From: Stentor roeselii
Lineage: Eukaryota > Ciliophora > Heterotrichea > Heterotrichida > Stentoridae
Direction of reading: 5' to 3'
NCBI GenBank assembly: GCA_006503475.1
Contig: RSEH01000220.1
Coordinates: 17,496-81,495, forward strand
DNA length: 64,000 nucleotides
The notes beneath the pieces are model-generated. The model made no database searches and was not told the origin of the DNA. It was given only the letters and a program-made list of their open reading frames with translations. Position numbers and translations under genes: made by a program. Below are positions 1 to 64,000 of the stretch, piece after piece; the first letter of the stretch is position 1, and every line of letters begins with the position of its first letter.

Positions 1-330
1 TCCATAATTAACTTGTTTACATTTGGGGATTTTTGTGGAGCATATTTGATTCATTTTTTAGGAATTCGTAGGAAGTGGGGTTGAATTGGAATGGCTTTGG
101 GTACAGCGGTTTCTTTTGCAGTGGGAATGGGATTGGATGGGTTTTAGGATTTGGAATGAATTTGGATTTGGAAAGAGGGGATTTGGATGTTTCAATATGG
201 TTGTTTTAGATGTGGTTATTTGTTTATGATATCAGAGATTAATGAAACTCCGGGATTAAGGTTTTATTAACAAAATAAAATTTATCTCCACTACTTAATT
301 CTTACTAATTTCACTTCTAAATCAATCAGA
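1..330. other. Non-coding, G/T-rich then A/C-rich
   Basis: No convincing gene is seen. Bases 1-265 are strongly G/T-rich on the plus strand and the composition flips to A/C-rich near 265. The first five bases are the reverse complement of ATGGA in an AT-rich context like other starts here, so a minus-strand gene may begin at base 5 and run off the window, but five bases cannot prove it. Confidence 0.5.
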
Positions 331-331
331 T

Positions 332-725
332 GATCATTAAATTAATCATTTCACACTTAATTAGAATAATATTAAAGTTATATCCACTTCTAAATTTTTT
401 AGAATGATCATAGAAGTAAAACTCACCTCTCAATAAATAGAATGATCATATAATTAATCCCTATCATCTTCTTTATAATATAAAGATCATTGAACGAAGC
501 TCTATCAACCTCTTTACAATATAAAAGCTAATTGAATTAAGCTCTACTTTTAATAATATAAAAGATCATTTAATGAAGCTCTACCTCTTATAATATAAAA
601 GATCATTTAATGAAGCTCTACCTCTTATAATATAAAAGCTAATTGAATTAAGTTCAACTCTTAATAAAATAACAGATCATTTAACGAAACTCTATCAACC
701 TCTTTAAACCATGATAGATCATGAA
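332..725. repeat. Degenerate ~37-bp tandem repeat
   Basis: Units recur with a 37-42 bp period. GATCAT cores sit at 332, 406, 444, 485, 564, 601, 675 and 717, and a variant core GCTAATTGAA replaces GATCATTTAA at about 527 and 638. Units starting at 555 and 592 are near-identical over 37 bp. Each unit has an AATATAAAA box, the core, and a GAAGCTCTACC-like tail. The left part (332-470) is more decayed. It ends about 40 bp before the stop codon of the next minus-strand gene. It does not code for protein. Confidence 0.85.
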
Positions 726-767
726 TGAAGTTAATTACTAACCTTGAAAAACGAATTTCTCAGCCTA

Positions 768-2768
768 TCAAACGAATTCAAAGTCAGGATTTGGCAAAAA
801 GTCATCACCAGCAAAAGTAAAAGAGCAGGTTTTTTCTCTAATCCAATCCTTAGCCTCTGGATGTTTTTTGATATGATCCCAGAACCTATCATTGCTGACA
901 ACAAATCCATTTTTCGTCTTGGCATACTGCAAACAATAACTATCATCATAGTCCATAGGAGGCGTTTTGATCAAGAAGCCCTGTGAGTCGATATCTTTCA
1001 ATATTTGCAAGCCGACAGGTATTTTATGTCCTTTCGCTCCACGAAACTTGAGCTCTTCAGCTCGATCTTCAAGTAAAAACTGTTCAGGGACCACGATTTT
1101 TACTTCAAACCCTTTCGAGCTGAAGTAGTTAAGCACAATTCTCAGTCCTTTACACGAAAAGTTCCCATTTCCATGCCTGACAGCGACATTCGGACCATCA
1201 ACAACGACAAGTTTCTTCACATTCTCATCAAAAGTAAGCCCAGAGAAGTCAAATCCGTGATTTGCACTTGAAAGTCCAAAGAATTCATCATCGTTATTTT
1301 CTTTTTCCTCTTCACTTTCGCAGTTTTCTAGTATTTCTTCAGCTAAGTCCTTGAAAGACTTCATGCGAATCACGATTTCTTCACTTTGCTGAGCTTGAAG
1401 GTTGTAAAAGTCCTTATGGCCGATGTAGAAGTAATGAAGAGGCAAAAAACCGATGATGCTTAAGTCTTCAGGAAGGAGAAGGTGACAGTTTGCTTTGAGG
1501 TCCTCAGGAATCATGCCAGCTGCCCTTGATAGTTCAGTTTTGAAGGAAGCACAAGCAAAAAAGTGCTTTCTGACAGATTTATAGGAAATCAGCCAGTAAA
1601 GGAAGATTAGAAGAGGACTCAACCAAGGAGATTCAGGGTGTTTGAAGTTCTGTAAAAGCTTTTGAATGAATTGAGAGAATAGATCTAATACTTGAGGAGT
1701 CTGACCTATTAGATGATCGAATATGCTAGGGTCGTGATTGAGCAGGTCTGGAAGAGCAGAGACTGAGTTTTGAGAGATGTGGACTGAAAAGATCCAGATT
1801 ACCACCATAGAAACCAGCAAGTTACCCGCATCATTTTTGCTTAAAAACACATCCATATGATCCGAGCAAAGTTTAAACAAAAACTGAAGATTTTCCGTAT
1901 TAACCCCAGTCAAGAAAATCCCTTGAATCCTAAGAAACGACAGACAAAAAGAAACATGCCAAACAGGCTGATTAGAAACTTTAGTCATCATCGAGTGTTT
2001 TTCCCACTTGCATCTCAATTCTTCATAAACAGCGACTAGCCTTTCCTTTGTGGCAGCAGGATTAGGAAGGCACAAAGAACGTGTAAACCAATAAACCGCT
2101 CCAAACAAATCACCAAGGGCTTGATGCACCACTACTTAAAGCTTACTTCCCAGCAACTCCTGACATCTTGGTGAAAACCCGAAGACTTTATTACTTCTCA
2201 TGTAAAACTCTTTCACTTCACTTAAAACTGACTTGTCTGCTTTAGACTTCTGCTTCAGGACCTCACCTAAAGACATGAAAAGTCTTCCAAAGAGCTTTCT
2301 CACGAAACTATCGTGAAAATGAGGATCTTTCAAAGGCTCCAGCACAGGCCAGGCCTGTTTGATGATCCCTGCAATGGCTTCTTTATTTTTCTGAATATTT
2401 TCCAGGTACGATGCGGAAAGTTGTGGTTTTGACCTTTTTTCTAATTTGCTTCGTCGTAGTTCTTTTTTTAATAACACCCAAAAACGCTCGTCTAGTTGTT
2501 TTGATTCGATTAACTCGAGACTGGAGGAGGTTGAAAATATTTCGCTTATGAGACTGATTAACTGCTTTTTAGGATTGGTAAAAGAAATATGCTGGTTGAG
2601 AACTGTCGCGAAGGACCCTTTGGCTTCGAGGACCTGGACCAGGTCTTTTTCTAATGATTTGAATTGTGAGTACTGAGACTGCTCTGGACTTTCAGAATTT
2701 TTTGACTCTTCAGGAACTGAGTTGTTTTTATAAAAGTGCTCGAGGACCTTTTTGTTTCGTATCGCCAT
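768..2768 (-). CDS. EST1/SMG5-7-like protein with C-terminal Zc3h12a-type ribonuclease domain
   Basis: Two minus-strand ORFs join through a 15-nt intron (2132-2146) into a 661-residue protein. The join rebuilds a continuous EST1-type helical segment: CQELLG followed by MVHQALGDL, then a segment resembling the SMG7/EST1 pattern around YW-TRSL--PNPAA. Residues ~513-661 form a Regnase/ZC3H12A-like NYN/PIN nuclease. VVVDGPNVAVRHG supplies D519 and N522, MDYDDSYC gives D603/D604, and VVSNDRFWD gives D622 and D626; these match the family's acidic metal-binding site. An acidic linker (ESEEEKENNDDE) precedes it. Family knowledge: EST1/SMG proteins act in nonsense-mediated decay or telomerase biology, and ZC3H12A domains cleave RNA. 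The likely role is endonucleolytic mRNA decay, analogous to SMG6, whose own nuclease is a different PIN type. The stop is TGA, directly followed by TAG. Confidence 0.8.
2132..2146 (-). other. 15-nt intron (EST1-like gene)
   Basis: Sense sequence GTAAGCTTTAAGTAG. It contains an in-frame TAA. Removal joins GGA-A to TG-GTG and restores an EST1-like segment. GTAA start, TAG end, A at position 10. Confidence 0.9.
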
Positions 2769-2902
2769 TTATTAGTAGCTACAATATAAAAGGAATAATT
2801 TATTGGAACTAGGACTCAGGATGACAATGATTTAATTTTCTTTGATTTTTTTGCATGAAATTTTCGGATTTTCTATGTTAAATAAAAGTTTGACTTAAAT
2901 AA

Positions 2903-5900
2903 ATGTTTGTTTATCTCAGCAAAAAAGTAACCGGTATCTAGATTGCTTTGCCTTCTGAAAGTTCAGAAATCAAAACATTGGCTTGGAACCAAACTGAAGG
3001 CTGGATCGCCTGTGGAGGCAAAGATGCTATGCTTAAGGTTATCAAGTTGGAACCGCCCACTATCACAGCACCCGGGGAAGCTCCCAAGTCGAACTTGTCT
3101 ATGAACCAGACACTTGAAGGTCATCATAGTAGCATTCGAATCCTTAGCTGGAATGAGCCATACCGAAAACTCTCCAGTTCAGACCTCGACGGTCTAATCA
3201 TAGTTTGGTTCCTACGTAAGGGTGCATGGGTAGAAGAGATGATAAACAACCGAAACAAGTCAACAGTATGCGACATGAAATGGAGCAGAGACGGTCAAAA
3301 GATCTGCATCGCCTACGAAGACGGTGCAGTAATCGTAGGAAGTGTTGAAGGCAACCACATCTGGGGTAAAGACCTTCCACATCCCCTGACCCACCTTGAA
3401 TGGTCTCCAGATTCAAGAATTCTTCTTTTCGCGAGTTCTCAAGGCGAGGTCTACATTTACGACGGTGCAGGAAACTTGTTGCGTCCAGTGCAGTTAAAAT
3501 GCATGAAAGACTACAAAGGCTCTAACAAGTCAGTGGCCTGCATGTCTTGGAACTCTCCTCACAAGATGTATTCAGCTGAAGACTCTGCATTTCCTTGTCT
3601 TTGCATCGCTTTTCAGAATGGAAGAGTGCAGCTTATGAAACATGAAAATGATGAGAGTCCTATTTTGATTGATACGGGAATGACTGTCAGTTGCACTGCT
3701 TGGAATAATACGGGAAAGATTCTTGCGGTCTCTGGGTCGTTGCCTACTGAAGGAGGAGTTGTTTTGTTTTATACGAACTCGGGAGTTCATATGAGGACTT
3801 TAGCAGTTCCTGACTCTGCTTATGTTAGTTCGGTTTCTTGGGAAGGGAATGGACTTAGGATTGCTTTGTCGGTCTCGAGTATTATTTACTGTGCTAATAT
3901 TAAACCGGATTATAATTGGGCTTATTTTAATGATAGCATTGTTTATGCGTATTTGAAACAGGATCGGAATGACTTTTGTGTCGTGTTTTGGAATGTGAAA
4001 ACTAATGAGAGGTATGTGAAGTATATTAAAAAACTCATGCATACTTGTGCTTTTGCTGATCATTCTTTACTTGTTACCAAATCGGAAGACTCAAACCAAC
4101 TGTGGACCTTAACCCTATGCAACTCAATCGGTTGTCCAGTAGACACAAAAAAGATAAACATCGAGCCTTTATTCGTCTCAATGAACAAAACCCACATAAT
4201 ACTAAGCAGTACCGACAGTATCTACGTCTGGCAATACCGTTCACAAGTATCCCGTCTTCTGTCACAAGACACATCAAAGCGTAAAATGGGCAGAGAGAAC
4301 GCGTTCAACATAGACGAGACTCCAGACCTAAACGCCTTATACGACTCAGAACGTTTTCAAAAGCCAAGCCGGAGCAGCCAAGACCCAGTCACATGCATCG
4401 TCGCTGGAGAAGGCTTTTTCCTTGTAGGTCGTTCTTCAGGAACCGTGAACAAATACACGATTCCTCACGTTGCCCTTGAATGTCGCTACAAACTGCCTTG
4501 CCGGCCACAGCTCATCGGCATCAACTGCAACTCAAGTAAAATCTCAGTCATCGACATCAACGGAGTCCTTTACTTTCACAGTCTCGAAGCCAAGGGCCAG
4601 GCAGGCTTTCGAGGAGAAAGTCTTGAAACTGTGAGAAAAGATGTTTGGGATATGAAGTGGAGCACTGATAACCCTGACCTTATCGTCATCATGGAAAAAA
4701 CACGGATGTTTGTTTTGCAGGGAAATGAATCGGAAGACCCTGTTATTTCTTCTGGGTACCTCTGTGAGTTTAAAGACCTGGAAATCAAAGCAGTGCTTCT
4801 TGATGAAATATTTAAAAATCCTGACTCGTTCTCAACACCTGATGAACTGATTCTTAGATTTGAAACTAGAAGTTTAAAAGACACAAGAGAAATGGTCAGC
4901 AAGTTAGATGTCAAAGAGGCTTTTTCACATGTCGAAAAAAATCCTTATCCGAAACTTTGGAGAATCGTTGCTGAAGCCGCTTTGGGAAAGTTGGAACTTG
5001 ATGTGGCTCAGAAGGCTTTTGTTAGAATTGATGATTATCAAGGACTGCTTTTTGTTAATAAGCTGAAAAAGTTGAATGATCCTCAGAAACAAAAGGCGGA
5101 AGTTGCTGTTTTTTTTAAGAATTATGATGAAGCTGAAGAGATTTATAAGAGTATTGATAGGAAAGATCTTGCTCTTGATATGCGTGTAAGGATTGGCGAC
5201 TGGGTCAGGGTTTTGCAGCTTATTGATCAGGGTGTTGGAAATGATGAACTTATTACTACTTCTTATAATTCGATTGGAGATCATTATGCGGAAAGGTTTA
5301 GGTGGAAAAAGGCAGCGAGTCATTATGCCTTGGCACAAAATATCCCTGCTATGGTTGAAAGCTACTTTCATGCTGAGGATTATGATAATTTGTTGAAAAT
5401 TGTTGAACAGTTACCTGAGGAAGACCCCTTGCTTGAAAGTATTGCTGAGAGGTTTCAGGCTGTTGGCATGTGTGACTATGCTGTTAAGGCTTATTTGAAG
5501 GTTAATAACGTGCGTGCTGCAATCGACTGTTGTGTCCTACTAAATCAATGGAATCAAGCAATCGAATTAGCTGAAAAAAACAACTTCGTTCAAATCGAAG
5601 CTCTCCTCTCCAGATATGCAAGTGTTTTAATAGAAGAAAACAAAACAATAGAAGCCATAATGCTCTACCGTAAAGCAAATAGAAACACTGAAGCAGCTAA
5701 AATTCTAAATAAAATCGCTCAAGATCTGGGAAAAACCCAAGCAAATCCTTTGACAATGAAAAAAATTTATGTGATGGCCGCTTTGGAAGTCGATTCTTAC
5801 AAAAAACGAGTAATTGAAGCTCAAATCACTGGAACAGGAAATACTGTCAGGACTCTTGACTCTTTAATCACCAGCGATATCAACACCATGTCTGATAAAA

Positions 5901-6451
5901 CATTGGACAACCCCTGGCGTGGGGCTGAAGCTTTTCATTTTTATCTTCTGACTCAGAGGCAGTTGTATGAAGGAGACTATGAATCAGCTCTTAGAACTTC
6001 TTTGAGACTTGCGGAATACGAGAATATTTTAGAGACTCGAGATATTTATTCGCTTATTGCTTTAAGTGCTTTTTTCTCTGGGTATTATAAGGAATGCTCG
6101 AAAGCTTTTGTTAAACTTGAAAATCTGCCTGGCCAGACTGATGAAGATCGAGGGCTTTATGAAGACTTGGCCGTTGCCATATTCGTGAAACACCCGCCAA
6201 GAGACCCAAAGCCAATAATAGTAAAATGTCCAGGTAAGAACTGTTCAAACTCAGTTCCCGACACAGTGACAAACTGTTCAGAGTGCGGTTCAAACTTCCC
6301 AGCATGCATAGTAAGTGGAAGACCAATAATGGAGAAGTCTTACGTGCAGTGCATGAACTGTAAGCATAAGGCAATCGAGACCGAGCTTCAAAGACTTCGT
6401 TTAAAGGCCTGTCCCCTTTGCCACTCAGTGATTAAACTTAGAAATAGGTAA
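2903..6451 (+). CDS. WDR35/IFT121: Intraflagellar transport protein 121 (IFT-A subunit)
   Basis: The first ATG is at 2903, and a 15-nt intron at 2927-2941 removes an in-frame TAG. The spliced N-terminus MFVYLSKKIALP corresponds to the MFFYLSKK start of animal WDR35, which decides both the start and the intron. The product is 1177 residues, close to the animal protein (~1180). The first ~540 residues form two WD40 beta-propellers, with family stretches such as SNLSMNQTLEGH, EEMINNRNKS and MRHENDQNP-like MKHENDESP. TPR-type helices follow to ~1080 (NAWRGAEA-like NPWRGAEAFHF, LAQRQLYEG-like). The tail has a Cys-rich zinc module (CPGKNC, CSEC, CMNC, CPLC). IFT121 is a core subunit of the IFT-A complex, which moves cargo along cilia. 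The next gene starts 13 nt downstream on the same strand. Confidence 0.97.
2927..2941 (+). other. 15-nt intron (IFT121 gene)
   Basis: GTAACCGGTATCTAG, with an in-frame TAG as its last codon. Removal gives the conserved WDR35 N-terminus. It lies 24 nt after the start codon, so exon 1 is only eight codons. Confidence 0.95.
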
Positions 6452-6464
6452 AAGTAATAAACTA

Positions 6465-6749
6465 ATGGAAAGCCAGCAAACCTGCTTCATTTGCCACTTA
6501 AAAGCCAAGAACCCAAAATCTCTATCAAAGCATATCCGAGAAAGCCACAAAGGCATAAAACATCTAAAATGTCCTTGCAACAAAATCTTCGACCGAAAGC
6601 AGAACTTCGAAGATCACTGCAATTCCAAGCATTTTTTAATGAAAAAGTTCAAATGTGAAAAAGGCTGCGAAAAAGAATTCATCACGACCAGTGCTCGTTT
6701 CGCTCATTACCGGAAAAACCATTTCCCTTCTCTTGTGAAAAAAGAATAA
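6465..6749 (+). CDS. Small C2H2 zinc-finger protein
   Basis: 94 residues. Three C2H2-like units are visible: CFICHLKAK...HIRESH, CPCNKIFDRKQNFEDHC...H (short Cys spacing) and CEKGCEKEFITT...HYRKNH. Almost nothing else is present, so the protein is essentially a three-finger nucleic-acid- or protein-binding module. It begins 13 nt after the IFT121 stop and ends in TAA three bases before the stop of the convergent SerRS gene, so the 3' UTRs must overlap. The target is unknown. Confidence 0.85.
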   Translation: MESQQTCFICHLKAKNPKSLSKHIRESHKGIKHLKCPCNKIFDRKQNFEDHCNSKHFLMKKFKCEKGCEKEFITTSARFAHYRKNHFPSLVKKE

Positions 6750-6752
6750 TAA

Positions 6753-8078
6753 TCAACGTTTCCATTTAAACTTATCGCAAGGGATCTCGTTAAAGTTTAG
6801 GTGATTTTCCAGGCATTTTGGAAGTTTTACTTTTCCGTCTTCCCAGCCGTATTCGAGCAGGTTCATTATTATTCGGGGCACGGCGCAGGCCGTGCCGTTT
6901 ACTGTGTGTTGATGAAGCTTCTCTAAACCACTTCGGTAGAATGAGTTTAAACGGATTGATTGGTAGTCGGTACAGTTGGAAGTGCTGGTCACTTCACCCC
7001 ACTCTTGTCTTGATGGTGTCCAGACTTCGATGTCGTATTTTCGGTATGCACTTGCACCTAGCTCCAGTGTTGGCATGTCTAAGACTCTGTATGATAGCCC
7101 CAGGTCTTCGAGTAACTCGATTTGAATGTCGAGCATTTCTTGGTGGATTTTTTCTGACTGTTGCTGTGAGCAGAATGCGAACATTTCAACCTTCGAAAAC
7201 TGATGCAACCTATAAAGTCCTTTCGACGAAACCCCCCTTCCAGCTTCCATTCGAAAGCAATGACTAAATCCAGCGAATTTAATCGGTAGTTGATCCTCAT
7301 TAACAACCTTATCACATCCAAGTCCCGCCAAAGGAATTTCCGAAGTTCCAACAAGACAAAGACCAGAGTTATCAACACAATAAAGCTGTTCAGCAGGGTC
7401 CCTCGGTCGAAAGCCGCAGGCTTTCGCCAATTCGACCTTGGCAAGATCAGGAGTGACAACAGGACTAAATCCTTTTTCAGAAATTTTCTTCATTGCCCAC
7501 TGAACAAGAGCAAGTTCAAGCAAGGCAGCTTCATTTTTAAGATACACAAATTTAGAGCCAGTGATTTTACTTGCTGAGTCAAAATCAAAAAGTCCGAGTT
7601 CTTTGCCGATTTCGAGATGGTCTTTTACGGAGCTTTTTGAAGGAAGTGCTGATTGCTTCAGTACTTGGGCAGAGGAACCCACTGGGGATGATGGGTGAGT
7701 CAAGTTTGGGATTTTTAAGGCTTCGGACATTAAAATTTCTTCTGTTTTTTGGATTTCACGTTCGAGGTCGTCTATTTGGATTTTGTAGTCTTTTCCTATC
7801 TTTCGGTGAAGTTCAACGTCTTTTGGAGAGTAGGGAGTTCTGTTTGGCGGTTACTCTTCTGTGTGAGTGTTTTTTAGCTTGCGTAACTTGTCTAGGTCGA
7901 ACATTTGTTTTTTGTAGTTTTCCCAGAGTTGAGTCACTTTAAAAGGGTTGCAGTCAGATCCTCGGTTGGAAGAGTTGTTTGTGATTAGGGCAAGGTTTTC
8001 TTTCAGGAATTTGAAGTCGTAACGAATTTCTCCGTATTTTAGAAGGGACGGCAGATGAAGTTTTGAAAACCAACGCAT
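6753..8078 (-). CDS. Seryl-tRNA synthetase, probably mitochondrial
   Basis: 436 residues after removing a 15-nt intron (7840-7854). It charges tRNA-Ser with serine. The first exon gives the N-terminal tRNA-binding helical arm (YDFKFLKENLALI, ENYKKQMFDLDKLRKLKN), continued after the splice by DVELHRKIGKDYK...LEREIQ and the linker IPNLTHPSSPVG. The class II core follows: motif 2 FRMEAGRGVSSKGLYRLHQF then KVEMF, and motif 3 with NGTACAVPRIIMNLLE. GTSEIPLAG is the serine-site TxE motif. The start MRWFSKLHLPSLLKYG is basic and lacks acidic residues, as in mitochondrial presequences, and the protein is compact and bacterial-like; targeting is an inference. It ends in TGA. The divergent PX gene starts only 7 nt upstream. 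Confidence 0.95.
7840..7854 (-). other. 15-nt intron (SerRS gene)
   Basis: Sense sequence GTAACCGCCAAACAG, with an in-frame TAA. Removal fuses the N-terminal coiled arm to the catalytic domain in one frame. A at position 10; CAG acceptor. Confidence 0.95.
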
Positions 8079-8085
8079 TATTATT

Positions 8086-9411
8086 ATGGAAAACGAACTC
8101 CTAGCCGCGACCCGAAAAGCGAAACAAAGCTTTTTAGTAGCAGAAATCGTTGACCTAAACTACAACCCAGACCTTTTTCTTGAGTTCTGCGAGAAAAAAA
8201 AGTCAAATAACATCGACGAATGGTCATTTGAAGAGCTAGAAATCTGTGTTAGCGAGTTCAAGAAATCCATAAAGTCCATAAATCCATCAACTGAAACTCC
8301 AAAAACCTCAACAAACCCAACAAAGCCCTCCTCAGAGCCACCTTCAAATAAATTCCTCTCAGACTGTGAAATATCAAATCTTCCTACAATAAAATGCCTT
8401 CGAAATGAGCTTGACTCTCACGTATCACTGAAGGTAATCGTCTGTAACCCAGAACTAGTAGATCCGGGTTTTTTATCCAGTAAGTATTTCGTTTATTTCG
8501 TCAACACCCTGCCTCCAAACTGGATAGTCCGGCGAAAAATAGAAGAATTTTTATGGCTTCGAGAAACTTTACTCGTTCTTTACCCAGGGACTTTCATTCC
8601 TTCTCTGCATAGGTCTTCGAAAACTCGTCCTGAAGATAAAGGACTTTACAAGCGGCAAGTCATGTTTTCTTCCTTTTTGAATAATATCCTTAGTTCTCCT
8701 TTGCTTAGGAATAGTGAATACGTCCTGGCTTTTCTTAAAGAAGAAGACTTGAAAAATATCGTTAAACATAGCAAAAGACTGCAAAAATCCAGAGATTTTT
8801 CAAGTGTTTCTTCTTATCAAGGCGAAGTGCAACTTGTTTATGCTGAGATGAATGAAAAGTATGAAGTTCTTTGTACTTATTTGACCAAATCGGAAAAAAC
8901 TCTTAATGAAATATTGGAAAGATTGAAAAAGTTAATCGCGGACTCGGTGATTTTGTCGGATTCTATTAAGGAATATGCTGAATTCGTTGGAAATTTAGCT
9001 GAAACTTATGAAATTGTTAAAAATAGACAGTCAAGACAGGTTTTTTTTGAAGTTAAACAGGCCTTGATTTGCTGGGCAGAGTTTTCTATGAAAAGTACAA
9101 AGTTTATTTATGAGGATATTAAACTTCCTTTGAATATTTTTAAACAAGAATTGGTTTCACTCAGAGAATTGGTGAAGGAAAGGGAAATTTTGATTACTTT
9201 GTATAGGAATAAGGAAAAGAGTAAAAATTTCAGGGATTTTTTTGCTTTTATTAATTTCAACTGTCTCTCAGAATCAGGGGTTACAATAAACAAATCAATA
9301 AAAATCCTAAAAGAAAAATTAGAAAATGGTTTTATTAAAAAGCAAAAAGAAACAGTCGAGTTTCATATGGTATGGGGAAACATGATGGCGAACTTAGCAA
9401 TTGTTAATTAA
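8086..9411 (+). CDS. PX-domain protein, sorting-nexin-like
   Basis: 441 residues. Residues ~110-220 form a PX phosphoinositide-binding domain: RRKIEEFLWLRE (equivalent of the RRYsdF motif), YPGTFIPSLH (PxxP region) and KRQVMFSSFLNNIL (basic/FL motif). Residues ~235-435 are long helices consistent with a BAR-like dimerisation region, as in SNX proteins. The first ~100 residues are a helical/low-complexity leader rich in Ser, Thr and Pro. The likely role is endosomal membrane sorting. The ATG at 8086 lies 7 nt from the divergent SerRS start. The TAA stop is three bases from the stop of the convergent next gene. Confidence 0.88.
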   Translation: MENELLAATRKAKQSFLVAEIVDLNYNPDLFLEFCEKKKSNNIDEWSFEELEICVSEFKKSIKSINPSTETPKTSTNPTKPSSEPPSNKFLSDCEISNLPTIKCLRNELDSHVSLKVIVCNPELVDPGFLSSKYFVYFVNTLPPNWIVRRKIEEFLWLRETLLVLYPGTFIPSLHRSSKTRPEDKGLYKRQVMFSSFLNNILSSPLLRNSEYVLAFLKEEDLKNIVKHSKRLQKSRDFSSVSSYQGEVQLVYAEMNEKYEVLCTYLTKSEKTLNEILERLKKLIADSVILSDSIKEYAEFVGNLAETYEIVKNRQSRQVFFEVKQALICWAEFSMKSTKFIYEDIKLPLNIFKQELVSLRELVKEREILITLYRNKEKSKNFRDFFAFINFNCLSESGVTINKSIKILKEKLENGFIKKQKETVEFHMVWGNMMANLAIVN

Positions 9412-9414
9412 AGT

Positions 9415-11064
9415 TTAATAAAAGTCAGCTAAATACTCTCTTCTAAAAACTTTATGATAATTGGTGAAATTACACAAGAAATAATCATCAATAGAAGCCT
9501 TCCCAGTATAATTTCTAATACTTTCAAATTCAATCAAAGACCCTCTCTTCTCCTCTTCATCATTAATACCTTTTCGATCTTCACATATCAAGGTAGTAGA
9601 AAGTATCCAAAACTGATCATTTTCAATCCCAACGACCTGCAAAGGCATTTCAGGATCAAACAAAAACCCAATCACTTGAAATTCAACATCAACTTCAAAC
9701 AAAAGTACTAAAAATTCATTGAAAAGTCTTATTTTTTTATTAGAAGTTAAACAAATGATTTTTCCATTTTCAAAAAGTGTTAGTTTGAATTGACCTTCAC
9801 TTGATTTCGTTTTTATGTTAATGCTGATTCTCGGGTTTCTATCAATGACCTGGCTTAGAGAGTTTAAGGTTGAAGTAAAGAAGATTTTTTCACAAGGGCC
9901 GCTGAGATATAGAATTGATGTGATTTTCTCGTTTTCAGCTAGTTTTATATCGAATTCTGAATGAAACATCAGGTTTGAATCGTCGAAAAAGTACAAACTT
10001 GCTAGATTTGTAGTTTTATTGTAAAGAAATAAGGATGATTCGCTGCTACCTTCAGCAGAGATTAACTTTTTATATTCAAATACTTTTATGATGCTTGACT
10101 TGGATTTTTGGCAGATGATCAAATAAGAAGATTTATCAATGATGAGGATTATCAACGTTTTTTCATTAGAAAGACGGGTAATTGAACTGATTTTCACTTG
10201 GCAGTCATTCATTATCAGTTTGACAAGAGTAAATTCAAGGAAATTTTTAAAGGGCTTAGAAAACTGAGTGATTTTTATCGAAATCATTTTGTACATCGAA
10301 TTTTCCCATAAATCTGCAGCTTCTTTATTTAAAAGTTGGAAATATTTTAAATAAAGCTGATGAAGAGACTGCTTGCTTATAACAGCAAAGTTCTCAAAAA
10401 TTTTTATTGAAAAACTATTTTTCTTGATAAAAGGCTTGAAGGACTTTTTAAAGTCTTCGAAAAGATCTTCTAAGTCAATCGAGTCAAGAGTGAAGTACTT
10501 TGAAATAAAAGAACTTTTAACACTTTCTAAATCAAGGCTGCCGAAGAGCTTTTTCTTGACTTTTGGCATTTCTAAGGTAGTTTCAAGTGATTTCAGCTCA
10601 GAAATCAGAAGCTCAGCGATGATTGTCTGCTTTTCCGAGTGGTAGTCACAGTAGATACCCTTCACAGTCTTTAACAGGTCAAACAAAACTACCTTGTTGT
10701 TAAAAATCGTTTCTTTTAAGGCCAATGCGAAATTTTTGCAGCAATCTTCAACTTTCTCGATTTTTCCGTTTTCGATGAGAAGAACTTCATTTGCAAAGAT
10801 TTCTGAAGTTTCTTTTAAAGTCACTTCATAAGCTTCAGGGAGATTAGTATCAGTTTCTTGCAAGTCAAATAAGAAATTCGAATGAAAAGCTTGAACCATT
10901 CGAGGTTTATTTAAAATTTTTAAATTTGAAGAGGAATCAAGATCTGATTCTGATATTTTACTTTCATCATCAAATACTGAAAAATTTTCAGATTTTTTGA
11001 AAAGGACCTTGATACCTGTAGAGGTTTCTTCGGTAGAAACCCTTTGATTCACTCCAAATTCCAT
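9415..11064 (-). CDS. Unknown large protein, paralogue of the next gene
   Basis: 549 residues, no family recognised. It aligns by eye with the following gene (11148-12821): both have an LxxELxxLExxLxMPK-type helix followed by LDLESVKSSFISKYF / LNLEAIRQKFILELF, a central ITRLS/ITQIS strand-rich region, AEGSSESSLFLYN / AEGSNESLVVFFT and late beta-strands (KIICLTSNKKIRLF / LIILSSNSKLRIF). The pattern suggests an N-terminal helical region then a beta-propeller-like C-terminal half. It lacks the Cys/His N-terminal module of its neighbour. The ATG at 11064 has an AAAATGG context. Stop TAA. Confidence 0.8.
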   Translation of the reverse strand: MEFGVNQRVSTEETSTGIKVLFKKSENFSVFDDESKISESDLDSSSNLKILNKPRMVQAFHSNFLFDLQETDTNLPEAYEVTLKETSEIFANEVLLIENGKIEKVEDCCKNFALALKETIFNNKVVLFDLLKTVKGIYCDYHSEKQTIIAELLISELKSLETTLEMPKVKKKLFGSLDLESVKSSFISKYFTLDSIDLEDLFEDFKKSFKPFIKKNSFSIKIFENFAVISKQSLHQLYLKYFQLLNKEAADLWENSMYKMISIKITQFSKPFKNFLEFTLVKLIMNDCQVKISSITRLSNEKTLIILIIDKSSYLIICQKSKSSIIKVFEYKKLISAEGSSESSLFLYNKTTNLASLYFFDDSNLMFHSEFDIKLAENEKITSILYLSGPCEKIFFTSTLNSLSQVIDRNPRISINIKTKSSEGQFKLTLFENGKIICLTSNKKIRLFNEFLVLLFEVDVEFQVIGFLFDPEMPLQVVGIENDQFWILSTTLICEDRKGINDEEEKRGSLIEFESIRNYTGKASIDDYFLCNFTNYHKVFRREYLADFY

Positions 11065-11147
11065 TTTTAACTCAATATTTATCTAAATCAGGTCTTGATA
11101 TTGCATATAATCTCTAAATTCAAGTATTAAACTCAAAAGGCCATCAT

Positions 11148-12821
11148 TTAACTACCTATTGAAAATGCTCGGTCAAAAAACTTCGAAAGCTCTTTCGTCA
11201 TTTCATTCATTTCAATCCCCTCATAAGACCTCGTCACTAAATGAATGCAAGAAGGTGGAAGTGGCTGAGCCTTGTAAAACCTTTCAGGATAATCCAACTT
11301 TACTTCCAACCAAATCTCTTCAACATTTTCTCCTTTCAATCCTAAAATACGGAAACTTCTTGAATTCGTGAAAACATAACAAAATTTTTCATAAATCACG
11401 AAAAATTCCTGAATTTTTTCAAGTTTTTCAGTAAAAATTCTGAGTTTTGAATTAGATGATAGAATAATCAGTTGTTTTGACTTATGGTACTTTAAATGAT
11501 GACCAGTTTCAAGATCGTGGTCGATGTTGACAAGACACCTGGGTCCTTTGAAAAGAACAGAAGAAAGAGGGTATTTATTAGTCGAAAGAACAATTTTTCC
11601 CCTGGTTCCTTCGATGTAAAGAAGACTAGAAACGATTTCATCTTCTTCTAGTTTCAAGTCGATTTCTTGTTGTTCTGCCAGTCGAGAGTCTTGCAAGTGA
11701 AAAGCAAAGCATTTTTGATTTGTCTGAGTAAAAAAAACTACTAAAGACTCATTTGAACCCTCTGCGCAGAGAGTTGATGTGTTTGGGAAGACGTCTATTA
11801 AAAAAGACTTCTTTTCAGTAGAGTGAATAAGAAAAGAATGCTTGTCGATTTCCATGATTAGGATCAGGTCGTAACTTGATATCTGAGTAATTGACTTTAA
11901 TTCAATCTCACTCTCACAAAGTATCAACTGACAAAGCCGAATCACGTTTTGATCATATTCTAAAGGTTCACTTTCTTTAATCTCCTTTAAAAAAACACTA
12001 AACCGGACAAAAGAGTTCTTTTTCCAAGTCGACTCTATCAACGGCTTTAATTCACTCCAAACCCGATGCTGGATTTTTTCCAACTCATAAGTAAAAGTCG
12101 CTTCTAACTTATCAAAAATATCCCAATTCGGTTGAGACGATAAAAAAGGCGCAAAAGTCATTGAAAAGTTTTTAAAAATCTCTTGAAAGTTAAGTTTTCC
12201 CTGAGAAAACAATTCTAAAATAAACTTTTGTCTAATCGCTTCAAGGTTTAAAGTCGTTACCAGGTTTTTTGTAGCTGTCTTCGGCATTGCAAGCTTAATT
12301 TCAAGGTCTGACAGTTCATTCAAGAACAGTCGACTGATGAGGTCGATTTTTAAATTCGAGTAACTTTGGAAGACCAGAATGATTTGACTGTAAAGGACTT
12401 CAGGGTTTACTTGAAAATTGAAAATTACTTCATTTAAAGACTCAGCAAGAGACCTGCAATATTCTTTTATCTTCGCGTCATTCCCAGGCTCGACCATGAA
12501 AAAACGATACTGAAAAAAGTTGATCATTTCATCTAAAGTTCTCTGAATGTCTCTTGGAAGTTCTGTCTTTTCAGCAGTGGTCCAGCAGAGACAGTTCAAG
12601 TTAAAAGCATTGACAAGGGAAAAGTTCGGGACTTGACAAAACCCTCTTCTAAAAATAGGTCTACAAAAATAGTTCAACACTCCAAAGTCATTCATATACC
12701 CCTCTCCACTTTTATTCATTTCTTGCATGTGACTCCAGCAAAGTCTTCTATTGACTTGACTTCCACATAAAAATCCCATCAAATTGGAACATTCTCCCCA
12801 TTCACATCTACTACTTTCCAT
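11148..12821 (-). CDS. Unknown Cys-rich N-terminus plus propeller-like protein
   Basis: 557 residues from the ATG at 12821, chosen because it sits in a TAATGG context like neighbouring genes; a start at 12836 would leave only 2 nt to the divergent kelch-like gene. The N-terminus has C-x4-C-x7-C-x8-C-x2-H (CEWGEC...CWSHM), resembling the zinc-binding start of the LRR family at 42-53 kb. A helical region follows (DEMINFFQYRFF, SLAESLNEVIFNF), then a beta-rich half paralogous to the previous gene. This looks like a ciliate zinc-module/coil/propeller family; its function is unknown. Confidence 0.8.
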   Translation of the reverse strand: MESSRCEWGECSNLMGFLCGSQVNRRLCWSHMQEMNKSGEGYMNDFGVLNYFCRPIFRRGFCQVPNFSLVNAFNLNCLCWTTAEKTELPRDIQRTLDEMINFFQYRFFMVEPGNDAKIKEYCRSLAESLNEVIFNFQVNPEVLYSQIILVFQSYSNLKIDLISRLFLNELSDLEIKLAMPKTATKNLVTTLNLEAIRQKFILELFSQGKLNFQEIFKNFSMTFAPFLSSQPNWDIFDKLEATFTYELEKIQHRVWSELKPLIESTWKKNSFVRFSVFLKEIKESEPLEYDQNVIRLCQLILCESEIELKSITQISSYDLILIMEIDKHSFLIHSTEKKSFLIDVFPNTSTLCAEGSNESLVVFFTQTNQKCFAFHLQDSRLAEQQEIDLKLEEDEIVSSLLYIEGTRGKIVLSTNKYPLSSVLFKGPRCLVNIDHDLETGHHLKYHKSKQLIILSSNSKLRIFTEKLEKIQEFFVIYEKFCYVFTNSRSFRILGLKGENVEEIWLEVKLDYPERFYKAQPLPPSCIHLVTRSYEGIEMNEMTKELSKFFDRAFSIGS

Positions 12822-12838
12822 TATTTCAACCTTCATAA

Positions 12839-13981
12839 ATGGGTCAAAGTGAGTCATCATCAGGAGCCTTTGAAATTCCTGAACTTTTTTATGTTCATCG
12901 AAAAAAGTCCCGAATTCTGCACATAAACAATGGAAAAGTCTCAAAACTTAACTTTTCGAAAAAAGTTCGAATTCGAGAAGACTCCGCTATCGGCTTTCTC
13001 AGTAGAAATAAAATTTTTATCTGTGGAGGAAGTGACTCGGCAGGTTGTTTAAGCAACTCTTGTTTTTTAGTAGACGGGTTGAAACTCACAAGTAAAATTC
13101 TTCCTTCACTTCCTTGTCCTTGTGCTGGAGGGTTTTTATTTGAATTTTCTCGATGGGTTTACTTTGTTGGAGCTGTGACTGAAGGGAACATTGACAGTGA
13201 TGAGGACGAGGCAGAAGTTCCTGCTCCACTTATGAGGTATAATTTAAGGGAACACTTTTGGGAAGCTTTTGATGAGAAAAATAAGGAGGGTAGAGGAAAT
13301 CATGAGGAAAATTTAAAACCTAATGAAATTTGGATTCAAGATTTGAGAAGTCCTCAAGTTTTTTTGTTTATGGGAAAACTTTACTTTTATGGAGGGTATA
13401 TTAAGGGAAAAAAAGGAAAGGAAAGGTTTAATTCTAGAGTTTATGGACTTGATTTAAGTGATGAGAGAACTAAAATCAAACCGGAAAAGGTAAAAATTCC
13501 GAAAAAACTAGAAAAACCTGCTTTTGTTAATCGAGGATCTGATGTTTTAATTGTTGGAGGCACTTGTGATGGGCAGGCTAATTATGAAACCTGGAGTCTT
13601 ACTTTTATCAATAAAAAACCTGAAATCACTCAAGAAGCGAATTTTATTTCAAATAAAATCGATAATCATCCTGCTGTTTATACTGGAGAAATTTCTGTCC
13701 TCTTCGGGTTTCCAGAAATAAACTTCTTGAAAAATAAGGGAAAAAACTGGGAAAAAATCACCATCATTCAGAAGACCGGCAAGAAACCCACCCCAGAGCT
13801 AAATAAAACTCTTGCTGTTGAAAAGTTAAAAATATCTGAAAAGAGTAAAAGTGTTGAAAAACTCAAAAACAAGAAAAAAATCATCGACTCTGAATCAGAA
13901 GAAGAAAAAATCAACCCAATCCCAACATCAAGTTCAATAAACAAGAAAAAGAAGCCCTTTAACTACGATTCCGACGAGTGA
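12839..13981 (+). CDS. Kelch-like beta-propeller protein, predicted N-myristoylated
   Basis: 380 residues. The start MGQSESSSG fits the N-myristoylation signal (G2, S6), suggesting membrane anchoring. Kelch-type strands recur: KIFICGGSD, WVYFVGAV, KLYFYGGYI, DVLIVGGTCDGQ and a degenerate ISVLFGFPE, about 55-100 residues apart. The C-terminal ~70 residues are disordered, Lys/Ser/Glu-rich (DSESEEEK, NYDSDE). The likely role is a protein-interaction scaffold. The start lies 17 nt from the divergent gene's likely start. TGA stop, with TAA three codons later. Confidence 0.82.
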   Translation: MGQSESSSGAFEIPELFYVHRKKSRILHINNGKVSKLNFSKKVRIREDSAIGFLSRNKIFICGGSDSAGCLSNSCFLVDGLKLTSKILPSLPCPCAGGFLFEFSRWVYFVGAVTEGNIDSDEDEAEVPAPLMRYNLREHFWEAFDEKNKEGRGNHEENLKPNEIWIQDLRSPQVFLFMGKLYFYGGYIKGKKGKERFNSRVYGLDLSDERTKIKPEKVKIPKKLEKPAFVNRGSDVLIVGGTCDGQANYETWSLTFINKKPEITQEANFISNKIDNHPAVYTGEISVLFGFPEINFLKNKGKNWEKITIIQKTGKKPTPELNKTLAVEKLKISEKSKSVEKLKNKKKIIDSESEEEKINPIPTSSSINKKKKPFNYDSDE

Positions 13982-14050
13982 TTATTATAATCTAAAAACT
14001 GACCATCAATAACTCAAAATTTTAAAGATTTCCTACTATTAATGTAAATC

Positions 14051-14620
14051 CTAATTAAAAACTCTAGTGATCTTTAATGACCTGTTCAACTTTGGACTTC
14101 TTTTCAACAGTCCTTGTCTCATAACAAACTTGATAGATTTAATCGACCTTGAACACGACGCAGCAGTTCTGCATCGATTTCTCATCTCAAGATCTACTTT
14201 CTCAGCACTCTTATTCACAGGTGTAAACAAAGGCAGTCTAGAAAATCTGATCTTCGACTGAGACTTCAAAGCTCTATCAATAGAAACATGTGGATCCTTA
14301 AAAACTTTCAATTCTTGTTCAACAAGATCAAAAGTATTACAAAGTTTTTTTCTAGAAGTGAATCTTTGAATCTGTTTATTTGCTTTAAGGTAAGGACTGA
14401 AATTAGACTCAATTCGATGATTGCTTGGAAGGGTTTTTTTCAAGAGAAGTCTTTCCTGTCCTTTAATTTTAAAATTTTGAATGAAAGTTTCAGGCTTTTC
14501 TTGGGATTTAATGAAAATCTTTTTATGCTGGGGAGAAAAAATCGGGTCATTTCTTTTTGGTCGAATCGAGGTGTGGATCAGGTCTTCAAGTGAAAGTTTT
14601 GATAGATCTTCGAATTTCAT
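14051..14620 (-). CDS. Hypothetical basic protein
   Basis: 189 residues, no recognised domain. It is highly basic (many Lys/Arg with Ser), largely without hydrophobic core runs, and contains short segments such as FSRLPLFTPVNKS and RSIKSIKFVMRQ. It looks like an intrinsically disordered or cytoskeleton-associated protein. It starts 15 nt downstream of the stop of the minus-strand gene at 14636. Stop TAA. Confidence 0.65.
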   Translation of the reverse strand: MKFEDLSKLSLEDLIHTSIRPKRNDPIFSPQHKKIFIKSQEKPETFIQNFKIKGQERLLLKKTLPSNHRIESNFSPYLKANKQIQRFTSRKKLCNTFDLVEQELKVFKDPHVSIDRALKSQSKIRFSRLPLFTPVNKSAEKVDLEMRNRCRTAASCSRSIKSIKFVMRQGLLKRSPKLNRSLKITRVFN

Positions 14621-14635
14621 GAATTAATTATGTAA

Positions 14636-16144
14636 CTAGTCGAAATATATCACAAAATAATTATGAGGTAGTTCTTCAGTTAGTCGAATCATTGTCTTGT
14701 GTAACTTACACCTTAGTCCTTGCTTCTTTAATGGCATTTTTTCCATTACTTTTTCGTATGGAAGAGAAGATGAGATAACTTTTAACTTACCGCGGCAGGT
14801 CTTTTGCCAGTCTAAGAAATTGTAAGAGTTTCCGATGATTTTGGATTTTAAACTTGATAGTAAATTTTCAAAGGGCTTTGAGGTTGGGCTGAGGAGGAGG
14901 TTTGGTACTAGGAAAATAGTTGGTTGCCTTGAGTTGCTGATTGGACAGCTTTTTATGTTTAGGTTTTGAGTTAGTCTTGGAAGTTTGGGGAAAATTGGGT
15001 CATCTTTTTGAACTTCTAGATCTAAACTAGCAACTATCAATACTTGACTCTCAGGATTCTCAATCAAAAGTTCTTGAAAAACCTTTCCAAGATGTATAAA
15101 TTCATTCGATTTTTCTCGACGATTTACTAAAACTACTGAAACTTTAATCTTTTTGTTTTCTAAAACCTTGAGAATTTCTTTACTAATTTCAAAAAAAGTG
15201 CATATTATAACAATCTTAAATAGATTCTGAATCCTTTTAAGGAACTTCAAGGCACCTTTTCTAAGTTTAATCATATTTTCCTTAATAATTCCAACCACTC
15301 CTTCAAAAATAACAAAAATAAAATTTTTCTCAAATAAAACTGAAAAATTCTGAACAAACTTAACTTCAGGAGAATCACAAATCCTGAAAATATCATGATC
15401 CTGAGGTTTTTCTCTATAAAAGCAGCAATTTCTATCACCGGTACACAAACATTCAATATAAGCCTTCGGTTTTTTTACCCTTTTGACAACAACAGCACTT
15501 TCCGTCTTTTTTATTTCTTTCGCAATCTTTGCCAGATAAGGAAAAACCGAAAAATTAGTATCTCGAGTAATCGAAATTATTTTATTGAAAGGCGTCACAT
15601 CATGACTTTTCATAAACTTAACATATGAATAACTGTCATCATATTTAAACCGCGAGGCCAAAAACCCTTTAGGAATAGGTGAAAGGTTCATACTTCTATT
15701 GTTCTTCAAAGGAGCATTCGTTTTTTTATACACAATCTTATCGATTATCAGAATACGACCCTTGGTAAAGCAGGTCTCTTCTTCTGAAGACTTACCCGGA
15801 TTCTGTAAGTTTATCGGATTTATTGTGTTTAAAGTGCTTAAAGCACTTAAAGTGCCTTGAAACGTTTTCATTGTTTGCACTGTCTGAAGGCTCTGCATTG
15901 GGATCAACTTTGACTTTGATAAAATTTGCTCCTCGTGGAAGGGCTCGTAGGTGTTGGCAAGTTTCGAGCTTTTGTTCATGCTTTTCAATGAAGGAAGCGT
16001 CAGAGAAGGGTGGATCAGGGGACGGTTCAAATTATTCACTAAATGCTTCAGCTTTGCTTGGGTTAGTTGATGGTCTGGAACTGAAAGAGCGTCTGGAGAG
16101 ATTTCGAAATAGTTTTTTTGAAGGCCTTGCTTAGATATTTGCAT
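14636..16144 (-). CDS. FCP1-like HAD protein lacking catalytic aspartates
   Basis: 502 residues from the ATG at 16144 (MQISKQGLQ), which lies in the usual AATAATG context just after the RING gene ends; the frame is open further upstream but runs into that gene. Residues ~275-400 resemble the HAD fold of CTD phosphatases (FCP1/SCP type): a strand FIFVIFEGVVG, then LRKGALKFLKRI (like RPGALEFLK), a strand IVIICTF and a late strand VLIVASL. The first strand should read DLDxT; here the nucleophile region is IFEGV, so phosphatase chemistry is unlikely. The N-terminal half is Ser/Leu-rich and disordered. A CxC-x4-CC cluster (CLCTGDRNCC) precedes the domain. It is likely a pseudo-enzyme scaffold. Confidence 0.6.
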   Translation of the reverse strand: MQISKQGLQKNYFEISPDALSVPDHQLTQAKLKHLVNNLNRPLIHPSLTLPSLKSMNKSSKLANTYEPFHEEQILSKSKLIPMQSLQTVQTMKTFQGTLSALSTLNTINPINLQNPGKSSEEETCFTKGRILIIDKIVYKKTNAPLKNNRSMNLSPIPKGFLASRFKYDDSYSYVKFMKSHDVTPFNKIISITRDTNFSVFPYLAKIAKEIKKTESAVVVKRVKKPKAYIECLCTGDRNCCFYREKPQDHDIFRICDSPEVKFVQNFSVLFEKNFIFVIFEGVVGIIKENMIKLRKGALKFLKRIQNLFKIVIICTFFEISKEILKVLENKKIKVSVVLVNRREKSNEFIHLGKVFQELLIENPESQVLIVASLDLEVQKDDPIFPKLPRLTQNLNIKSCPISNSRQPTIFLVPNLLLSPTSKPFENLLSSLKSKIIGNSYNFLDWQKTCRGKLKVISSSLPYEKVMEKMPLKKQGLRCKLHKTMIRLTEELPHNYFVIYFD

Positions 16145-16184
16145 TATTTGAATGTAGTAGAGTGAATTATTAACTTTATTTACA

Positions 16185-17237
16185 TTAATAACTACGAGTT
16201 CGCTTACGCCATGGCATTCGCTTTGGGTGGTTTCGGGCATGATAGTTTTGTCTGCATTTGTTTCTTTCTAGTTTTTCTGGTGATTTGTTCTCAATACCGG
16301 ACTTGTCAACCTTCCCTATAAATGTCTTGCTAGCCTCATGATTCGAACTATTATTTTGAAGAACCGGCCGCGAGTGACTAACTCTGAACCTTTTTTCAGC
16401 TTCAAAAAAGTCAATTTCCTCAAAATTCGCAGAAAACAAAGTAAAAGGTTCCGAGTTTTTAAAAGTAAAAACCTGAAAATTAAGACATTCAACAGGCATT
16501 TCAAGTACCTTAAGTTCTTGTTTCAAAGCCTTAACAACCTGAGTTAAAGTCTCATAATGCGGAAGAGAACAAGAAAGACTTCTCACTTTTCCCAAAACCT
16601 TCCAAGAGTTCTCCAAAATCCTAGCAAAATTTTCCTTATTCCTTTCAAAACTTTTCATAATTTCCCCCAAATTTTTATTTAAAAAGCAAATCATTTCCTT
16701 TTTTTTACTCTGAAGATTTTTCAAGCAAACCTCAAAACTTTGATTAACTTTTTCCACCTGATTCGTATGAATTTCTTTAAAACTTCTAACTTTGAACTCA
16801 ACATCTTTTTTCTTATCTTCAAATTCATGAATAGTATTTTCACAAACAACTTCAAGTGCCTTCAAGTCAGACTTAACAACAGCAAGATTGACAGTAAAAG
16901 CGACGATATTATGACCAGCTCCAGTATGATCAACGACGCATTCAGTACAAAGGAACTTTTCATGAGACCTGCAAAGAAACTTGACTTTTTTCTTGGGGTG
17001 TCGAAGACAGCATCCTTCAAGTTGGTTTTTTTTAGGCAGGTTGGCAAGAATCGCGTAACAACAGGGAAGACTTGAGACTGAAGCTTCGAACCTGGACTTG
17101 TCAATGGGACAAGCCAGTTGTTTCTGCTTCGCAAGACAGTCCTGGCAAAAGACATGTCCACAGGGCAGGGAAAGAGGTTTGTGAAGAGAGTCGTCGTAGG
17201 ACAGGCTGCATGAGCCGCATTCGAAGATAGGGTCCAT
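16185..17237 (-). CDS. RING/B-box/coiled-coil (TRIM-like) protein
   Basis: 350 residues. The RING finger is at residues 7-47: C7-x2-C10, C26-G-H28-VF-C31-x2-C34 and then CPID, where the last usual Cys ligand is Asp. A B-box2 follows (~90-130: CCLRHPKKKVKFLC, HEKFLCTECVVDH...GHNI). A coiled coil spans ~140-245. The tail is basic and disordered, ending RKRTRSY. Family knowledge suggests an E3 ubiquitin ligase; the substituted ligand leaves activity uncertain. The start is 28 nt from a divergent small gene. Confidence 0.88.
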   Translation of the reverse strand: MDPIFECGSCSLSYDDSLHKPLSLPCGHVFCQDCLAKQKQLACPIDKSRFEASVSSLPCCYAILANLPKKNQLEGCCLRHPKKKVKFLCRSHEKFLCTECVVDHTGAGHNIVAFTVNLAVVKSDLKALEVVCENTIHEFEDKKKDVEFKVRSFKEIHTNQVEKVNQSFEVCLKNLQSKKKEMICFLNKNLGEIMKSFERNKENFARILENSWKVLGKVRSLSCSLPHYETLTQVVKALKQELKVLEMPVECLNFQVFTFKNSEPFTLFSANFEEIDFFEAEKRFRVSHSRPVLQNNSSNHEASKTFIGKVDKSGIENKSPEKLERNKCRQNYHARNHPKRMPWRKRTRSY

Positions 17238-17265
17238 TTCCGTTAGTGGTTTAAATATTATTAAA

Positions 17266-17538
17266 ATGGAAATGACTGATACTCAAAGATCCTTGCCTTT
17301 TAAAGAAACCTGCGCAAAGGTCTTTAAAAAAGGAATCACTGTTAGTCCTGGGAAACTTAGAAGGTATTTGCAAGATGACTTGAGGAAAAGTCCTCAGAAA
17401 GAAAAGGATAAAAAAGTAAGGTTTTGCTCGTTTTTTCAAAGGAGGAATAAGATTGACTATGAAGAACCTCCCAGGATACCTAATAATCCACTTTTGTACA
17501 AGTTTAACGTGAAAAAGTTTCCGGGTAACTATTATTAA
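17266..17538 (+). CDS. Hypothetical small basic protein
   Basis: 90 residues, no family recognised. Lys/Arg-rich with a YLQDDLRKSPQKEKDKK helix and a Pro/Asn-rich end (PPRIPNNPLLYKFNVKKF). Coding status is supported by a start in the local AAAATGGAA context, by filling the space between a divergent and a convergent gene, and by its stop overlapping that of the coiled-coil gene on the other strand (TTAA at 17535-17538). Confidence 0.65.
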   Translation: MEMTDTQRSLPFKETCAKVFKKGITVSPGKLRRYLQDDLRKSPQKEKDKKVRFCSFFQRRNKIDYEEPPRIPNNPLLYKFNVKKFPGNYY

Positions 17539-19529
17539 AAATAATGGGAAGATAGAAGAATTCCTAACTTGTTTGCTAAAGTTTGCTCTGATTTTCGATG
17601 CTTTTTCCCGATTTTATCTATCATCTCACAGGCAAGAGCCCTTTCAATGCCGAATTTTTCTTCAAGTTTTCGTTTATCTTCCTCGTTTTTTGCATCAGCG
17701 AGGGTTTTTTCCCTGATGATTTCTTTTTCTTCTTCTTGATCAAGGTACTCAAGCATTTCTTTACGATTTTTTTCTTTGAGAAGATTTAAATCTCGTTCTT
17801 TATCATTTTTTTCATTTCTTTCATTTTTTTCAGTCCTGTCGCTTTTTTCATTTTTTGTTTTTTCATTTTTCCTCTGTTCTTTTTTGATACTTTTGACCTT
17901 CGGACTATGAATAATGGTTTTCGAGGGTTTTTCAGAGTAAACACTAAACTTTCCAGACATTTCATTGACACTCGTGTTTTTTTTCTTCATATCTTCAAAC
18001 ATAGACATCATTCTGATTTTTTCCTGTTCTGCTTTTTCCTTGAGTTTCCTTCTTTCATTCATTAAATCCTCTTTAGCCTTTTTCATCAATTCGACTTTAT
18101 TAGAGTCTTCTAAAATCCTTTCAAGAATTTTTTCTCTTTGATACATTTGCTGTCTTTCAATGCGAACAACGTTTTCCTGTCGGTCACTTCTTTTCATTTC
18201 ATCTAACTCATGCTTGATCTTCAAGTCAAATTCTTTTTTTTCCTTGATTTTCTTGACCTTGACTTCTTCTTCAGAAATCTTTTCACGAAGTTTCGACAAT
18301 TTATTCATAAGTTTTTCTTGCATTCGCTTTCTGACAGTTTCATGTTGGCTTTGTTTTAGTTCTTCTTCTTCTTTGCGTCGAAGTATTTCGAGTTCTTTTG
18401 TTTTGTGGATTTTTTCAGTTCTTTCATTTTGTTCTTTTTCAGCTCGTAGGAGGTCATTTCTTCGTTTTTCTTCTAGTTGTTGATTGAGTTGAAGTACTTT
18501 TTGCTGTTCTTGAGCTTTAAGTTCTGCTTTTTTTGATGACTCGATACGTGACCTTTCTCGATCTTCTTCAAGTCTTTTGCGTTTTTCTTCAGTTTCGATT
18601 TGTTTCAGTTCGTATTCTTTTCTTTGAGCTTCTAGAAGAGCTGAAAGATTTTCTCTTGCCGTTTGAAGTTTTTTTTCTTTAGTTTCTCGTTGTTTTAAGG
18701 ATTCTTTATGCTTTTCTTCAAGTTGGGCTCTCATGATTTGATGACGTTTTTCTTCTCGGTCTTCAAGTTCTTTTTTTTTCTGTTCTGCCCATTCTCGCTG
18801 GACTTTTATCATCATTTCAGTTCTCACTCTGAATTCTTCTTGTTTTTTCTGTTGTTCAAGTTCCCTCTGCTGAATTTCAAGTTTTCTTTTCCTTTCATTT
18901 TCCTTATCCTCCTTCATTTTTGCCTTGGTTTTTTCGAATTCCGCAGCCATTCTTTTTTTATTCTCATCTTCGATCCTAGCAAGTTCTTCTCTTTTCCTTT
19001 CATCTTCTTTTTTCTTGATTTCTTCTTGTTCTATTCTTTTCCTTTGAATTTCCATTTGTCGTTGATGTTCTTTTGTTTTGGTTTTTTCGATTTTTTCTTC
19101 ATTTTTCTGCCGAATTGCTTCAGTTTTCTTTTGATATTCAATCATCTGCTGAAGGTCCTGTCGTTGTTTTCTCTCAATTTTCTCGATTTCCTTCTTTTCT
19201 CGTTCAATCATTTTGCTGTTGAGGACTGAAACTTCAAGAGGATTTGCAGTTGTCGACCTTTCTTTTGACTTGCGCTGGTCTTTTTCGAACTGTTCTTTTT
19301 CTTTAATGATCCAGGCGATCTTTTCTTTACGTTTTTTTTCAGAGTTCTCGAATTTGACTTGGGCAGTTTCTGATATGTTTGAAGCTTTTTGGAAGAATGA
19401 TAAGGGTTTGAAGACCAGCTCTTCTGGAAGAATGCCGAGTTTGCGACATGCTTCTTTGGAACTTGGGGAAAGATTTGGAGGCTTTTGTGGCTCTGACGGC
19501 AGTTGGTCTATACTTATGGGTTGTTCCAT
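17535..19529 (-). CDS. Long Lys/Glu-rich coiled-coil protein
   Basis: 664 residues. After a Pro/Ser-rich start and a segment KLGILPEELVFKPLSFF, residues ~60-560 form an almost unbroken charged alpha-helix/coiled coil made of K, E, R and Q. A second charged low-complexity block (KNEKSDRTEKNERNEKNDKE) precedes a final helix with IGKKHRKSEQTLANKLGIL. Proteins of this build in ciliates often belong to basal bodies, cortical fibres or axonemes; the LGxxPEEL-type start recurs in coiled-coil proteins of protists, but I cannot name a family. The stop codon overlaps the convergent small gene. Long open frames on the opposite strand are by-products of its codon composition. Confidence 0.85.
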   Translation of the reverse strand: MEQPISIDQLPSEPQKPPNLSPSSKEACRKLGILPEELVFKPLSFFQKASNISETAQVKFENSEKKRKEKIAWIIKEKEQFEKDQRKSKERSTTANPLEVSVLNSKMIEREKKEIEKIERKQRQDLQQMIEYQKKTEAIRQKNEEKIEKTKTKEHQRQMEIQRKRIEQEEIKKKEDERKREELARIEDENKKRMAAEFEKTKAKMKEDKENERKRKLEIQQRELEQQKKQEEFRVRTEMMIKVQREWAEQKKKELEDREEKRHQIMRAQLEEKHKESLKQRETKEKKLQTARENLSALLEAQRKEYELKQIETEEKRKRLEEDRERSRIESSKKAELKAQEQQKVLQLNQQLEEKRRNDLLRAEKEQNERTEKIHKTKELEILRRKEEEELKQSQHETVRKRMQEKLMNKLSKLREKISEEEVKVKKIKEKKEFDLKIKHELDEMKRSDRQENVVRIERQQMYQREKILERILEDSNKVELMKKAKEDLMNERRKLKEKAEQEKIRMMSMFEDMKKKNTSVNEMSGKFSVYSEKPSKTIIHSPKVKSIKKEQRKNEKTKNEKSDRTEKNERNEKNDKERDLNLLKEKNRKEMLEYLDQEEEKEIIREKTLADAKNEEDKRKLEEKFGIERALACEMIDKIGKKHRKSEQTLANKLGILLSSHYF

Positions 19530-20005
19530 AATATTTGGATTTTTCAGGATTTAGATAAGGTTTTGGTTTAGGTGATGTGGGTTGAGGTGTTTTTGTTTTT
19601 TTTTATGTTTGGGATGGAAAGATTTTTTTTAGGGAAAGAGTCCATTTATGTTTATTAGATTGGAGGAGTTTAGTTTAAGGTGATAAGAATAAAAGAATCG
19701 ATGAAGTGAGATGTTTTGATTTGTTGATTTTGGATTTAGAGTTTTTTTTTTTGGATTTTAGAAGATGATTGTAGATTCAATTCAGAATCATGATTGATTA
19801 TTGATTCTCTAAACTGATGAAATTAGGTTATTTGAAGAATTTCAGAGGTTTTAAATTCTATTAATTTATGAGTGATCATTTACTTATAAATTTTTTAATT
19901 TTCTATTTGAATCAAGTCTAATTATCATCATTTTTTAAATCAACTTTAGATAAACTCAATATAACCTGATTATTAAATATGAAGGGGATCCAACAAGTTT
20001 AAATA
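19530..20005. other. Divergent intergenic region, no gene seen
   Basis: 476 nt between two divergent start codons. The left half is G/T-rich with poly-T runs and the right half A/C/T-rich, so each flanking gene has an A/C-leaning sense-strand upstream region. It presumably holds both promoters; no known element is recognised. Confidence 0.5.
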
Positions 20006-20440
20006 ATGGAAAACAGCTGGATTAACGAAGATTCATCAGAAAAAAACCCAAGTGATTTGATAATGACAGAGGAATTGATTTCTAAATACTTGACAGCCTT
20101 CGGAGATGTAATAATGGACCTAGACATGTCAAGGTCTCTAAAATGTAATATGTTCGACAAGTCAATCCTTCTAAACCCAACATTTTCAATAGAATCAACA
20201 TTCCTAACAATAAACAATGAAAAACACCGATTTTTCCTAATCTGCACGGAACCTTTATTTTCAGGAGTCCTTTTAACAAATCCAGTTCCAGGCCAATTAG
20301 AATGGATAGAAAAAAAGTTAAAAGAATCAATATCAAACCTTGACAATCTCCTTCTCGATCTTTACTTTTCCAGTAACACCCTGATCGGAGTTTTAACATC
20401 AGGTTGTTTTATTCCATTCAAAATTATTTTGGTTAACTAA
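20006..20440 (+). CDS. Hypothetical protein, 144 residues
   Basis: No family recognised. Acidic start (MENSWINEDSSEK), then a mixed alpha/beta composition with hydrophobic strands (FSIESTFLTINNEKHRFFLI, LFSGVLLTNPVPG, NTLIGVLTSGCFIPFKIIL), consistent with one small globular domain. The start context is AAATAATGGAA. Stop TAA, 16 nt before the end of the convergent gene. Confidence 0.65.
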   Translation: MENSWINEDSSEKNPSDLIMTEELISKYLTAFGDVIMDLDMSRSLKCNMFDKSILLNPTFSIESTFLTINNEKHRFFLICTEPLFSGVLLTNPVPGQLEWIEKKLKESISNLDNLLLDLYFSSNTLIGVLTSGCFIPFKIILVN

Positions 20441-20456
20441 TAATCTACATCAACTA

Positions 20457-20849
20457 TCAAAACTGATACATATTCTTAGCAATGATTCCATAATCATCAT
20501 CACTGTCAGACTTCTCGTATTCATCTCCACGTTGTAAGAAGTTTCTGATAGGAGGAAGACTGAACTTTGCCTTCTTAATAAACAAGTTATTCGCCGAGTT
20601 TTTTCCTTTTCTTCTACAGACCCGTCCTGATAAGATGTTGATTTTTTTTAGAGTCACTTGAGTTGGGTGTTCAAAGGCATTCCAGAGTTGTTCACATTTT
20701 CCTGAAAAACTGAATTTTGTCCTTAATTTTAAATTTCTACTGTCAAATGAAGAGTTTTGTTTAGAAAAACCTGGAGTTTTCACGATTTTCTTGCTTTGTA
20801 GAGGGTTTGATTGAGACTTTGCTGATTCTGGAGATTTGTAATAATCCAT
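20457..20849 (-). CDS. Hypothetical basic protein, 130 residues
   Basis: No family recognised. Ser/Lys/Arg-rich and probably disordered, with an acidic SDSDDDYG patch near the C-terminus. Its ATG is 12 nt from the ATG of the divergent CX3C gene; those 12 nt contain TATAAA. Confidence 0.6.
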   Translation of the reverse strand: MDYYKSPESAKSQSNPLQSKKIVKTPGFSKQNSSFDSRNLKLRTKFSFSGKCEQLWNAFEHPTQVTLKKINILSGRVCRRKGKNSANNLFIKKAKFSLPPIRNFLQRGDEYEKSDSDDDYGIIAKNMYQF

Positions 20850-20861
20850 ATTGTATAAAGT

Positions 20862-21299
20862 ATGTCTTCTTCTGCGTCATCATTCGAAGCCGCTTACAAT
20901 AAGGTCATCGAAGACCATAAAAAACAGAAAGATCGACTTAATCAATACGTTAAAAAACATGAGCAAGCATTAGAAAGAGTTTGGTCCTTGCAGATGAAAT
21001 GTTTTTACAATGGAAACAAAGAGTGTATTCAGAATCACGACGAGATTTTCTTGGAACATCATCGATTTACAAGGGAAAAAATCTTTAGTGGAAGAAAATG
21101 CGTCAACGAATGCATGAAGATCTCTGAAGGGTTTAATTTTGATGCAAAGCCGAACAGTTGGGAAGACTTTGACAAGACGAAGAAGTATTATGGGTGTATC
21201 ACGCCTTGTATTGAAAAAATCATCATGCAGACAAATGCTCAGATTAGCATTGTTGATAAAAATATTCAAGTTGTTTCTGGATTTTTAGATAAGGCTTAA
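20862..21299 (+). CDS. FAM136A-like (DUF842) twin-Cys protein
   Basis: 145 residues, helical, with paired cysteines: KC-x7-C near residue 45, KCVNEC (CX3C) and GCITPC (CX3C). FAM136A proteins have repeated CX3C pairs in helices and localise to the mitochondrial intermembrane space; length (~140) and Cys spacing fit, although the first pair is wider than usual. No signal peptide is seen. The function of the family is poorly known. It lies between a divergent basic protein and a tRNA gene. Confidence 0.55.
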   Translation: MSSSASSFEAAYNKVIEDHKKQKDRLNQYVKKHEQALERVWSLQMKCFYNGNKECIQNHDEIFLEHHRFTREKIFSGRKCVNECMKISEGFNFDAKPNSWEDFDKTKKYYGCITPCIEKIIMQTNAQISIVDKNIQVVSGFLDKA

Positions 21300-21391
21300 G
21301 GTTAGGGTGTTAGGTTTGATTAGATGGTTGGGTTATGATTGAAAAGATTCAATGGTATTTAAGTTTTTTTCGTCATCTTGTGAGTGTACCC

Positions 21392-21464
21392 GCCTTTATA
21401 GCTCAGTCGGCAGAGCATTCGCTTAGTAAGCGAAAGGTCTACGGTTCAAACCCGTATAAAGGCT
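21392..21464 (+). tRNA. tRNA-Thr (anticodon AGT)
   Basis: 73-nt cloverleaf: acceptor GCCTTTA / TAAAGGC, D-arm GCTC...GAGC, anticodon stem TTCGC/GCGAA with loop TTAGTAA (anticodon AGT), T-arm TACGG-TTCAAAC-CCGTA, discriminator T. A box and B box (GGTTCAAACCC) are present. No intron and no encoded CCA. Confidence 0.95.
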
Positions 21465-21465
21465 A

Positions 21466-21471
21466 TTTTTT
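21466..21471 (+). terminator. RNA polymerase III T6 terminator
   Basis: Six T residues two bases after the tRNA 3' end. Confidence 0.8.
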
Positions 21472-21565
21472 AAGATGATGGAAATATTTAGATGAGATTT
21501 TAGACGAAAAATAGGATTTGGGTTTTTTAACAAAGTTTATAGACAACACTACCTATATTATATTA

Positions 21566-22426
21566 TCATTCGAATTTGATCAGCTTGGACTTTGGAGTAC
21601 TTAGCAAATGTTCACTTTCTATTCCATTTGCACTTCGAGGCTGAGTCAAAGAAAGGTCACTTAGATTTGAGTATTTGGCCGACATCGGAGTTCTAGGACA
21701 GGTCAAAGGAGTGAGCACATCAGCCTTAGGACATCGCTCCCTTAAACTTTTCCCATCAAATCCCTGAACTTTATTCTGCATAAGCGCAAGATTCCTTTTT
21801 TCCATTTCAATATTTTTCCAAGAGTTCTCAATTTCGCTTCTCTGACAAGCGAGACTTTCTTCCTTCAACTTGAGCTGATACCTAATTTTAGCCAAAAGAC
21901 TGAAATCTCGAGTCGAAAGTTCTAAAAACGATCCACTTTCGCCTCTTGAATGATTTTTTTCATATTTTTTCAGCTTTTCAAGTCTTTTCAGATATTTTTC
22001 CCTTGCCCGCTTCAACTCATCAACAACAATTTGCAACTGCATAATTTTAAAGCGATATTCATCGTCATTAGAATTGTTTTCTCCTTCTGTTTTTATTGAA
22101 ATTCTCACAGAACCTATTTTTCCGCAAATATTTCTGATGTCGAACCAACCTGAGCAGTCTTTGGCTGGAATTAAACTTTTCCCGAGCAAGATTTCTTTTA
22201 AGATGAGTGGATTATGTAAAAAAGTGATTTCTATCCCACCTTCGTTGTATTCAAAATTGAAACTTTGGTTCCATACTGGAGATACTTCGGAGACTGTCCT
22301 GCTTTTCACTGAAAATCCTGAAAAATTTATGAAGAATTGACAGTTTAGGGAAAGGAGGTTCAGACTTTTGTCGAATGTCGCTTGATGAACCTCGATGTTT
22401 AGGTTTAAATTAGGACCGGATTCCAT
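21566..22426 (-). CDS. C2-domain coiled-coil protein
   Basis: 286 residues. The first ~110 look like a C2 beta-sandwich: LNLLSLNCQFFI, SRTVSEVSPVWNQSFNFEY (the PxWNE/Q-F signature of C2 domains) and GWFDIRNICG...VRISI, as in the end of a C2. Residues ~120-215 form a coiled coil, and the tail is Ser/Pro-rich. Ca-binding aspartates are not obvious, so it may be a Ca-independent C2 as in ciliary transition-zone or centrosomal proteins (inference). The gene starts 2 nt beyond the stop of the gene at 22429. Stop TGA followed by TAA. Confidence 0.7.
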   Translation of the reverse strand: MESGPNLNLNIEVHQATFDKSLNLLSLNCQFFINFSGFSVKSRTVSEVSPVWNQSFNFEYNEGGIEITFLHNPLILKEILLGKSLIPAKDCSGWFDIRNICGKIGSVRISIKTEGENNSNDDEYRFKIMQLQIVVDELKRAREKYLKRLEKLKKYEKNHSRGESGSFLELSTRDFSLLAKIRYQLKLKEESLACQRSEIENSWKNIEMEKRNLALMQNKVQGFDGKSLRERCPKADVLTPLTCPRTPMSAKYSNLSDLSLTQPRSANGIESEHLLSTPKSKLIKFE

Positions 22427-22428
22427 AT

Positions 22429-24945
22429 TTAACGATATTTATTTTTTTTTATTACCTGCTCACCCCGTGCCCTTTGATTATCATGAATTTTGAGTATCCT
22501 TTCCATAGCAGGTTCAAGTGAATACAACTTATTAAACTCCTCATCACTTTCATCAGAAATCAAATCTTTCAAGCTATAATCCTCATCAATATCTCGATAA
22601 TTCATATGATGCAAAGACTTAAGAGTCAACCTTTGAGTAAAAATTTCAGGACTTCTTCTTTTTCCCAATTCCGGATTCTCCAAATTTTGCAAACTCGACC
22701 TTAACCCAGAAAACCTGAACTTATTAGAATACCCTTCAGGATTAACAAGTCTATGAACACTTTTCAACATCGGTTGAGGACTAAGCACTTTCTGTTTGTT
22801 GAAAACTGGAGAAAGATTTAAAATTGTAGGATTTTTCTGAAATTTTTCAAGTTCACTTTTTTTCTGAGGACTTATTTTAAACTTGTAGTTGTTTGAAGGG
22901 TCTGACTTGGGAATACGAGTTTTTTTTTCAGGGCTGAAGCCAGGGCCGAAAGATTTGATTTTTTGTTTGAGTCTTTGAAAGTTAAGGATTTCTAAAGAGT
23001 CCAGAAGAAGGACTCTTTTTTCAGATAAGGATTTAAAGGCGTGGTTCGTGATCAGTCTTCTGTCGAACTCTGGGGAATAGAAAAATTCAGACATCTTGTC
23101 GAGTGAATCGAAAAAATGATGTAAGGTCATGTTTCTTGTGTTTATTGCTGTTTTTTTAAAGATACTTATCAGGTTTTCCTTACTCGTTGCTCGAAGTCCT
23201 TCGTTTTTTCCTTGGATTAAATGAAAATCATTGCAAAACTTTAAAAATTTTCCAAGGTTCCAGGTTGTATTACTAAATTCAAGTGATTTGAATGTCGGTT
23301 CTGATCCTTGAATTTTTTGAAGTTTTGCGTAAAAGAAGAAAATTTCTTCTAAATTTTTTTTATAGTTTTCTTCTAATTCTTCTGATTTTCTTGATAAGCC
23401 CAGATCTGATATTATTTTCATTAGTTTAAATAAAGTGAATGAAATAATATCGGATAATGAGTCGTCTTCTAAGGTATCAAGAAGAGAACGAAAAATATCT
23501 GCGGTTTTTGTCATTTTTCCCAAAAATGATTTTTTTTCTTTTTGATATTTTTCGCCCCAGAGGTTCATAATTTCAGAGAATTCTAAAAAGTTAAGTCTTG
23601 GCTCGATGATTCTTTTTGAGATTTTCAGGTATTTGCCAGGGTAGAGACTTGAATACAAGGTTTTGAAGGTGATTCTGTAATGATTATAAGGAAAAATGTT
23701 TAACTTTTTTAAAATGTTGATAAAAAGGTCGTCGAGGTTTCCAAGTTTTACTATTTCGCCCTTGCCTGAAAACTTTTTAAAAACTTTTTTAAATTTCGAC
23801 TCATTTTTCGCTATAGTCAAGGTAAACCAAGGGTTAACATCTTCCGATTCTTCAAAAAAAGTTTCAATATTTTGTAAATTAACAGTAATTTTTTCACTTT
23901 CTTCATCTGAAGAACTACAAATTTTAATTGATTTTTGGTTTTTTTCATTTTTTGCAGGTTTCGACTCATCTAAAGTATTAGGACTTGACTTTGAATTCAA
24001 CAATGAAAAAAAGCTTGTCCGTTGGTATTCTTCATAACTATCATCATCATCAGAAGCCTTTTTGATATGACTTCCAAATCCAGTGATGCTCATCATCATA
24101 GGACTAACAGACTTCAAAGCACTTCCAGCTCCAGTAAAGTTCAAAGTAGGACTGGGAGGTTCTTTATTCGATTCACTTTTTTCACTTTCATTTGCTTCAT
24201 TAATGACGAGATAACTATCTTGATTAGAGAGTCCAGTGAACTTTCTGTCTCCTTTCCTCATAATATTCCCTTTATTATCAGAGTCTTCATATTTAGTGAC
24301 TTGAATAACAGGAAAATCAAATTTTTCTTCTTTTCTTTGAAGTTCTTCAAAGACCTGCTGAATTTCTGTTTTGGCTATGGAAGAACTTTGTCGATACCCG
24401 TCATCGACTCGGATTTCACTCAGGTCAAGCTCGTCTCCAACTGTTTCTAGCTTCGGCTCGAAAAGGTCGTCAACGATGCTCATGTTTGAAATAGTGAAAG
24501 GAGGAGAGTCGTCTTCTCTTTTGATCTTTTTTAATTTTACAGGCTTTACAAGCAACTTGTCCTTTGGCTTCAGGGAAAACCAGGCTTCGCTAATGAACTG
24601 CGAAAGAGTCTTTTGAGGTTTTTCCTTCAGATATATTTCTTCTAAGATCATATTCGCGAGTCTTCTTTGAAAAGCTTCAAAGGTGATGTTGTTTGTATCG
24701 ATTTTATCGTTTTTATCATTTTTGTTTGTTTTTTCACTGAACTTTTCAAGAGATATTTTAAAAGTTTGGTTGAGAAAATCTTCAGTTTTTGATAAAAGAA
24801 CAAGTAAAGGTTGACCGGCTTTAATTGGATGTTTTAAAGAATGGAAAATTTCTAAAAGCCTTTTATCTTCTGAGAGTTTATTAAAACAGGACCAGAGACT
24901 TTTAATATGATTGCTTTGACCTCCTTGGTTTCTTGACTTAGACAT
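22429..24945 (-). CDS. Unknown 838-residue ciliate protein with EF-hand-like helical modules
   Basis: No firm family. An N-terminal helical region (KSLWSCFNKLSEDKRLLEIFHSL) is followed by a long acidic/Ser-rich disordered part (~130-390), then a helical domain (~400-720) with a segment of the type W-x4-FLKFCNDFHLI...ENLISIFKKTA...LHHFFDSLDKMS. This resembles p25-alpha/EF-hand-like modules of protist cytoskeletal proteins, but without clear Ca loops. The C-terminus is basic. Stop TAA. Confidence 0.7.
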   Translation of the reverse strand: MSKSRNQGGQSNHIKSLWSCFNKLSEDKRLLEIFHSLKHPIKAGQPLLVLLSKTEDFLNQTFKISLEKFSEKTNKNDKNDKIDTNNITFEAFQRRLANMILEEIYLKEKPQKTLSQFISEAWFSLKPKDKLLVKPVKLKKIKREDDSPPFTISNMSIVDDLFEPKLETVGDELDLSEIRVDDGYRQSSSIAKTEIQQVFEELQRKEEKFDFPVIQVTKYEDSDNKGNIMRKGDRKFTGLSNQDSYLVINEANESEKSESNKEPPSPTLNFTGAGSALKSVSPMMMSITGFGSHIKKASDDDDSYEEYQRTSFFSLLNSKSSPNTLDESKPAKNEKNQKSIKICSSSDEESEKITVNLQNIETFFEESEDVNPWFTLTIAKNESKFKKVFKKFSGKGEIVKLGNLDDLFINILKKLNIFPYNHYRITFKTLYSSLYPGKYLKISKRIIEPRLNFLEFSEIMNLWGEKYQKEKKSFLGKMTKTADIFRSLLDTLEDDSLSDIISFTLFKLMKIISDLGLSRKSEELEENYKKNLEEIFFFYAKLQKIQGSEPTFKSLEFSNTTWNLGKFLKFCNDFHLIQGKNEGLRATSKENLISIFKKTAINTRNMTLHHFFDSLDKMSEFFYSPEFDRRLITNHAFKSLSEKRVLLLDSLEILNFQRLKQKIKSFGPGFSPEKKTRIPKSDPSNNYKFKISPQKKSELEKFQKNPTILNLSPVFNKQKVLSPQPMLKSVHRLVNPEGYSNKFRFSGLRSSLQNLENPELGKRRSPEIFTQRLTLKSLHHMNYRDIDEDYSLKDLISDESDEEFNKLYSLEPAMERILKIHDNQRARGEQVIKKNKYR

Positions 24946-24999
24946 TTTTACAACATCAAGCCTGTCATGAGGACTTCAATCATTTAATAATCTGGAAAC

Positions 25000-27900
25000 A
25001 TGAATATTGCAAAGCCTACTAAACCGAAATTTATACCGCCTATCAGAACAGCGGCTTCTTATCTGAAAACTATTGCTGAGAGCCAAGGACCGAAATTCGA
25101 AAAAAGTTCACCTGAAAAGAAACTACCAAAGACATTAACTGAGCACACCTCGTCAATAATAATCAACCCGATATCTACTGAGTCAAGCTGCAAAATATTG
25201 AAACCTTCTTTGACAATGCGCCAGAAAAGTAGTTTTAAGCTAAGTCGCGATATTTCTCATCTGAAAGACCTGAAAGATATGAAATATTGTAAAACTGAGA
25301 CTGAAAGTTCTAATGATCCGATGCTTCCAACGGATATAGAAAGACTTCGACTTTTTCTGACTTCTTCTTCTCAGCCTCGAATGAAGTCTCAAAGAAGCCA
25401 AATTTGTTTTCGAAACTCTTGTATTGGAAATTTTTTTGATGGACATTCAGACTCAAGCTTGAAACCTTTCGATGATTTTAGAGTTGATGACTTTGGAGCC
25501 CCGACTGGACAACAAGAAATTTCTTGTTTAAAGGAATGGTTTAAACAAATGAAGGATAGATACTTGGGAAAAGTCATTGAAGAAAATTTTACGGGAAAAA
25601 AACAAGCTACGGTTAGAGACCCTTCGAGAATGGATGAGTATGAAATTGTTCTGAAATCTGGACTGAAGGAGTTTGTTAGACAGTTAACTGCTTTAAATGT
25701 TGATAGAGGTCAGCTTTTACTTGACCTAATCCACCACATAACCCTTTTTTGGACTGCAAAGCTAGAACTTGCTGAAACCAATTACAAGCAAAAAAAAACA
25801 GAAGACCAGGCAAAAATCGAGAGCTTATATCTAGAATTGAATGAAAAATCTTCACTATTCAAAGAAAAAGAAGCTATATTCAATAACGAGCTCAGTCTAA
25901 CTCGTTCTGAAAACCTTTTAAACCTAGTCGAAATTCAAACTTTACAAGAAACAATAAAAAAACTAAAAGCTGAAAGAATCTACCGAAAAAAATTCGAACT
26001 TCAACGATACAATTTGATAATCCAAAATTTCAACGAGTTCAGAAAAATCACTGCAAGTAATCCAGAAGACCCAAACCAAATAAAAATCTCAAAAGCTCTT
26101 CAAAAGAAGAAAGAATCTCTCACCTCTTCAATCTTAAACAAAATCAAATTTCTTCACAGCAACTCAATGCTATTAACATCTCGACTGACACAAGAACAGC
26201 TGATCCAACATGCAATGCTTTCAATAAGCGCCGATGAAATATTCTTAGAAAAGTCCTGCCAAACAAATTCAATCGATTTCTGCATAACTCAATCAACTCA
26301 ACTCTCACAAGAAACCTCTTCAATAGGAGTTGACACTGAAGAAATATTAGAAGTGATGATCGGAGATGATTTAACTAGAAATTCTGAAAACCCTGGAAAA
26401 GTCTTCAATATTTTCGTGACAAATGAAAATGATGAGAAATTTTTAGCTTTTTCGAAGAAAGTCACTGATTTCAGTGATAGTTCTGGCTTTCAATCACCTC
26501 TTAATTCAAGCAGGTGTAAAGCCTCGGACTTAACACCTGATTTCGACGATTTGAATAAAAAGTCAAGAAGTTTTTTCCGGTCTCGATACACTTCAACAGC
26601 TGAAACTCAAACAGAAGAAAAGGTCTTCTTACAGATCATGAAGCAAGACGAAGATGAATTCATGGACTGGATCATTAAAGACCGCAAAGAACATCTGATG
26701 AGCATACAAAAACAAATTTTTGATAGAAAAACTGAACTTAGTAAAGTCAACAAATTTTTCAATCAGCATAAAGGCTTGTGTAAGTCTTTTCAATTTGAAG
26801 AGCTTGACTTAAGCTTTTACTCTGATGAATCTTTTGATGTTTCAGTTGATGCAGATTTAGAACTTTTGAGGAATTCTGGAATTATCAGTCAAGAAGTTGA
26901 TTTGCAATCCTGGCGAGAAGGGTACAACTTTGGATTTGACTCTAAATTTAAAGGGTCTCTTTCCCCCCGAAGCCAGAAAAATGATGAAAGTTTTGACTTA
27001 AACGATTCAAAATCAGGAGAAATTTTCAAAACAAAAACAAAAAAAGATGAAAACATCAAAAAAAAAAAAAGTACGAAAATCCAAGAGTTTCACTTTCAAA
27101 ACAAAGAACTTCGTCATTCAAGTCAAAAACACTTCACAAAGCCGAGATTTCTTGAAAATTTCTTATCAGACTTCCAACAAGCGAAAAAAATCCTGATAAC
27201 TAAAAAAATGGTCCTGAAGACCATTTCAAGTATTTATTCATCAGCGATTGCAAGAGAAGAAATTGATTTCGAGCCTTTGCATTTATTTGTTTATGAAGAA
27301 TTCTGCAGTCGATATGGTCAAATCCGTGTTGTGAATAAAAAAATTCAAGATTTGATGTCAGCTGCAGTTGTTTACAAAGATGAGAGACGAGTCACAATCT
27401 TCACAAAGCTTTTTGGAATAAGTGTTAAAGTCGGAATTCCTTGTTACACCCGCCCACGTGAAGCCTTTAATTTTTTTATTTCTTTGAATAAACTGTTGGA
27501 AACCTCGCATTTCGGAATAAGCGTCGGGAATATCAAGGGAAAGGACTTTATTCCTTTGATACGCGCTGTTGAATGCTCACGAGAACTGCTTTTGAAACAT
27601 TTCGACCCTTTGAAGGTGCTTAATTTTATCAACTCTGTTGAAAAAAAATCGATTCCTGACCCGAATAAGATTAACAAGCGGTTAATCGACCAGGAAGTCC
27701 TTCAAGAAATGCTGCTTGAGACATTTAACGACTATAACTTAACCTGTGAGAAATTCATCCTTGACTTACTTGATTCTTTCAGGTTCTTCGAAAACCCTTC
27801 AAAAATCCACAAATTCGACTTTTTCATGATTCTTCGATTTTTTCACCAAGAAAAATTCGCAAGTCTCTTCGGAAGTAATCCTCTTGATTACTTTGAAGAA

Positions 27901-28254
27901 ATGACAAATCACTCAAAATACAACCCACTTGTTTCAGTTAAAAAAGTGTTAAACTTGTGTTTTAAGCTAAAATTGCTTTTACCAGATGAAATCAACTACA
28001 AAATAAAAGAAGTTCAAAATGAAGTCGAACAAGGAAAACTCACAACTGGCTTTTCTCAGGAAGTCCTCAGGAACAAGGTCGATTTAATCAAAATCTTTGA
28101 AAAAAAAGACGCATTAGGACTTGAAATCACCCTGCTGAACAACTGGGAACAAAAAATTTTAAAATTTCTAGAAAATCCTGAAGAACTTAAAGGAAATCTT
28201 AAAGTTTTCTGGAAAGTTTTAACTTCTGAAGTAAGAAAAATGAATTTAGAATAG
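25000..28254 (+). CDS. Axonemal dynein light-chain-domain protein (AXDND1-like)
   Basis: 1084 residues. Residues ~200-330 carry an Ax_dynein_light-like motif: DEYEIVLKSGLKEFVRQLT, then NVDRGQLLLDLIHHI (family pattern ELIRQV-x5-ERGLLLLRV) followed by a coiled coil. That domain occurs in the inner-arm light chain DNALI1/p28 and in AXDND1, whose length (~1000) is closer. The rest is disordered N-terminal Ser/Lys sequence, an acidic middle, and a large helical C-terminal part (~730-1080, e.g. LEKKS/FDFFMILRFFHQEKF). Likely an axoneme- or manchette-type microtubule protein. The ends of the protein are unrecognised. Stop TAG. Confidence 0.6.
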   Translation: MNIAKPTKPKFIPPIRTAASYLKTIAESQGPKFEKSSPEKKLPKTLTEHTSSIIINPISTESSCKILKPSLTMRQKSSFKLSRDISHLKDLKDMKYCKTETESSNDPMLPTDIERLRLFLTSSSQPRMKSQRSQICFRNSCIGNFFDGHSDSSLKPFDDFRVDDFGAPTGQQEISCLKEWFKQMKDRYLGKVIEENFTGKKQATVRDPSRMDEYEIVLKSGLKEFVRQLTALNVDRGQLLLDLIHHITLFWTAKLELAETNYKQKKTEDQAKIESLYLELNEKSSLFKEKEAIFNNELSLTRSENLLNLVEIQTLQETIKKLKAERIYRKKFELQRYNLIIQNFNEFRKITASNPEDPNQIKISKALQKKKESLTSSILNKIKFLHSNSMLLTSRLTQEQLIQHAMLSISADEIFLEKSCQTNSIDFCITQSTQLSQETSSIGVDTEEILEVMIGDDLTRNSENPGKVFNIFVTNENDEKFLAFSKKVTDFSDSSGFQSPLNSSRCKASDLTPDFDDLNKKSRSFFRSRYTSTAETQTEEKVFLQIMKQDEDEFMDWIIKDRKEHLMSIQKQIFDRKTELSKVNKFFNQHKGLCKSFQFEELDLSFYSDESFDVSVDADLELLRNSGIISQEVDLQSWREGYNFGFDSKFKGSLSPRSQKNDESFDLNDSKSGEIFKTKTKKDENIKKKKSTKIQEFHFQNKELRHSSQKHFTKPRFLENFLSDFQQAKKILITKKMVLKTISSIYSSAIAREEIDFEPLHLFVYEEFCSRYGQIRVVNKKIQDLMSAAVVYKDERRVTIFTKLFGISVKVGIPCYTRPREAFNFFISLNKLLETSHFGISVGNIKGKDFIPLIRAVECSRELLLKHFDPLKVLNFINSVEKKSIPDPNKINKRLIDQEVLQEMLLETFNDYNLTCEKFILDLLDSFRFFENPSKIHKFDFFMILRFFHQEKFASLFGSNPLDYFEEMTNHSKYNPLVSVKKVLNLCFKLKLLLPDEINYKIKEVQNEVEQGKLTTGFSQEVLRNKVDLIKIFEKKDALGLEITLLNNWEQKILKFLENPEELKGNLKVFWKVLTSEVRKMNLE

Positions 28255-28263
28255 TTAAAGGGT

Positions 28264-29067
28264 TTATTTTTTTAAAAAGTGATTTGGTGTCAGTGAAAAT
28301 TGACTTGAATTTCTTTTTTGTAGCTTTTTTCCTTTAAGACTTGTGCAAAATGGAGCTGTTCGAAAAGTTGAAACGATTGACGGAGTTTTTGATTGAAAAT
28401 TTTGATAAAAACTCATGACTTGTGCTCTTTTTAGTTTAATTATGTGAAAACTTGGAGTTTTGTAGTACTTTGGAAGAAAAGTGTCGGTTCTTATTTGGTT
28501 TTGTAAATCTGAGTTCTCAAAAGAAACAAGACTTAACTGCTCGTATTCTTCTGCAGTGTTTTTATTGAAATTTATCAGAGTACTTGACTTGGAATTCTCA
28601 ATTAATCGAGAAACTGGTGCAGTTTTCTCTGTTTCTCGAGAATTTGCCTTGGTTTGCAGTTTTGACCTGGTTATTTTGAATTTTTCTGTTATTTTTGTTG
28701 GGAAAGGTTTTAGAAATGAAGATTTTTTTAGATCTTTGAAAGAATTAGTTGGATGATGGATTTCTTTTAGTTTTCTGAAGTTACTCTTGGATTTTTGAAG
28801 AGTTGATGAAAGGCTTTCCCAAGGGATTGAAGCGGTTTGCTTGTCGAGTTGATCTGCAGCTTTTAGTATAGGATTCGCTGATATTATTGATGGAGGCCTT
28901 ATTGAACTTGGAGAACTTCTTTTGCAAAATGAACTTTTAGGGAAAGAAGAACCGATTTGGTCAGAATTTGAATAAAATGTGGAATCGAGTGAGTTGAAAC
29001 AAGGGTGAATATTTTTTCTTTTCTTTAGAGTTTTTACTTCGAAGATATAACTTTTATTTAGTTCCAT
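28264..29067 (-). CDS. Hypothetical Ser/Lys-rich protein, 267 residues
   Basis: No domain recognised. Mostly disordered composition (Ser, Lys, Thr, Asn, Phe) with short hydrophobic motifs such as PSFHIIKLKRAQVMSFYQNF. Start context ATAATGGAA. It ends 9 nt from the convergent gene's stop. Stop TAA. Confidence 0.6.
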   Translation of the reverse strand: MELNKSYIFEVKTLKKRKNIHPCFNSLDSTFYSNSDQIGSSFPKSSFCKRSSPSSIRPPSIISANPILKAADQLDKQTASIPWESLSSTLQKSKSNFRKLKEIHHPTNSFKDLKKSSFLKPFPTKITEKFKITRSKLQTKANSRETEKTAPVSRLIENSKSSTLINFNKNTAEEYEQLSLVSFENSDLQNQIRTDTFLPKYYKTPSFHIIKLKRAQVMSFYQNFQSKTPSIVSTFRTAPFCTSLKGKKLQKRNSSQFSLTPNHFLKK

Positions 29068-29111
29068 TATAATTATTTCTTTGCTCTTAACAATTTATGA
29101 ATTCAGCTAAG

Positions 29112-29666
29112 TTATTTCTTTTTTTTTCCAAGGGTTTTCATTGATTTAGACTTAGTTTGTAAATTTCTTGACTTGCCCATCACTGCTTTTTCCAGACCTT
29201 CCACCCGCTTTTGAATGATTTCCATTCTACGAATCTGGTCAATATCCTCAATAACAGAGACTGAGTTTCTACAAACTCTAGTTTTTCTGGATTCATTTGG
29301 TTCACAGCTACTTCTATAGTTTTTTTTCAAGTGATTTTCAATATCTTCAATTCTTTCAATAATCTTGCAAAACCTTTGATTATTAAGTTCAGTGATTTTT
29401 TGTTCTAAAAATTCAACTTTTTGTTCAAGAATCATGTTTTTTTTTTGCTCTTCTTTAAGAAAGACAAGGTTTTCTTTAAGAGCTTTTTCGTAAGAGTTTT
29501 TTAAATACTCTTCATTTCTCAGCTTTTCCAAGAGTTCTGAGAGTTTTTCAGATGAGGAGTCGGTTGGAGTGTATCTCTTGCTGAATTCGATACTTTTTTC
29601 TACGAGTCTTCGACTGTTTCTGAGCTCTTGCTCGATGTACGAAGGGTCGTATTTAGGAGATATCAT
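29112..29666 (-). CDS. Coiled-coil protein, 184 residues
   Basis: Residues ~5-110 are a heptad-rich coiled coil (LSELLEKLRNEEYLKNSYEK, LEQKVEFLEQKITELNNQ). A second helix near 140-165 (QIRRMEIIQKRVEGLEKAV) is followed by a basic tail ending in a Lys run. Generic structural protein; no family assigned. Stop TAA. Confidence 0.7.
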   Translation of the reverse strand: MISPKYDPSYIEQELRNSRRLVEKSIEFSKRYTPTDSSSEKLSELLEKLRNEEYLKNSYEKALKENLVFLKEEQKKNMILEQKVEFLEQKITELNNQRFCKIIERIEDIENHLKKNYRSSCEPNESRKTRVCRNSVSVIEDIDQIRRMEIIQKRVEGLEKAVMGKSRNLQTKSKSMKTLGKKKK

Positions 29667-30199
29667 TTATGGTAGTATTTGAATTTGGTCCTTTGTGTGG
29701 GGTGGGTTTAGTTGTGATGAGGTTTATGTATTAGCAAGGTGTTAAAAATAATTGGTTAGATGTGAGATTGGATTTTTGGTTAAATGATAGTCTTAGTGAT
29801 ATGGTTTTAGATCAATAGAGTTAATTGATTTTACATTTTGATGAAGTTTATTTGATTATTTTAGGGGATTTTAGATATGATATTTTAATTTGGGCAGATT
29901 TTAATAGTTATTTGTTGTTTGGTTGAGGTCTTTTAGGTTGAAAGCATTTAACCAATAAAAAAAACTAAAATAAAATATCTTCCATGAGATTTCGAAGATA
30001 TCTTCAATCAACTCAAATTCTTTTCTTATAAATTTCAAATCATATAAAAATATAACTACCTTATTTAAATGAAAGATTCAATTATTTAGTACCATAAAAT
30101 AATCTTGATACATTTAATATCTAATTTAATCAACTAATACAATCTATATGTTAATAATTCAATTTAAACATCCAATCAACTATCTCTATTTACTTCCAT
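29667..30199. other. Intergenic region with composition switch
   Basis: 533 nt without a gene. G/T-rich from 29667 to about 29935, then abruptly A/C/T-rich to 30199. It lies between the start of one minus-strand gene and the stop of the next. Confidence 0.5.
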
Positions 30200-30808
30200 T
30201 TATTCCTTCAACTCCTCAACCTGATCTGCTAAAGCACTTTCCCTCAAGCAAGGCGAAATGAATTTCTGAGGAGTAAGTCTTTCCTTACTACCACTTCTAA
30301 AAGATCTTTTACTAAACCTACATCTTCCCTTTTCCTCAACCTTTAAAATCTGCTGTCGATATTTCATAAACCTCTTAAAGTCCTTATTGAAATTTTCAAC
30401 TAAAATCTGAGGTTGTTTTTCCACAATTCTTTGAGCAATTCTTTGATTATCCATCAATATTTTTTTATCATTCTTTTTTCTATTAACTTCATTCAGACTT
30501 CGTTTTAAATCAAAGTTTGCATTAGGCAAAGAAGGGCTTTTTTTCATAGAAATATCAAGAAGACGTCCTAGAATCTTAATATTCTGATTTTTTATCTCAT
30601 CATTTTTGACTAGATAAGTCTTACAATTGCTGACTGACTTCCACCGACTATGCATAAGGGAGAGTTGGATGGAGTCTTTCATGTTTTTCACTAATGATGT
30701 TGGTTTACGGCTTTTGATATCTTGTAACTTTTTCGTGTGAATCTCTTGATTCGCCCGGATTGACTGTTGGAGGATCATGTTTGTATTGACATACATCGGA
30801 GCGTTCAT
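30200..30808 (-). CDS. CFAP97-like basic protein
   Basis: 202 residues, basic. The pattern KNDEIKNQNIKILGRLLDI ... DNQRIAQRIVEKQP ... FNKDFKRFMKYRQQI resembles the CFAP97/hemingway motif (reE-N-x2-LL-x-RL ... tYd-x6-y). Such proteins are short, basic and linked to cilia. Similarity is limited to the motif, so this is tentative. It starts at MNAPMYVNTN and is followed on the same strand, after 21 nt upstream, by the B-box gene. Stop TAA. Confidence 0.5.
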   Translation of the reverse strand: MNAPMYVNTNMILQQSIRANQEIHTKKLQDIKSRKPTSLVKNMKDSIQLSLMHSRWKSVSNCKTYLVKNDEIKNQNIKILGRLLDISMKKSPSLPNANFDLKRSLNEVNRKKNDKKILMDNQRIAQRIVEKQPQILVENFNKDFKRFMKYRQQILKVEEKGRCRFSKRSFRSGSKERLTPQKFISPCLRESALADQVEELKE

Positions 30809-30829
30809 AGTATTAAACTAATAATTTAA

Positions 30830-32062
30830 CTAAAAAATATATAAAATCGAGCATGGGTTTTTATCAGTGAAAATTTCCTTGCGTTCGTTGAAAGTAAAAA
30901 CATTTTGGCTAAAAGCTGAATAAAACATATAAAATCCTTCTCTAGCTTCTAAGTCTAACTTGATTTTTAGCTGTTCTCCTCGCTTTAACACAAAAGGATC
31001 TTTGAAAGGTACTTGATAAACAATATTATGATCGTCGTTCTCTAACATTTTTGAAGGTTCTTTCGATATTATTTTGTTCTGCAGGCTGATTTCCAAGGAG
31101 TTGATTATCATTAATGTTTCTTTCGGGCAAGCTCCGATAGCGATTCCAAAAACAGAGAAATCATCAAAAACGTTATGTGAAATAAAAATAGTCTGAGTCA
31201 AGTAAGTTCTTTGGCTTAGAATTGAAGATGAATAAAGTTTTAAAATATCCTGATTTTGAAGACGAAGGTATTCGTAATGATCTCTTACTACTCCTTCATG
31301 GTCTGAATCGTCGGGGTGAGGTCCTGGTGGGGGATCGTCATCATCACTACTAGAATCATTACCATTGAAACATGGCATTGGAAAACCAAGAAAAGGAGAT
31401 AGCTTCTTCTGGCTTTCATGAGCTACTTGGTTTAAGAACTCATCGTAATTTTTTAGTTTTTCTGAAGTTGACTCAAGAATTGGAGTTGCTTGATTTAAAA
31501 CCTTTTTTTTATAACTAAGTAATTTTGACTTTAGAGCATCTTCGCAGTTTTGAACGAGTTCATTGAATCTGAAATTTAGATATTTCATTAAATCGTAAGT
31601 GTTTTTTATAGTAAGTTTTCCTTTTGGGATTGATACTCCACGGCGTCGTCTTGGGTTTTGTTTTGTATATTTTGCGATTAGGTCTTCTAGAGCTGTTTTT
31701 ACTTTTGCTCCATTAAATTGCTCGATTTCACATTTTTTACAGCTTTCACAGTCGGCGCATACGATTATGTAGTGAGTTTTGCAGATTCCTTTCAAGTCAG
31801 ATTTATGTTTTTCGCATTTAGGAATAGAATTTTCTGGACCTCTGAGTTTTGAAAGCAACTTTTCATTTCTCATGAATTTTTCGATTGAGATGAGTTGACC
31901 TTTGAGTACTAATGTCACTTGTTTTTTTTTTAGTAGGAAATTGTTGCAACTTTCGCATAATATGCTGGTGCTTTTCTGAATATAAGATTTAGGAGCTAGT
32001 ACTGGGATGTGAACATCAGCATCGAATTTATTGTAGCAGTAGGTGCAGCTATCAGAAGTCAT
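30830..32062 (-). CDS. B-box/PHR-like protein
   Basis: 410 residues. The N-terminus has RING-like Cys pairs (CTYCYNKF, CESCNNF), then a B-box-like cluster (CEKH...CKTHYIIVCADC, CKKC). A helical region (~140-225) and an acidic/Pro linker (SSSDDDDPPPGPHPDDSD) follow. Residues ~265-410 are beta-rich with FGIAIGACP, VPFKDPFVLKRGEQLKI, GFYMFYSAF and a terminal CSILYI, fitting the PHR beta-sandwich (MYCBP2/BTBD family). A B-box plus PHR protein would be a substrate-binding ubiquitin-ligase-type protein; the PHR call is moderate. Confidence 0.6.
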   Translation of the reverse strand: MTSDSCTYCYNKFDADVHIPVLAPKSYIQKSTSILCESCNNFLLKKKQVTLVLKGQLISIEKFMRNEKLLSKLRGPENSIPKCEKHKSDLKGICKTHYIIVCADCESCKKCEIEQFNGAKVKTALEDLIAKYTKQNPRRRRGVSIPKGKLTIKNTYDLMKYLNFRFNELVQNCEDALKSKLLSYKKKVLNQATPILESTSEKLKNYDEFLNQVAHESQKKLSPFLGFPMPCFNGNDSSSDDDDPPPGPHPDDSDHEGVVRDHYEYLRLQNQDILKLYSSSILSQRTYLTQTIFISHNVFDDFSVFGIAIGACPKETLMIINSLEISLQNKIISKEPSKMLENDDHNIVYQVPFKDPFVLKRGEQLKIKLDLEAREGFYMFYSAFSQNVFTFNERKEIFTDKNPCSILYIF

Positions 32063-32226
32063 TTTTTATATATCTATATTTTTAAGGATTTAAGGGTTTA
32101 TGGGATTGAAGATTTATGGTTTTTTTAGTTTGAAGGTTAATGATTGAATCTTTTGAAATAATACAGCTTCATCACTACTTATAAACTCTCAATCTTCACC
32201 TATTTAATCACATAAATATTCCCAAA
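32063..32226. promoter_or_regulatory. Divergent intergenic region
   Basis: 164 nt between divergent starts; G/T-rich to about 32155, then A/C-rich to the importin-like ATG. Probably both promoters; no defined element recognised. Confidence 0.4.
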
Positions 32227-33750
32227 ATGAGTGAAAAGATACAAGAGCGTAACCAAAACTTCTTTAAGCACAAATCCGACTCAATCCTAGAAGAAAACAG
32301 CCGATACATGATTTCCCTTCGCAAAGAAAAAAGAATGAAGCACATAAACGAGAAGCGTAAGCTTTTTCAGTCTTCATCTTCATTGAAATCTCTGATGCCT
32401 TTACTCTCATCGTCCTCCCTAAGCGAAGACTCATTTTTATCATCAATAAACCGATGCAAGGAAGTGATTGAGTTAAGCAGCGAGCACAGCGAATTTTTTA
32501 GCAGCCTCGAGTTTATCAGTGAAGCAATTTCGAAGAAATCTGAGATTTTTCCCTTTGAAAAATTCTTTGATGATGGAATTATCAAAATTTACCAGCATTT
32601 ATTGTTGCAGAATGATAACAAGCAAGTCACAAATATCATTCTTAATACTTTTCTTAATTCTTTTGCGAATTGTGATGATTTTGTTACACAGTGCTCGAAT
32701 TTTGGAATCATGGATATTTTGATTAATCTTTCTCAGGTCACCAGTGATTTGAGTCAGAAAAATTCTGCTGTTATTGCGATTGGGAATATGCATGGAGGCA
32801 GACAAGAGATTACAAACTATTTCCTAATGATCAAGTACTGGGAAATTCTTCTAACATTCATTTTACTAAAAGATGATGAACTAGTCTCCAACAGTCTCTG
32901 GTGCCTATCATTCCTATACAAAAGCCCAAACAACCCAAGTTCTGAAGTTTCAATTGAAATCCTAAAAAGCATATCAACTCTCCTAAACACGAAAAAATTT
33001 TCAATAAAAAGAGAACTTTTATGGCTTTTCCACTACCTGACAAAAAGAGACCCATACGTGATTCATTATTTTATGAATAGAAATCTTCATAAAAATTTGT
33101 TAAACATAGTCGGGGAGAGTCAAAAAGAATTAGTAGCTCCAGCCTACTACATCCTAAACAACATAATCAGATCAAGCATGTCCCACACAAAAGTATTAGT
33201 CGAACTGGGCTTCGCCAACAAATTTTCTGTTTCATTTCAAAACAAAGGGTCAATTTACCAAACATATTCCCTTCGAACTTACTCTGAGATGCTAGGAAGA
33301 GGAATATTAGTCGTAAGAGGCTTAATTGATGACGATAGTTTTTTGAAATTTTTATCAGAAATCAACACGAATGTGACTGCGAATAACGCTGTGTTAAACG
33401 GAATTCTTCACTTAGTAAAGATGAAAGATATGCAAGTTAATCAGCACTTACTTAGAATCGATATCACCCGAGTGATCATTGAAGGTGATTGCAACAGAGA
33501 TAATGAAGGTATTCATACAATTATCAAAATATTGATAGAATTATTCGATTTTTACTCGCATCAAGAAATGGACACTTACCAAATGCTTATCGATTACTTC
33601 ATGAATATCGGGGGTGTTGATTTTATTGAAAAATTAAGTGACTCGAAATCTGTCGATATTGTCAACGACTCAATCGCCTTTCTTCGCGCTTTTTATGGTG
33701 AACAACTTCATGATTTACTTAAGGAAACTAATCATTTCAATTTTAGCTAA
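32227..33750 (+). CDS. Divergent importin-alpha-like protein
   Basis: 507 residues. The N-terminus has an importin-beta-binding-type domain: RNQNFFKHKSD...SLRKEKRMKHINEKRKLF, matching the RLKNFKHKGKD...LRKxKRxxxLxKRR pattern. Residues ~90-480 are ARM-like helices (AVIAIGNMHGGRQEIT is the ALGNIAG-type ARM motif; SNSLWCLSFLYKSP; RELLWLFHYLTK). The C-terminus DSIAFLRAFYGE fits the last helix. Canonical W/N arrays are only partly kept, so cargo specificity is probably altered. Likely role: nuclear import adaptor. The BEACH gene starts 3 nt after its stop. Confidence 0.78.
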   Translation: MSEKIQERNQNFFKHKSDSILEENSRYMISLRKEKRMKHINEKRKLFQSSSSLKSLMPLLSSSSLSEDSFLSSINRCKEVIELSSEHSEFFSSLEFISEAISKKSEIFPFEKFFDDGIIKIYQHLLLQNDNKQVTNIILNTFLNSFANCDDFVTQCSNFGIMDILINLSQVTSDLSQKNSAVIAIGNMHGGRQEITNYFLMIKYWEILLTFILLKDDELVSNSLWCLSFLYKSPNNPSSEVSIEILKSISTLLNTKKFSIKRELLWLFHYLTKRDPYVIHYFMNRNLHKNLLNIVGESQKELVAPAYYILNNIIRSSMSHTKVLVELGFANKFSVSFQNKGSIYQTYSLRTYSEMLGRGILVVRGLIDDDSFLKFLSEINTNVTANNAVLNGILHLVKMKDMQVNQHLLRIDITRVIIEGDCNRDNEGIHTIIKILIELFDFYSHQEMDTYQMLIDYFMNIGGVDFIEKLSDSKSVDIVNDSIAFLRAFYGEQLHDLLKETNHFNFS

Positions 33751-33753
33751 TAA

Positions 33754-36700
33754 ATGGAAATCAAAGAAAGCTTTGAGAACTTGTGGAAAGATGTTATTCA
33801 GAAAAAGAAAATCGAGGAACTTCCAAGGGTATGTCAAGTGATTATCAACGAAAAAACTCAGGATTTTCCTCATGATTTTCTTAAAAATCTTGGAAATGCT
33901 TTAGTTGAATTTTATTCCTACTGCTTAAAAGAGCGAGTTTTACTAAAAATAATGCATGAAAACTTATCAACGATATTTAAAGTATTTCACAACAGCTTCA
34001 AACAAAACATTTCAGGAGTTCCCAATAACTTTCTTGATAAAACAAAGGAATTCCTTAGGACTATCATTTCTCAAAAGCCGGTGAATCAGTCTGAATCTGA
34101 AGCTTTGTCAAGTTTAATTATTGTGATTCTTGAGATTTTAGGAATAATCACTGAATATAAGTCAATCACTGGAATTGAAGAAAGACTTTTGACCTTCTTG
34201 GTTAGTGTGTATCAAAGTCTTCTGTCTAAGTGTTTTTCAGATCAAGATATCAGGCAGCTTTGTGTTAATCCTTTCTTGCCGGAAGATAGGTTTATTATCA
34301 AACTCCCTGGGTACCCTAAGACTGCTCAAGATATTATAATTTTGACTCTTGCTAATCTTAAAAAGGTCCTTGAATTGATACATCATTTGAATGATCCGAA
34401 TTTGAGTTTATTTCTTAGTAATTTACTGGAAAGTTTGTTGAATTGTACTGACTTTCAATCATTAGAAGAGTCCACAAAATCCTTGCTAACATTCCAAAAG
34501 CTCCAATTATTCTACTCAATCCAAAAACTAATGCTAACCAAAAGCCAAAAAAAAGACCAAAAAAAGCTTTTCTTAAAACTCTCATCAGAAAAATGCAAAG
34601 ACCTGGTATATCTCTCACTAATCTTCTCAAACCGAATATCAGAACTTGACGAAATCACGAACTTCAAAAAAGACCTAAGTCCTCTAGGAATAACATTTTC
34701 CTTAATCTGCAATTTATTTTCAGACACATATTACGAAGAAATCGAGTCAATCTTATTAACCGCATTCGAAAAGATAGTTCACACAAGAGGTTCCGAGATA
34801 AGTTCAAAATTTTTAAACTACTCTTTACAGCTCCTAAAGATTTACTTTAAAAATCTAGGACTTCGATGCAGTCGATCCCTTTGGCTTAACAGTGAAGATT
34901 CCGGGCTTCTCCAGTTGTTATTCACGAAAAGTGTTTTCATCCCAAGTGTGAATGGAGGTTATTTTATTGACATAAAAAAAACTGAAAATTGGAATAAAAT
35001 CTGGATCGTCATTTGCAAAAACTCCAGAAATTTCAAATGGTTGAGTTCAGGAATACTTAAAAATCTTCATCAATTCTTTGAAGACTTCAGTTACGTTGTG
35101 AGTATCAAAGACTGGGTCATTTCGCAACTTGTTACAAATGAAAAGTATTTAAAGGAAAGTATAAAGTCTTCATTTGTAGAGGATTTATTGTTGTTAGTGA
35201 AAGACAGGATTTTTCAGATAGAGTTCTCTGATAACACCCAGGCACTGTTACAAGTGATTGTTTTTATACTAGGAATGAAAGAGTATTTCGTTAATTACAA
35301 CCCGACGCCGATTACTAAAATTTTATGTTCATTGATCTCTTCTTCTAGTCCCATATTCACAGATTCACTTTTTCGTTGTCTTGGAGAAGTCATTAAAATC
35401 ATTCATCATGAGTCACATCAAACTATCAGGGAATTTCTTGATTCACTCCATAACCCTTCAGCTATTTTCAAACTTGTTCAAATTGTTTCAAGTATCGTTC
35501 GAAGTTCGAAGACCAGTGGAGAAGTAGTCTGGCCTCTCTGTAGAAGTGGCTGGCTTATTACTTTTAAAAATAAACTTCTTGTTGATTTACCGAAACTTGC
35601 TCCTGAACTACAAATTCAACTTTGGAGAGAAATTTTATTGATTATTAAAATTTTGCTTTTAAATAACGAACTTTGTCAGTCGAAAGTTTGTGACTTTGAA
35701 TTTAACTCGGTTGCTAAAATACTTACTATTAAAGAACTTGATGAAAGTCTTGATTTTATTTGTGAAGAAACTGTTGAACTTGTGTTTGAGATATTGTTTG
35801 ATAGAGAAGTTGGAAAGGGTTCTAATAAAATAAGAACTCCTGAAATTCTTCCGTTGGTTTTAACCATGATTTTGTACTCGAAGGATAGTGAAAAAATGGT
35901 CAAGGCACGTGAAAAGTTTCAGATTTTGATGTTGAGTCAGAACTCGTTACCGTATTTAGGAAAGTTTGGATGTTTAGGAATTGTTTTGGATTATTTTTCA
36001 CAAGAAAATGCATCGCATTATGATTTGTTTGAGAAAATTTTGACTCAGGTAGTCCCCTACAACCTCCTTCCACAAGACCTAACCAAAATTTTTTCCCTTC
36101 TCCAAACAGTGAACGACAAAAAGCGTTTATTCCTTCTTCAATGTCTAGAGCAGTCAATAGCAAACTGCATAAGCGACACAAAGTTCATATCCTACTTAGT
36201 CCCAAGTAAATTTCTATTCTTCCGTTCAAAAAAGTACCTATCCTTATCAATCCCAGAGGACCAAATGGCTAAAAAGCAAGAATTTAGTGTTTTTTTCTGG
36301 ATCTGTTTCTCTAAACTAAAAAAAAAAACAGTTCTCGCAGACCTTCAAGACAAATCCTTAAATCGCTTCAAGTTAAAAGCAGACAGCAACTCACTCTGGG
36401 TGATCTACACCGACGGCAAAAAGAAAAAATTCAAAGCAAAAGGCGAAGTGAATCTTCTAACAAAAGAATGGTACTTCATCGGCGTTAGTTTCTTCAACCA
36501 AAGCGTGGTGAAATATTTCCGCCCAAAGGAAAACTTTAACCTTGTATTAAACTCACAAGTCGTAAACTGTAAAATTTCAGGAGCCTTGCCTTCTTCAGTT
36601 GGGAACTTCAAGACTTTAACTCTAGGAAAGTCGATGAGAAAAACAAGAGTCGTCGACGCTCGCATTACAAGTTTTTTTATTTCAAGTGTTTGTCTTTATT

Positions 36701-39700
36701 ATGAAAATTTTGAAAGTATTAGGAACTCTTTTCCAGTCCTTTTAAGCCAATTCAACCAAGACTGTTGGTCCTGTTTTCTTGACTTTCCAGTTGTTTCTAA
36801 AGTCATTTCTGAAAACCCTTTGTTTAAAATCGTGCCTTTCATGGCAGAGGTCAGTGAAAAAAGTGGAAATTTCCAAGAAAAAGACTGTGAAAGGTTCCTG
36901 GGTGTTAATCTTTTCGAGGCTTTTTCAGACCTGGGAGGACTGAAGACTTTACTATCCCTAATTGATTTCGCACAGTTTAATGAAAATTTCGCTTTGACAG
37001 TAGTTAAAATCGTTTTGCATATAATCAAATGTCCTGAATCGCGAGTGCTGGTTGATCAAGACTTCGTGAGAAGTTTGGCTTATATGATGAGTCAGATGCC
37101 CTCGACTCAGAACTCAATAGAAAATATTTTTCAAGTTGCAGCATCTTTAGAGAACTCGCATTGGCAACAAGAGTTTCTTCGATTAACTCAGTTAAACGAC
37201 TTGGGCCAGGCGGTGAATCCAGGAGACAAGTATAAATGTTTGACGATTTTTTTAAAACTTATCAAACAGAACTTTGTTTGTGACAAGTTTTGCTTGTTAA
37301 TTGTTTTTTCATTTGTGAAAGACTTGGAACTCACCCCTGAAGAATTTATGACGACTTTGTTTTCTATTATTCCTTTAGAGGTAAATGAAGAAATTATGAA
37401 AGCTGTGAATCTTTTAGTGTTTGTTTCGACTTACTACTTGAAAAACAGGGTGTTAGCTGGAGTTGTTTTCGGACTTATGAATTTGATGGTGAAAGTTGAA
37501 AAAGGAAGTCCTTTGGAAATGACTTTGATGAATGCTTTGCAGGTATTACCTGGATTGCAAGGAAGGATTAGCTTGATTCAGTACCTTTTGTTGAAAAAAT
37601 TTAGAAATTGGGAAAAAATGGGAAATTCTGACTGTGAAGAGATCTGCACAGGTATTGCTCATGCTTTAGAAGATAATTATGACAGTGATATTATCATTCA
37701 ACTCATCGAAACCTTAGCTAACTACAAAGGATCTCTTCTTAAATCCTCTCGACAGTTCATGGTAAACTTAATCCTTCACAAGTTATCCTTAAAAATCGAC
37801 AATTTACCTGAAATTTTAAACAAACTTCTCGATTTTTCTAATAAACTCTCTCACAAAATCTACAAAAGTGAAAATTTTTTAGAAACTTTCAAATTTTTAT
37901 TTAAAAATAAGTCAGAATTTCAAAGTTTATTGAAAAATCTTCTGGTATCAGTGATGGTTTTTCAGAAAAAGATGAAAAATTTTCATAAACTTCGAAAACT
38001 TCTGAGAAGTTTATCGAAAGTAGGAATAAATACTTTAGAGCTTTATCATTCAATTTTTATTTCTTTGAAAAGCGGTTTTCAGCCTGTTCTTTTTCTGGAC
38101 TTTGCCCAGATCCTTGAAGAGTGTCTTCCTGGGAATCTTGAGACTTTTAAAGGTATTTACAAGACAATTATCAAGGATTTGGTGAATTTCAGTAAAACTT
38201 CAAAACTTTTGCAATATTCAGAGCCTAGTCTGCAGCAACTCTCAATGACTGAACTTCGTTTCAAGTTAAAAACTCGAGAAAAACGTCAGTCATTAAGAGA
38301 CGAGGCTTACATGAAAGAAGGAGGATTTTTCAGACTTGTGTTAAAATACGTGTTGATTGGAATTTCTCTTGAAAATACTTCAGAGTACTTTGAAATGCTT
38401 CCTGAAATTCTTTTATCAACTGAACAGACAACAGTTCTAGGAAAGTTAAACAAATATTCAGAAATCACGACTCGACCAGTCATGAGAGATTTTTACGATC
38501 TTTACATTTTTACTGAGATTCTTCACATTTTTTATCATTCAGAAGACCCTGAGTCTTTATTTGTTGATTTTTTGCTGATTTTCATTGTGGACTTCTCGAT
38601 TTATGAAAAGTTATTCGCCTTGGTGAGTTCTCAGAAGAAAGAAGATGTTATCAGCTACAAACAAATCATTTTAGAAAATTTCGAAGAAATTTTCCCTTCT
38701 TTTCGTAATCATCTTCCTCCTGAAAAAAGAAACAACTTATCTCGACTTTTTCCAGACCTTGACGTGACTTCTTCTTTTCTGATCAATGCTGACGAAAACA
38801 CGTCTTTCAAGATCTTTCTCGGAAAAATGCTGGAAAAAATGGTTTGTTTCAAACAAACGAAAGAAAACAGTGAAGCCCTTCTTCATCTTCTGAAGTCAAA
38901 AGAGTGGGTGGCTGATATTCACTTTTTCTTAACAGTTTCAACGTCAGTTCGGGTGAACTTGGCTTGTGACTCGTTTAAAAGCTTTAAGATGGTTAAAGAA
39001 GAGAAAGTTGAACTTGACAGGGCTTATCGATACGACAGCGACGTTTGGATGGTCCTTCAACAAACTCTTATTGACTGGGTCAAAGCTGCCTTTGAAGAGC
39101 AAAATCGATTAAAGAACTTCATTCGTTATAAGTATCAGAAGTTCGTCAAAGGAAGGCGAGAAAATGATGAAATCGGTTTAAATGAAACAAGAGATCTTTT
39201 CAAGGTCAGGAACTGCATGGACCATGAAAAAAGAAACATTTTTTTAAGGAAATTCACAAAAAAAGGAAATGAAAAGGAAAGGTTCGCAAGTCCTACTCGC
39301 CCTGATCGTGTCGTTGAGAATTATTTCGAATCACTTTACGATGTCAGTCAAATCGAGTATGACTTAAACGATATCACTGAGTACTCAGATCTTAACATCG
39401 CTGGAGGACTTGCTCGTGAATGTGAAATGATTAAGATTAAAGGAAGTTTCTATGGAAAACTTGAAATTGACTCGAATTTTCTCGCTTTTTACTCAGACGG
39501 TTCTTTTAAACCTAAAAACGAGTCTTATGTCGGCAGTGCTCCTGAATTCACAAAAGAGTCAAAAGTCTTTAACTACATCTGGCATGTAAGTGAAATCAGT
39601 GAAGTCTTCCCAAGACGTTACATCCACCGGCCAACAGGAATGGAAGTTTTTTTAAAATCTGGAAAATCTTATTTTTTCAACTTTTTTTCATCCCATCAAT

Positions 39701-41622
39701 GTAAAGACTTATTTCAACAGGTGGAAGTCTGGAAGTCTTCAGGTGTTCAAGTTTTTTCTTCAATATCAGAAAAAGACGTGTTTCAACTGACTCAGTCTTG
39801 GAAGAAAAATCAGCTTTCAACATTTGAGTATTTAAAACAAGTGAATAAATACGCGAATCGATCTTACAACGACTTAAGTCAATACCCGGTCTTCCCCTGG
39901 GTGTTAAGTAAGTACTCAGAAGAGACTCTTAACTTAAAAGACGAGTCTTCATATCGAGACCTGTCTCTTCCCATTGGCGCCTTATCAGAAACTTCCCGAG
40001 AGTCAGCCCGTCGAAGGTTCGAAATGATTTCTCCAGACGACGAAATGATTCCTTTCCACCATGGGACTCATTATTCCACAGGGGGAAGTGTTTCTTATTA
40101 CATGGTTCGACTCGAGCCTTTCACAAGTCAGGCAAAAAAGATACAAAATGACTCGTTCGATATGCCTGACCGTCTTTTTCATAGTGTGCAGACCTCCTGG
40201 GAGTCTTGTCTTAGTAACAACTCAGATGTTAAAGAACTCATTCCTGAATTTTTTTATTTACCTGAAATGTTTCTTAATGTCAATAATTATGAACTTGGAT
40301 TCACTCAGGCTGGAAAAAATGTTGGAAAAGTTTCTTTGCCTAAGTGGAGCACCTCGGCTTTAGATTTTGTTAAAAGTCATCGACAGGCACTTGAGTCGAA
40401 CTTTGTCAGTCGGAATATTCATTTGTGGATTGATCTTGTGTTTGGGGTAAAACAAATTGGAAAACTTTCAGTTGAGGCTTTTAATGTTTTTGGACCTGCT
40501 GCTTATTTGAATAGCTTTGAAAAAATTGCAAGACATGCTGATAATGTTCAGGGGGTTATTGATGAAGCTTATTTTTTTGGTATGGTACCTTCTATGTTGT
40601 TTAAGAAACCACATCCTCCCAGGGATCCGGCTGAGAAGGATAGATGTGATAGTTGGGGAGGGTTATGGACTGAACAAGGAAAAGGTTTTGATTTTAACAT
40701 GATTCAAACAGAAAAACCTGCAAAGTTTTTAGCAGTCTTTATACTGAACAAAACAATTTTAGTGATCAAACACGAAAAAAATCGCTTGATTTTAGTAAAA
40801 ATAAGAAATTTCAAGACGATAGAAGAAACACCTCTAGACTCAGTCGAACTTGCTTCGTATGATAGTTGGCCAGGCTCGATTTATTGGAGTCCATCGGTGC
40901 CATCCTTGAGAGACCTGGTAGATCCGAGCAGTCAACATTTTTCAATATTCCAAGAAAAATATTTAGTCTCAGGCCTTCACCAAGACTCATCTTTAAAGCT
41001 TCACTCATTAGACGGTTCACTTTTCAAGTCTCTTCACATCCATTCAGGCCTTGTAGTTTCAGTCGCAACATCCTCCAAGTTAATTTTTTCAGGAGGTCTT
41101 GGAAATGCTTTAAACGGTTGGAGCCAAAGTGAGTTCAAGACTTTTACAGGGCACAAGGCTCCAGTGAGACTAATCCTTGCGCAAGAAACCCTTCAGATGT
41201 TATTTTCTCTAAACGTCGAAGGAAAGCTGTTAATTCACGACATGAGATCAACTGAGTGCATAAGAAGAGTGACTCAATTAGGTTTTATCAGTTGTTTTGC
41301 TGTCAGTCCTCTCGGTTTCCTCACTTTTGCTTTAAAAGACGATAAAAAAGTATTTGTCTCTTCTTTAAACGGCTTCGAAATCAGTCCAATTCAAGGAATT
41401 AATGAAATAGTGACTTGCATGAAATTCGACTTTTTCGGAGATGTAATCATCTGTGGCACTGGGGAAAGCGTCGTGGTTAAAAATGTCTTTGAGAATAAAA
41501 TGATCAGGAAAAAAGTAGAAGGCAGTGTCTGGGCTTTGGAAATTATGAAAGATCCTGATTGTCTTGTTTTTTTGATAAATTTCAGCGTTTTTGGAAAGGT
41601 TTTTATGTCCAGTTGTGAGTAG
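33754..41622 (+). CDS. Giant BEACH-domain WD40 protein
   Basis: 2622 residues, one uninterrupted ORF. Residues 1-~820 and ~1000-1750 are helical ARM/HEAT-like. A concanavalin-A-like LG domain lies at ~825-990 (FSVFFWICF, KEWYFIGVSFF, TLTLGKS). PH-BEACH ~1880-1995 (CEMIKIKGSFYGKLEI, EVFPRRYIHRPTGMEVF), BEACH ~2045-2310 (VFPWVLSKYS, YRDLSLPIGA, FHHGTHYSTGG, FDMPDRLFHS, ELIPEFFYLPEMF, IHLWIDLVFGVKQIG) and WD40 repeats ~2385-2615 follow. No FYVE finger ends the protein, unlike WDFY3. BEACH proteins control membrane fusion, lysosome size and autophagy. The gene lies 3 nt downstream of the importin-like gene on the same strand. Stop TAG. Confidence 0.95.
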   Translation: MEIKESFENLWKDVIQKKKIEELPRVCQVIINEKTQDFPHDFLKNLGNALVEFYSYCLKERVLLKIMHENLSTIFKVFHNSFKQNISGVPNNFLDKTKEFLRTIISQKPVNQSESEALSSLIIVILEILGIITEYKSITGIEERLLTFLVSVYQSLLSKCFSDQDIRQLCVNPFLPEDRFIIKLPGYPKTAQDIIILTLANLKKVLELIHHLNDPNLSLFLSNLLESLLNCTDFQSLEESTKSLLTFQKLQLFYSIQKLMLTKSQKKDQKKLFLKLSSEKCKDLVYLSLIFSNRISELDEITNFKKDLSPLGITFSLICNLFSDTYYEEIESILLTAFEKIVHTRGSEISSKFLNYSLQLLKIYFKNLGLRCSRSLWLNSEDSGLLQLLFTKSVFIPSVNGGYFIDIKKTENWNKIWIVICKNSRNFKWLSSGILKNLHQFFEDFSYVVSIKDWVISQLVTNEKYLKESIKSSFVEDLLLLVKDRIFQIEFSDNTQALLQVIVFILGMKEYFVNYNPTPITKILCSLISSSSPIFTDSLFRCLGEVIKIIHHESHQTIREFLDSLHNPSAIFKLVQIVSSIVRSSKTSGEVVWPLCRSGWLITFKNKLLVDLPKLAPELQIQLWREILLIIKILLLNNELCQSKVCDFEFNSVAKILTIKELDESLDFICEETVELVFEILFDREVGKGSNKIRTPEILPLVLTMILYSKDSEKMVKAREKFQILMLSQNSLPYLGKFGCLGIVLDYFSQENASHYDLFEKILTQVVPYNLLPQDLTKIFSLLQTVNDKKRLFLLQCLEQSIANCISDTKFISYLVPSKFLFFRSKKYLSLSIPEDQMAKKQEFSVFFWICFSKLKKKTVLADLQDKSLNRFKLKADSNSLWVIYTDGKKKKFKAKGEVNLLTKEWYFIGVSFFNQSVVKYFRPKENFNLVLNSQVVNCKISGALPSSVGNFKTLTLGKSMRKTRVVDARITSFFISSVCLYYENFESIRNSFPVLLSQFNQDCWSCFLDFPVVSKVISENPLFKIVPFMAEVSEKSGNFQEKDCERFLGVNLFEAFSDLGGLKTLLSLIDFAQFNENFALTVVKIVLHIIKCPESRVLVDQDFVRSLAYMMSQMPSTQNSIENIFQVAASLENSHWQQEFLRLTQLNDLGQAVNPGDKYKCLTIFLKLIKQNFVCDKFCLLIVFSFVKDLELTPEEFMTTLFSIIPLEVNEEIMKAVNLLVFVSTYYLKNRVLAGVVFGLMNLMVKVEKGSPLEMTLMNALQVLPGLQGRISLIQYLLLKKFRNWEKMGNSDCEEICTGIAHALEDNYDSDIIIQLIETLANYKGSLLKSSRQFMVNLILHKLSLKIDNLPEILNKLLDFSNKLSHKIYKSENFLETFKFLFKNKSEFQSLLKNLLVSVMVFQKKMKNFHKLRKLLRSLSKVGINTLELYHSIFISLKSGFQPVLFLDFAQILEECLPGNLETFKGIYKTIIKDLVNFSKTSKLLQYSEPSLQQLSMTELRFKLKTREKRQSLRDEAYMKEGGFFRLVLKYVLIGISLENTSEYFEMLPEILLSTEQTTVLGKLNKYSEITTRPVMRDFYDLYIFTEILHIFYHSEDPESLFVDFLLIFIVDFSIYEKLFALVSSQKKEDVISYKQIILENFEEIFPSFRNHLPPEKRNNLSRLFPDLDVTSSFLINADENTSFKIFLGKMLEKMVCFKQTKENSEALLHLLKSKEWVADIHFFLTVSTSVRVNLACDSFKSFKMVKEEKVELDRAYRYDSDVWMVLQQTLIDWVKAAFEEQNRLKNFIRYKYQKFVKGRRENDEIGLNETRDLFKVRNCMDHEKRNIFLRKFTKKGNEKERFASPTRPDRVVENYFESLYDVSQIEYDLNDITEYSDLNIAGGLARECEMIKIKGSFYGKLEIDSNFLAFYSDGSFKPKNESYVGSAPEFTKESKVFNYIWHVSEISEVFPRRYIHRPTGMEVFLKSGKSYFFNFFSSHQCKDLFQQVEVWKSSGVQVFSSISEKDVFQLTQSWKKNQLSTFEYLKQVNKYANRSYNDLSQYPVFPWVLSKYSEETLNLKDESSYRDLSLPIGALSETSRESARRRFEMISPDDEMIPFHHGTHYSTGGSVSYYMVRLEPFTSQAKKIQNDSFDMPDRLFHSVQTSWESCLSNNSDVKELIPEFFYLPEMFLNVNNYELGFTQAGKNVGKVSLPKWSTSALDFVKSHRQALESNFVSRNIHLWIDLVFGVKQIGKLSVEAFNVFGPAAYLNSFEKIARHADNVQGVIDEAYFFGMVPSMLFKKPHPPRDPAEKDRCDSWGGLWTEQGKGFDFNMIQTEKPAKFLAVFILNKTILVIKHEKNRLILVKIRNFKTIEETPLDSVELASYDSWPGSIYWSPSVPSLRDLVDPSSQHFSIFQEKYLVSGLHQDSSLKLHSLDGSLFKSLHIHSGLVVSVATSSKLIFSGGLGNALNGWSQSEFKTFTGHKAPVRLILAQETLQMLFSLNVEGKLLIHDMRSTECIRRVTQLGFISCFAVSPLGFLTFALKDDKKVFVSSLNGFEISPIQGINEIVTCMKFDFFGDVIICGTGESVVVKNVFENKMIRKKVEGSVWALEIMKDPDCLVFLINFSVFGKVFMSSCE

Positions 41623-41778
41623 TTGAAGCATGTTTAAGGTAATTGGATAGATGTATTAAGGTTATAGTTGAATTTTATGAGTTTTTGAAGTGGTTAAAGA
41701 AGTTAATATTTTTCACTTCTGGGTTAGTGAAGAGTTTCTCTTCTTTGAATAAATATCTCAAACTAACTAGTTATTGGA

Positions 41779-42006
41779 CTACTGAAGGTAGTATTTCTTG
41801 TCGAAGTTACTCTGTCTTCTCGTGTACTCCAGTCGTGTTCTTACTTCGCCGGGGCACCACCATTTGAAAGCGTCCCAGGTCTCGGGGCAGATGAAGTTGT
41901 TTTCAGTTTTTCTCTCATCTAAGCATTCGTAGTGAAGTTCTTTTGCTACTAGACATTGTTTGTAGCTCATTGGACCAGAAGCTCCGCTAAACTCTCGATG
42001 TGCCAT
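41779..42006 (-). CDS. COA6/COX6B-like CHCH protein
   Basis: 75 residues with a CHCH helix pair: C18-x9-C28 (CLVAKELHYEC) and C-x10-C (CPETWDAFKWWC), followed by P and a basic helix (RTRLEYTRRQSNFDKKY). The Cx9C...Cx10C spacing and CLDE following the first pair fit cytochrome c oxidase assembly factor COA6 or subunit COX6B, imported into the mitochondrial intermembrane space by the MIA disulfide relay. COA6 fits slightly better. It is separated from the convergent BEACH gene by 156 nt. Stop TAG. Confidence 0.75.
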   Translation of the reverse strand: MAHREFSGASGPMSYKQCLVAKELHYECLDERKTENNFICPETWDAFKWWCPGEVRTRLEYTRRQSNFDKKYYLQ

Positions 42007-42184
42007 TATATTTATCTAATTTTCTTTTGGTAATGCTGCCTTGGGTTTATTGTAAGATTTTTTGATTTAAATTACTGAAATTGAGGATTTTTGGGTTGTG
42101 TTATGATTATCAATCTCCTAGCAAATTTTTATGCAGATGATCTTAAGAAGTAGTTAAATTGTGCTTCTATTATCTAGGGCTTTA

Positions 42185-42515
42185 CAAATTACATCAAGGA
42201 CTGAGATTTATCTACTCCAATATTATGCAAAATAAACTTCAAGAGTTCTTAAAGAATCAGGAAATTTTTTTGAATCAATCAGAAGAAACAATTATCAAAT
42301 ATATAAAAAAAATTTCTTTGAAGTAAGTAATCAATTGTTCAAAGCTAACAAAATATAGATTCTGCCTTAGAATTTCTAAAAAGTTTACAAATGAAAGAGA
42401 AGAATATGAATCTACATGTTAGGTTAAATTACTTATTGATAAAGATAACCCTGGAATTGATTTTTAGTAAAAGTCGAAGATTATACAAAATATGTTGAGA
42501 CTGAGCATAACACCC
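42185..42515 (+). pseudogene. Decayed 5' part of an LRR-family gene
   Basis: The frame at 42189 reads HQGLRFIYSNIMQNKLQEFL then KNQEIFLNQSEETIIKYIKK, which aligns with the post-zinc and coiled-coil part of the LRR family (e.g. SHQDFKFFYTKSLKNNF). After a stop at about 42325 the similarity continues in other frames: DSALEFLKSL, LLIDKDNPGIDF (compare LLINKDLPGLDF) and VKVEDYTKYVE (compare LVKIVDNSKNL). Several stops and frameshifts; it lies 125 nt upstream of the first intact copy. The rest of the 42007-42639 gap shows no gene. Confidence 0.75.
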
Positions 42516-42639
42516 TAGCATTCTAAAAGACTTTTACAATGAAAAAAATTCTAATTTTTAAATAAAAGCCCTGAGAAACTATAGATATTTCCTTCTAAAC
42601 ATATATCAACTTTCCAAAAAATCAATTTTCCTAATAAAA

Positions 42640-44112
42640 ATGAATTATTGTGTTGTGTGTCAGTCTCCTGGTAACTATTCATGTGAATGTTCCTCAGATA
42701 TCATAAACTTATGCCATTATCATCTCGATTATCATAGATCACATCCAGAACTAACATTTCACTTCACGACTCAACTTTTTAAACAACAGCAAGATCTGAT
42801 CCAAGCATTTCTTATAAAAAAGACTGAATTGAAGGTCAAAGAAAATGAACTTTCTCAGTCTGAAGAAAACCTCATAAAAGGTATAAAAGAAAAATTCTTG
42901 GAAGTTAAAATTAAAATAGTAAAAGCTCAGAATGACATTGACTCAATCATTTTAATCTTAAAATCTTTAAGTACTGGAATAAAGTATCCTGCTAGTTGTT
43001 TAACTGAACTTTTGATTAATAAGGATCTTCCTGGATTGGACTTTATATTTAGACTTAAAGATTGTTCTAAAGAAACTTTGAGGAAATTTGTTGTGCCTAT
43101 AGGTTTTGAATCTTGTATTGAAAACCTTAATTCAAACTCAGAAATGATTAATTATGATCCTGAAATACTACGATACGAAGGCTCTAAAAGTGATCTTCGC
43201 GAAACTATTTTGAAAATTTATGAACCACAGTATCCCGATCAAAGAGGGCTTGCTATGCATATTGTTTGGAATAATATGAATAAACGACAATTCCATTCTA
43301 TAGAGTTTAAATCAAGTGATGATGTAAAATTATATGATATTAATGCACTTGTTTTTGACTATTCAAAGAAAGCTCATAGATTTTACTTTAGAAACTCAGA
43401 AATCGATGATCAAAACTTTAAAAAAATTATTCAGGCTCTGAGTAAATTAGACAAAATAAACTGCATTGATTTTAGACATACAATTGAAAATGATGAGCAG
43501 TTTGAATTGGTTATAAATGCATTTAAAACTAAAAAGTATTTAAAGCATATAATCATGAAAGGAAACCTTGCAGTTGATGATAAACTTGATAAACTTTTGC
43601 TAAGTTTCCTAGGTTATGCAGAGCGAATAAGAACTATTAACATTGCTTATAATTTCCTTTCAATTAATGGGAGCAAGATTCTAAATTCCTATTTACCAAA
43701 TTTCAGAAATATCAGAGATTTGAATATATCAAGTAACGATATCGGACCTAATGGTGCAGCTTTGCTTCAGCCGAGTTTATATCAGCTGAAATATTTAGAA
43801 GAGTTAAATATCAAGTCAAATAACTTGAAACCTGAAGGGATAGATACAGTGATGAAAGCTGTTTGTTTTTTGCCACATTTAAGCATCCTAAACATCGCTA
43901 ATAACGAAGGATTTGATGAAGGAGCTTTGATCATTGCAAATTATCTGAAATATATGAAGATTTTAATGGTGATTTTCATTGATATTATGATATCTCCTGA
44001 GACAGATAAACTTCTTTGTGTTAACAGCAATGCTTATACAAAAATTATCAAGTCAGACGGTTCGAAATCAAAAATTATTCTAAAAAACCCTGATTTTAGT
44101 GGGTTAATATAA
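42640..44112 (+). CDS. Zinc-module/coiled-coil/LRR protein, copy 1
   Basis: 490 residues. The N-terminal module C4-x2-C7-x7-C15-x-C17-x7-C25-x2-H28-x3-H32-x2-H35 has identical spacing in all four paralogues of this region and resembles a B-box. A coiled coil follows (~45-105), then a linker with the family signature NNMNKRQFHS, and from ~260 to 440 RI-type leucine-rich repeats (LNISSNDIGPNGAALL, LNIKSNNLKPEGIDTVM, LNIANNEGFDEGALII). It ends with a short conserved tail (SPETDKLL...YTKIIKSDG...NPDF). No catalytic or membrane segment. The function is unknown; the build suggests a recognition or scaffolding protein. Confidence 0.88.
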   Translation: MNYCVVCQSPGNYSCECSSDIINLCHYHLDYHRSHPELTFHFTTQLFKQQQDLIQAFLIKKTELKVKENELSQSEENLIKGIKEKFLEVKIKIVKAQNDIDSIILILKSLSTGIKYPASCLTELLINKDLPGLDFIFRLKDCSKETLRKFVVPIGFESCIENLNSNSEMINYDPEILRYEGSKSDLRETILKIYEPQYPDQRGLAMHIVWNNMNKRQFHSIEFKSSDDVKLYDINALVFDYSKKAHRFYFRNSEIDDQNFKKIIQALSKLDKINCIDFRHTIENDEQFELVINAFKTKKYLKHIIMKGNLAVDDKLDKLLLSFLGYAERIRTINIAYNFLSINGSKILNSYLPNFRNIRDLNISSNDIGPNGAALLQPSLYQLKYLEELNIKSNNLKPEGIDTVMKAVCFLPHLSILNIANNEGFDEGALIIANYLKYMKILMVIFIDIMISPETDKLLCVNSNAYTKIIKSDGSKSKIILKNPDFSGLI

Positions 44113-44378
44113 GGTTTAGGTATAATATTAGAAAGTTTAAATCTTGTGTTATAAAAATAATGAATTCTTTAAATTAACCTTTTTCATAATTCTTCAATAG
44201 CTTTAAAGGATTCATAGATAAATAAAATATTATAAATTTTCTATGAATCTTCAAGAGAACTAATAAAGCTTTGATAAATAATCTAGTATTTTAAATTCCA
44301 ATCTTTCTTAGCAAACCAAATACAATCAATACTAAAAATAAAAACCTTCAAATAAATTATTATCTTAATATATAAAAA

Positions 44379-45842
44379 ATGTTAGCCTGCTTTGAATGTC
44401 AGTCTCCACCAAACTTCTCTTGTTCCTGCTCTGGACCTTTAAAATTTATGTGCAAGCATCATATAAAAACCCACAGCCTTCATTCTGATTTCAATTTCCT
44501 ATATACAAGCAGTCTACATAACAACTTTCAACTAATTTTATCAAAGTGCGAAAACCAATTTAAAGAGGTAGTAAAAATGCAAGAAAACTTAATGTTGTCT
44601 TACAATCAATTCATGTCTGCAGGGCGAAGTGTTTATTTAAACGCAGATGAGAAACTTGAGAAAGCCAAAAATGAATTATCAGAAACAATCAACTACTTAA
44701 ATGAAATTAAACCGGCTAATCCCTACCCATACACAAATATATTCAGATTCATCTTAGAACCTCAACTAATGACTGAAATATCTCTAGTCAAAATTGTTGA
44801 CAACTCAAAAAATCTTATAAACAAATTAGAAGGTTACTTAAAAGTCGAGTCAATCACGAATTTTCTTTTAAAAATTGAACAGCCTAGCATTTTTGATGAA
44901 GACTTCTTCAAATATGAGAAAGAAAAAGCGATGATTAGAGAAAATATTTTAAAAAAATATACAAAACCTAATAGTCAACCTCCAAGACTACTAACCAAGA
45001 TGCTCCACCGAAACATGAATAAAAGAAGTCTTATTCCATGTATTCCTAAGAACCCGCGTGACAGCTCAACAGTGGCCAAATCAATTTTTCCTTGTTTGGA
45101 GTACTCTGAAAAAATCGAGCATTGGCATCTTCACGAAATGGAAGACACGAGTTTAATCATAGACAGTTTTTTCATCAAAATGGACAGACTCAAAAAAATC
45201 GGGTTTCTTTCTTTGAAGAATTTCATAAAATCTGAAAATCAACTAAGCCGTCTTTATTCTTCCCTTCAAAACAAAAAAAGTATAAAACATGTTTACCTTA
45301 AAAGCAACTTGATCACTTCAGAGTACCTCGGAGGACTACTTCATAGTTTCATCTTATATAAAGAAAAACTTAGGACTCTTAATATTTCAAATAATTTTTT
45401 TTCTGATGAAGGATGCGCTGTTTTGAATCATTATCTGCCAAGCTTTACTGGATTAAGAGATTTGAATATTTCTTATAATGATATTGGAGATGAAGGGATT
45501 AGGAAAATGAGTTTTGGGCTTTCTCAGGTTAAGAACTTGGAAGAATTGAATGTGAAGAATAATCGGTTGACTGCTCGAGGTATTCAATTTTTACTTGATG
45601 CTATTAGGGAACTTCCTCATTTGAGCTTTTTGAATGTTACTAATAATGAAGGAGGTGATGAAGGGGTTTTGGTTATTGCTGGAAACTTGAAGTATTTTAA
45701 GATGTTGATGGTTTTGTATGTGGAATTCAATATGATGCCTGAAACTCAAATTATCTTGCTGAATTCTAGTTTTAAACACACAAAAATTTATAGATGTTAT
45801 AAAAAACCTGGAATTTTGATACAGGCTCCTGATTTTTTTTAG
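44379..45842 (+). CDS. Zinc-module/coiled-coil/LRR protein, copy 2
   Basis: 487 residues, paralogue of copy 1 with the same Cys/His spacing (C4, C7, C15, C17, C25, H28, H32, H35). Signature HRNMNKRSLIP in the linker. LRRs include LNISNNFFSDEGCAVL, LNISYNDIGDEGIRKM, LNVKNNRLTARGIQFL and LNVTNNEGGDEGVLVI. The first two thirds of the ORF are A/C-rich and the rest G/T-rich on the sense strand, with the switch near 45,365. The gap of 266 nt before it is AT-rich and empty. Stop TAG. Confidence 0.88.
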   Translation: MLACFECQSPPNFSCSCSGPLKFMCKHHIKTHSLHSDFNFLYTSSLHNNFQLILSKCENQFKEVVKMQENLMLSYNQFMSAGRSVYLNADEKLEKAKNELSETINYLNEIKPANPYPYTNIFRFILEPQLMTEISLVKIVDNSKNLINKLEGYLKVESITNFLLKIEQPSIFDEDFFKYEKEKAMIRENILKKYTKPNSQPPRLLTKMLHRNMNKRSLIPCIPKNPRDSSTVAKSIFPCLEYSEKIEHWHLHEMEDTSLIIDSFFIKMDRLKKIGFLSLKNFIKSENQLSRLYSSLQNKKSIKHVYLKSNLITSEYLGGLLHSFILYKEKLRTLNISNNFFSDEGCAVLNHYLPSFTGLRDLNISYNDIGDEGIRKMSFGLSQVKNLEELNVKNNRLTARGIQFLLDAIRELPHLSFLNVTNNEGGDEGVLVIAGNLKYFKMLMVLYVEFNMMPETQIILLNSSFKHTKIYRCYKKPGILIQAPDFF

Positions 45843-45886
45843 TAAGTGGATTATGGATAGTTAGGATATAATGATCTATAATATAA

Positions 45887-47356
45887 ATGTCAACGTGTTA
45901 CATCTGCGAGTCATTATCCAACTTTACATGTAACTGTTCAAAAATCCAGACATTCATGTGCCGATATCATATCTCAGATCATCTTTCTCACCAGGATTTT
46001 AAATTTTTTTACACAAAAAGCTTAAAAAATAACTTTGAGAATGCATTGGAATTACTAAGAGCTGAGAAGCAAAATATTAAAACGATAGAAGAATGTTTAG
46101 CTAATTCTGAAAAAGAATTTATTATATCTCTGCAAAAGGTTTATCTGGCGATTAGATTGAAGATAGATCGGGTTCAAAATGACCTTGATGATGCAATCAA
46201 ATTTTTGGAAGATATGAAATTTGGTTATTTATATGATTATCTTACTATAATTAAATATTCATTTGAACCTTGTCTTTTCAATAGTAACTCTTTGGTTCAA
46301 TTTCAAGATAAGACGAAATTTTTATATAGAAAGATAGACCAGAATTTAAGTTTTAAGTCATTCACTCAAAATTTAATGAAGCCGCAAGAGTTTTTTGCTT
46401 TTGATCAGGAATATTTTGAATTTGAAATTAATCATGCTGTATTAAGGGAAAAAGGAATCAAATTAGCTCAAGGTTTACCTCAAAATGAAATCAGCTCTCC
46501 GTTAAAATTATTTCGTAGAAATATGAATAAAAGGCAATTTCATTATGATACTACTAATAATAATACAAATTTATTGAATTATGAGACAAGCCTGGTTCTA
46601 TCATCTTACTCTCCAAAAGTTCACAGATTTTATTTTGAAAATTCAGAGCTTAATGATCAAATAACTGAATTAGTTTTAAATCGTTTAGAAAAGTATAAAT
46701 ACATTGATTTTATGTCAATAAAAAATTCATTAAAAAATCCTAACCAGCTTAAGCTATTTTTTTCAGCTCTTAAAAATAAGCGAGTAGTAAAACATATAGA
46801 AGTGACTAAGAATTTAATAACAGTTGATTATTTAAACGAATTTCTATCGAGTTTTGACTTCTATAAAGAAAGAATAAGATCTTTAAATATTTCCAAGAAT
46901 TTTTTCTCAGCAGGTGGCTGTGAAATATTGAATAGATACCTTCCATCATTTACAGGTCTCAGAGACCTGAATATATCATATAATGACATCAAATTAGAAG
47001 GAGTTAAGATGATTCAGTCTGGACTCAGTCAATTACTTTCGTTGGAAGAGTTGAATATTAAAGGTAATGATTTAAGGGCTGAGGGCATTGGTATTTTAAT
47101 GAAAAGTATCAATTTTCTACCTCATCTCAGTGTTTTAAATGTTTCTAATAATCAAGGGTTAGATGAAGGTGTCCTAATTATTGCTGGAACATTAAGATAC
47201 ATGAAAGTTCTTATGATATTGCATATAGATTATGTGATATCACCTGAAACTCAAGCCATTTTATGCTCATCTAGTTATGAGTATACAAAGATTATCAAAA
47301 GTGATGGAAAAGAAAAGCAGATTATTATTCAATCACCTAATTTTAGTTTAGCTTAA
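45887..47356 (+). CDS. Zinc-module/coiled-coil/LRR protein, copy 3
   Basis: 489 residues, third tandem paralogue, only 44 nt after copy 2. Same N-terminal zinc spacing (MSTCYIC...CRYHISDHLSH), coiled coil, RRNMNKRQFHYD signature and RI-type LRRs (LNISKNFFSAGGCEIL, LNISYNDIKLEGVKMI, LNIKGNDLRAEGIGIL, LNVSNNQGLDEGVLII). The MSTC start and HISDHL match the inverted copy 4, so copies 3 and 4 are closest at the N-terminus. More AT-rich than housekeeping neighbours. Stop TAA. Confidence 0.88.
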   Translation: MSTCYICESLSNFTCNCSKIQTFMCRYHISDHLSHQDFKFFYTKSLKNNFENALELLRAEKQNIKTIEECLANSEKEFIISLQKVYLAIRLKIDRVQNDLDDAIKFLEDMKFGYLYDYLTIIKYSFEPCLFNSNSLVQFQDKTKFLYRKIDQNLSFKSFTQNLMKPQEFFAFDQEYFEFEINHAVLREKGIKLAQGLPQNEISSPLKLFRRNMNKRQFHYDTTNNNTNLLNYETSLVLSSYSPKVHRFYFENSELNDQITELVLNRLEKYKYIDFMSIKNSLKNPNQLKLFFSALKNKRVVKHIEVTKNLITVDYLNEFLSSFDFYKERIRSLNISKNFFSAGGCEILNRYLPSFTGLRDLNISYNDIKLEGVKMIQSGLSQLLSLEELNIKGNDLRAEGIGILMKSINFLPHLSVLNVSNNQGLDEGVLIIAGTLRYMKVLMILHIDYVISPETQAILCSSSYEYTKIIKSDGKEKQIIIQSPNFSLA

Positions 47357-47407
47357 ATTCACATAATTCGTAGAAATAATTGAAATACAGAGAATCAAAT
47401 GTTTTTA

Positions 47408-47940
47408 TTCAAGACTTTAATGAATTGATTCAATCATTGTGTAAGTCAAGAATTTTTTTGATATTTCCCTTCATTTTTAAATTTTGCAGCCGGATAAAGA
47501 TTTCAACAACCTTGCGATGTAAAAGTTTTTAGAAAAGGCGAAGGATCTTATTTTTCATAAGATTCAAGCTGCCAACATGTTAAAATGTCCTTGAGTTTGT
47601 GAAGATATTTGCTTAACTCTAATTAGAGAAACTTGCTATTAAAATATTTTTAAGCTAATCAAGTGCTGAGTTTATTCCTTTTTGTGAGTTGAAGATTTGA
47701 GACTCTTAAAACTCTCTTAATTTTTCTAAATCTTGGTTGTGGTGGAATAAAATCATGGCAGTCCAGGTCTTACCACAAGTCTTTGAACTCAGGCTCAGAA
47801 AGAACGAAAAATTTGAAATCTGGATATTAAGTTATTCGTTTGCGAGAACTTCAAAAGGTTGACTGTGATTTATCATGTTGTACTCAGCTGAGAAAAGATT
47901 TTTTTTCTATCAAGCTGCAAAAAGCAGCAACAAAACCCAT
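47408..47940 (-). pseudogene. Decayed 5' third of a UDP-glycosyltransferase gene
   Basis: The plus-strand sequence 47665-47870 aligns base by base with 49812-50010 of the intact glycosyltransferase gene, including TTTGAGACTCTT-AAACTCTC and GTCTTTGAACTC-GGCTC. The collinear match extends right to the start codon (CAT at 47938-47940, then TTATT, as before the intact gene) and, less well, left to about 47408 with similar spacing. Point changes and indels abolish the reading frame. It stops where LRR copy 3 begins to end, so the 3' two thirds are missing. Confidence 0.8.
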
Positions 47941-48563
47941 TTATTAAAAACCATTTAGATGATAGGAAGGTAGTTCTTTAAAGTTTATATGTTATTTAAA
48001 GAATCGAATTTAATAGATTTTATTTAGGTAAGTACCTGGTCCTTAGGTCTTTATTTAATTAATTAAATCTTAAAGATATATTATAGAAAACATTAAGATG
48101 TGTTGTAATATTTAGATAATTATAGTTCTCGCAGAATAATAAAATCTAAAATTTGAACATTATACTTTTTTTGGATATCGTTATAAAGTTTCTTGTTTTA
48201 TAATAGAGAAAGTTGAATTAATGGCAGAGTTCAATATCACGATGTGAAATTTAAAATACCAAGTAATGCCTATACAAAAAAACTAAGTTGACTTGAGGAG
48301 ATCCAAAATAATACCTTTAAGTTTTCAGTACTTTACAAAACATTAAAATAAATATAATCTTTATCTTAGTAAAGGATGAAATTTTTTTAGATTTCAATAC
48401 TTCAGACCTTTAGTAAGTAATTTATCATTAAGATGGCTCAAGATTAAAGAAAACTATTTATGGTTTGAGCTAGTTCTAATGGTAATCAATCGGTAACATG
48501 TTTTGTAATTAAAACATAAATAAATTTTAAAACTTTCTCACACCTAACTAATTACTAATAAAT
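47941..48563. other. Intergenic region, no gene seen
   Basis: 623 nt of AT-rich sequence between the decayed and the intact glycosyltransferase. I recognise no coding relic or RNA gene here. Confidence 0.45.
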
Positions 48564-50096
48564 CTAATCATTTTTCTCTTTATTTCTGCGGTCTCTACAC
48601 AAAGCCTTTTTAATCCCTTTCCATAAAATCCTGCAAATCACAAAAACAATCCAAATAAAAAAAGCAAAAAGACCTAACCAAAACACATAAATATCAAGAT
48701 AACACTTCTGAAACCAATACAAATCATAATAATTCTCCATCACTAAATTTTCAATTCCCATTTCAAAAGAAAGTTTGATTGCATCAACGATTCTTCCTTC
48801 AGAGTCCCATTTTTGAAGCATTTTCGAGTACTTTAAAGCATTTTCCTTATAAATCGGATTTCTTAGAACTTCTTGACTCGCCTTCAAAAGATTTTGAACT
48901 GTAAAATCTTCCTTCTTTTGAATAGCTTTTCCTATTTTTCTGAATTCAGCAAGAAAAGCATTATCTATTCTATCCACAGACCATCCACAAGTGACCATAG
49001 GGACTCCATACAACAAAGACTCACAGAAAGAGTTCCATCCTGAATGAGTGATAAAAAGATCTATTTTGCCACTCCCAAGCAAATCAGTCTGAGGAACCCA
49101 GGGAAGAACTAAACAGTTTTTGGGAATTTCATCAGAATTTAAGTTTTTTTTGGAGCTGGAAATAACAAATCCGACATTTGGAAGTAGTTGTGCTAAAATG
49201 ATAATCTGAGAAAGATCATAAGTAATTGAAATACTGCCAAAAGAAACATAAATATTCTGTTTATACAACTTCAAAAACTCAAGTGTTGACTCAGGAAGCA
49301 AGTGAATTTCTCTATTAATCAAAGGTCCAGAATGTATATAATTCGGAGGCAACAATTCCGGAATACTAACAAAAGGAATACAAGGTTCAACAAAAAGTGC
49401 TTCTCTTTTATACAAACTATTCGACCTCCAATCATTATCATCATCATAACTTGCATATTCCGAAGCGATTCCATCATAAAGTCTTCCAATCAAAAAGTTA
49501 AAAACTTTATATTTAAAAGCATTTAAAACTCGGTAAAAAAACCCAAGATTTTCAGTAGGCCATTCAAGAGTTTCAAAAGGAATTCTATTTGAGTCTCTTT
49601 GATGAGTATGGCTGAAGATCCCTGGATAACAAGTCGGAGCCAGGTAAAGACTTTTCGCGATTTTCAGCTTGTGAACAGCGACGGCACAAGGAGTGCTAAA
49701 AGGGTCACAAATGGCGAGGTCTATGCCGATATCTTGAATTTTTTTAAACATGTTTGCTTTGTTCCAAAAAGGAAAACCTGAAGTTAGGACCCATCTCAAC
49801 TCATCTAAAGCTGAACTGATTCCTTTTTCTGAGTTTTTTATTTGAGACTCTTGAAGCTCTCTTAGTTTTTCCATGTCTTCGTTCGGGTGGAGGAAGAGAA
49901 TGGTGCAGTTCAGGTTTTGCCAAAGGTCTTTGAACTCCGGCTCTGCGACTACGAAACAATTTAGGTCTGGGTCTTCGCCTATTCGCTTGGCTAGGACTTT
50001 AAAGGGTCGGCTATGGCCTTTTGCGTTATAGCCTGCGGATATTAAGATGTTTTTCTTTGATGATGCGAAGGACAGAAGAAGAATCAATATCCACAT
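48564..50096 (-). CDS. UDP-glycosyltransferase, ER type I membrane protein
   Basis: 510 residues. A signal peptide (WILILLLSFASS) is followed by the N-terminal Rossmann half with NILISAGYNAKGHSRP, where H28 is the likely catalytic base of GT1 enzymes. The UDP-sugar binding signature lies at ~335-385: LPWVPQTDLLG, DLFITHSGWNSFCESLLYGVPMV, DRIDNA. A transmembrane helix (~468-490, WLGLFAFFIWIVFVI) and a short basic cytosolic tail ending KEKND follow; KxKxx is a dilysine ER-retrieval motif. This is the architecture of animal-type UGTs, which conjugate small lipophilic molecules; the acceptor is unknown. A decayed copy lies 600 nt away. Stop TAG. Confidence 0.9.
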   Translation of the reverse strand: MWILILLLSFASSKKNILISAGYNAKGHSRPFKVLAKRIGEDPDLNCFVVAEPEFKDLWQNLNCTILFLHPNEDMEKLRELQESQIKNSEKGISSALDELRWVLTSGFPFWNKANMFKKIQDIGIDLAICDPFSTPCAVAVHKLKIAKSLYLAPTCYPGIFSHTHQRDSNRIPFETLEWPTENLGFFYRVLNAFKYKVFNFLIGRLYDGIASEYASYDDDNDWRSNSLYKREALFVEPCIPFVSIPELLPPNYIHSGPLINREIHLLPESTLEFLKLYKQNIYVSFGSISITYDLSQIIILAQLLPNVGFVISSSKKNLNSDEIPKNCLVLPWVPQTDLLGSGKIDLFITHSGWNSFCESLLYGVPMVTCGWSVDRIDNAFLAEFRKIGKAIQKKEDFTVQNLLKASQEVLRNPIYKENALKYSKMLQKWDSEGRIVDAIKLSFEMGIENLVMENYYDLYWFQKCYLDIYVFWLGLFAFFIWIVFVICRILWKGIKKALCRDRRNKEKND

Positions 50097-51190
50097 TTAT
50101 TACCATTTAAAGTCCTGCAAGAAAGTTTAGTAAAATATTATGGAAAGTTTAATGAAAAGAATTGTGTTGAGGAAGAATTATTATTTTTTTTATGGCTTGG
50201 TTTTATCTAATGCTATGTTTCAGAAAAATTAGATTTTTTGAGGTGGAATCATTTTTTTGGGGTTTTTATTATGTCTAAGTCTTAATGGAACTTCCATATT
50301 TGAATGTTGAATACAAATTTTTATCTTTGATTTTCAAAAGCTGATTTTATTTATCGTAAATTTTGGATTGAGATGAAAATAGTAGTGAGCTATATCCTAG
50401 TTAAGACTATAATAAAATCAAATTGTAAACAAAAGGAAAGAGATCTGAATTTATACTATCGTCTTTTTGAAAGATTTTACAAGTGAATCTTTATAAACTA
50501 GATGATATGTTGAATAATTATGCAGGCTTAATAATAAATATCAATTATTTTCATTGATTAAATCTAAGTTTGAATCATTCAGAGATATTTCTTCCTAGAC
50601 TTGTGAAGAATAAACTTTCATTCAATCTTGAAACCTGAATCACTGTAGCCTTTTTCCCAAAAGTGAATAATCTAATGTTGATATATTTTTTACTTGTAAT
50701 TATTGTATCATCTTCACATTCAAGAGTATTATTGATATATCATTAGACCGCGTAACTCGATTTTCAAGGACTTATATAATCGACGACTATTCTTATAGTT
50801 CCTCACATTGGTGCCAAAAAGTTGAAGGTAGAATAGTCTTAACTACCGTCATTATAAAATATTTACAGTAAAACATTCAAATTCTTATCTCTGAAAAGAA
50901 TATCAGCGATTTTAATGGAGCCATACATTAACAATACTGAAATTACTTAAAGCTGAATGATATTCATATGATCTATATCAAGGATTATTTATTAAATATT
51001 TGATATTAATGAAATTCTATATCTATAGTTTCTTAGTTGAGAATCTTTCAATCTTTATTAAATGAAATATATCGTAAAATCGCTTTTTTCATGAACCAAA
51101 ACATTCCAGTATAATTTAAACAGTTGAAATTATCTGAAATAAAAACCTAACCTACATTCACCATTCATTTTTAAGAAGAAATTTAATGAA
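50097..51190. other. Long AT-rich gap, nothing recognised
   Basis: About 1.1 kb upstream of the glycosyltransferase. No ORF with family similarity, RNA gene or repeat is evident to me; it may hold relics too decayed to see. Confidence 0.45.
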
Positions 51191-51193
51191 AAG

Positions 51194-51500
51194 CTATCTT
51201 GTTTTCACTAAAATCAATAAGAACGATTGAGGAAGGAGATCTAACAATTTTTTCAATACATTCATCATTGAGCCTAAATTTTTTATATATAAGAAACTCT
51301 CAGAGCGCAAAATAGCCTCAGTTTCAGGTAATATAATAAAATCAACATTTAGAACCTTGAGCATATTCATTTCCCTCAAAAATCCAGAAACAACAAAGCT
51401 CCTTGATTAAAATCTTGATTATTTGAAACATTCAAGTAACTCAAATAAACAAGTCTCACCACTGGATAGAAGACACTTTTAATTCAAAGCCTTATCTAAA
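51194..51500 (-). pseudogene. Decayed 3' part of an LRR-family gene
   Basis: On the minus strand a frame reads SYLNVSNNQDFNQGALLFL (compare SVLNVSNNQGLDEGVLIIA), then after a frameshift REMNMLKVLNVDFIILPETE (compare RYMKVLMILHIDYVISPETQ), then after another shift EKIVRSPS (compare KQIIIQSPNF). Only the last LRR and the C-terminal tail remain. It directly follows the stop of intact copy 4 on the same strand. Confidence 0.8.
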
Positions 51501-51516
51501 AAATACTCAAATCTAA

Positions 51517-53004
51517 CTAATTCAATTCTATTAAATCTTCAATACTCTTTTCAAAATAAGGAGTTTTTATTGTCCTTACATCTCTCCTTTCATTGCAAGC
51601 TATTATTTTTGTATAAGCATAACTCTCATAACGTAGAATATCTTCTGTTTCTATTCTAATTGAATAATCAACACTCAAAACCATGAGCATCCTCATCCTC
51701 TTCAAATACTCTGAAATAATTAAAGCAGATTCATCAAGTCCTAAATTATTCGAGACATTGAGTGCACTTAAATGTGGAAGATGTGTGACAGCTTTCATCA
51801 AGATTTTAATTCCGACAGCAGATAAAAGATTCCCTGCAACGTTCAAATCTTCTAAGCACTTTAAAGTAGCAAGACTTTCTTGAATTAGTTCAACACCTTC
51901 ATCTTTAATGTCATTGTTAGAAATATCAAAATCTTTTAGATTTTTAAATGATTGGAGGTGAATATCAATGATTCCACAGCCTTGAGATGAAAATAAATTC
52001 GATTTCAATACAAGAGTTTCGACTCTTTCTTTATAAGTGTTGACACTATCGAAAAAAGTGCTTAAATGTTCACCCATTATTTGATTTTCTTCTAATTTTA
52101 TATGTTTTATTACTCTTTTGTTTTTCAGGGCTGAGAAAAGGAAGTGATAATGCTCTTCTGTTTTTATAGCATTTTCAATAGAGAGATAATCAACTTGTTC
52201 TAAATAGAATAAAGATTTTAGGACTTTTGTTATTAACTCATCACTTAGTTCTGGTGATAATATGTAAAATCGGTTCAACTTTTTTGAGTAGAAGGATTTC
52301 AATATGTAAATGTCAAAGTGAATGGTAGAATCATCGTTGTTATATGAATAATAGTTATATTGTCTCTTGCACAAATTTTTAGTAAATATTGGTTTTATGT
52401 CATTTTTTCTTGATAAACCTTCGCACATTTTGATAGCATTTTCTCTAACATTCGCCTTTTCTAATTCAATTTCGAAGTATTCATTATCAAACATACAGCC
52501 TTCCTGAGACTTTAACAAAAAATCAGTAATCGACTCAACCTTAAGATAATTAGAGAATTTTCTGATGATTTGATTTGTATTATCCACCCATCTGACAAAA
52601 GAGTTATTTAATTGCAAATCCGGGTCAATGACATACTTAAAGATAGTAAAATATTCATATTCTTTCATTAATTTCAAATCTTTAAGATATCTGATTGAAT
52701 CATCCAAGTCTTTGCAGACTTTAGAAAGTTGTAACCTCGACTCTGCATAGACAGATTTAACAAAAGATACAAACTTCTTTTTCGATTCATTCAGTTGATC
52801 AAAACATTCCTTAACTTTAACTTTTTGTCCTTCCAGAAATTCTAAAGTAGTATTCAAGTTACTTTTCAAACTTTTCGTAAAAATGAACCTAAAATCAGAG
52901 TGAGCCAAGTGATCAGAAATGTGATACTTGCAAAAAAAGGTAGGCAATAAAGAGCAGTTGCATTTAAAGATAGTTTCCGATTGGCAAACACAGCAAGTAG
53001 ACAT
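51517..53004 (-). CDS. Zinc-module/coiled-coil/LRR protein, copy 4 (inverted)
   Basis: 495 residues from the ATG at 53004 (MSTCCVCQS), preferred over an in-frame ATG 24 nt upstream because copy 3 also starts MSTC at the same distance from the zinc module. Cys/His spacing is identical to copies 1-3. The NMNKR signature is changed to NLCKRQYNYY. LRRs: FDISNNDIKDEGVELI, LNVAGNLLSAVGIKIL, LNVSNNLGLDESALII. It lies in opposite orientation to copies 1-3, with the glycosyltransferase between. Stop TAG. Confidence 0.87.
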   Translation of the reverse strand: MSTCCVCQSETIFKCNCSLLPTFFCKYHISDHLAHSDFRFIFTKSLKSNLNTTLEFLEGQKVKVKECFDQLNESKKKFVSFVKSVYAESRLQLSKVCKDLDDSIRYLKDLKLMKEYEYFTIFKYVIDPDLQLNNSFVRWVDNTNQIIRKFSNYLKVESITDFLLKSQEGCMFDNEYFEIELEKANVRENAIKMCEGLSRKNDIKPIFTKNLCKRQYNYYSYNNDDSTIHFDIYILKSFYSKKLNRFYILSPELSDELITKVLKSLFYLEQVDYLSIENAIKTEEHYHFLFSALKNKRVIKHIKLEENQIMGEHLSTFFDSVNTYKERVETLVLKSNLFSSQGCGIIDIHLQSFKNLKDFDISNNDIKDEGVELIQESLATLKCLEDLNVAGNLLSAVGIKILMKAVTHLPHLSALNVSNNLGLDESALIISEYLKRMRMLMVLSVDYSIRIETEDILRYESYAYTKIIACNERRDVRTIKTPYFEKSIEDLIELN

Positions 53005-53224
53005 ATTTATATCCAGCCCAAAAATCATTAAAAAAAAATCCCAACAAAAAATTCAAAATTCCAGAAGAACTGACTCAAACCCTTTATTTTCAAAAAAATT
53101 ATCTAAAATCCCTTCACCAAACCAAAAACCAAAACCTTCAAACTTCCTAAAAACCTTCAAACTTACCCCAATTATTTAAAAAATCAACTAACTTAAGTTC
53201 ATCTCCATTTCCTATAATTCTGAC
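53005..53224. promoter_or_regulatory. Divergent intergenic region, A/C-rich
   Basis: 220 nt between divergent starts, strikingly A/C-rich with very few G on the plus strand (CCAAAACC, CCTTCAAAC repeats). Probably the upstream region of the kinase gene; no defined motif. Confidence 0.4.
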
Positions 53225-54697
53225 ATGGTAAAAAAAGTAGGTCCATACGAGCTGCGCAACGTGATCGGCCGAGGTACATTCGGAACAGTCTACTACGGCA
53301 AGCACAGTGCTTCAGGTAACGAAATCGCTGTAAAAGTAATCCCAAAAGAATCTCTAAAGCCGGAGCTCCAACTTCGACTCGAGCAAGAAATTCAATGTCA
53401 ACGCTCAGTCTCAAGTGAAAACATCGTAAAATTACTCGACGTTCAAAAAACCGAAAACAACTTCTACCTAATCCTCGAGTACTGCAAAGGTGGAGACCTT
53501 GCCTCCTTCATCAAAAAAAACGGAAAAGTCTCAGAAGAAGTCGCTAATAACTGGCTGAAACAAATCGCAGAGGCCTTTCGAGTACTGACTGAAAAAAACA
53601 TCATTCATCGAGACTTAAAACTTCAAAACATTTTGATGACTGAAGCTTCGACTTCAGCGACTTTAAAACTCGCTGACTTTGGACTTTCCCGGTTCTTGGA
53701 AGATGACTTGGCGAAGACTTGGGTCGGGACTCCTCTTTACATGGCGCCTGAAATAGTGAATTGCCAGGAATATGACAGTAAAGCTGATATTTGGAGTCTT
53801 GGACTCGTCTTATTCGAGTTGTTGACTGGCACTCTTCCTTTGAGAGTTGCGAATAGAAATGAAATTCCTGAAGCTCAGAGAAAACTTCTTGCACCTCCTG
53901 AAGAACTTAGTGAAAATTGCAAAGATTTATTGAAAAAATTACTGGCGTATGATGCTTGTCAGAGAATTTCTTTTGGGGAGATATTTGAACATCCGTTTAT
54001 TTGTCCGAAAGAGAAGCAGGTTGTGGAACCTGTTAGGGAATTTGATGTTGATGAGGATTTGAGTGATTTTGATGAGGATTTTGTGTTGCTTGATAGAGAT
54101 GAGTCGGTTAATGATAACTTGGTTGTGATGAAAGATGAACATCCTATGCTCAACGTCCAATCCCTTCTAGAAGAAATCTCCGAGTCCTTCGCAACCTCTC
54201 GTCTCCTCTGGTCTCTATCCGAGAAGTTCATAAAAGAAAGTAAAAACTGGAGTGGTTGTTGCCTTCTAATAAAATCATGCAACACCCTAGAGCTTCAGTT
54301 AATCCAAATAAACGAAACCATCGAAAAATTCGCATTAACCTACGAAAGTTTCCCTCTTCTTTTCAAATCAATATACTCTTTAAAAGACGAGTTCCAAGAA
54401 AAGCTGAGGACCTGCGAAGAGACCTTCGGACTGATCGACGAAAACGATCAAGACGCAGGAGTCGAGAAGAATCTTTTAAGATCCGCAGTAGAACTATGCA
54501 ACCAGGCATCACAACAGGAGTACCTCCGTAACTACGAGGTGAGTATAGAAAAGTACCAAGACGCTTTAAGGCTATTGAAGTGCTTGACTCAACATTTTTG
54601 TTTAAAAGACTCAGAAGACCTTCCTCCTTTAGAAGTCTTTTTGAAAGAAACCCGAAAAAGACTAGAAAGTGTCAAAGCCAAGATGTGCCTTGAGTAG
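53225..54697 (+). CDS. ULK/ATG1-family Ser/Thr kinase with MIT-like domain
   Basis: 490 residues. The kinase domain (7-260) has IGRGTFGTVYYGK (P-loop), AVKVIPK (Lys37), CKGGDLASFIKKNGKVSE (typical of ATG1/ULK), HRDLKLQNIL, DFGLSR, GTPLYMAPEI and DIWSLGLVLFELLTG, so all catalytic residues are present. The C-terminal region is helical; residues ~410-460 (AVELCNQASQQEYLRNYE, YQDALRLL) resemble an MIT domain as in ULK3. ULK-type kinases start autophagy or, for ULK3, act in abscission/hedgehog signalling. Composition switches from A/C- to G/T- to A/C-rich within the ORF (near 53,690 and 54,145). Stop TAG. Confidence 0.9.
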   Translation: MVKKVGPYELRNVIGRGTFGTVYYGKHSASGNEIAVKVIPKESLKPELQLRLEQEIQCQRSVSSENIVKLLDVQKTENNFYLILEYCKGGDLASFIKKNGKVSEEVANNWLKQIAEAFRVLTEKNIIHRDLKLQNILMTEASTSATLKLADFGLSRFLEDDLAKTWVGTPLYMAPEIVNCQEYDSKADIWSLGLVLFELLTGTLPLRVANRNEIPEAQRKLLAPPEELSENCKDLLKKLLAYDACQRISFGEIFEHPFICPKEKQVVEPVREFDVDEDLSDFDEDFVLLDRDESVNDNLVVMKDEHPMLNVQSLLEEISESFATSRLLWSLSEKFIKESKNWSGCCLLIKSCNTLELQLIQINETIEKFALTYESFPLLFKSIYSLKDEFQEKLRTCEETFGLIDENDQDAGVEKNLLRSAVELCNQASQQEYLRNYEVSIEKYQDALRLLKCLTQHFCLKDSEDLPPLEVFLKETRKRLESVKAKMCLE

Positions 54698-54720
54698 ATT
54701 ATTTAATAACTAACACATGA

Positions 54721-55698
54721 CTACTGAGGACTGCAGATGTTCCCACCGACTATCTCCGCGTGGTAGTCTGAAACTATCTCTTTTATCTCTGTCAGGTCTT
54801 TTTTCAGCTGGGCCACGTCGATCACCAACTGACGCGAAGAGGAAATCACCCGGCCTTCATCCATATCAAGCAGCAGGTAAAGTGAAATCTCGCTGCCAGA
54901 CTTTAAATTCTTTAAAATTGTCAACAAAGAATGAACTTGACGAGAAATTTTGTGAATATCGGCACTTAAAACAACGGAATCTTGGAAGTTGTTTCCTCGA
55001 CGAATTATTTCAAGCTCTTGTTTTAATGTCGTGTTTTCGTCAAGCATCGCTTTTTGCATTACTTCTAATTCTTCTAGTTGCTTCTCGTAATCGATTTCAC
55101 TGATTTTTGAATGAGTTGCGCGAAGGAAGGAGTTTTCGGATTCGAGGTCTTTGATTTTTGTGGAAAGGGTTTGAAGCTGCTTTTCGTGAAGATCGGATTT
55201 TAGTTGTTGGGTTTTTTGGTCGGCTTCGAAGAGCTCTAAGAGTTTTTTTAGCTCTTGTTCGAGTTTTAGGCGTTGTTCTTTTTCTTGAATTCGAATGTTT
55301 TCTTGGTACTTTTTTATACCTTCGTTTTTACGTAGGACTTCTTTTTTCCAGTAGTCGCTTAGATTGTACTCGTTGTCTCGAAGATCTGCACGAAGTTTGA
55401 AGTTTTCTTCACAGAGACGTGCGAGTTCTTCGTCTTTTTCTTTTAGTTGGAATTTCAGGTCTTTGTTCTCTGAATCAATCGATTTCTTCTGCTTTGTCAT
55501 TTCAATCAAAGCAGTCTGGCACGATCTCAGCTGATCTTGAAGTTCTCCAATAAAATGCAAAGGAAACCTCGGAGATTGCGGAAAAGAGAAAGTGGGATCC
55601 GAGAATCTTTGAGGAGTTTTTCTTGAAATTTCAGGATTTTCTGAAGTATAAGAACCAAGAGTAAGTTTTTTTCCACTATTAAATCTTTGAACAGACAT
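54721..55698 (-). CDS. Coiled-coil protein, 325 residues
   Basis: After a disordered Ser/Pro start (~1-50), residues ~50-235 form a continuous coiled coil (LQDQLRSCQTALIEMTKQKK, LKEKDEELARLCEENFKL, LEELEVMQKAMLDENTTL). A final helical segment with IHKISRQVHSLLTILKNLKSG and DVAQLKKDLTEIKEIVS resembles the end of centrosomal coiled-coil proteins. No family assigned. It converges on the kinase gene with 23 nt between stops. Stop TAG. Confidence 0.75.
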   Translation of the reverse strand: MSVQRFNSGKKLTLGSYTSENPEISRKTPQRFSDPTFSFPQSPRFPLHFIGELQDQLRSCQTALIEMTKQKKSIDSENKDLKFQLKEKDEELARLCEENFKLRADLRDNEYNLSDYWKKEVLRKNEGIKKYQENIRIQEKEQRLKLEQELKKLLELFEADQKTQQLKSDLHEKQLQTLSTKIKDLESENSFLRATHSKISEIDYEKQLEELEVMQKAMLDENTTLKQELEIIRRGNNFQDSVVLSADIHKISRQVHSLLTILKNLKSGSEISLYLLLDMDEGRVISSSRQLVIDVAQLKKDLTEIKEIVSDYHAEIVGGNICSPQ

Positions 55699-55807
55699 AA
55701 ACTTAATTATTTCAATGTTTAAATATTAGATATTGTTAATATCAAGTATTTCTAAATAAACCCATGATCTTAATTCAATAATCTTATTTAACATCTAGTC
55801 AATATAT

Positions 55808-58522
55808 TCAAATTCCATCATTTTCACAGAAGTCGCCTTTCAAACCACTAAAAAAATTCGACGACGACTTTCCTTGTAAAAAAGAGAAGCCAGGGTCGAT
55901 TCTGGCAGGGTTTATGTTGACTTCTGACAGTGCCGAGTTTGTTTTTTCAAGAAGAGAAATGACTTCAGAGTACTGAGATTGACTTATTATTTTCGTTCCC
56001 ATCGATTCTTGCATGGACATGAAGGAGTTGACCCATCCGGCTAGAACTGAGTTTAACTTTATGATTTCTTCTTGTTTTCTTGATAGTTCTCGTTCTGAGT
56101 TCTCTAGTAAAGCTTCTGCCATTTTTTTCCATCTAAGACGTTCATTTCTTTCGGCTTGAATCGATGTTTTTTCGTACTCGTCTAGCATTTGAAGGTATTT
56201 TTGGGCTTGGGACTTGAATATGTCATTGTTTCTTTTGAGTTGAATGTTAAACTGTTTCTGAAGGTCAAGATTCGACTCAAGTTCCTTAATACGCAAGAAA
56301 AGAGAAGACTCCTCAACTCTCGACTGTATCTGACAAGCAATATTCCTAGAAGTCTCAGTCGGTCTCTTCAACGCAGACCTAGAAGTAAACGCACATTTAT
56401 TAGTAACCGATCTCAAAGTCTTATTCCTCAGAAGTGAATGCTGTGCATTAAGTGCTCCTAACTCAATTTTTTCAGTGATACTAACAATTCTAGTATACGA
56501 GTTATGAAGATGGTCAATGATTTCTTCAAGTTTCCTGATATGTTCCTGTTGATTCTGACACAAGTCACGTTTAATGCAGTACTTATGTTTCAAAAGGCTT
56601 ATTTTCCAATGTAAACTCGAAATAGAAGAAGTAAGTTCATTGTTATTCACAGCTGCCTGAAGAATCTGTTGCTTTAAAATGTAAATCACGAAATCCTTAC
56701 TCATAAAACTCGGGTCTTCCAAAGCCTTTCGCAGTTGGTCCGAGTAAGGCGAGGCGACTGTTGTCGGGTCACAAGACACGAAAAGTGAAGAAAACGAGAG
56801 ATTCCGAGTCTCTTCTCCATTATTCAAAGTCATCACCGGAATATCCCCCCGAGCAGAGTCAGTTTCAAGTTTAAACTCAATAATCGTATTTTCCCGAAAT
56901 CCTTTAAAATCCTGTAATGCAATTTTATGTCGTTTTTCTGATTCTTCTAAAAGTTTCGAGAGTTTATTCACATGTTTCTGTAATGTTTCAGCCCGTGACC
57001 TTAAAATCGCGATTTCTGTTGAGTCTTTATGAATCAAATTGATAGATGTTGAGTAAGACTGATAGATTTCATGAGACTTTTGTTCTAATGCCAGTTGTTT
57101 TTTCTTTGCTTCAACAAGTCTCTCCTCGAGTTCAAGAATTTTTGATTTGCGAGACCCGAGGTCATCAGTTAAGTTGCTGACTTTAAGTGAAAGTCGTAAG
57201 ATTTCAGCTTCATGAAGTTGACAAGGATGATCTTCAAGGTTTTTCTCTTGTGTCGGGAGGTACCCCAGGTCATTTTCACTTGTTACTGAGAGTTTTTCAT
57301 TTAAGTTATTTTTGACTGGAGGTTGAGGAGGTTTTAAGTTCCCTGCACTTGCTTTGCGAATGTGTTTCGAGTCTTTTACTTTAATTTTTTCTTTTGAATC
57401 TGGGACAAGTTTAGATCTCAGAGTTTTTATTTCGGTCTTCGCAGAGAGTAGTTCATTTTTCAACATTTCTATCATTTTTATGTAGTTCTCTGGAGGGTTC
57501 TTCAAGTTGATCTTTGCACGGTTCTTTATCGCTTTCGCCCTTACAGCGAACTTCAAAGTGTCCATTGTTTCATTATAAGACCGAGCAGAGGGAGAGCAGG
57601 TCACAAGTAAAGTAGTTTTAAAGTTCCCTCCAAGAGACTCTTGTAAAATTCTCGTGAGTTTCGAGTCTCTATAAGGAATATGGTCATTATTTAAAATCAA
57701 GGAATTGATAACTTTTCCAAGAGCTGAAAGCGACAAGTTGATTTTTTTAGCTTCTTCTAAATTATTTCCAGTGACTCCTGAATGGTTAACTTTTTCACTT
57801 CCGGCTAAATCGACCAGGTTCAAAATCCCTTTTTTTTCACTGTCATTCGTAAGTCTCTGAGTGACTTCCAAGAAAAACAAAAAGTGCGACCTTGAGGAAG
57901 AGTTGTTAAGTCTGGTACTTGCGACAGTCCTCAACTGTTGTCCAAGGCAAAGCAAATCAATAACTTCATGTTGAGTCATGACACAGACTTCAGTAAGTCC
58001 CTTTACATAAACACCTCGTCTAGGGCATTCTTTTATTTGCAATGCTGAACTTTGAATTTCTAACAAGTCTCGAAGTGTTTCTTTGTAAATTTCAAGCATC
58101 GAGACTTTTAATGTGAACTCGATTTCATTGTCGTCTGACTCGATTGATGAAAAAATTTGCCTCACTCCGCGAGGGATGATGCCTTCGTTTTCGTCTTCGA
58201 GAAGGGAACCTAACATTGTGTAGGACTTGCCTGAACCGGTCTGCCCGTATGCGAAAATTGTGCCGTTGTAGCCTTGAAGGATGTCGAACATTGTCGGCTT
58301 TCCTGCTGAGTCGAAGATTTCTTGTTGGGGAGTCGAAGGGCTGAAGACTTGGTCGAAAGTGAAGGTTTCTTTTGAGTCGCACTCACCGATTGCTAAAGTT
58401 GATGGAGAAAGATAGGAGATTATTTCTTGGTTTGTTATGTCTGACTATGTTGCAATTACTGACTCGTAGTCGATTAGAGGACGCACTCTGCAGAGTACTC
58501 GGATGTTGCTTGATGTTGACAT
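55808..58522 (-). CDS. Kinesin motor protein, kinesin-1-like
   Basis: 899 residues after removing a 15-nt intron (58445-58459). Exon 1 encodes MSTSSNIRVLCRVRPLIDYES, the first motor strand. The motor domain (~5-345) has GYNGTIFAYGQTGSGKS (P-loop ~88-95), NNSSSRSH (switch I) and DLAGSE (switch II, ~233-238), then LGKVINSL and PYRDSKLTRILQ. The motor is N-terminal, so plus-end directed movement is expected. The neck (FAVRAKAIKNRAKIN) fits kinesin-1. Several coiled coils follow (~350-380, 440-560, 660-800) and the tail is Ser-rich. The intronless reading would lack the first motor strand. Stop TGA or TAA not critical to the call. A long gap lies upstream. Confidence 0.93.
58445..58459 (-). other. 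15-nt intron (kinesin gene)
   Basis: Sense sequence GTAATTGCAACATAG, ending in an in-frame TAG. Removal joins DYES to SDITNQ and restores the motor N-terminus. A at position 10. Confidence 0.95.
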
Positions 58523-59947
58523 TTGTATTGATTTTTTTGGAAAGGTTTGGGATTTAATAAGTTTAAGAGGCGTGGGTGAGGATTGAGGAGTGGATTGCGG
58601 AATGATTGGGTTTTTTTAGATATAATGAAGTTTGAAGTGAAGGAATAGGATTTAGATATTTTAGGATTTTTTTAATTTTTTTAGGATTTTTTTTAGATTT
58701 TATGACAGAGTTTATGATAGAGTTTATAAATTAGTAGTGTGAAATTTTATTAAGAAAATAAAAATTTTAGATTTAGATCACATATTTGGATTATATATTG
58801 AATAATATCTAAATGTTAAGAAACGACATTTACTTTTAGATGATTGAAATGCTAAACTTCTTATATAAAAATTAGAAATTTCAAGTTTTTTCAGGGTTGT
58901 ACCAAGCGGTTCCATTTAGACTAACAGCAGAGTAAGTGATTTTAATTTTTTTTATATGAAATTATTTCAGAAGCATTTTTTATTATTATTTTACACTCTA
59001 TTAGGTAGCACTCGAAAAAAACTTAAAGAAAAATTTAATTTGAAACCTTGTTCAAAATTAAAGAGAAAGATTGATTTTTCTAAGATTTGGAAAATGATTA
59101 AGTCACAGCGAAATAGATTGTTTAATAAAGGCTATTATCAATAATTTGTTAAGTAAGCATCCAAAATTTATGAAAATTATTTATCATTTATACAATGATT
59201 AACATGTATGGATGATTAAAGTTTTCTCAGGGTGCTCTTAAGATATAATTAGAATCCTGGAGCACATTGGACAAGATTTGTGCTCTATATCAATATTAAT
59301 TATCTTGATATATGGTACATCTTGATATTCATTTAATTTGTTTTGCTATATGAAGAGATAATTTAGACTAATTTTTATCACAATTTAACTTTGCATTTTT
59401 TTACCTCTTCCAATATAGGAGATATCTTTCAAGGAAATTATTTATTATAGTGGAATGAAGCCACTTTTTTTTGTTTACTTAGATTAATTGAAGGCATAAC
59501 CCAAAATTACTTGACACTAAGGAATATCAAAAATGAAGAAATTTTACCCCTGGAATAATTTTCTAAAAGCTATGAGTAAATTATTGAACTTAAAAAGGTG
59601 AAATTTTTGTCTAATATTTCTAGAAAATAACTATCAAGGTATATTTTCTGTTCTTTTAATAAATTTATAATTCAACTTTGAATAAATAATTGATTAACTA
59701 AGAAGATATAAAAAACTTTACTGATAAGGCATATGTTTTTAAACATATAATAGATCATGCATTAAAATTTTTTTTTTGCAAAGTCATCGATATATAAAAC
59801 TTGATAAATTCTCAAAAAAAGCTAAATTTTATGAACTTCAGTGAAATTATAACTTAATTACCACATCCATATGATAAATTCATAACAACAAACCATATTA
59901 AACCTATCAATCAATAATACTTCCTAATTCTATTTTTTATCCTAATT
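58523..59947. other. Long AT-rich gap; one doubtful small ORF
   Basis: About 1.4 kb between the kinesin start and the eIF2-alpha stop. The first 130 nt are G-rich on the plus strand. A 62-codon plus-strand frame at 58956-59144 has a hydrophobic start and a Lys-rich body (KLKEKFNLKPCSKLKRK) but no recognisable family and could be chance or a relic. I see no RNA gene or repeat. Confidence 0.4.
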
Positions 59948-60961
59948 CTAATCATCATCCTGAATATCAGCATTCTTCGCTTCAACATCAACCCCTTCAA
60001 ACCCCAAGTCAACATCTCCCATGGTCTTATCATAATCTTCCTCAAAATCCAAGTTACCTTTATCAATTTTACAATTATGAAAAAGCTCATCATGTTCCAT
60101 CCGAGCATCATTATCAATAACATGAGGAAGTTCTTTAACAACATACTTTCCCTTAAGTTTCTGAATAACTTCAGCGATCTTATCAAGACAAGACTTAGCA
60201 AGTTCAACACCCTGAGCCTTATTCACAGTAGTTAAAACCAATGAAAACAAAGGTGCAGCAATAAGTCTTATCTTAATTTTTTCAGGGTCCAAATCTCTTC
60301 CAGCTTCCAAAGCTTGTTTAATAGATTCAATCCCTTCATATTCAAAGCAAGTGACCGAGAACTCAGCACTGATTCTAACAGCTTGAGGAGTGAGGCGATT
60401 TCGAATAACATTCAACAAAGATTCTCTAATTTCAGGAGTGATGTGAAGACCTTCTAACACCTTGTCAGGTTCAGTGACTGCTAATCTAAAGGCATCTAAA
60501 GCGTGTTCGAATTTTTCATATAGCGGCCAGCCAATACTTTCATAAAGTTTTTCGATATCAGTCGAAGTTGTCTGAGCGACATGTCTCAAGATGTTGTTGA
60601 CTGACTTGGCCTTTTGGTACTTTTTCTCACATTCTGAGATGTCCTCAGCTGTTACTTGCTTCTTGCTGAGGTCCAGACAACTTTTGCTTTCATCGACTCT
60701 GATCACGGCGACCACTTCTTTACGGCCTGTGCGAGTTAGTTGGCTTATTGACTTGATTCGCTTTCGGGTCAGGTCGCTTAACATTATCAGACCTTCCATT
60801 CCGTTGTATTCGAGAAGAGAGACGTATGCACCCACTTGCTCCATTCGAAGAACTTCTACCATCACTAAATCGTTTACGGAGGGAAAACGTTGCAAGTAAT
60901 ATCGGCAGTTTAAATTTACTTTTGAGGAAAGTTTAAAGTTTTCTTCGTCGCTGCTTGACAT
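59948..60961 (-). CDS. eIF2A (eIF2-alpha): Translation initiation factor 2 subunit alpha
   Basis: 337 residues. The N-terminal S1 domain (~22-100: RFPSVNDLVMVEVLRMEQVG, AYVSLLEYNGMEGLI) carries LTRKRIKSISQL, where S71 aligns with the regulated Ser51 of human eIF2-alpha; its context is conserved, so stress-kinase control is likely. The helical middle includes KLYESIGWPLYEKF and ALDAFRLAV, and the alpha/beta C-terminal domain includes VRISAEFSVTCFEYEGI and IRLIAAPLFSLVLTT. The acidic tail ends QDDD. It delivers initiator tRNA to the ribosome as part of eIF2. The N-terminus is ~20 residues longer than in animals. Stop TAG. Confidence 0.97.
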   Translation of the reverse strand: MSSSDEENFKLSSKVNLNCRYYLQRFPSVNDLVMVEVLRMEQVGAYVSLLEYNGMEGLIMLSDLTRKRIKSISQLTRTGRKEVVAVIRVDESKSCLDLSKKQVTAEDISECEKKYQKAKSVNNILRHVAQTTSTDIEKLYESIGWPLYEKFEHALDAFRLAVTEPDKVLEGLHITPEIRESLLNVIRNRLTPQAVRISAEFSVTCFEYEGIESIKQALEAGRDLDPEKIKIRLIAAPLFSLVLTTVNKAQGVELAKSCLDKIAEVIQKLKGKYVVKELPHVIDNDARMEHDELFHNCKIDKGNLDFEEDYDKTMGDVDLGFEGVDVEAKNADIQDDD

Positions 60962-61248
60962 TTATAGATGATTTCAGATTTTATTTTTTTGGATTTAATT
61001 AAGGATCTGGATTAGTGGAAATGTTTAGAGGATTGATGTGATTTTTTAATTGTTTGAGAAATTAGAATGAGAAATCTTTTGAGGAATTTTTCCATTTTGT
61101 TTTAATTCGGATCAATTAATAAAATCTATAAATATCCAAACCATAATCAAATAACAAATAACAATCCAATCAAACTTATGACTAATCCTCAGCAAACCTC
61201 AAAGAAAAAATATAAATAAAACCAAATCAAACTCCTCTAAATAATAAT
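60962..61248. other. Intergenic region with composition switch
   Basis: 287 nt. G/T-rich from 60962 to about 61105, then A/C-rich to the stop of the acyl-CoA synthetase gene. No gene seen. Confidence 0.5.
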
Positions 61249-63222
61249 CTAACTATAAAGTTTTCTAATAACCTCCGCAAAATGATTCCTCATCTCAACT
61301 CTCTTAACCTTCAAAGTAGGAGTAAGTAACCCACTACTACTACTAATCTCCTCATGGTGCAAAAAAACTTTCCTGACCTGTTCAACCCCATTCAATCCAG
61401 CCAGCGACCCAACATTTCTCATCCTACTCAAAACCTCTTGCACAACTTTCCGATTCTCACAAATTTCTTCCCAATTTCCTAAAATTCCATTTTCCACAGC
61501 AAATTCCAAAACCTTCCCCTTATTCGGAACAACAATTGCAACACTAAAGTCCCTCATCGAGTCTCCATAAACAAAAACAAGTTCCACAAATTCACATTTA
61601 CGATAAACATTTTCAACTTTTTCAGGAGCAACATACTCCCCTTGACTGAGTTTATAAATATTTTTTTTTCTATCAATGATTTTCAAGGCTCCATTAGGAA
61701 GCAACATTCCGACATCTCCAGAATGAAGCCACTTTTGACTGTCGATGACTTCATTAGTGGCTTCAGGGTTTTTGAAGTACTTCGGCATTACAGTGGGGCC
61801 TTTGATGCAAACTTCTCCGCAAGGGTTAGCGGCTGATGTGAAGTAGTTCATTTCAGGAATGTCGACAAGTTTCAGAGTCGCGCAGCCCAAAGGCCCTCCG
61901 ACGTGTCCTGAGGAGGTGTCGTCCGCGTAGGTCGCTGTGCAGGCCCCGCCGCATTCGGTTTGGCCGTAGGCTTCGAGGATCTGACAGCAAAAAAGATTTT
62001 TTAAGGAGTTTAAAATGTCTGGGTCGATTGGAGCTGATGCTGTTACTCCGACTCTTACTCTTCCTCCTAAAACGCTTTTTATTTTGTTGAATATTAACTT
62101 GTCGTAAAATTTATGGGTGTATGAGGCTAATGTTTTTGATGTTGAAAGTTTCACGGATAAAGCTTTTTTGAATAGCTTTTGGGAGAAAAGGGGAAGATTG
62201 GAGATGGTCAGGGTTATTTGGTCGTAGAACTTGTTTAAAACTCGGGGAACTGCGATGAAGATTGTTGGACGAAGTAGTGAGAGGTCTTCTTTGAGCTTCA
62301 AAACATCTCCACTGCTATACCCAATAGACCCTCCAGTCATAAGCATAGCTCCTCCCGCAAGTCTTTCATACAAGTGAGCTAGAGGCAAATAGCTGAGATG
62401 CACATCTTCCTTCGACGGTGTGAAAACATCAAAGACTCCCGCGATTTGAGCCAATAAATTTGAATGAGTCATGATGACTCCCTTTGGATTTCCAGTTGTG
62501 CCACTTGTATAGCTGAGTGTATAAATCGATCCAGGACTAGCAGGGACGACTTCAGCAGGGTGATCACTTCCAAATCTCATCATATCTCGATAAGTCACCA
62601 CCTTGAGTTCCGAGTGATTCGCATCCTCTTCCTCTTCTTCACTGATCACTCCAGTTAAAATGACAAACTTCAAATTTTTCACCTTTCCAGCCTTTTTCAT
62701 TTTAACAAGTCTCACAAGTTTATCATTCGTGGCCAAAACACAGCTCAAGCCAGTCTGGTCCAAGATGAACTCAACAGCAGCTTCTCCTAAAGTGTCGTAC
62801 AAGGGCACTGTGGCAATGTCGTAAAGGGCGCAAGCGACTTCTGCTGTGTGCCACTCTTCTCTGTTGTTCATGTAAATCGCTAGAAAAGCCACATCGAAAC
62901 CATCGGATGAGACTTTTGGACAAAATTCTTTTCTGGTCAGAGCTGATCCTAAGTTCATTGCTGAAGTCAAGACCTCCTTGTAAGTCTTCCAAGAATAACC
63001 GTCTAATTGTCTTGAACCTAGACAGGGACGGGATGAATTTTCGTTGAAAGACTTCAAAAAACAAGCGTCTATTGTCAGTAGTCCTGAGAATGGAGTTGTC
63101 AATGTTGAGGCTGCGTACTTTGGGTTCTTCAGAAGGTGAGACTGGTTTTTTGTTTGTTGACCGAGGCGGACTACGTACTTTGATTTGAATGAAGGCTGTT
63201 TTGGTGAACTCGAGTTTCCCAT
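61249..63222 (-). CDS. Long-chain acyl-CoA synthetase, predicted N-myristoylated
   Basis: 657 residues, the family's usual length. It activates fatty acids to acyl-CoA via acyl-adenylate. AMP-binding motif at ~232-248 (LSYTSGTTGNPKGVIMTHSN), YLPLAHLYER, then EAYGQTECGG (~405), LHSGDVGMLLPNGALKIIDRKKNIYK (adenylate/FACS motif) and GEYVAPEKVE, with a catalytic Lys near the C-terminus (TPTLKVKR). The first residues MGNSSSPK form an N-myristoylation signal (G2, S6) instead of the usual membrane helix, suggesting lipid anchoring. Stop TAA. Confidence 0.96.
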   Translation of the reverse strand: MGNSSSPKQPSFKSKYVVRLGQQTKNQSHLLKNPKYAASTLTTPFSGLLTIDACFLKSFNENSSRPCLGSRQLDGYSWKTYKEVLTSAMNLGSALTRKEFCPKVSSDGFDVAFLAIYMNNREEWHTAEVACALYDIATVPLYDTLGEAAVEFILDQTGLSCVLATNDKLVRLVKMKKAGKVKNLKFVILTGVISEEEEEDANHSELKVVTYRDMMRFGSDHPAEVVPASPGSIYTLSYTSGTTGNPKGVIMTHSNLLAQIAGVFDVFTPSKEDVHLSYLPLAHLYERLAGGAMLMTGGSIGYSSGDVLKLKEDLSLLRPTIFIAVPRVLNKFYDQITLTISNLPLFSQKLFKKALSVKLSTSKTLASYTHKFYDKLIFNKIKSVLGGRVRVGVTASAPIDPDILNSLKNLFCCQILEAYGQTECGGACTATYADDTSSGHVGGPLGCATLKLVDIPEMNYFTSAANPCGEVCIKGPTVMPKYFKNPEATNEVIDSQKWLHSGDVGMLLPNGALKIIDRKKNIYKLSQGEYVAPEKVENVYRKCEFVELVFVYGDSMRDFSVAIVVPNKGKVLEFAVENGILGNWEEICENRKVVQEVLSRMRNVGSLAGLNGVEQVRKVFLHHEEISSSSGLLTPTLKVKRVEMRNHFAEVIRKLYS

Positions 63223-63955
63223 TATAACGCATAGTTTATTCTAGTATGTGATTTTTTACTTTTGTTGATGGTTTTAGAAATCTTTTGGAAAGTGTTTTTT
63301 TTTAATAGTTTGGAGTTAATGTCTTTTTGATGGGTTTGAAGTTAGGAATGATAATTTTTTACTGTGAAGATCAATAAAGGGATTATTGGATAAATGATTG
63401 AAGGATATCTTTGGAGTGGTTATTTCATTTTTAAAGTTTGGCAAATAGAATAAAAGTTGAGGATTTTTTCAATCAAGCTTGATAAGTTACCTCTATTTCA
63501 ATTATAAAGTAAACAGAATACTTGCAACTAGATTAAATTGAAACCAAATAACTCAAGATTTTATTAAGTTTACAGTCACAATAATTTCTTAAGCATTCTT
63601 ATTAAGACTTATATATCTTATTTACTATAATAAATATCTAATTTACATACCTAAATATCCCAATTAATGAAAGCCTTGTGTTCATTACATTAATATTTTT
63701 CAGAAATTCAAGAGCGAAAATCAAAAAATAATAAGGCTAGATCAAAGCTGAACCTTACAATTATCTTAGAACAAATATTTGATTTTATAAGATTTAATAA
63801 ATTTTTCATACGTGTGAAAAATTATTATTGCTCAGTTTACTCATAATAGCGATCTTCACTTTCAATAATTTTATCTTATCTTTTCCATAAGGTTTATATT
63901 ATTTCATCTTGATAGGGTAATAGGTTGCGGGGGTGGCGAGGGTGGTGGGGCAGAA
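63223..63955. other. Intergenic region; G-rich tract near its end
   Basis: G/T-rich to about 63465, then A/C/T-rich. No gene seen. At 63915-63950 four runs of three to five G (63915-17, 63929-33, 63940-42, 63947-50) stand out in the AT-rich background. Confidence 0.5.
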
Positions 63956-64000
63956 ATGATGGAAATGGATATGTGTGATGATGAAATGAACTATGCTTAT
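63956..64000 (+). CDS. Possible start of a gene cut by the window end
   Basis: From an ATG at 63956 the frame is open for 15 codons to the window edge (MMEMDMCDDEMNYAY). The same frame is also open upstream through the G-rich tract, where it would read as Gly-rich, so the true start could be earlier. Only the edge position and open frame support it. Confidence 0.3.
   Translation, partial: MMEMDMCDDEMNYAY

Follow-up and report, generated by a model that had tools for sequence, protein, structure and literature searches.

A probable SMG6L gene in a Stentor-like ciliate joins an EST1-type domain to a Regnase-type NYN nuclease

For the ciliate Tetrahymena thermophila, a review citing Tian et al. 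2017 (NAR, gkx256) describes SMG6L as a member of the SMG5/6/7 family with a C-terminal NYN nuclease that appears to work with UPF1 in nonsense-mediated decay (NMD); its conservation is said to extend to many protozoa (PMC6173133). The title of Tian et al. 2017, as it stands in the reference list of that review, speaks of a protozoa-specific nuclease. Human SMG6 (EST1A) is built on a similar plan, an EST1/14-3-3-like helical part being followed by a C-terminal nuclease, and for its mechanism it is reported that SMG5 completes the active site of the SMG6 PIN domain and that the composite SMG5–SMG6 site is needed (PMC12923823). NYN domains also occur in the Regnase proteins (ZC3H12A-C) and in KHNYN. 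In Regnase/ZC3H12 a CCCH zinc finger is placed after the NYN domain. NYN domains have a PIN-like fold, according to the title of Anantharaman and Aravind 2006.

Here, we examine a gene near one end of a window of 64,000 nucleotides (the whole stretch of DNA that was analysed) whose predicted product of 661 aa carries an EST1_DNA_bind domain (PF10373) and an RNase_Zc3h12a NYN nuclease (PF11977). In a Pfam scan with 24,736 models both matches were far past chance level, at 55.8 bits for PF10373 against a cut-off of 22 and 92.3 bits for PF11977 against a cut-off of 23, and nothing else in the protein rose above its cut-off. The fusion of the two domains at the DNA level is secure and independent of the predicted intron, because both match within the uninterrupted frame of exon 2 (PF10373 52.1 bits, PF11977 92.9 bits). 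The coordinates of the gene and its parts are collected in Table 1.

Table 1. Features of the SMG6L-like gene, in window coordinates
Feature	Window position	Strand	Protein residues	Remarks
Two-exon gene	768-2768	(-)	661 aa	No internal stop after exon joining
Exon 1	2147..2768	(-)	N-terminal 207 aa	Open frame from ATG; presumed start of 14-3-3-like/TPR part
Intron GTAAGCTTTAAGTAG	2132..2146	(-)		15 nt, GT..AG, phase 1; predicted
Exon 2	768..2131	(-)		Bulk of EST1_DNA_bind domain and NYN nuclease
EST1_DNA_bind (PF10373)	1431..2153	(-)	206-441	Spans intron; Pfam E 6.6e-15
RNase_Zc3h12a NYN nuclease (PF11977)	780..1217	(-)	513-658	Pfam E 3.2e-26; 7ndh E 2.2e-15
Acidic-motif stretch	876..1199	(-)		DGPNVA, YDDSY, SNDRFWD; residue alignment to ZC3H12C and ZC3H12B
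DGPNVA	1199-1182	(-)	519-524	
YDDSY	950-936	(-)	602-606	
SNDRFWD	896-876	(-)	620-626	

The C-terminal domain is an NYN nuclease of the Regnase type. At E up to 10 it drew 13 PDB sequences, of which the best 10 were all ZC3H12A/B/C or KHNYN (E 2.2e-15 to 4.3e-12), with ZC3H12C (7ndh) among them and KHNYN represented by 8wzc at E 2.5e-12; the remaining three were weak (E at least 0.12), two being proteinaceous RNase P 2 and one a “major head protein”. SMG6 PIN chains exist in the PDB; none was among these 13 sequences, the Pfam scan (E up to 1) matched no PIN family to the 661-aa protein, and a C-terminal PIN domain of the metazoan SMG6 type was not found. The alignment with ZC3H12C and ZC3H12B preserves the D and N of DGxNVA as well as the two D residues in each of YDD and SND...D, and the domain has the conserved acidic residues of the Regnase/ZC3H12 type. 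Their numbering and catalytic roles are presumably those of Regnase-1. Unlike Regnase and KHNYN, the Stentor protein has no Pfam match to a CCCH zinc finger and stops three residues past the nuclease match, and it carries an EST1-type partner domain instead.

The upstream part of the protein also aligned weakly with human EST1A/SMG6 (4um2), at E 0.022 with the first 452 aa as the query and at E 0.071 with the whole protein; the aligned stretch, aa 165-252, has an E of 0.17 of its own and runs across the splice junction, which lies at aa 208. The N-terminal EST1 domain PF10374 was absent from the protein's Pfam matches at E up to 1 and was unmatched in the whole genome as well, in a search that had no positive control, and exon 1 alone gave no Pfam match above cut-off. 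On the PF10373 match and the weak 4um2 alignment, with PF10374 unmatched, we class this part as an EST1 helical domain of the SMG5/6/7 type. With NCBIfam, exon 2 had no match and exon 1 a single one, far under its cut-off; a scan of viral contigs turned up eight pattern-bearing stretches but no relative; and single-sequence structure prediction for the exon-2 frame (mean pLDDT 37.7) gave an unusable model.

The sequence-only reading of this locus had seen an EST1-like helical part joined to a ZC3H12A/NYN domain and not to an SMG6 PIN, with the acidic positions of the three motifs kept, and the Pfam search, the PDB sequence search and the residue alignment bear this out. Of the profiles that it had put forward, EST1_DNA_bind and RNase_Zc3h12a found their matches, and there was no match to a PIN family or to the N-terminal EST1 profile. 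Its supposition that the pair was undescribed fails, because the review reports Tetrahymena SMG6L with that same architecture (PMC6173133). The EST1 and NYN pair is already known, as the ciliate NMD nuclease SMG6L, and the finding is not new; among the literature matches listed, the gene is undescribed for heterotrichs. We consider it very probable that the gene is the SMG6L of a Stentor-like ciliate, the comparison with Tetrahymena SMG6L being one of described architecture. The two differ in organism, and the Stentor gene has a standard-type code and a 15-nt intron. A kinship that rests on described architecture leaves some room for an independent EST1–NYN fusion in the Stentor lineage, resembling the SMG6L of other ciliates without descent from it; however, the same pair is reported from another ciliate and as conserved in many protozoa (PMC6173133), a single origin is simpler, and we hold a separate fusion to be very unlikely.

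The host assembly (44.4 Mb, 522 contigs), smaller than the genome of Stentor coeruleus, was searched with profiles exon by exon, a procedure that a divergent SMG5/7 paralogue could escape. At E up to 0.001, PF11977 and PF10373 had one match each, both at the locus described here; a second PF10373 candidate scored under the limit. The Stentor genome differs from the human one in offering no second PF10373 match as a candidate for SMG5 or SMG7, and in having, beside a nuclease of the Zc3h12a/NYN family, no match to PIN_4, the family to which we take the PIN domain of SMG6 to belong. In the PIN_4 search 9 of the 14 control genomes were positive, all of them prokaryotes.

The profile UPF1_Zn_bind had eight matches in the genome, one of them strong (UPF1 CH domain, 198.9 bits) and lying within a frame of 852 aa that on our own reading probably holds a complete helicase. 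There are six S/T-Q dipeptides in this frame, of which the final 60 residues hold just one, a TQ; its short tail is that of the best frame as read, with 100 codons downstream covered and further exons possible. The seven other UPF1 zinc-binding matches (52-83 bits; C515:27598, C90:76943, C90:79894, C49:932, C505:52927, C505:56811 and C1:67473) include two pairs, on C90 and C505, the members of each a few kb apart. These seven suggest a UPF1-like protein family alongside the main UPF1. UPF2 (34.1 bits, 52 of 133 positions), UPF3 (56.9 bits) and Mago (213.8 bits) were matched as well, and this genome context, with its UPF1, UPF2 and UPF3 family matches, is in keeping with NMD. The presence of Mago says little about the use of the EJC, because in Tetrahymena, which has Mago, its knockout is reported to have left NMD targets unchanged (PMC6173133). 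Neither SMG1 nor SMG8/9 had a genome match in searches lacking a positive control, and their absence is weak evidence because the controls yielded nothing either. For SMG1, a survey reports it missing in all the Alveolata genomes that it covered (PMC5709506); Tetrahymena, where UPF proteins are present as they are here, is stated to have lost it (PMC6173133).

By analogy with Tetrahymena, we infer a role for the Stentor protein in NMD together with UPF1. At a ribosome halted on a premature stop codon, UPF1 would serve as the docking site for the protein's EST1/SMG5-6-7-type helical scaffold, after which the C-terminal NYN domain would cleave the mRNA via its metal-bound acidic residues. Recruitment might proceed without SMG1-type phosphorylation, which we infer from the short tail of the best UPF1 frame and the lone TQ of its final 60 residues. 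The dominant contact between human SMG6 and UPF1 is reported to be phosphorylation independent and to map to a region next to the 14-3-3-like domain (PMC4132714); for Tetrahymena, the review treats direct binding of SMG6L to UPF1 as uncertain (PMC6173133). Since the genome gave neither a second PF10373 match nor a PIN_4 match, the NYN domain would need to function by itself or as a self-dimer. A tentative proposal, which we regard as doubtful, is that NMD is run here by one SMG5/6/7 protein whose NYN domain suffices as the nuclease, whether single or self-dimerised, and which reaches a short-tailed UPF1 in the absence of SMG1.

The function of the protein is read here from sequence alone and yeast Est1 belongs to the EST1_DNA_bind family too, which would allow for a telomerase-associated Est1-like protein or for a general mRNA-decay endonuclease uncoupled from NMD. 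Such a function is highly improbable in a protein whose nuclease domain keeps its acidic motif residues and which is the sole PF10373 match in a genome where the UPF1, UPF2 and UPF3 families are matched too; an NMD role is, moreover, reported for Tetrahymena SMG6L (PMC6173133), and a role in NMD together with UPF1 is the reading that we prefer.

Read without splicing, the gene's frame meets an SKL-stop within the 15-nt intron, and once the exons are joined the EST1_DNA_bind score goes up, from 52.1 to 55.8 bits. We scanned the window for GT..AG candidates 10-25 nt long that, when excised, connect frames of 100 codons or more and, when kept, lead straight to a stop. The scan returned two 15-nt candidates, one being the intron described here, and one of 16 nt, together with one each of 12, 19 and 23 nt and two of 22 nt; the scan by itself is little proof, because candidates of these other lengths also emerge. 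Introns in Stentor are reported to be 15 to 16 nt long (PMC9505925). The predicted intron is backed indirectly, by the higher joined domain score, by the weak SMG6 alignment that crosses the junction and by its Stentor-typical length. It is also very improbable that the 15-nt stretch is a genuine gap between two separate genes, for although the unspliced frame does stop there, the intron is a prediction from the letters of the DNA and the same scan yields candidates of other lengths, the gain in score on joining, the weak SMG6 alignment across the junction and the match to known Stentor intron lengths (PMC9505925) all speak against it, and both Pfam domains share one frame regardless.

A neighbouring gene on the plus strand (2903-6451) lies head to head with the SMG6L-like gene. 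It has an apparent 15-nt intron of its own, GTAACCGGTATCTAG, at 2927-2941, after eight codons, and its product is one that we take to resemble a WD-repeat/IFT121 type protein. Downstream of the SMG6L-like gene is an AT-rich tandem array (475-694; period 37, 5.8 copies, 77% matches) whose copies at 553-589 and 590-626 match each other exactly.

Exon 2 ends with TGA and a TAG follows directly; for this reason a code with TGA as Trp, which is how Blepharisma reads it, was considered. With TGA taken as sense, the window holds 29 frames of at least 300 codons. Seventeen contain no TGA, one of them 2622 codons long with 31 TGG; eight contain one to three TGA, and each of these includes a standard-code frame that is merely lengthened at one end. 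Four have 9-13 TGA, three of them lying mostly opposite a standard-code frame and one (21543-22508) mostly not. On these counts the standard code is preferred. Such a standard-type code, taken with the 15-nt intron, points to a heterotrich, for example Stentor (PMC9505925). The UPF1 frame contains 10 TGG, its stop being TAG; since the search behind it treated TGA as a stop, its freedom from TGA is partly by construction.

The EST1–NYN gene opens no new class of protein; what it adds is a likely SMG6L from a Stentor-like ciliate. If NMD were indeed run there by a single protein, its NYN route would contrast with the composite SMG5–SMG6 PIN site reported for the human enzyme (PMC12923823). A likely Stentor SMG6L would agree with the NYN-type NMD nuclease having arisen early within the ciliates.
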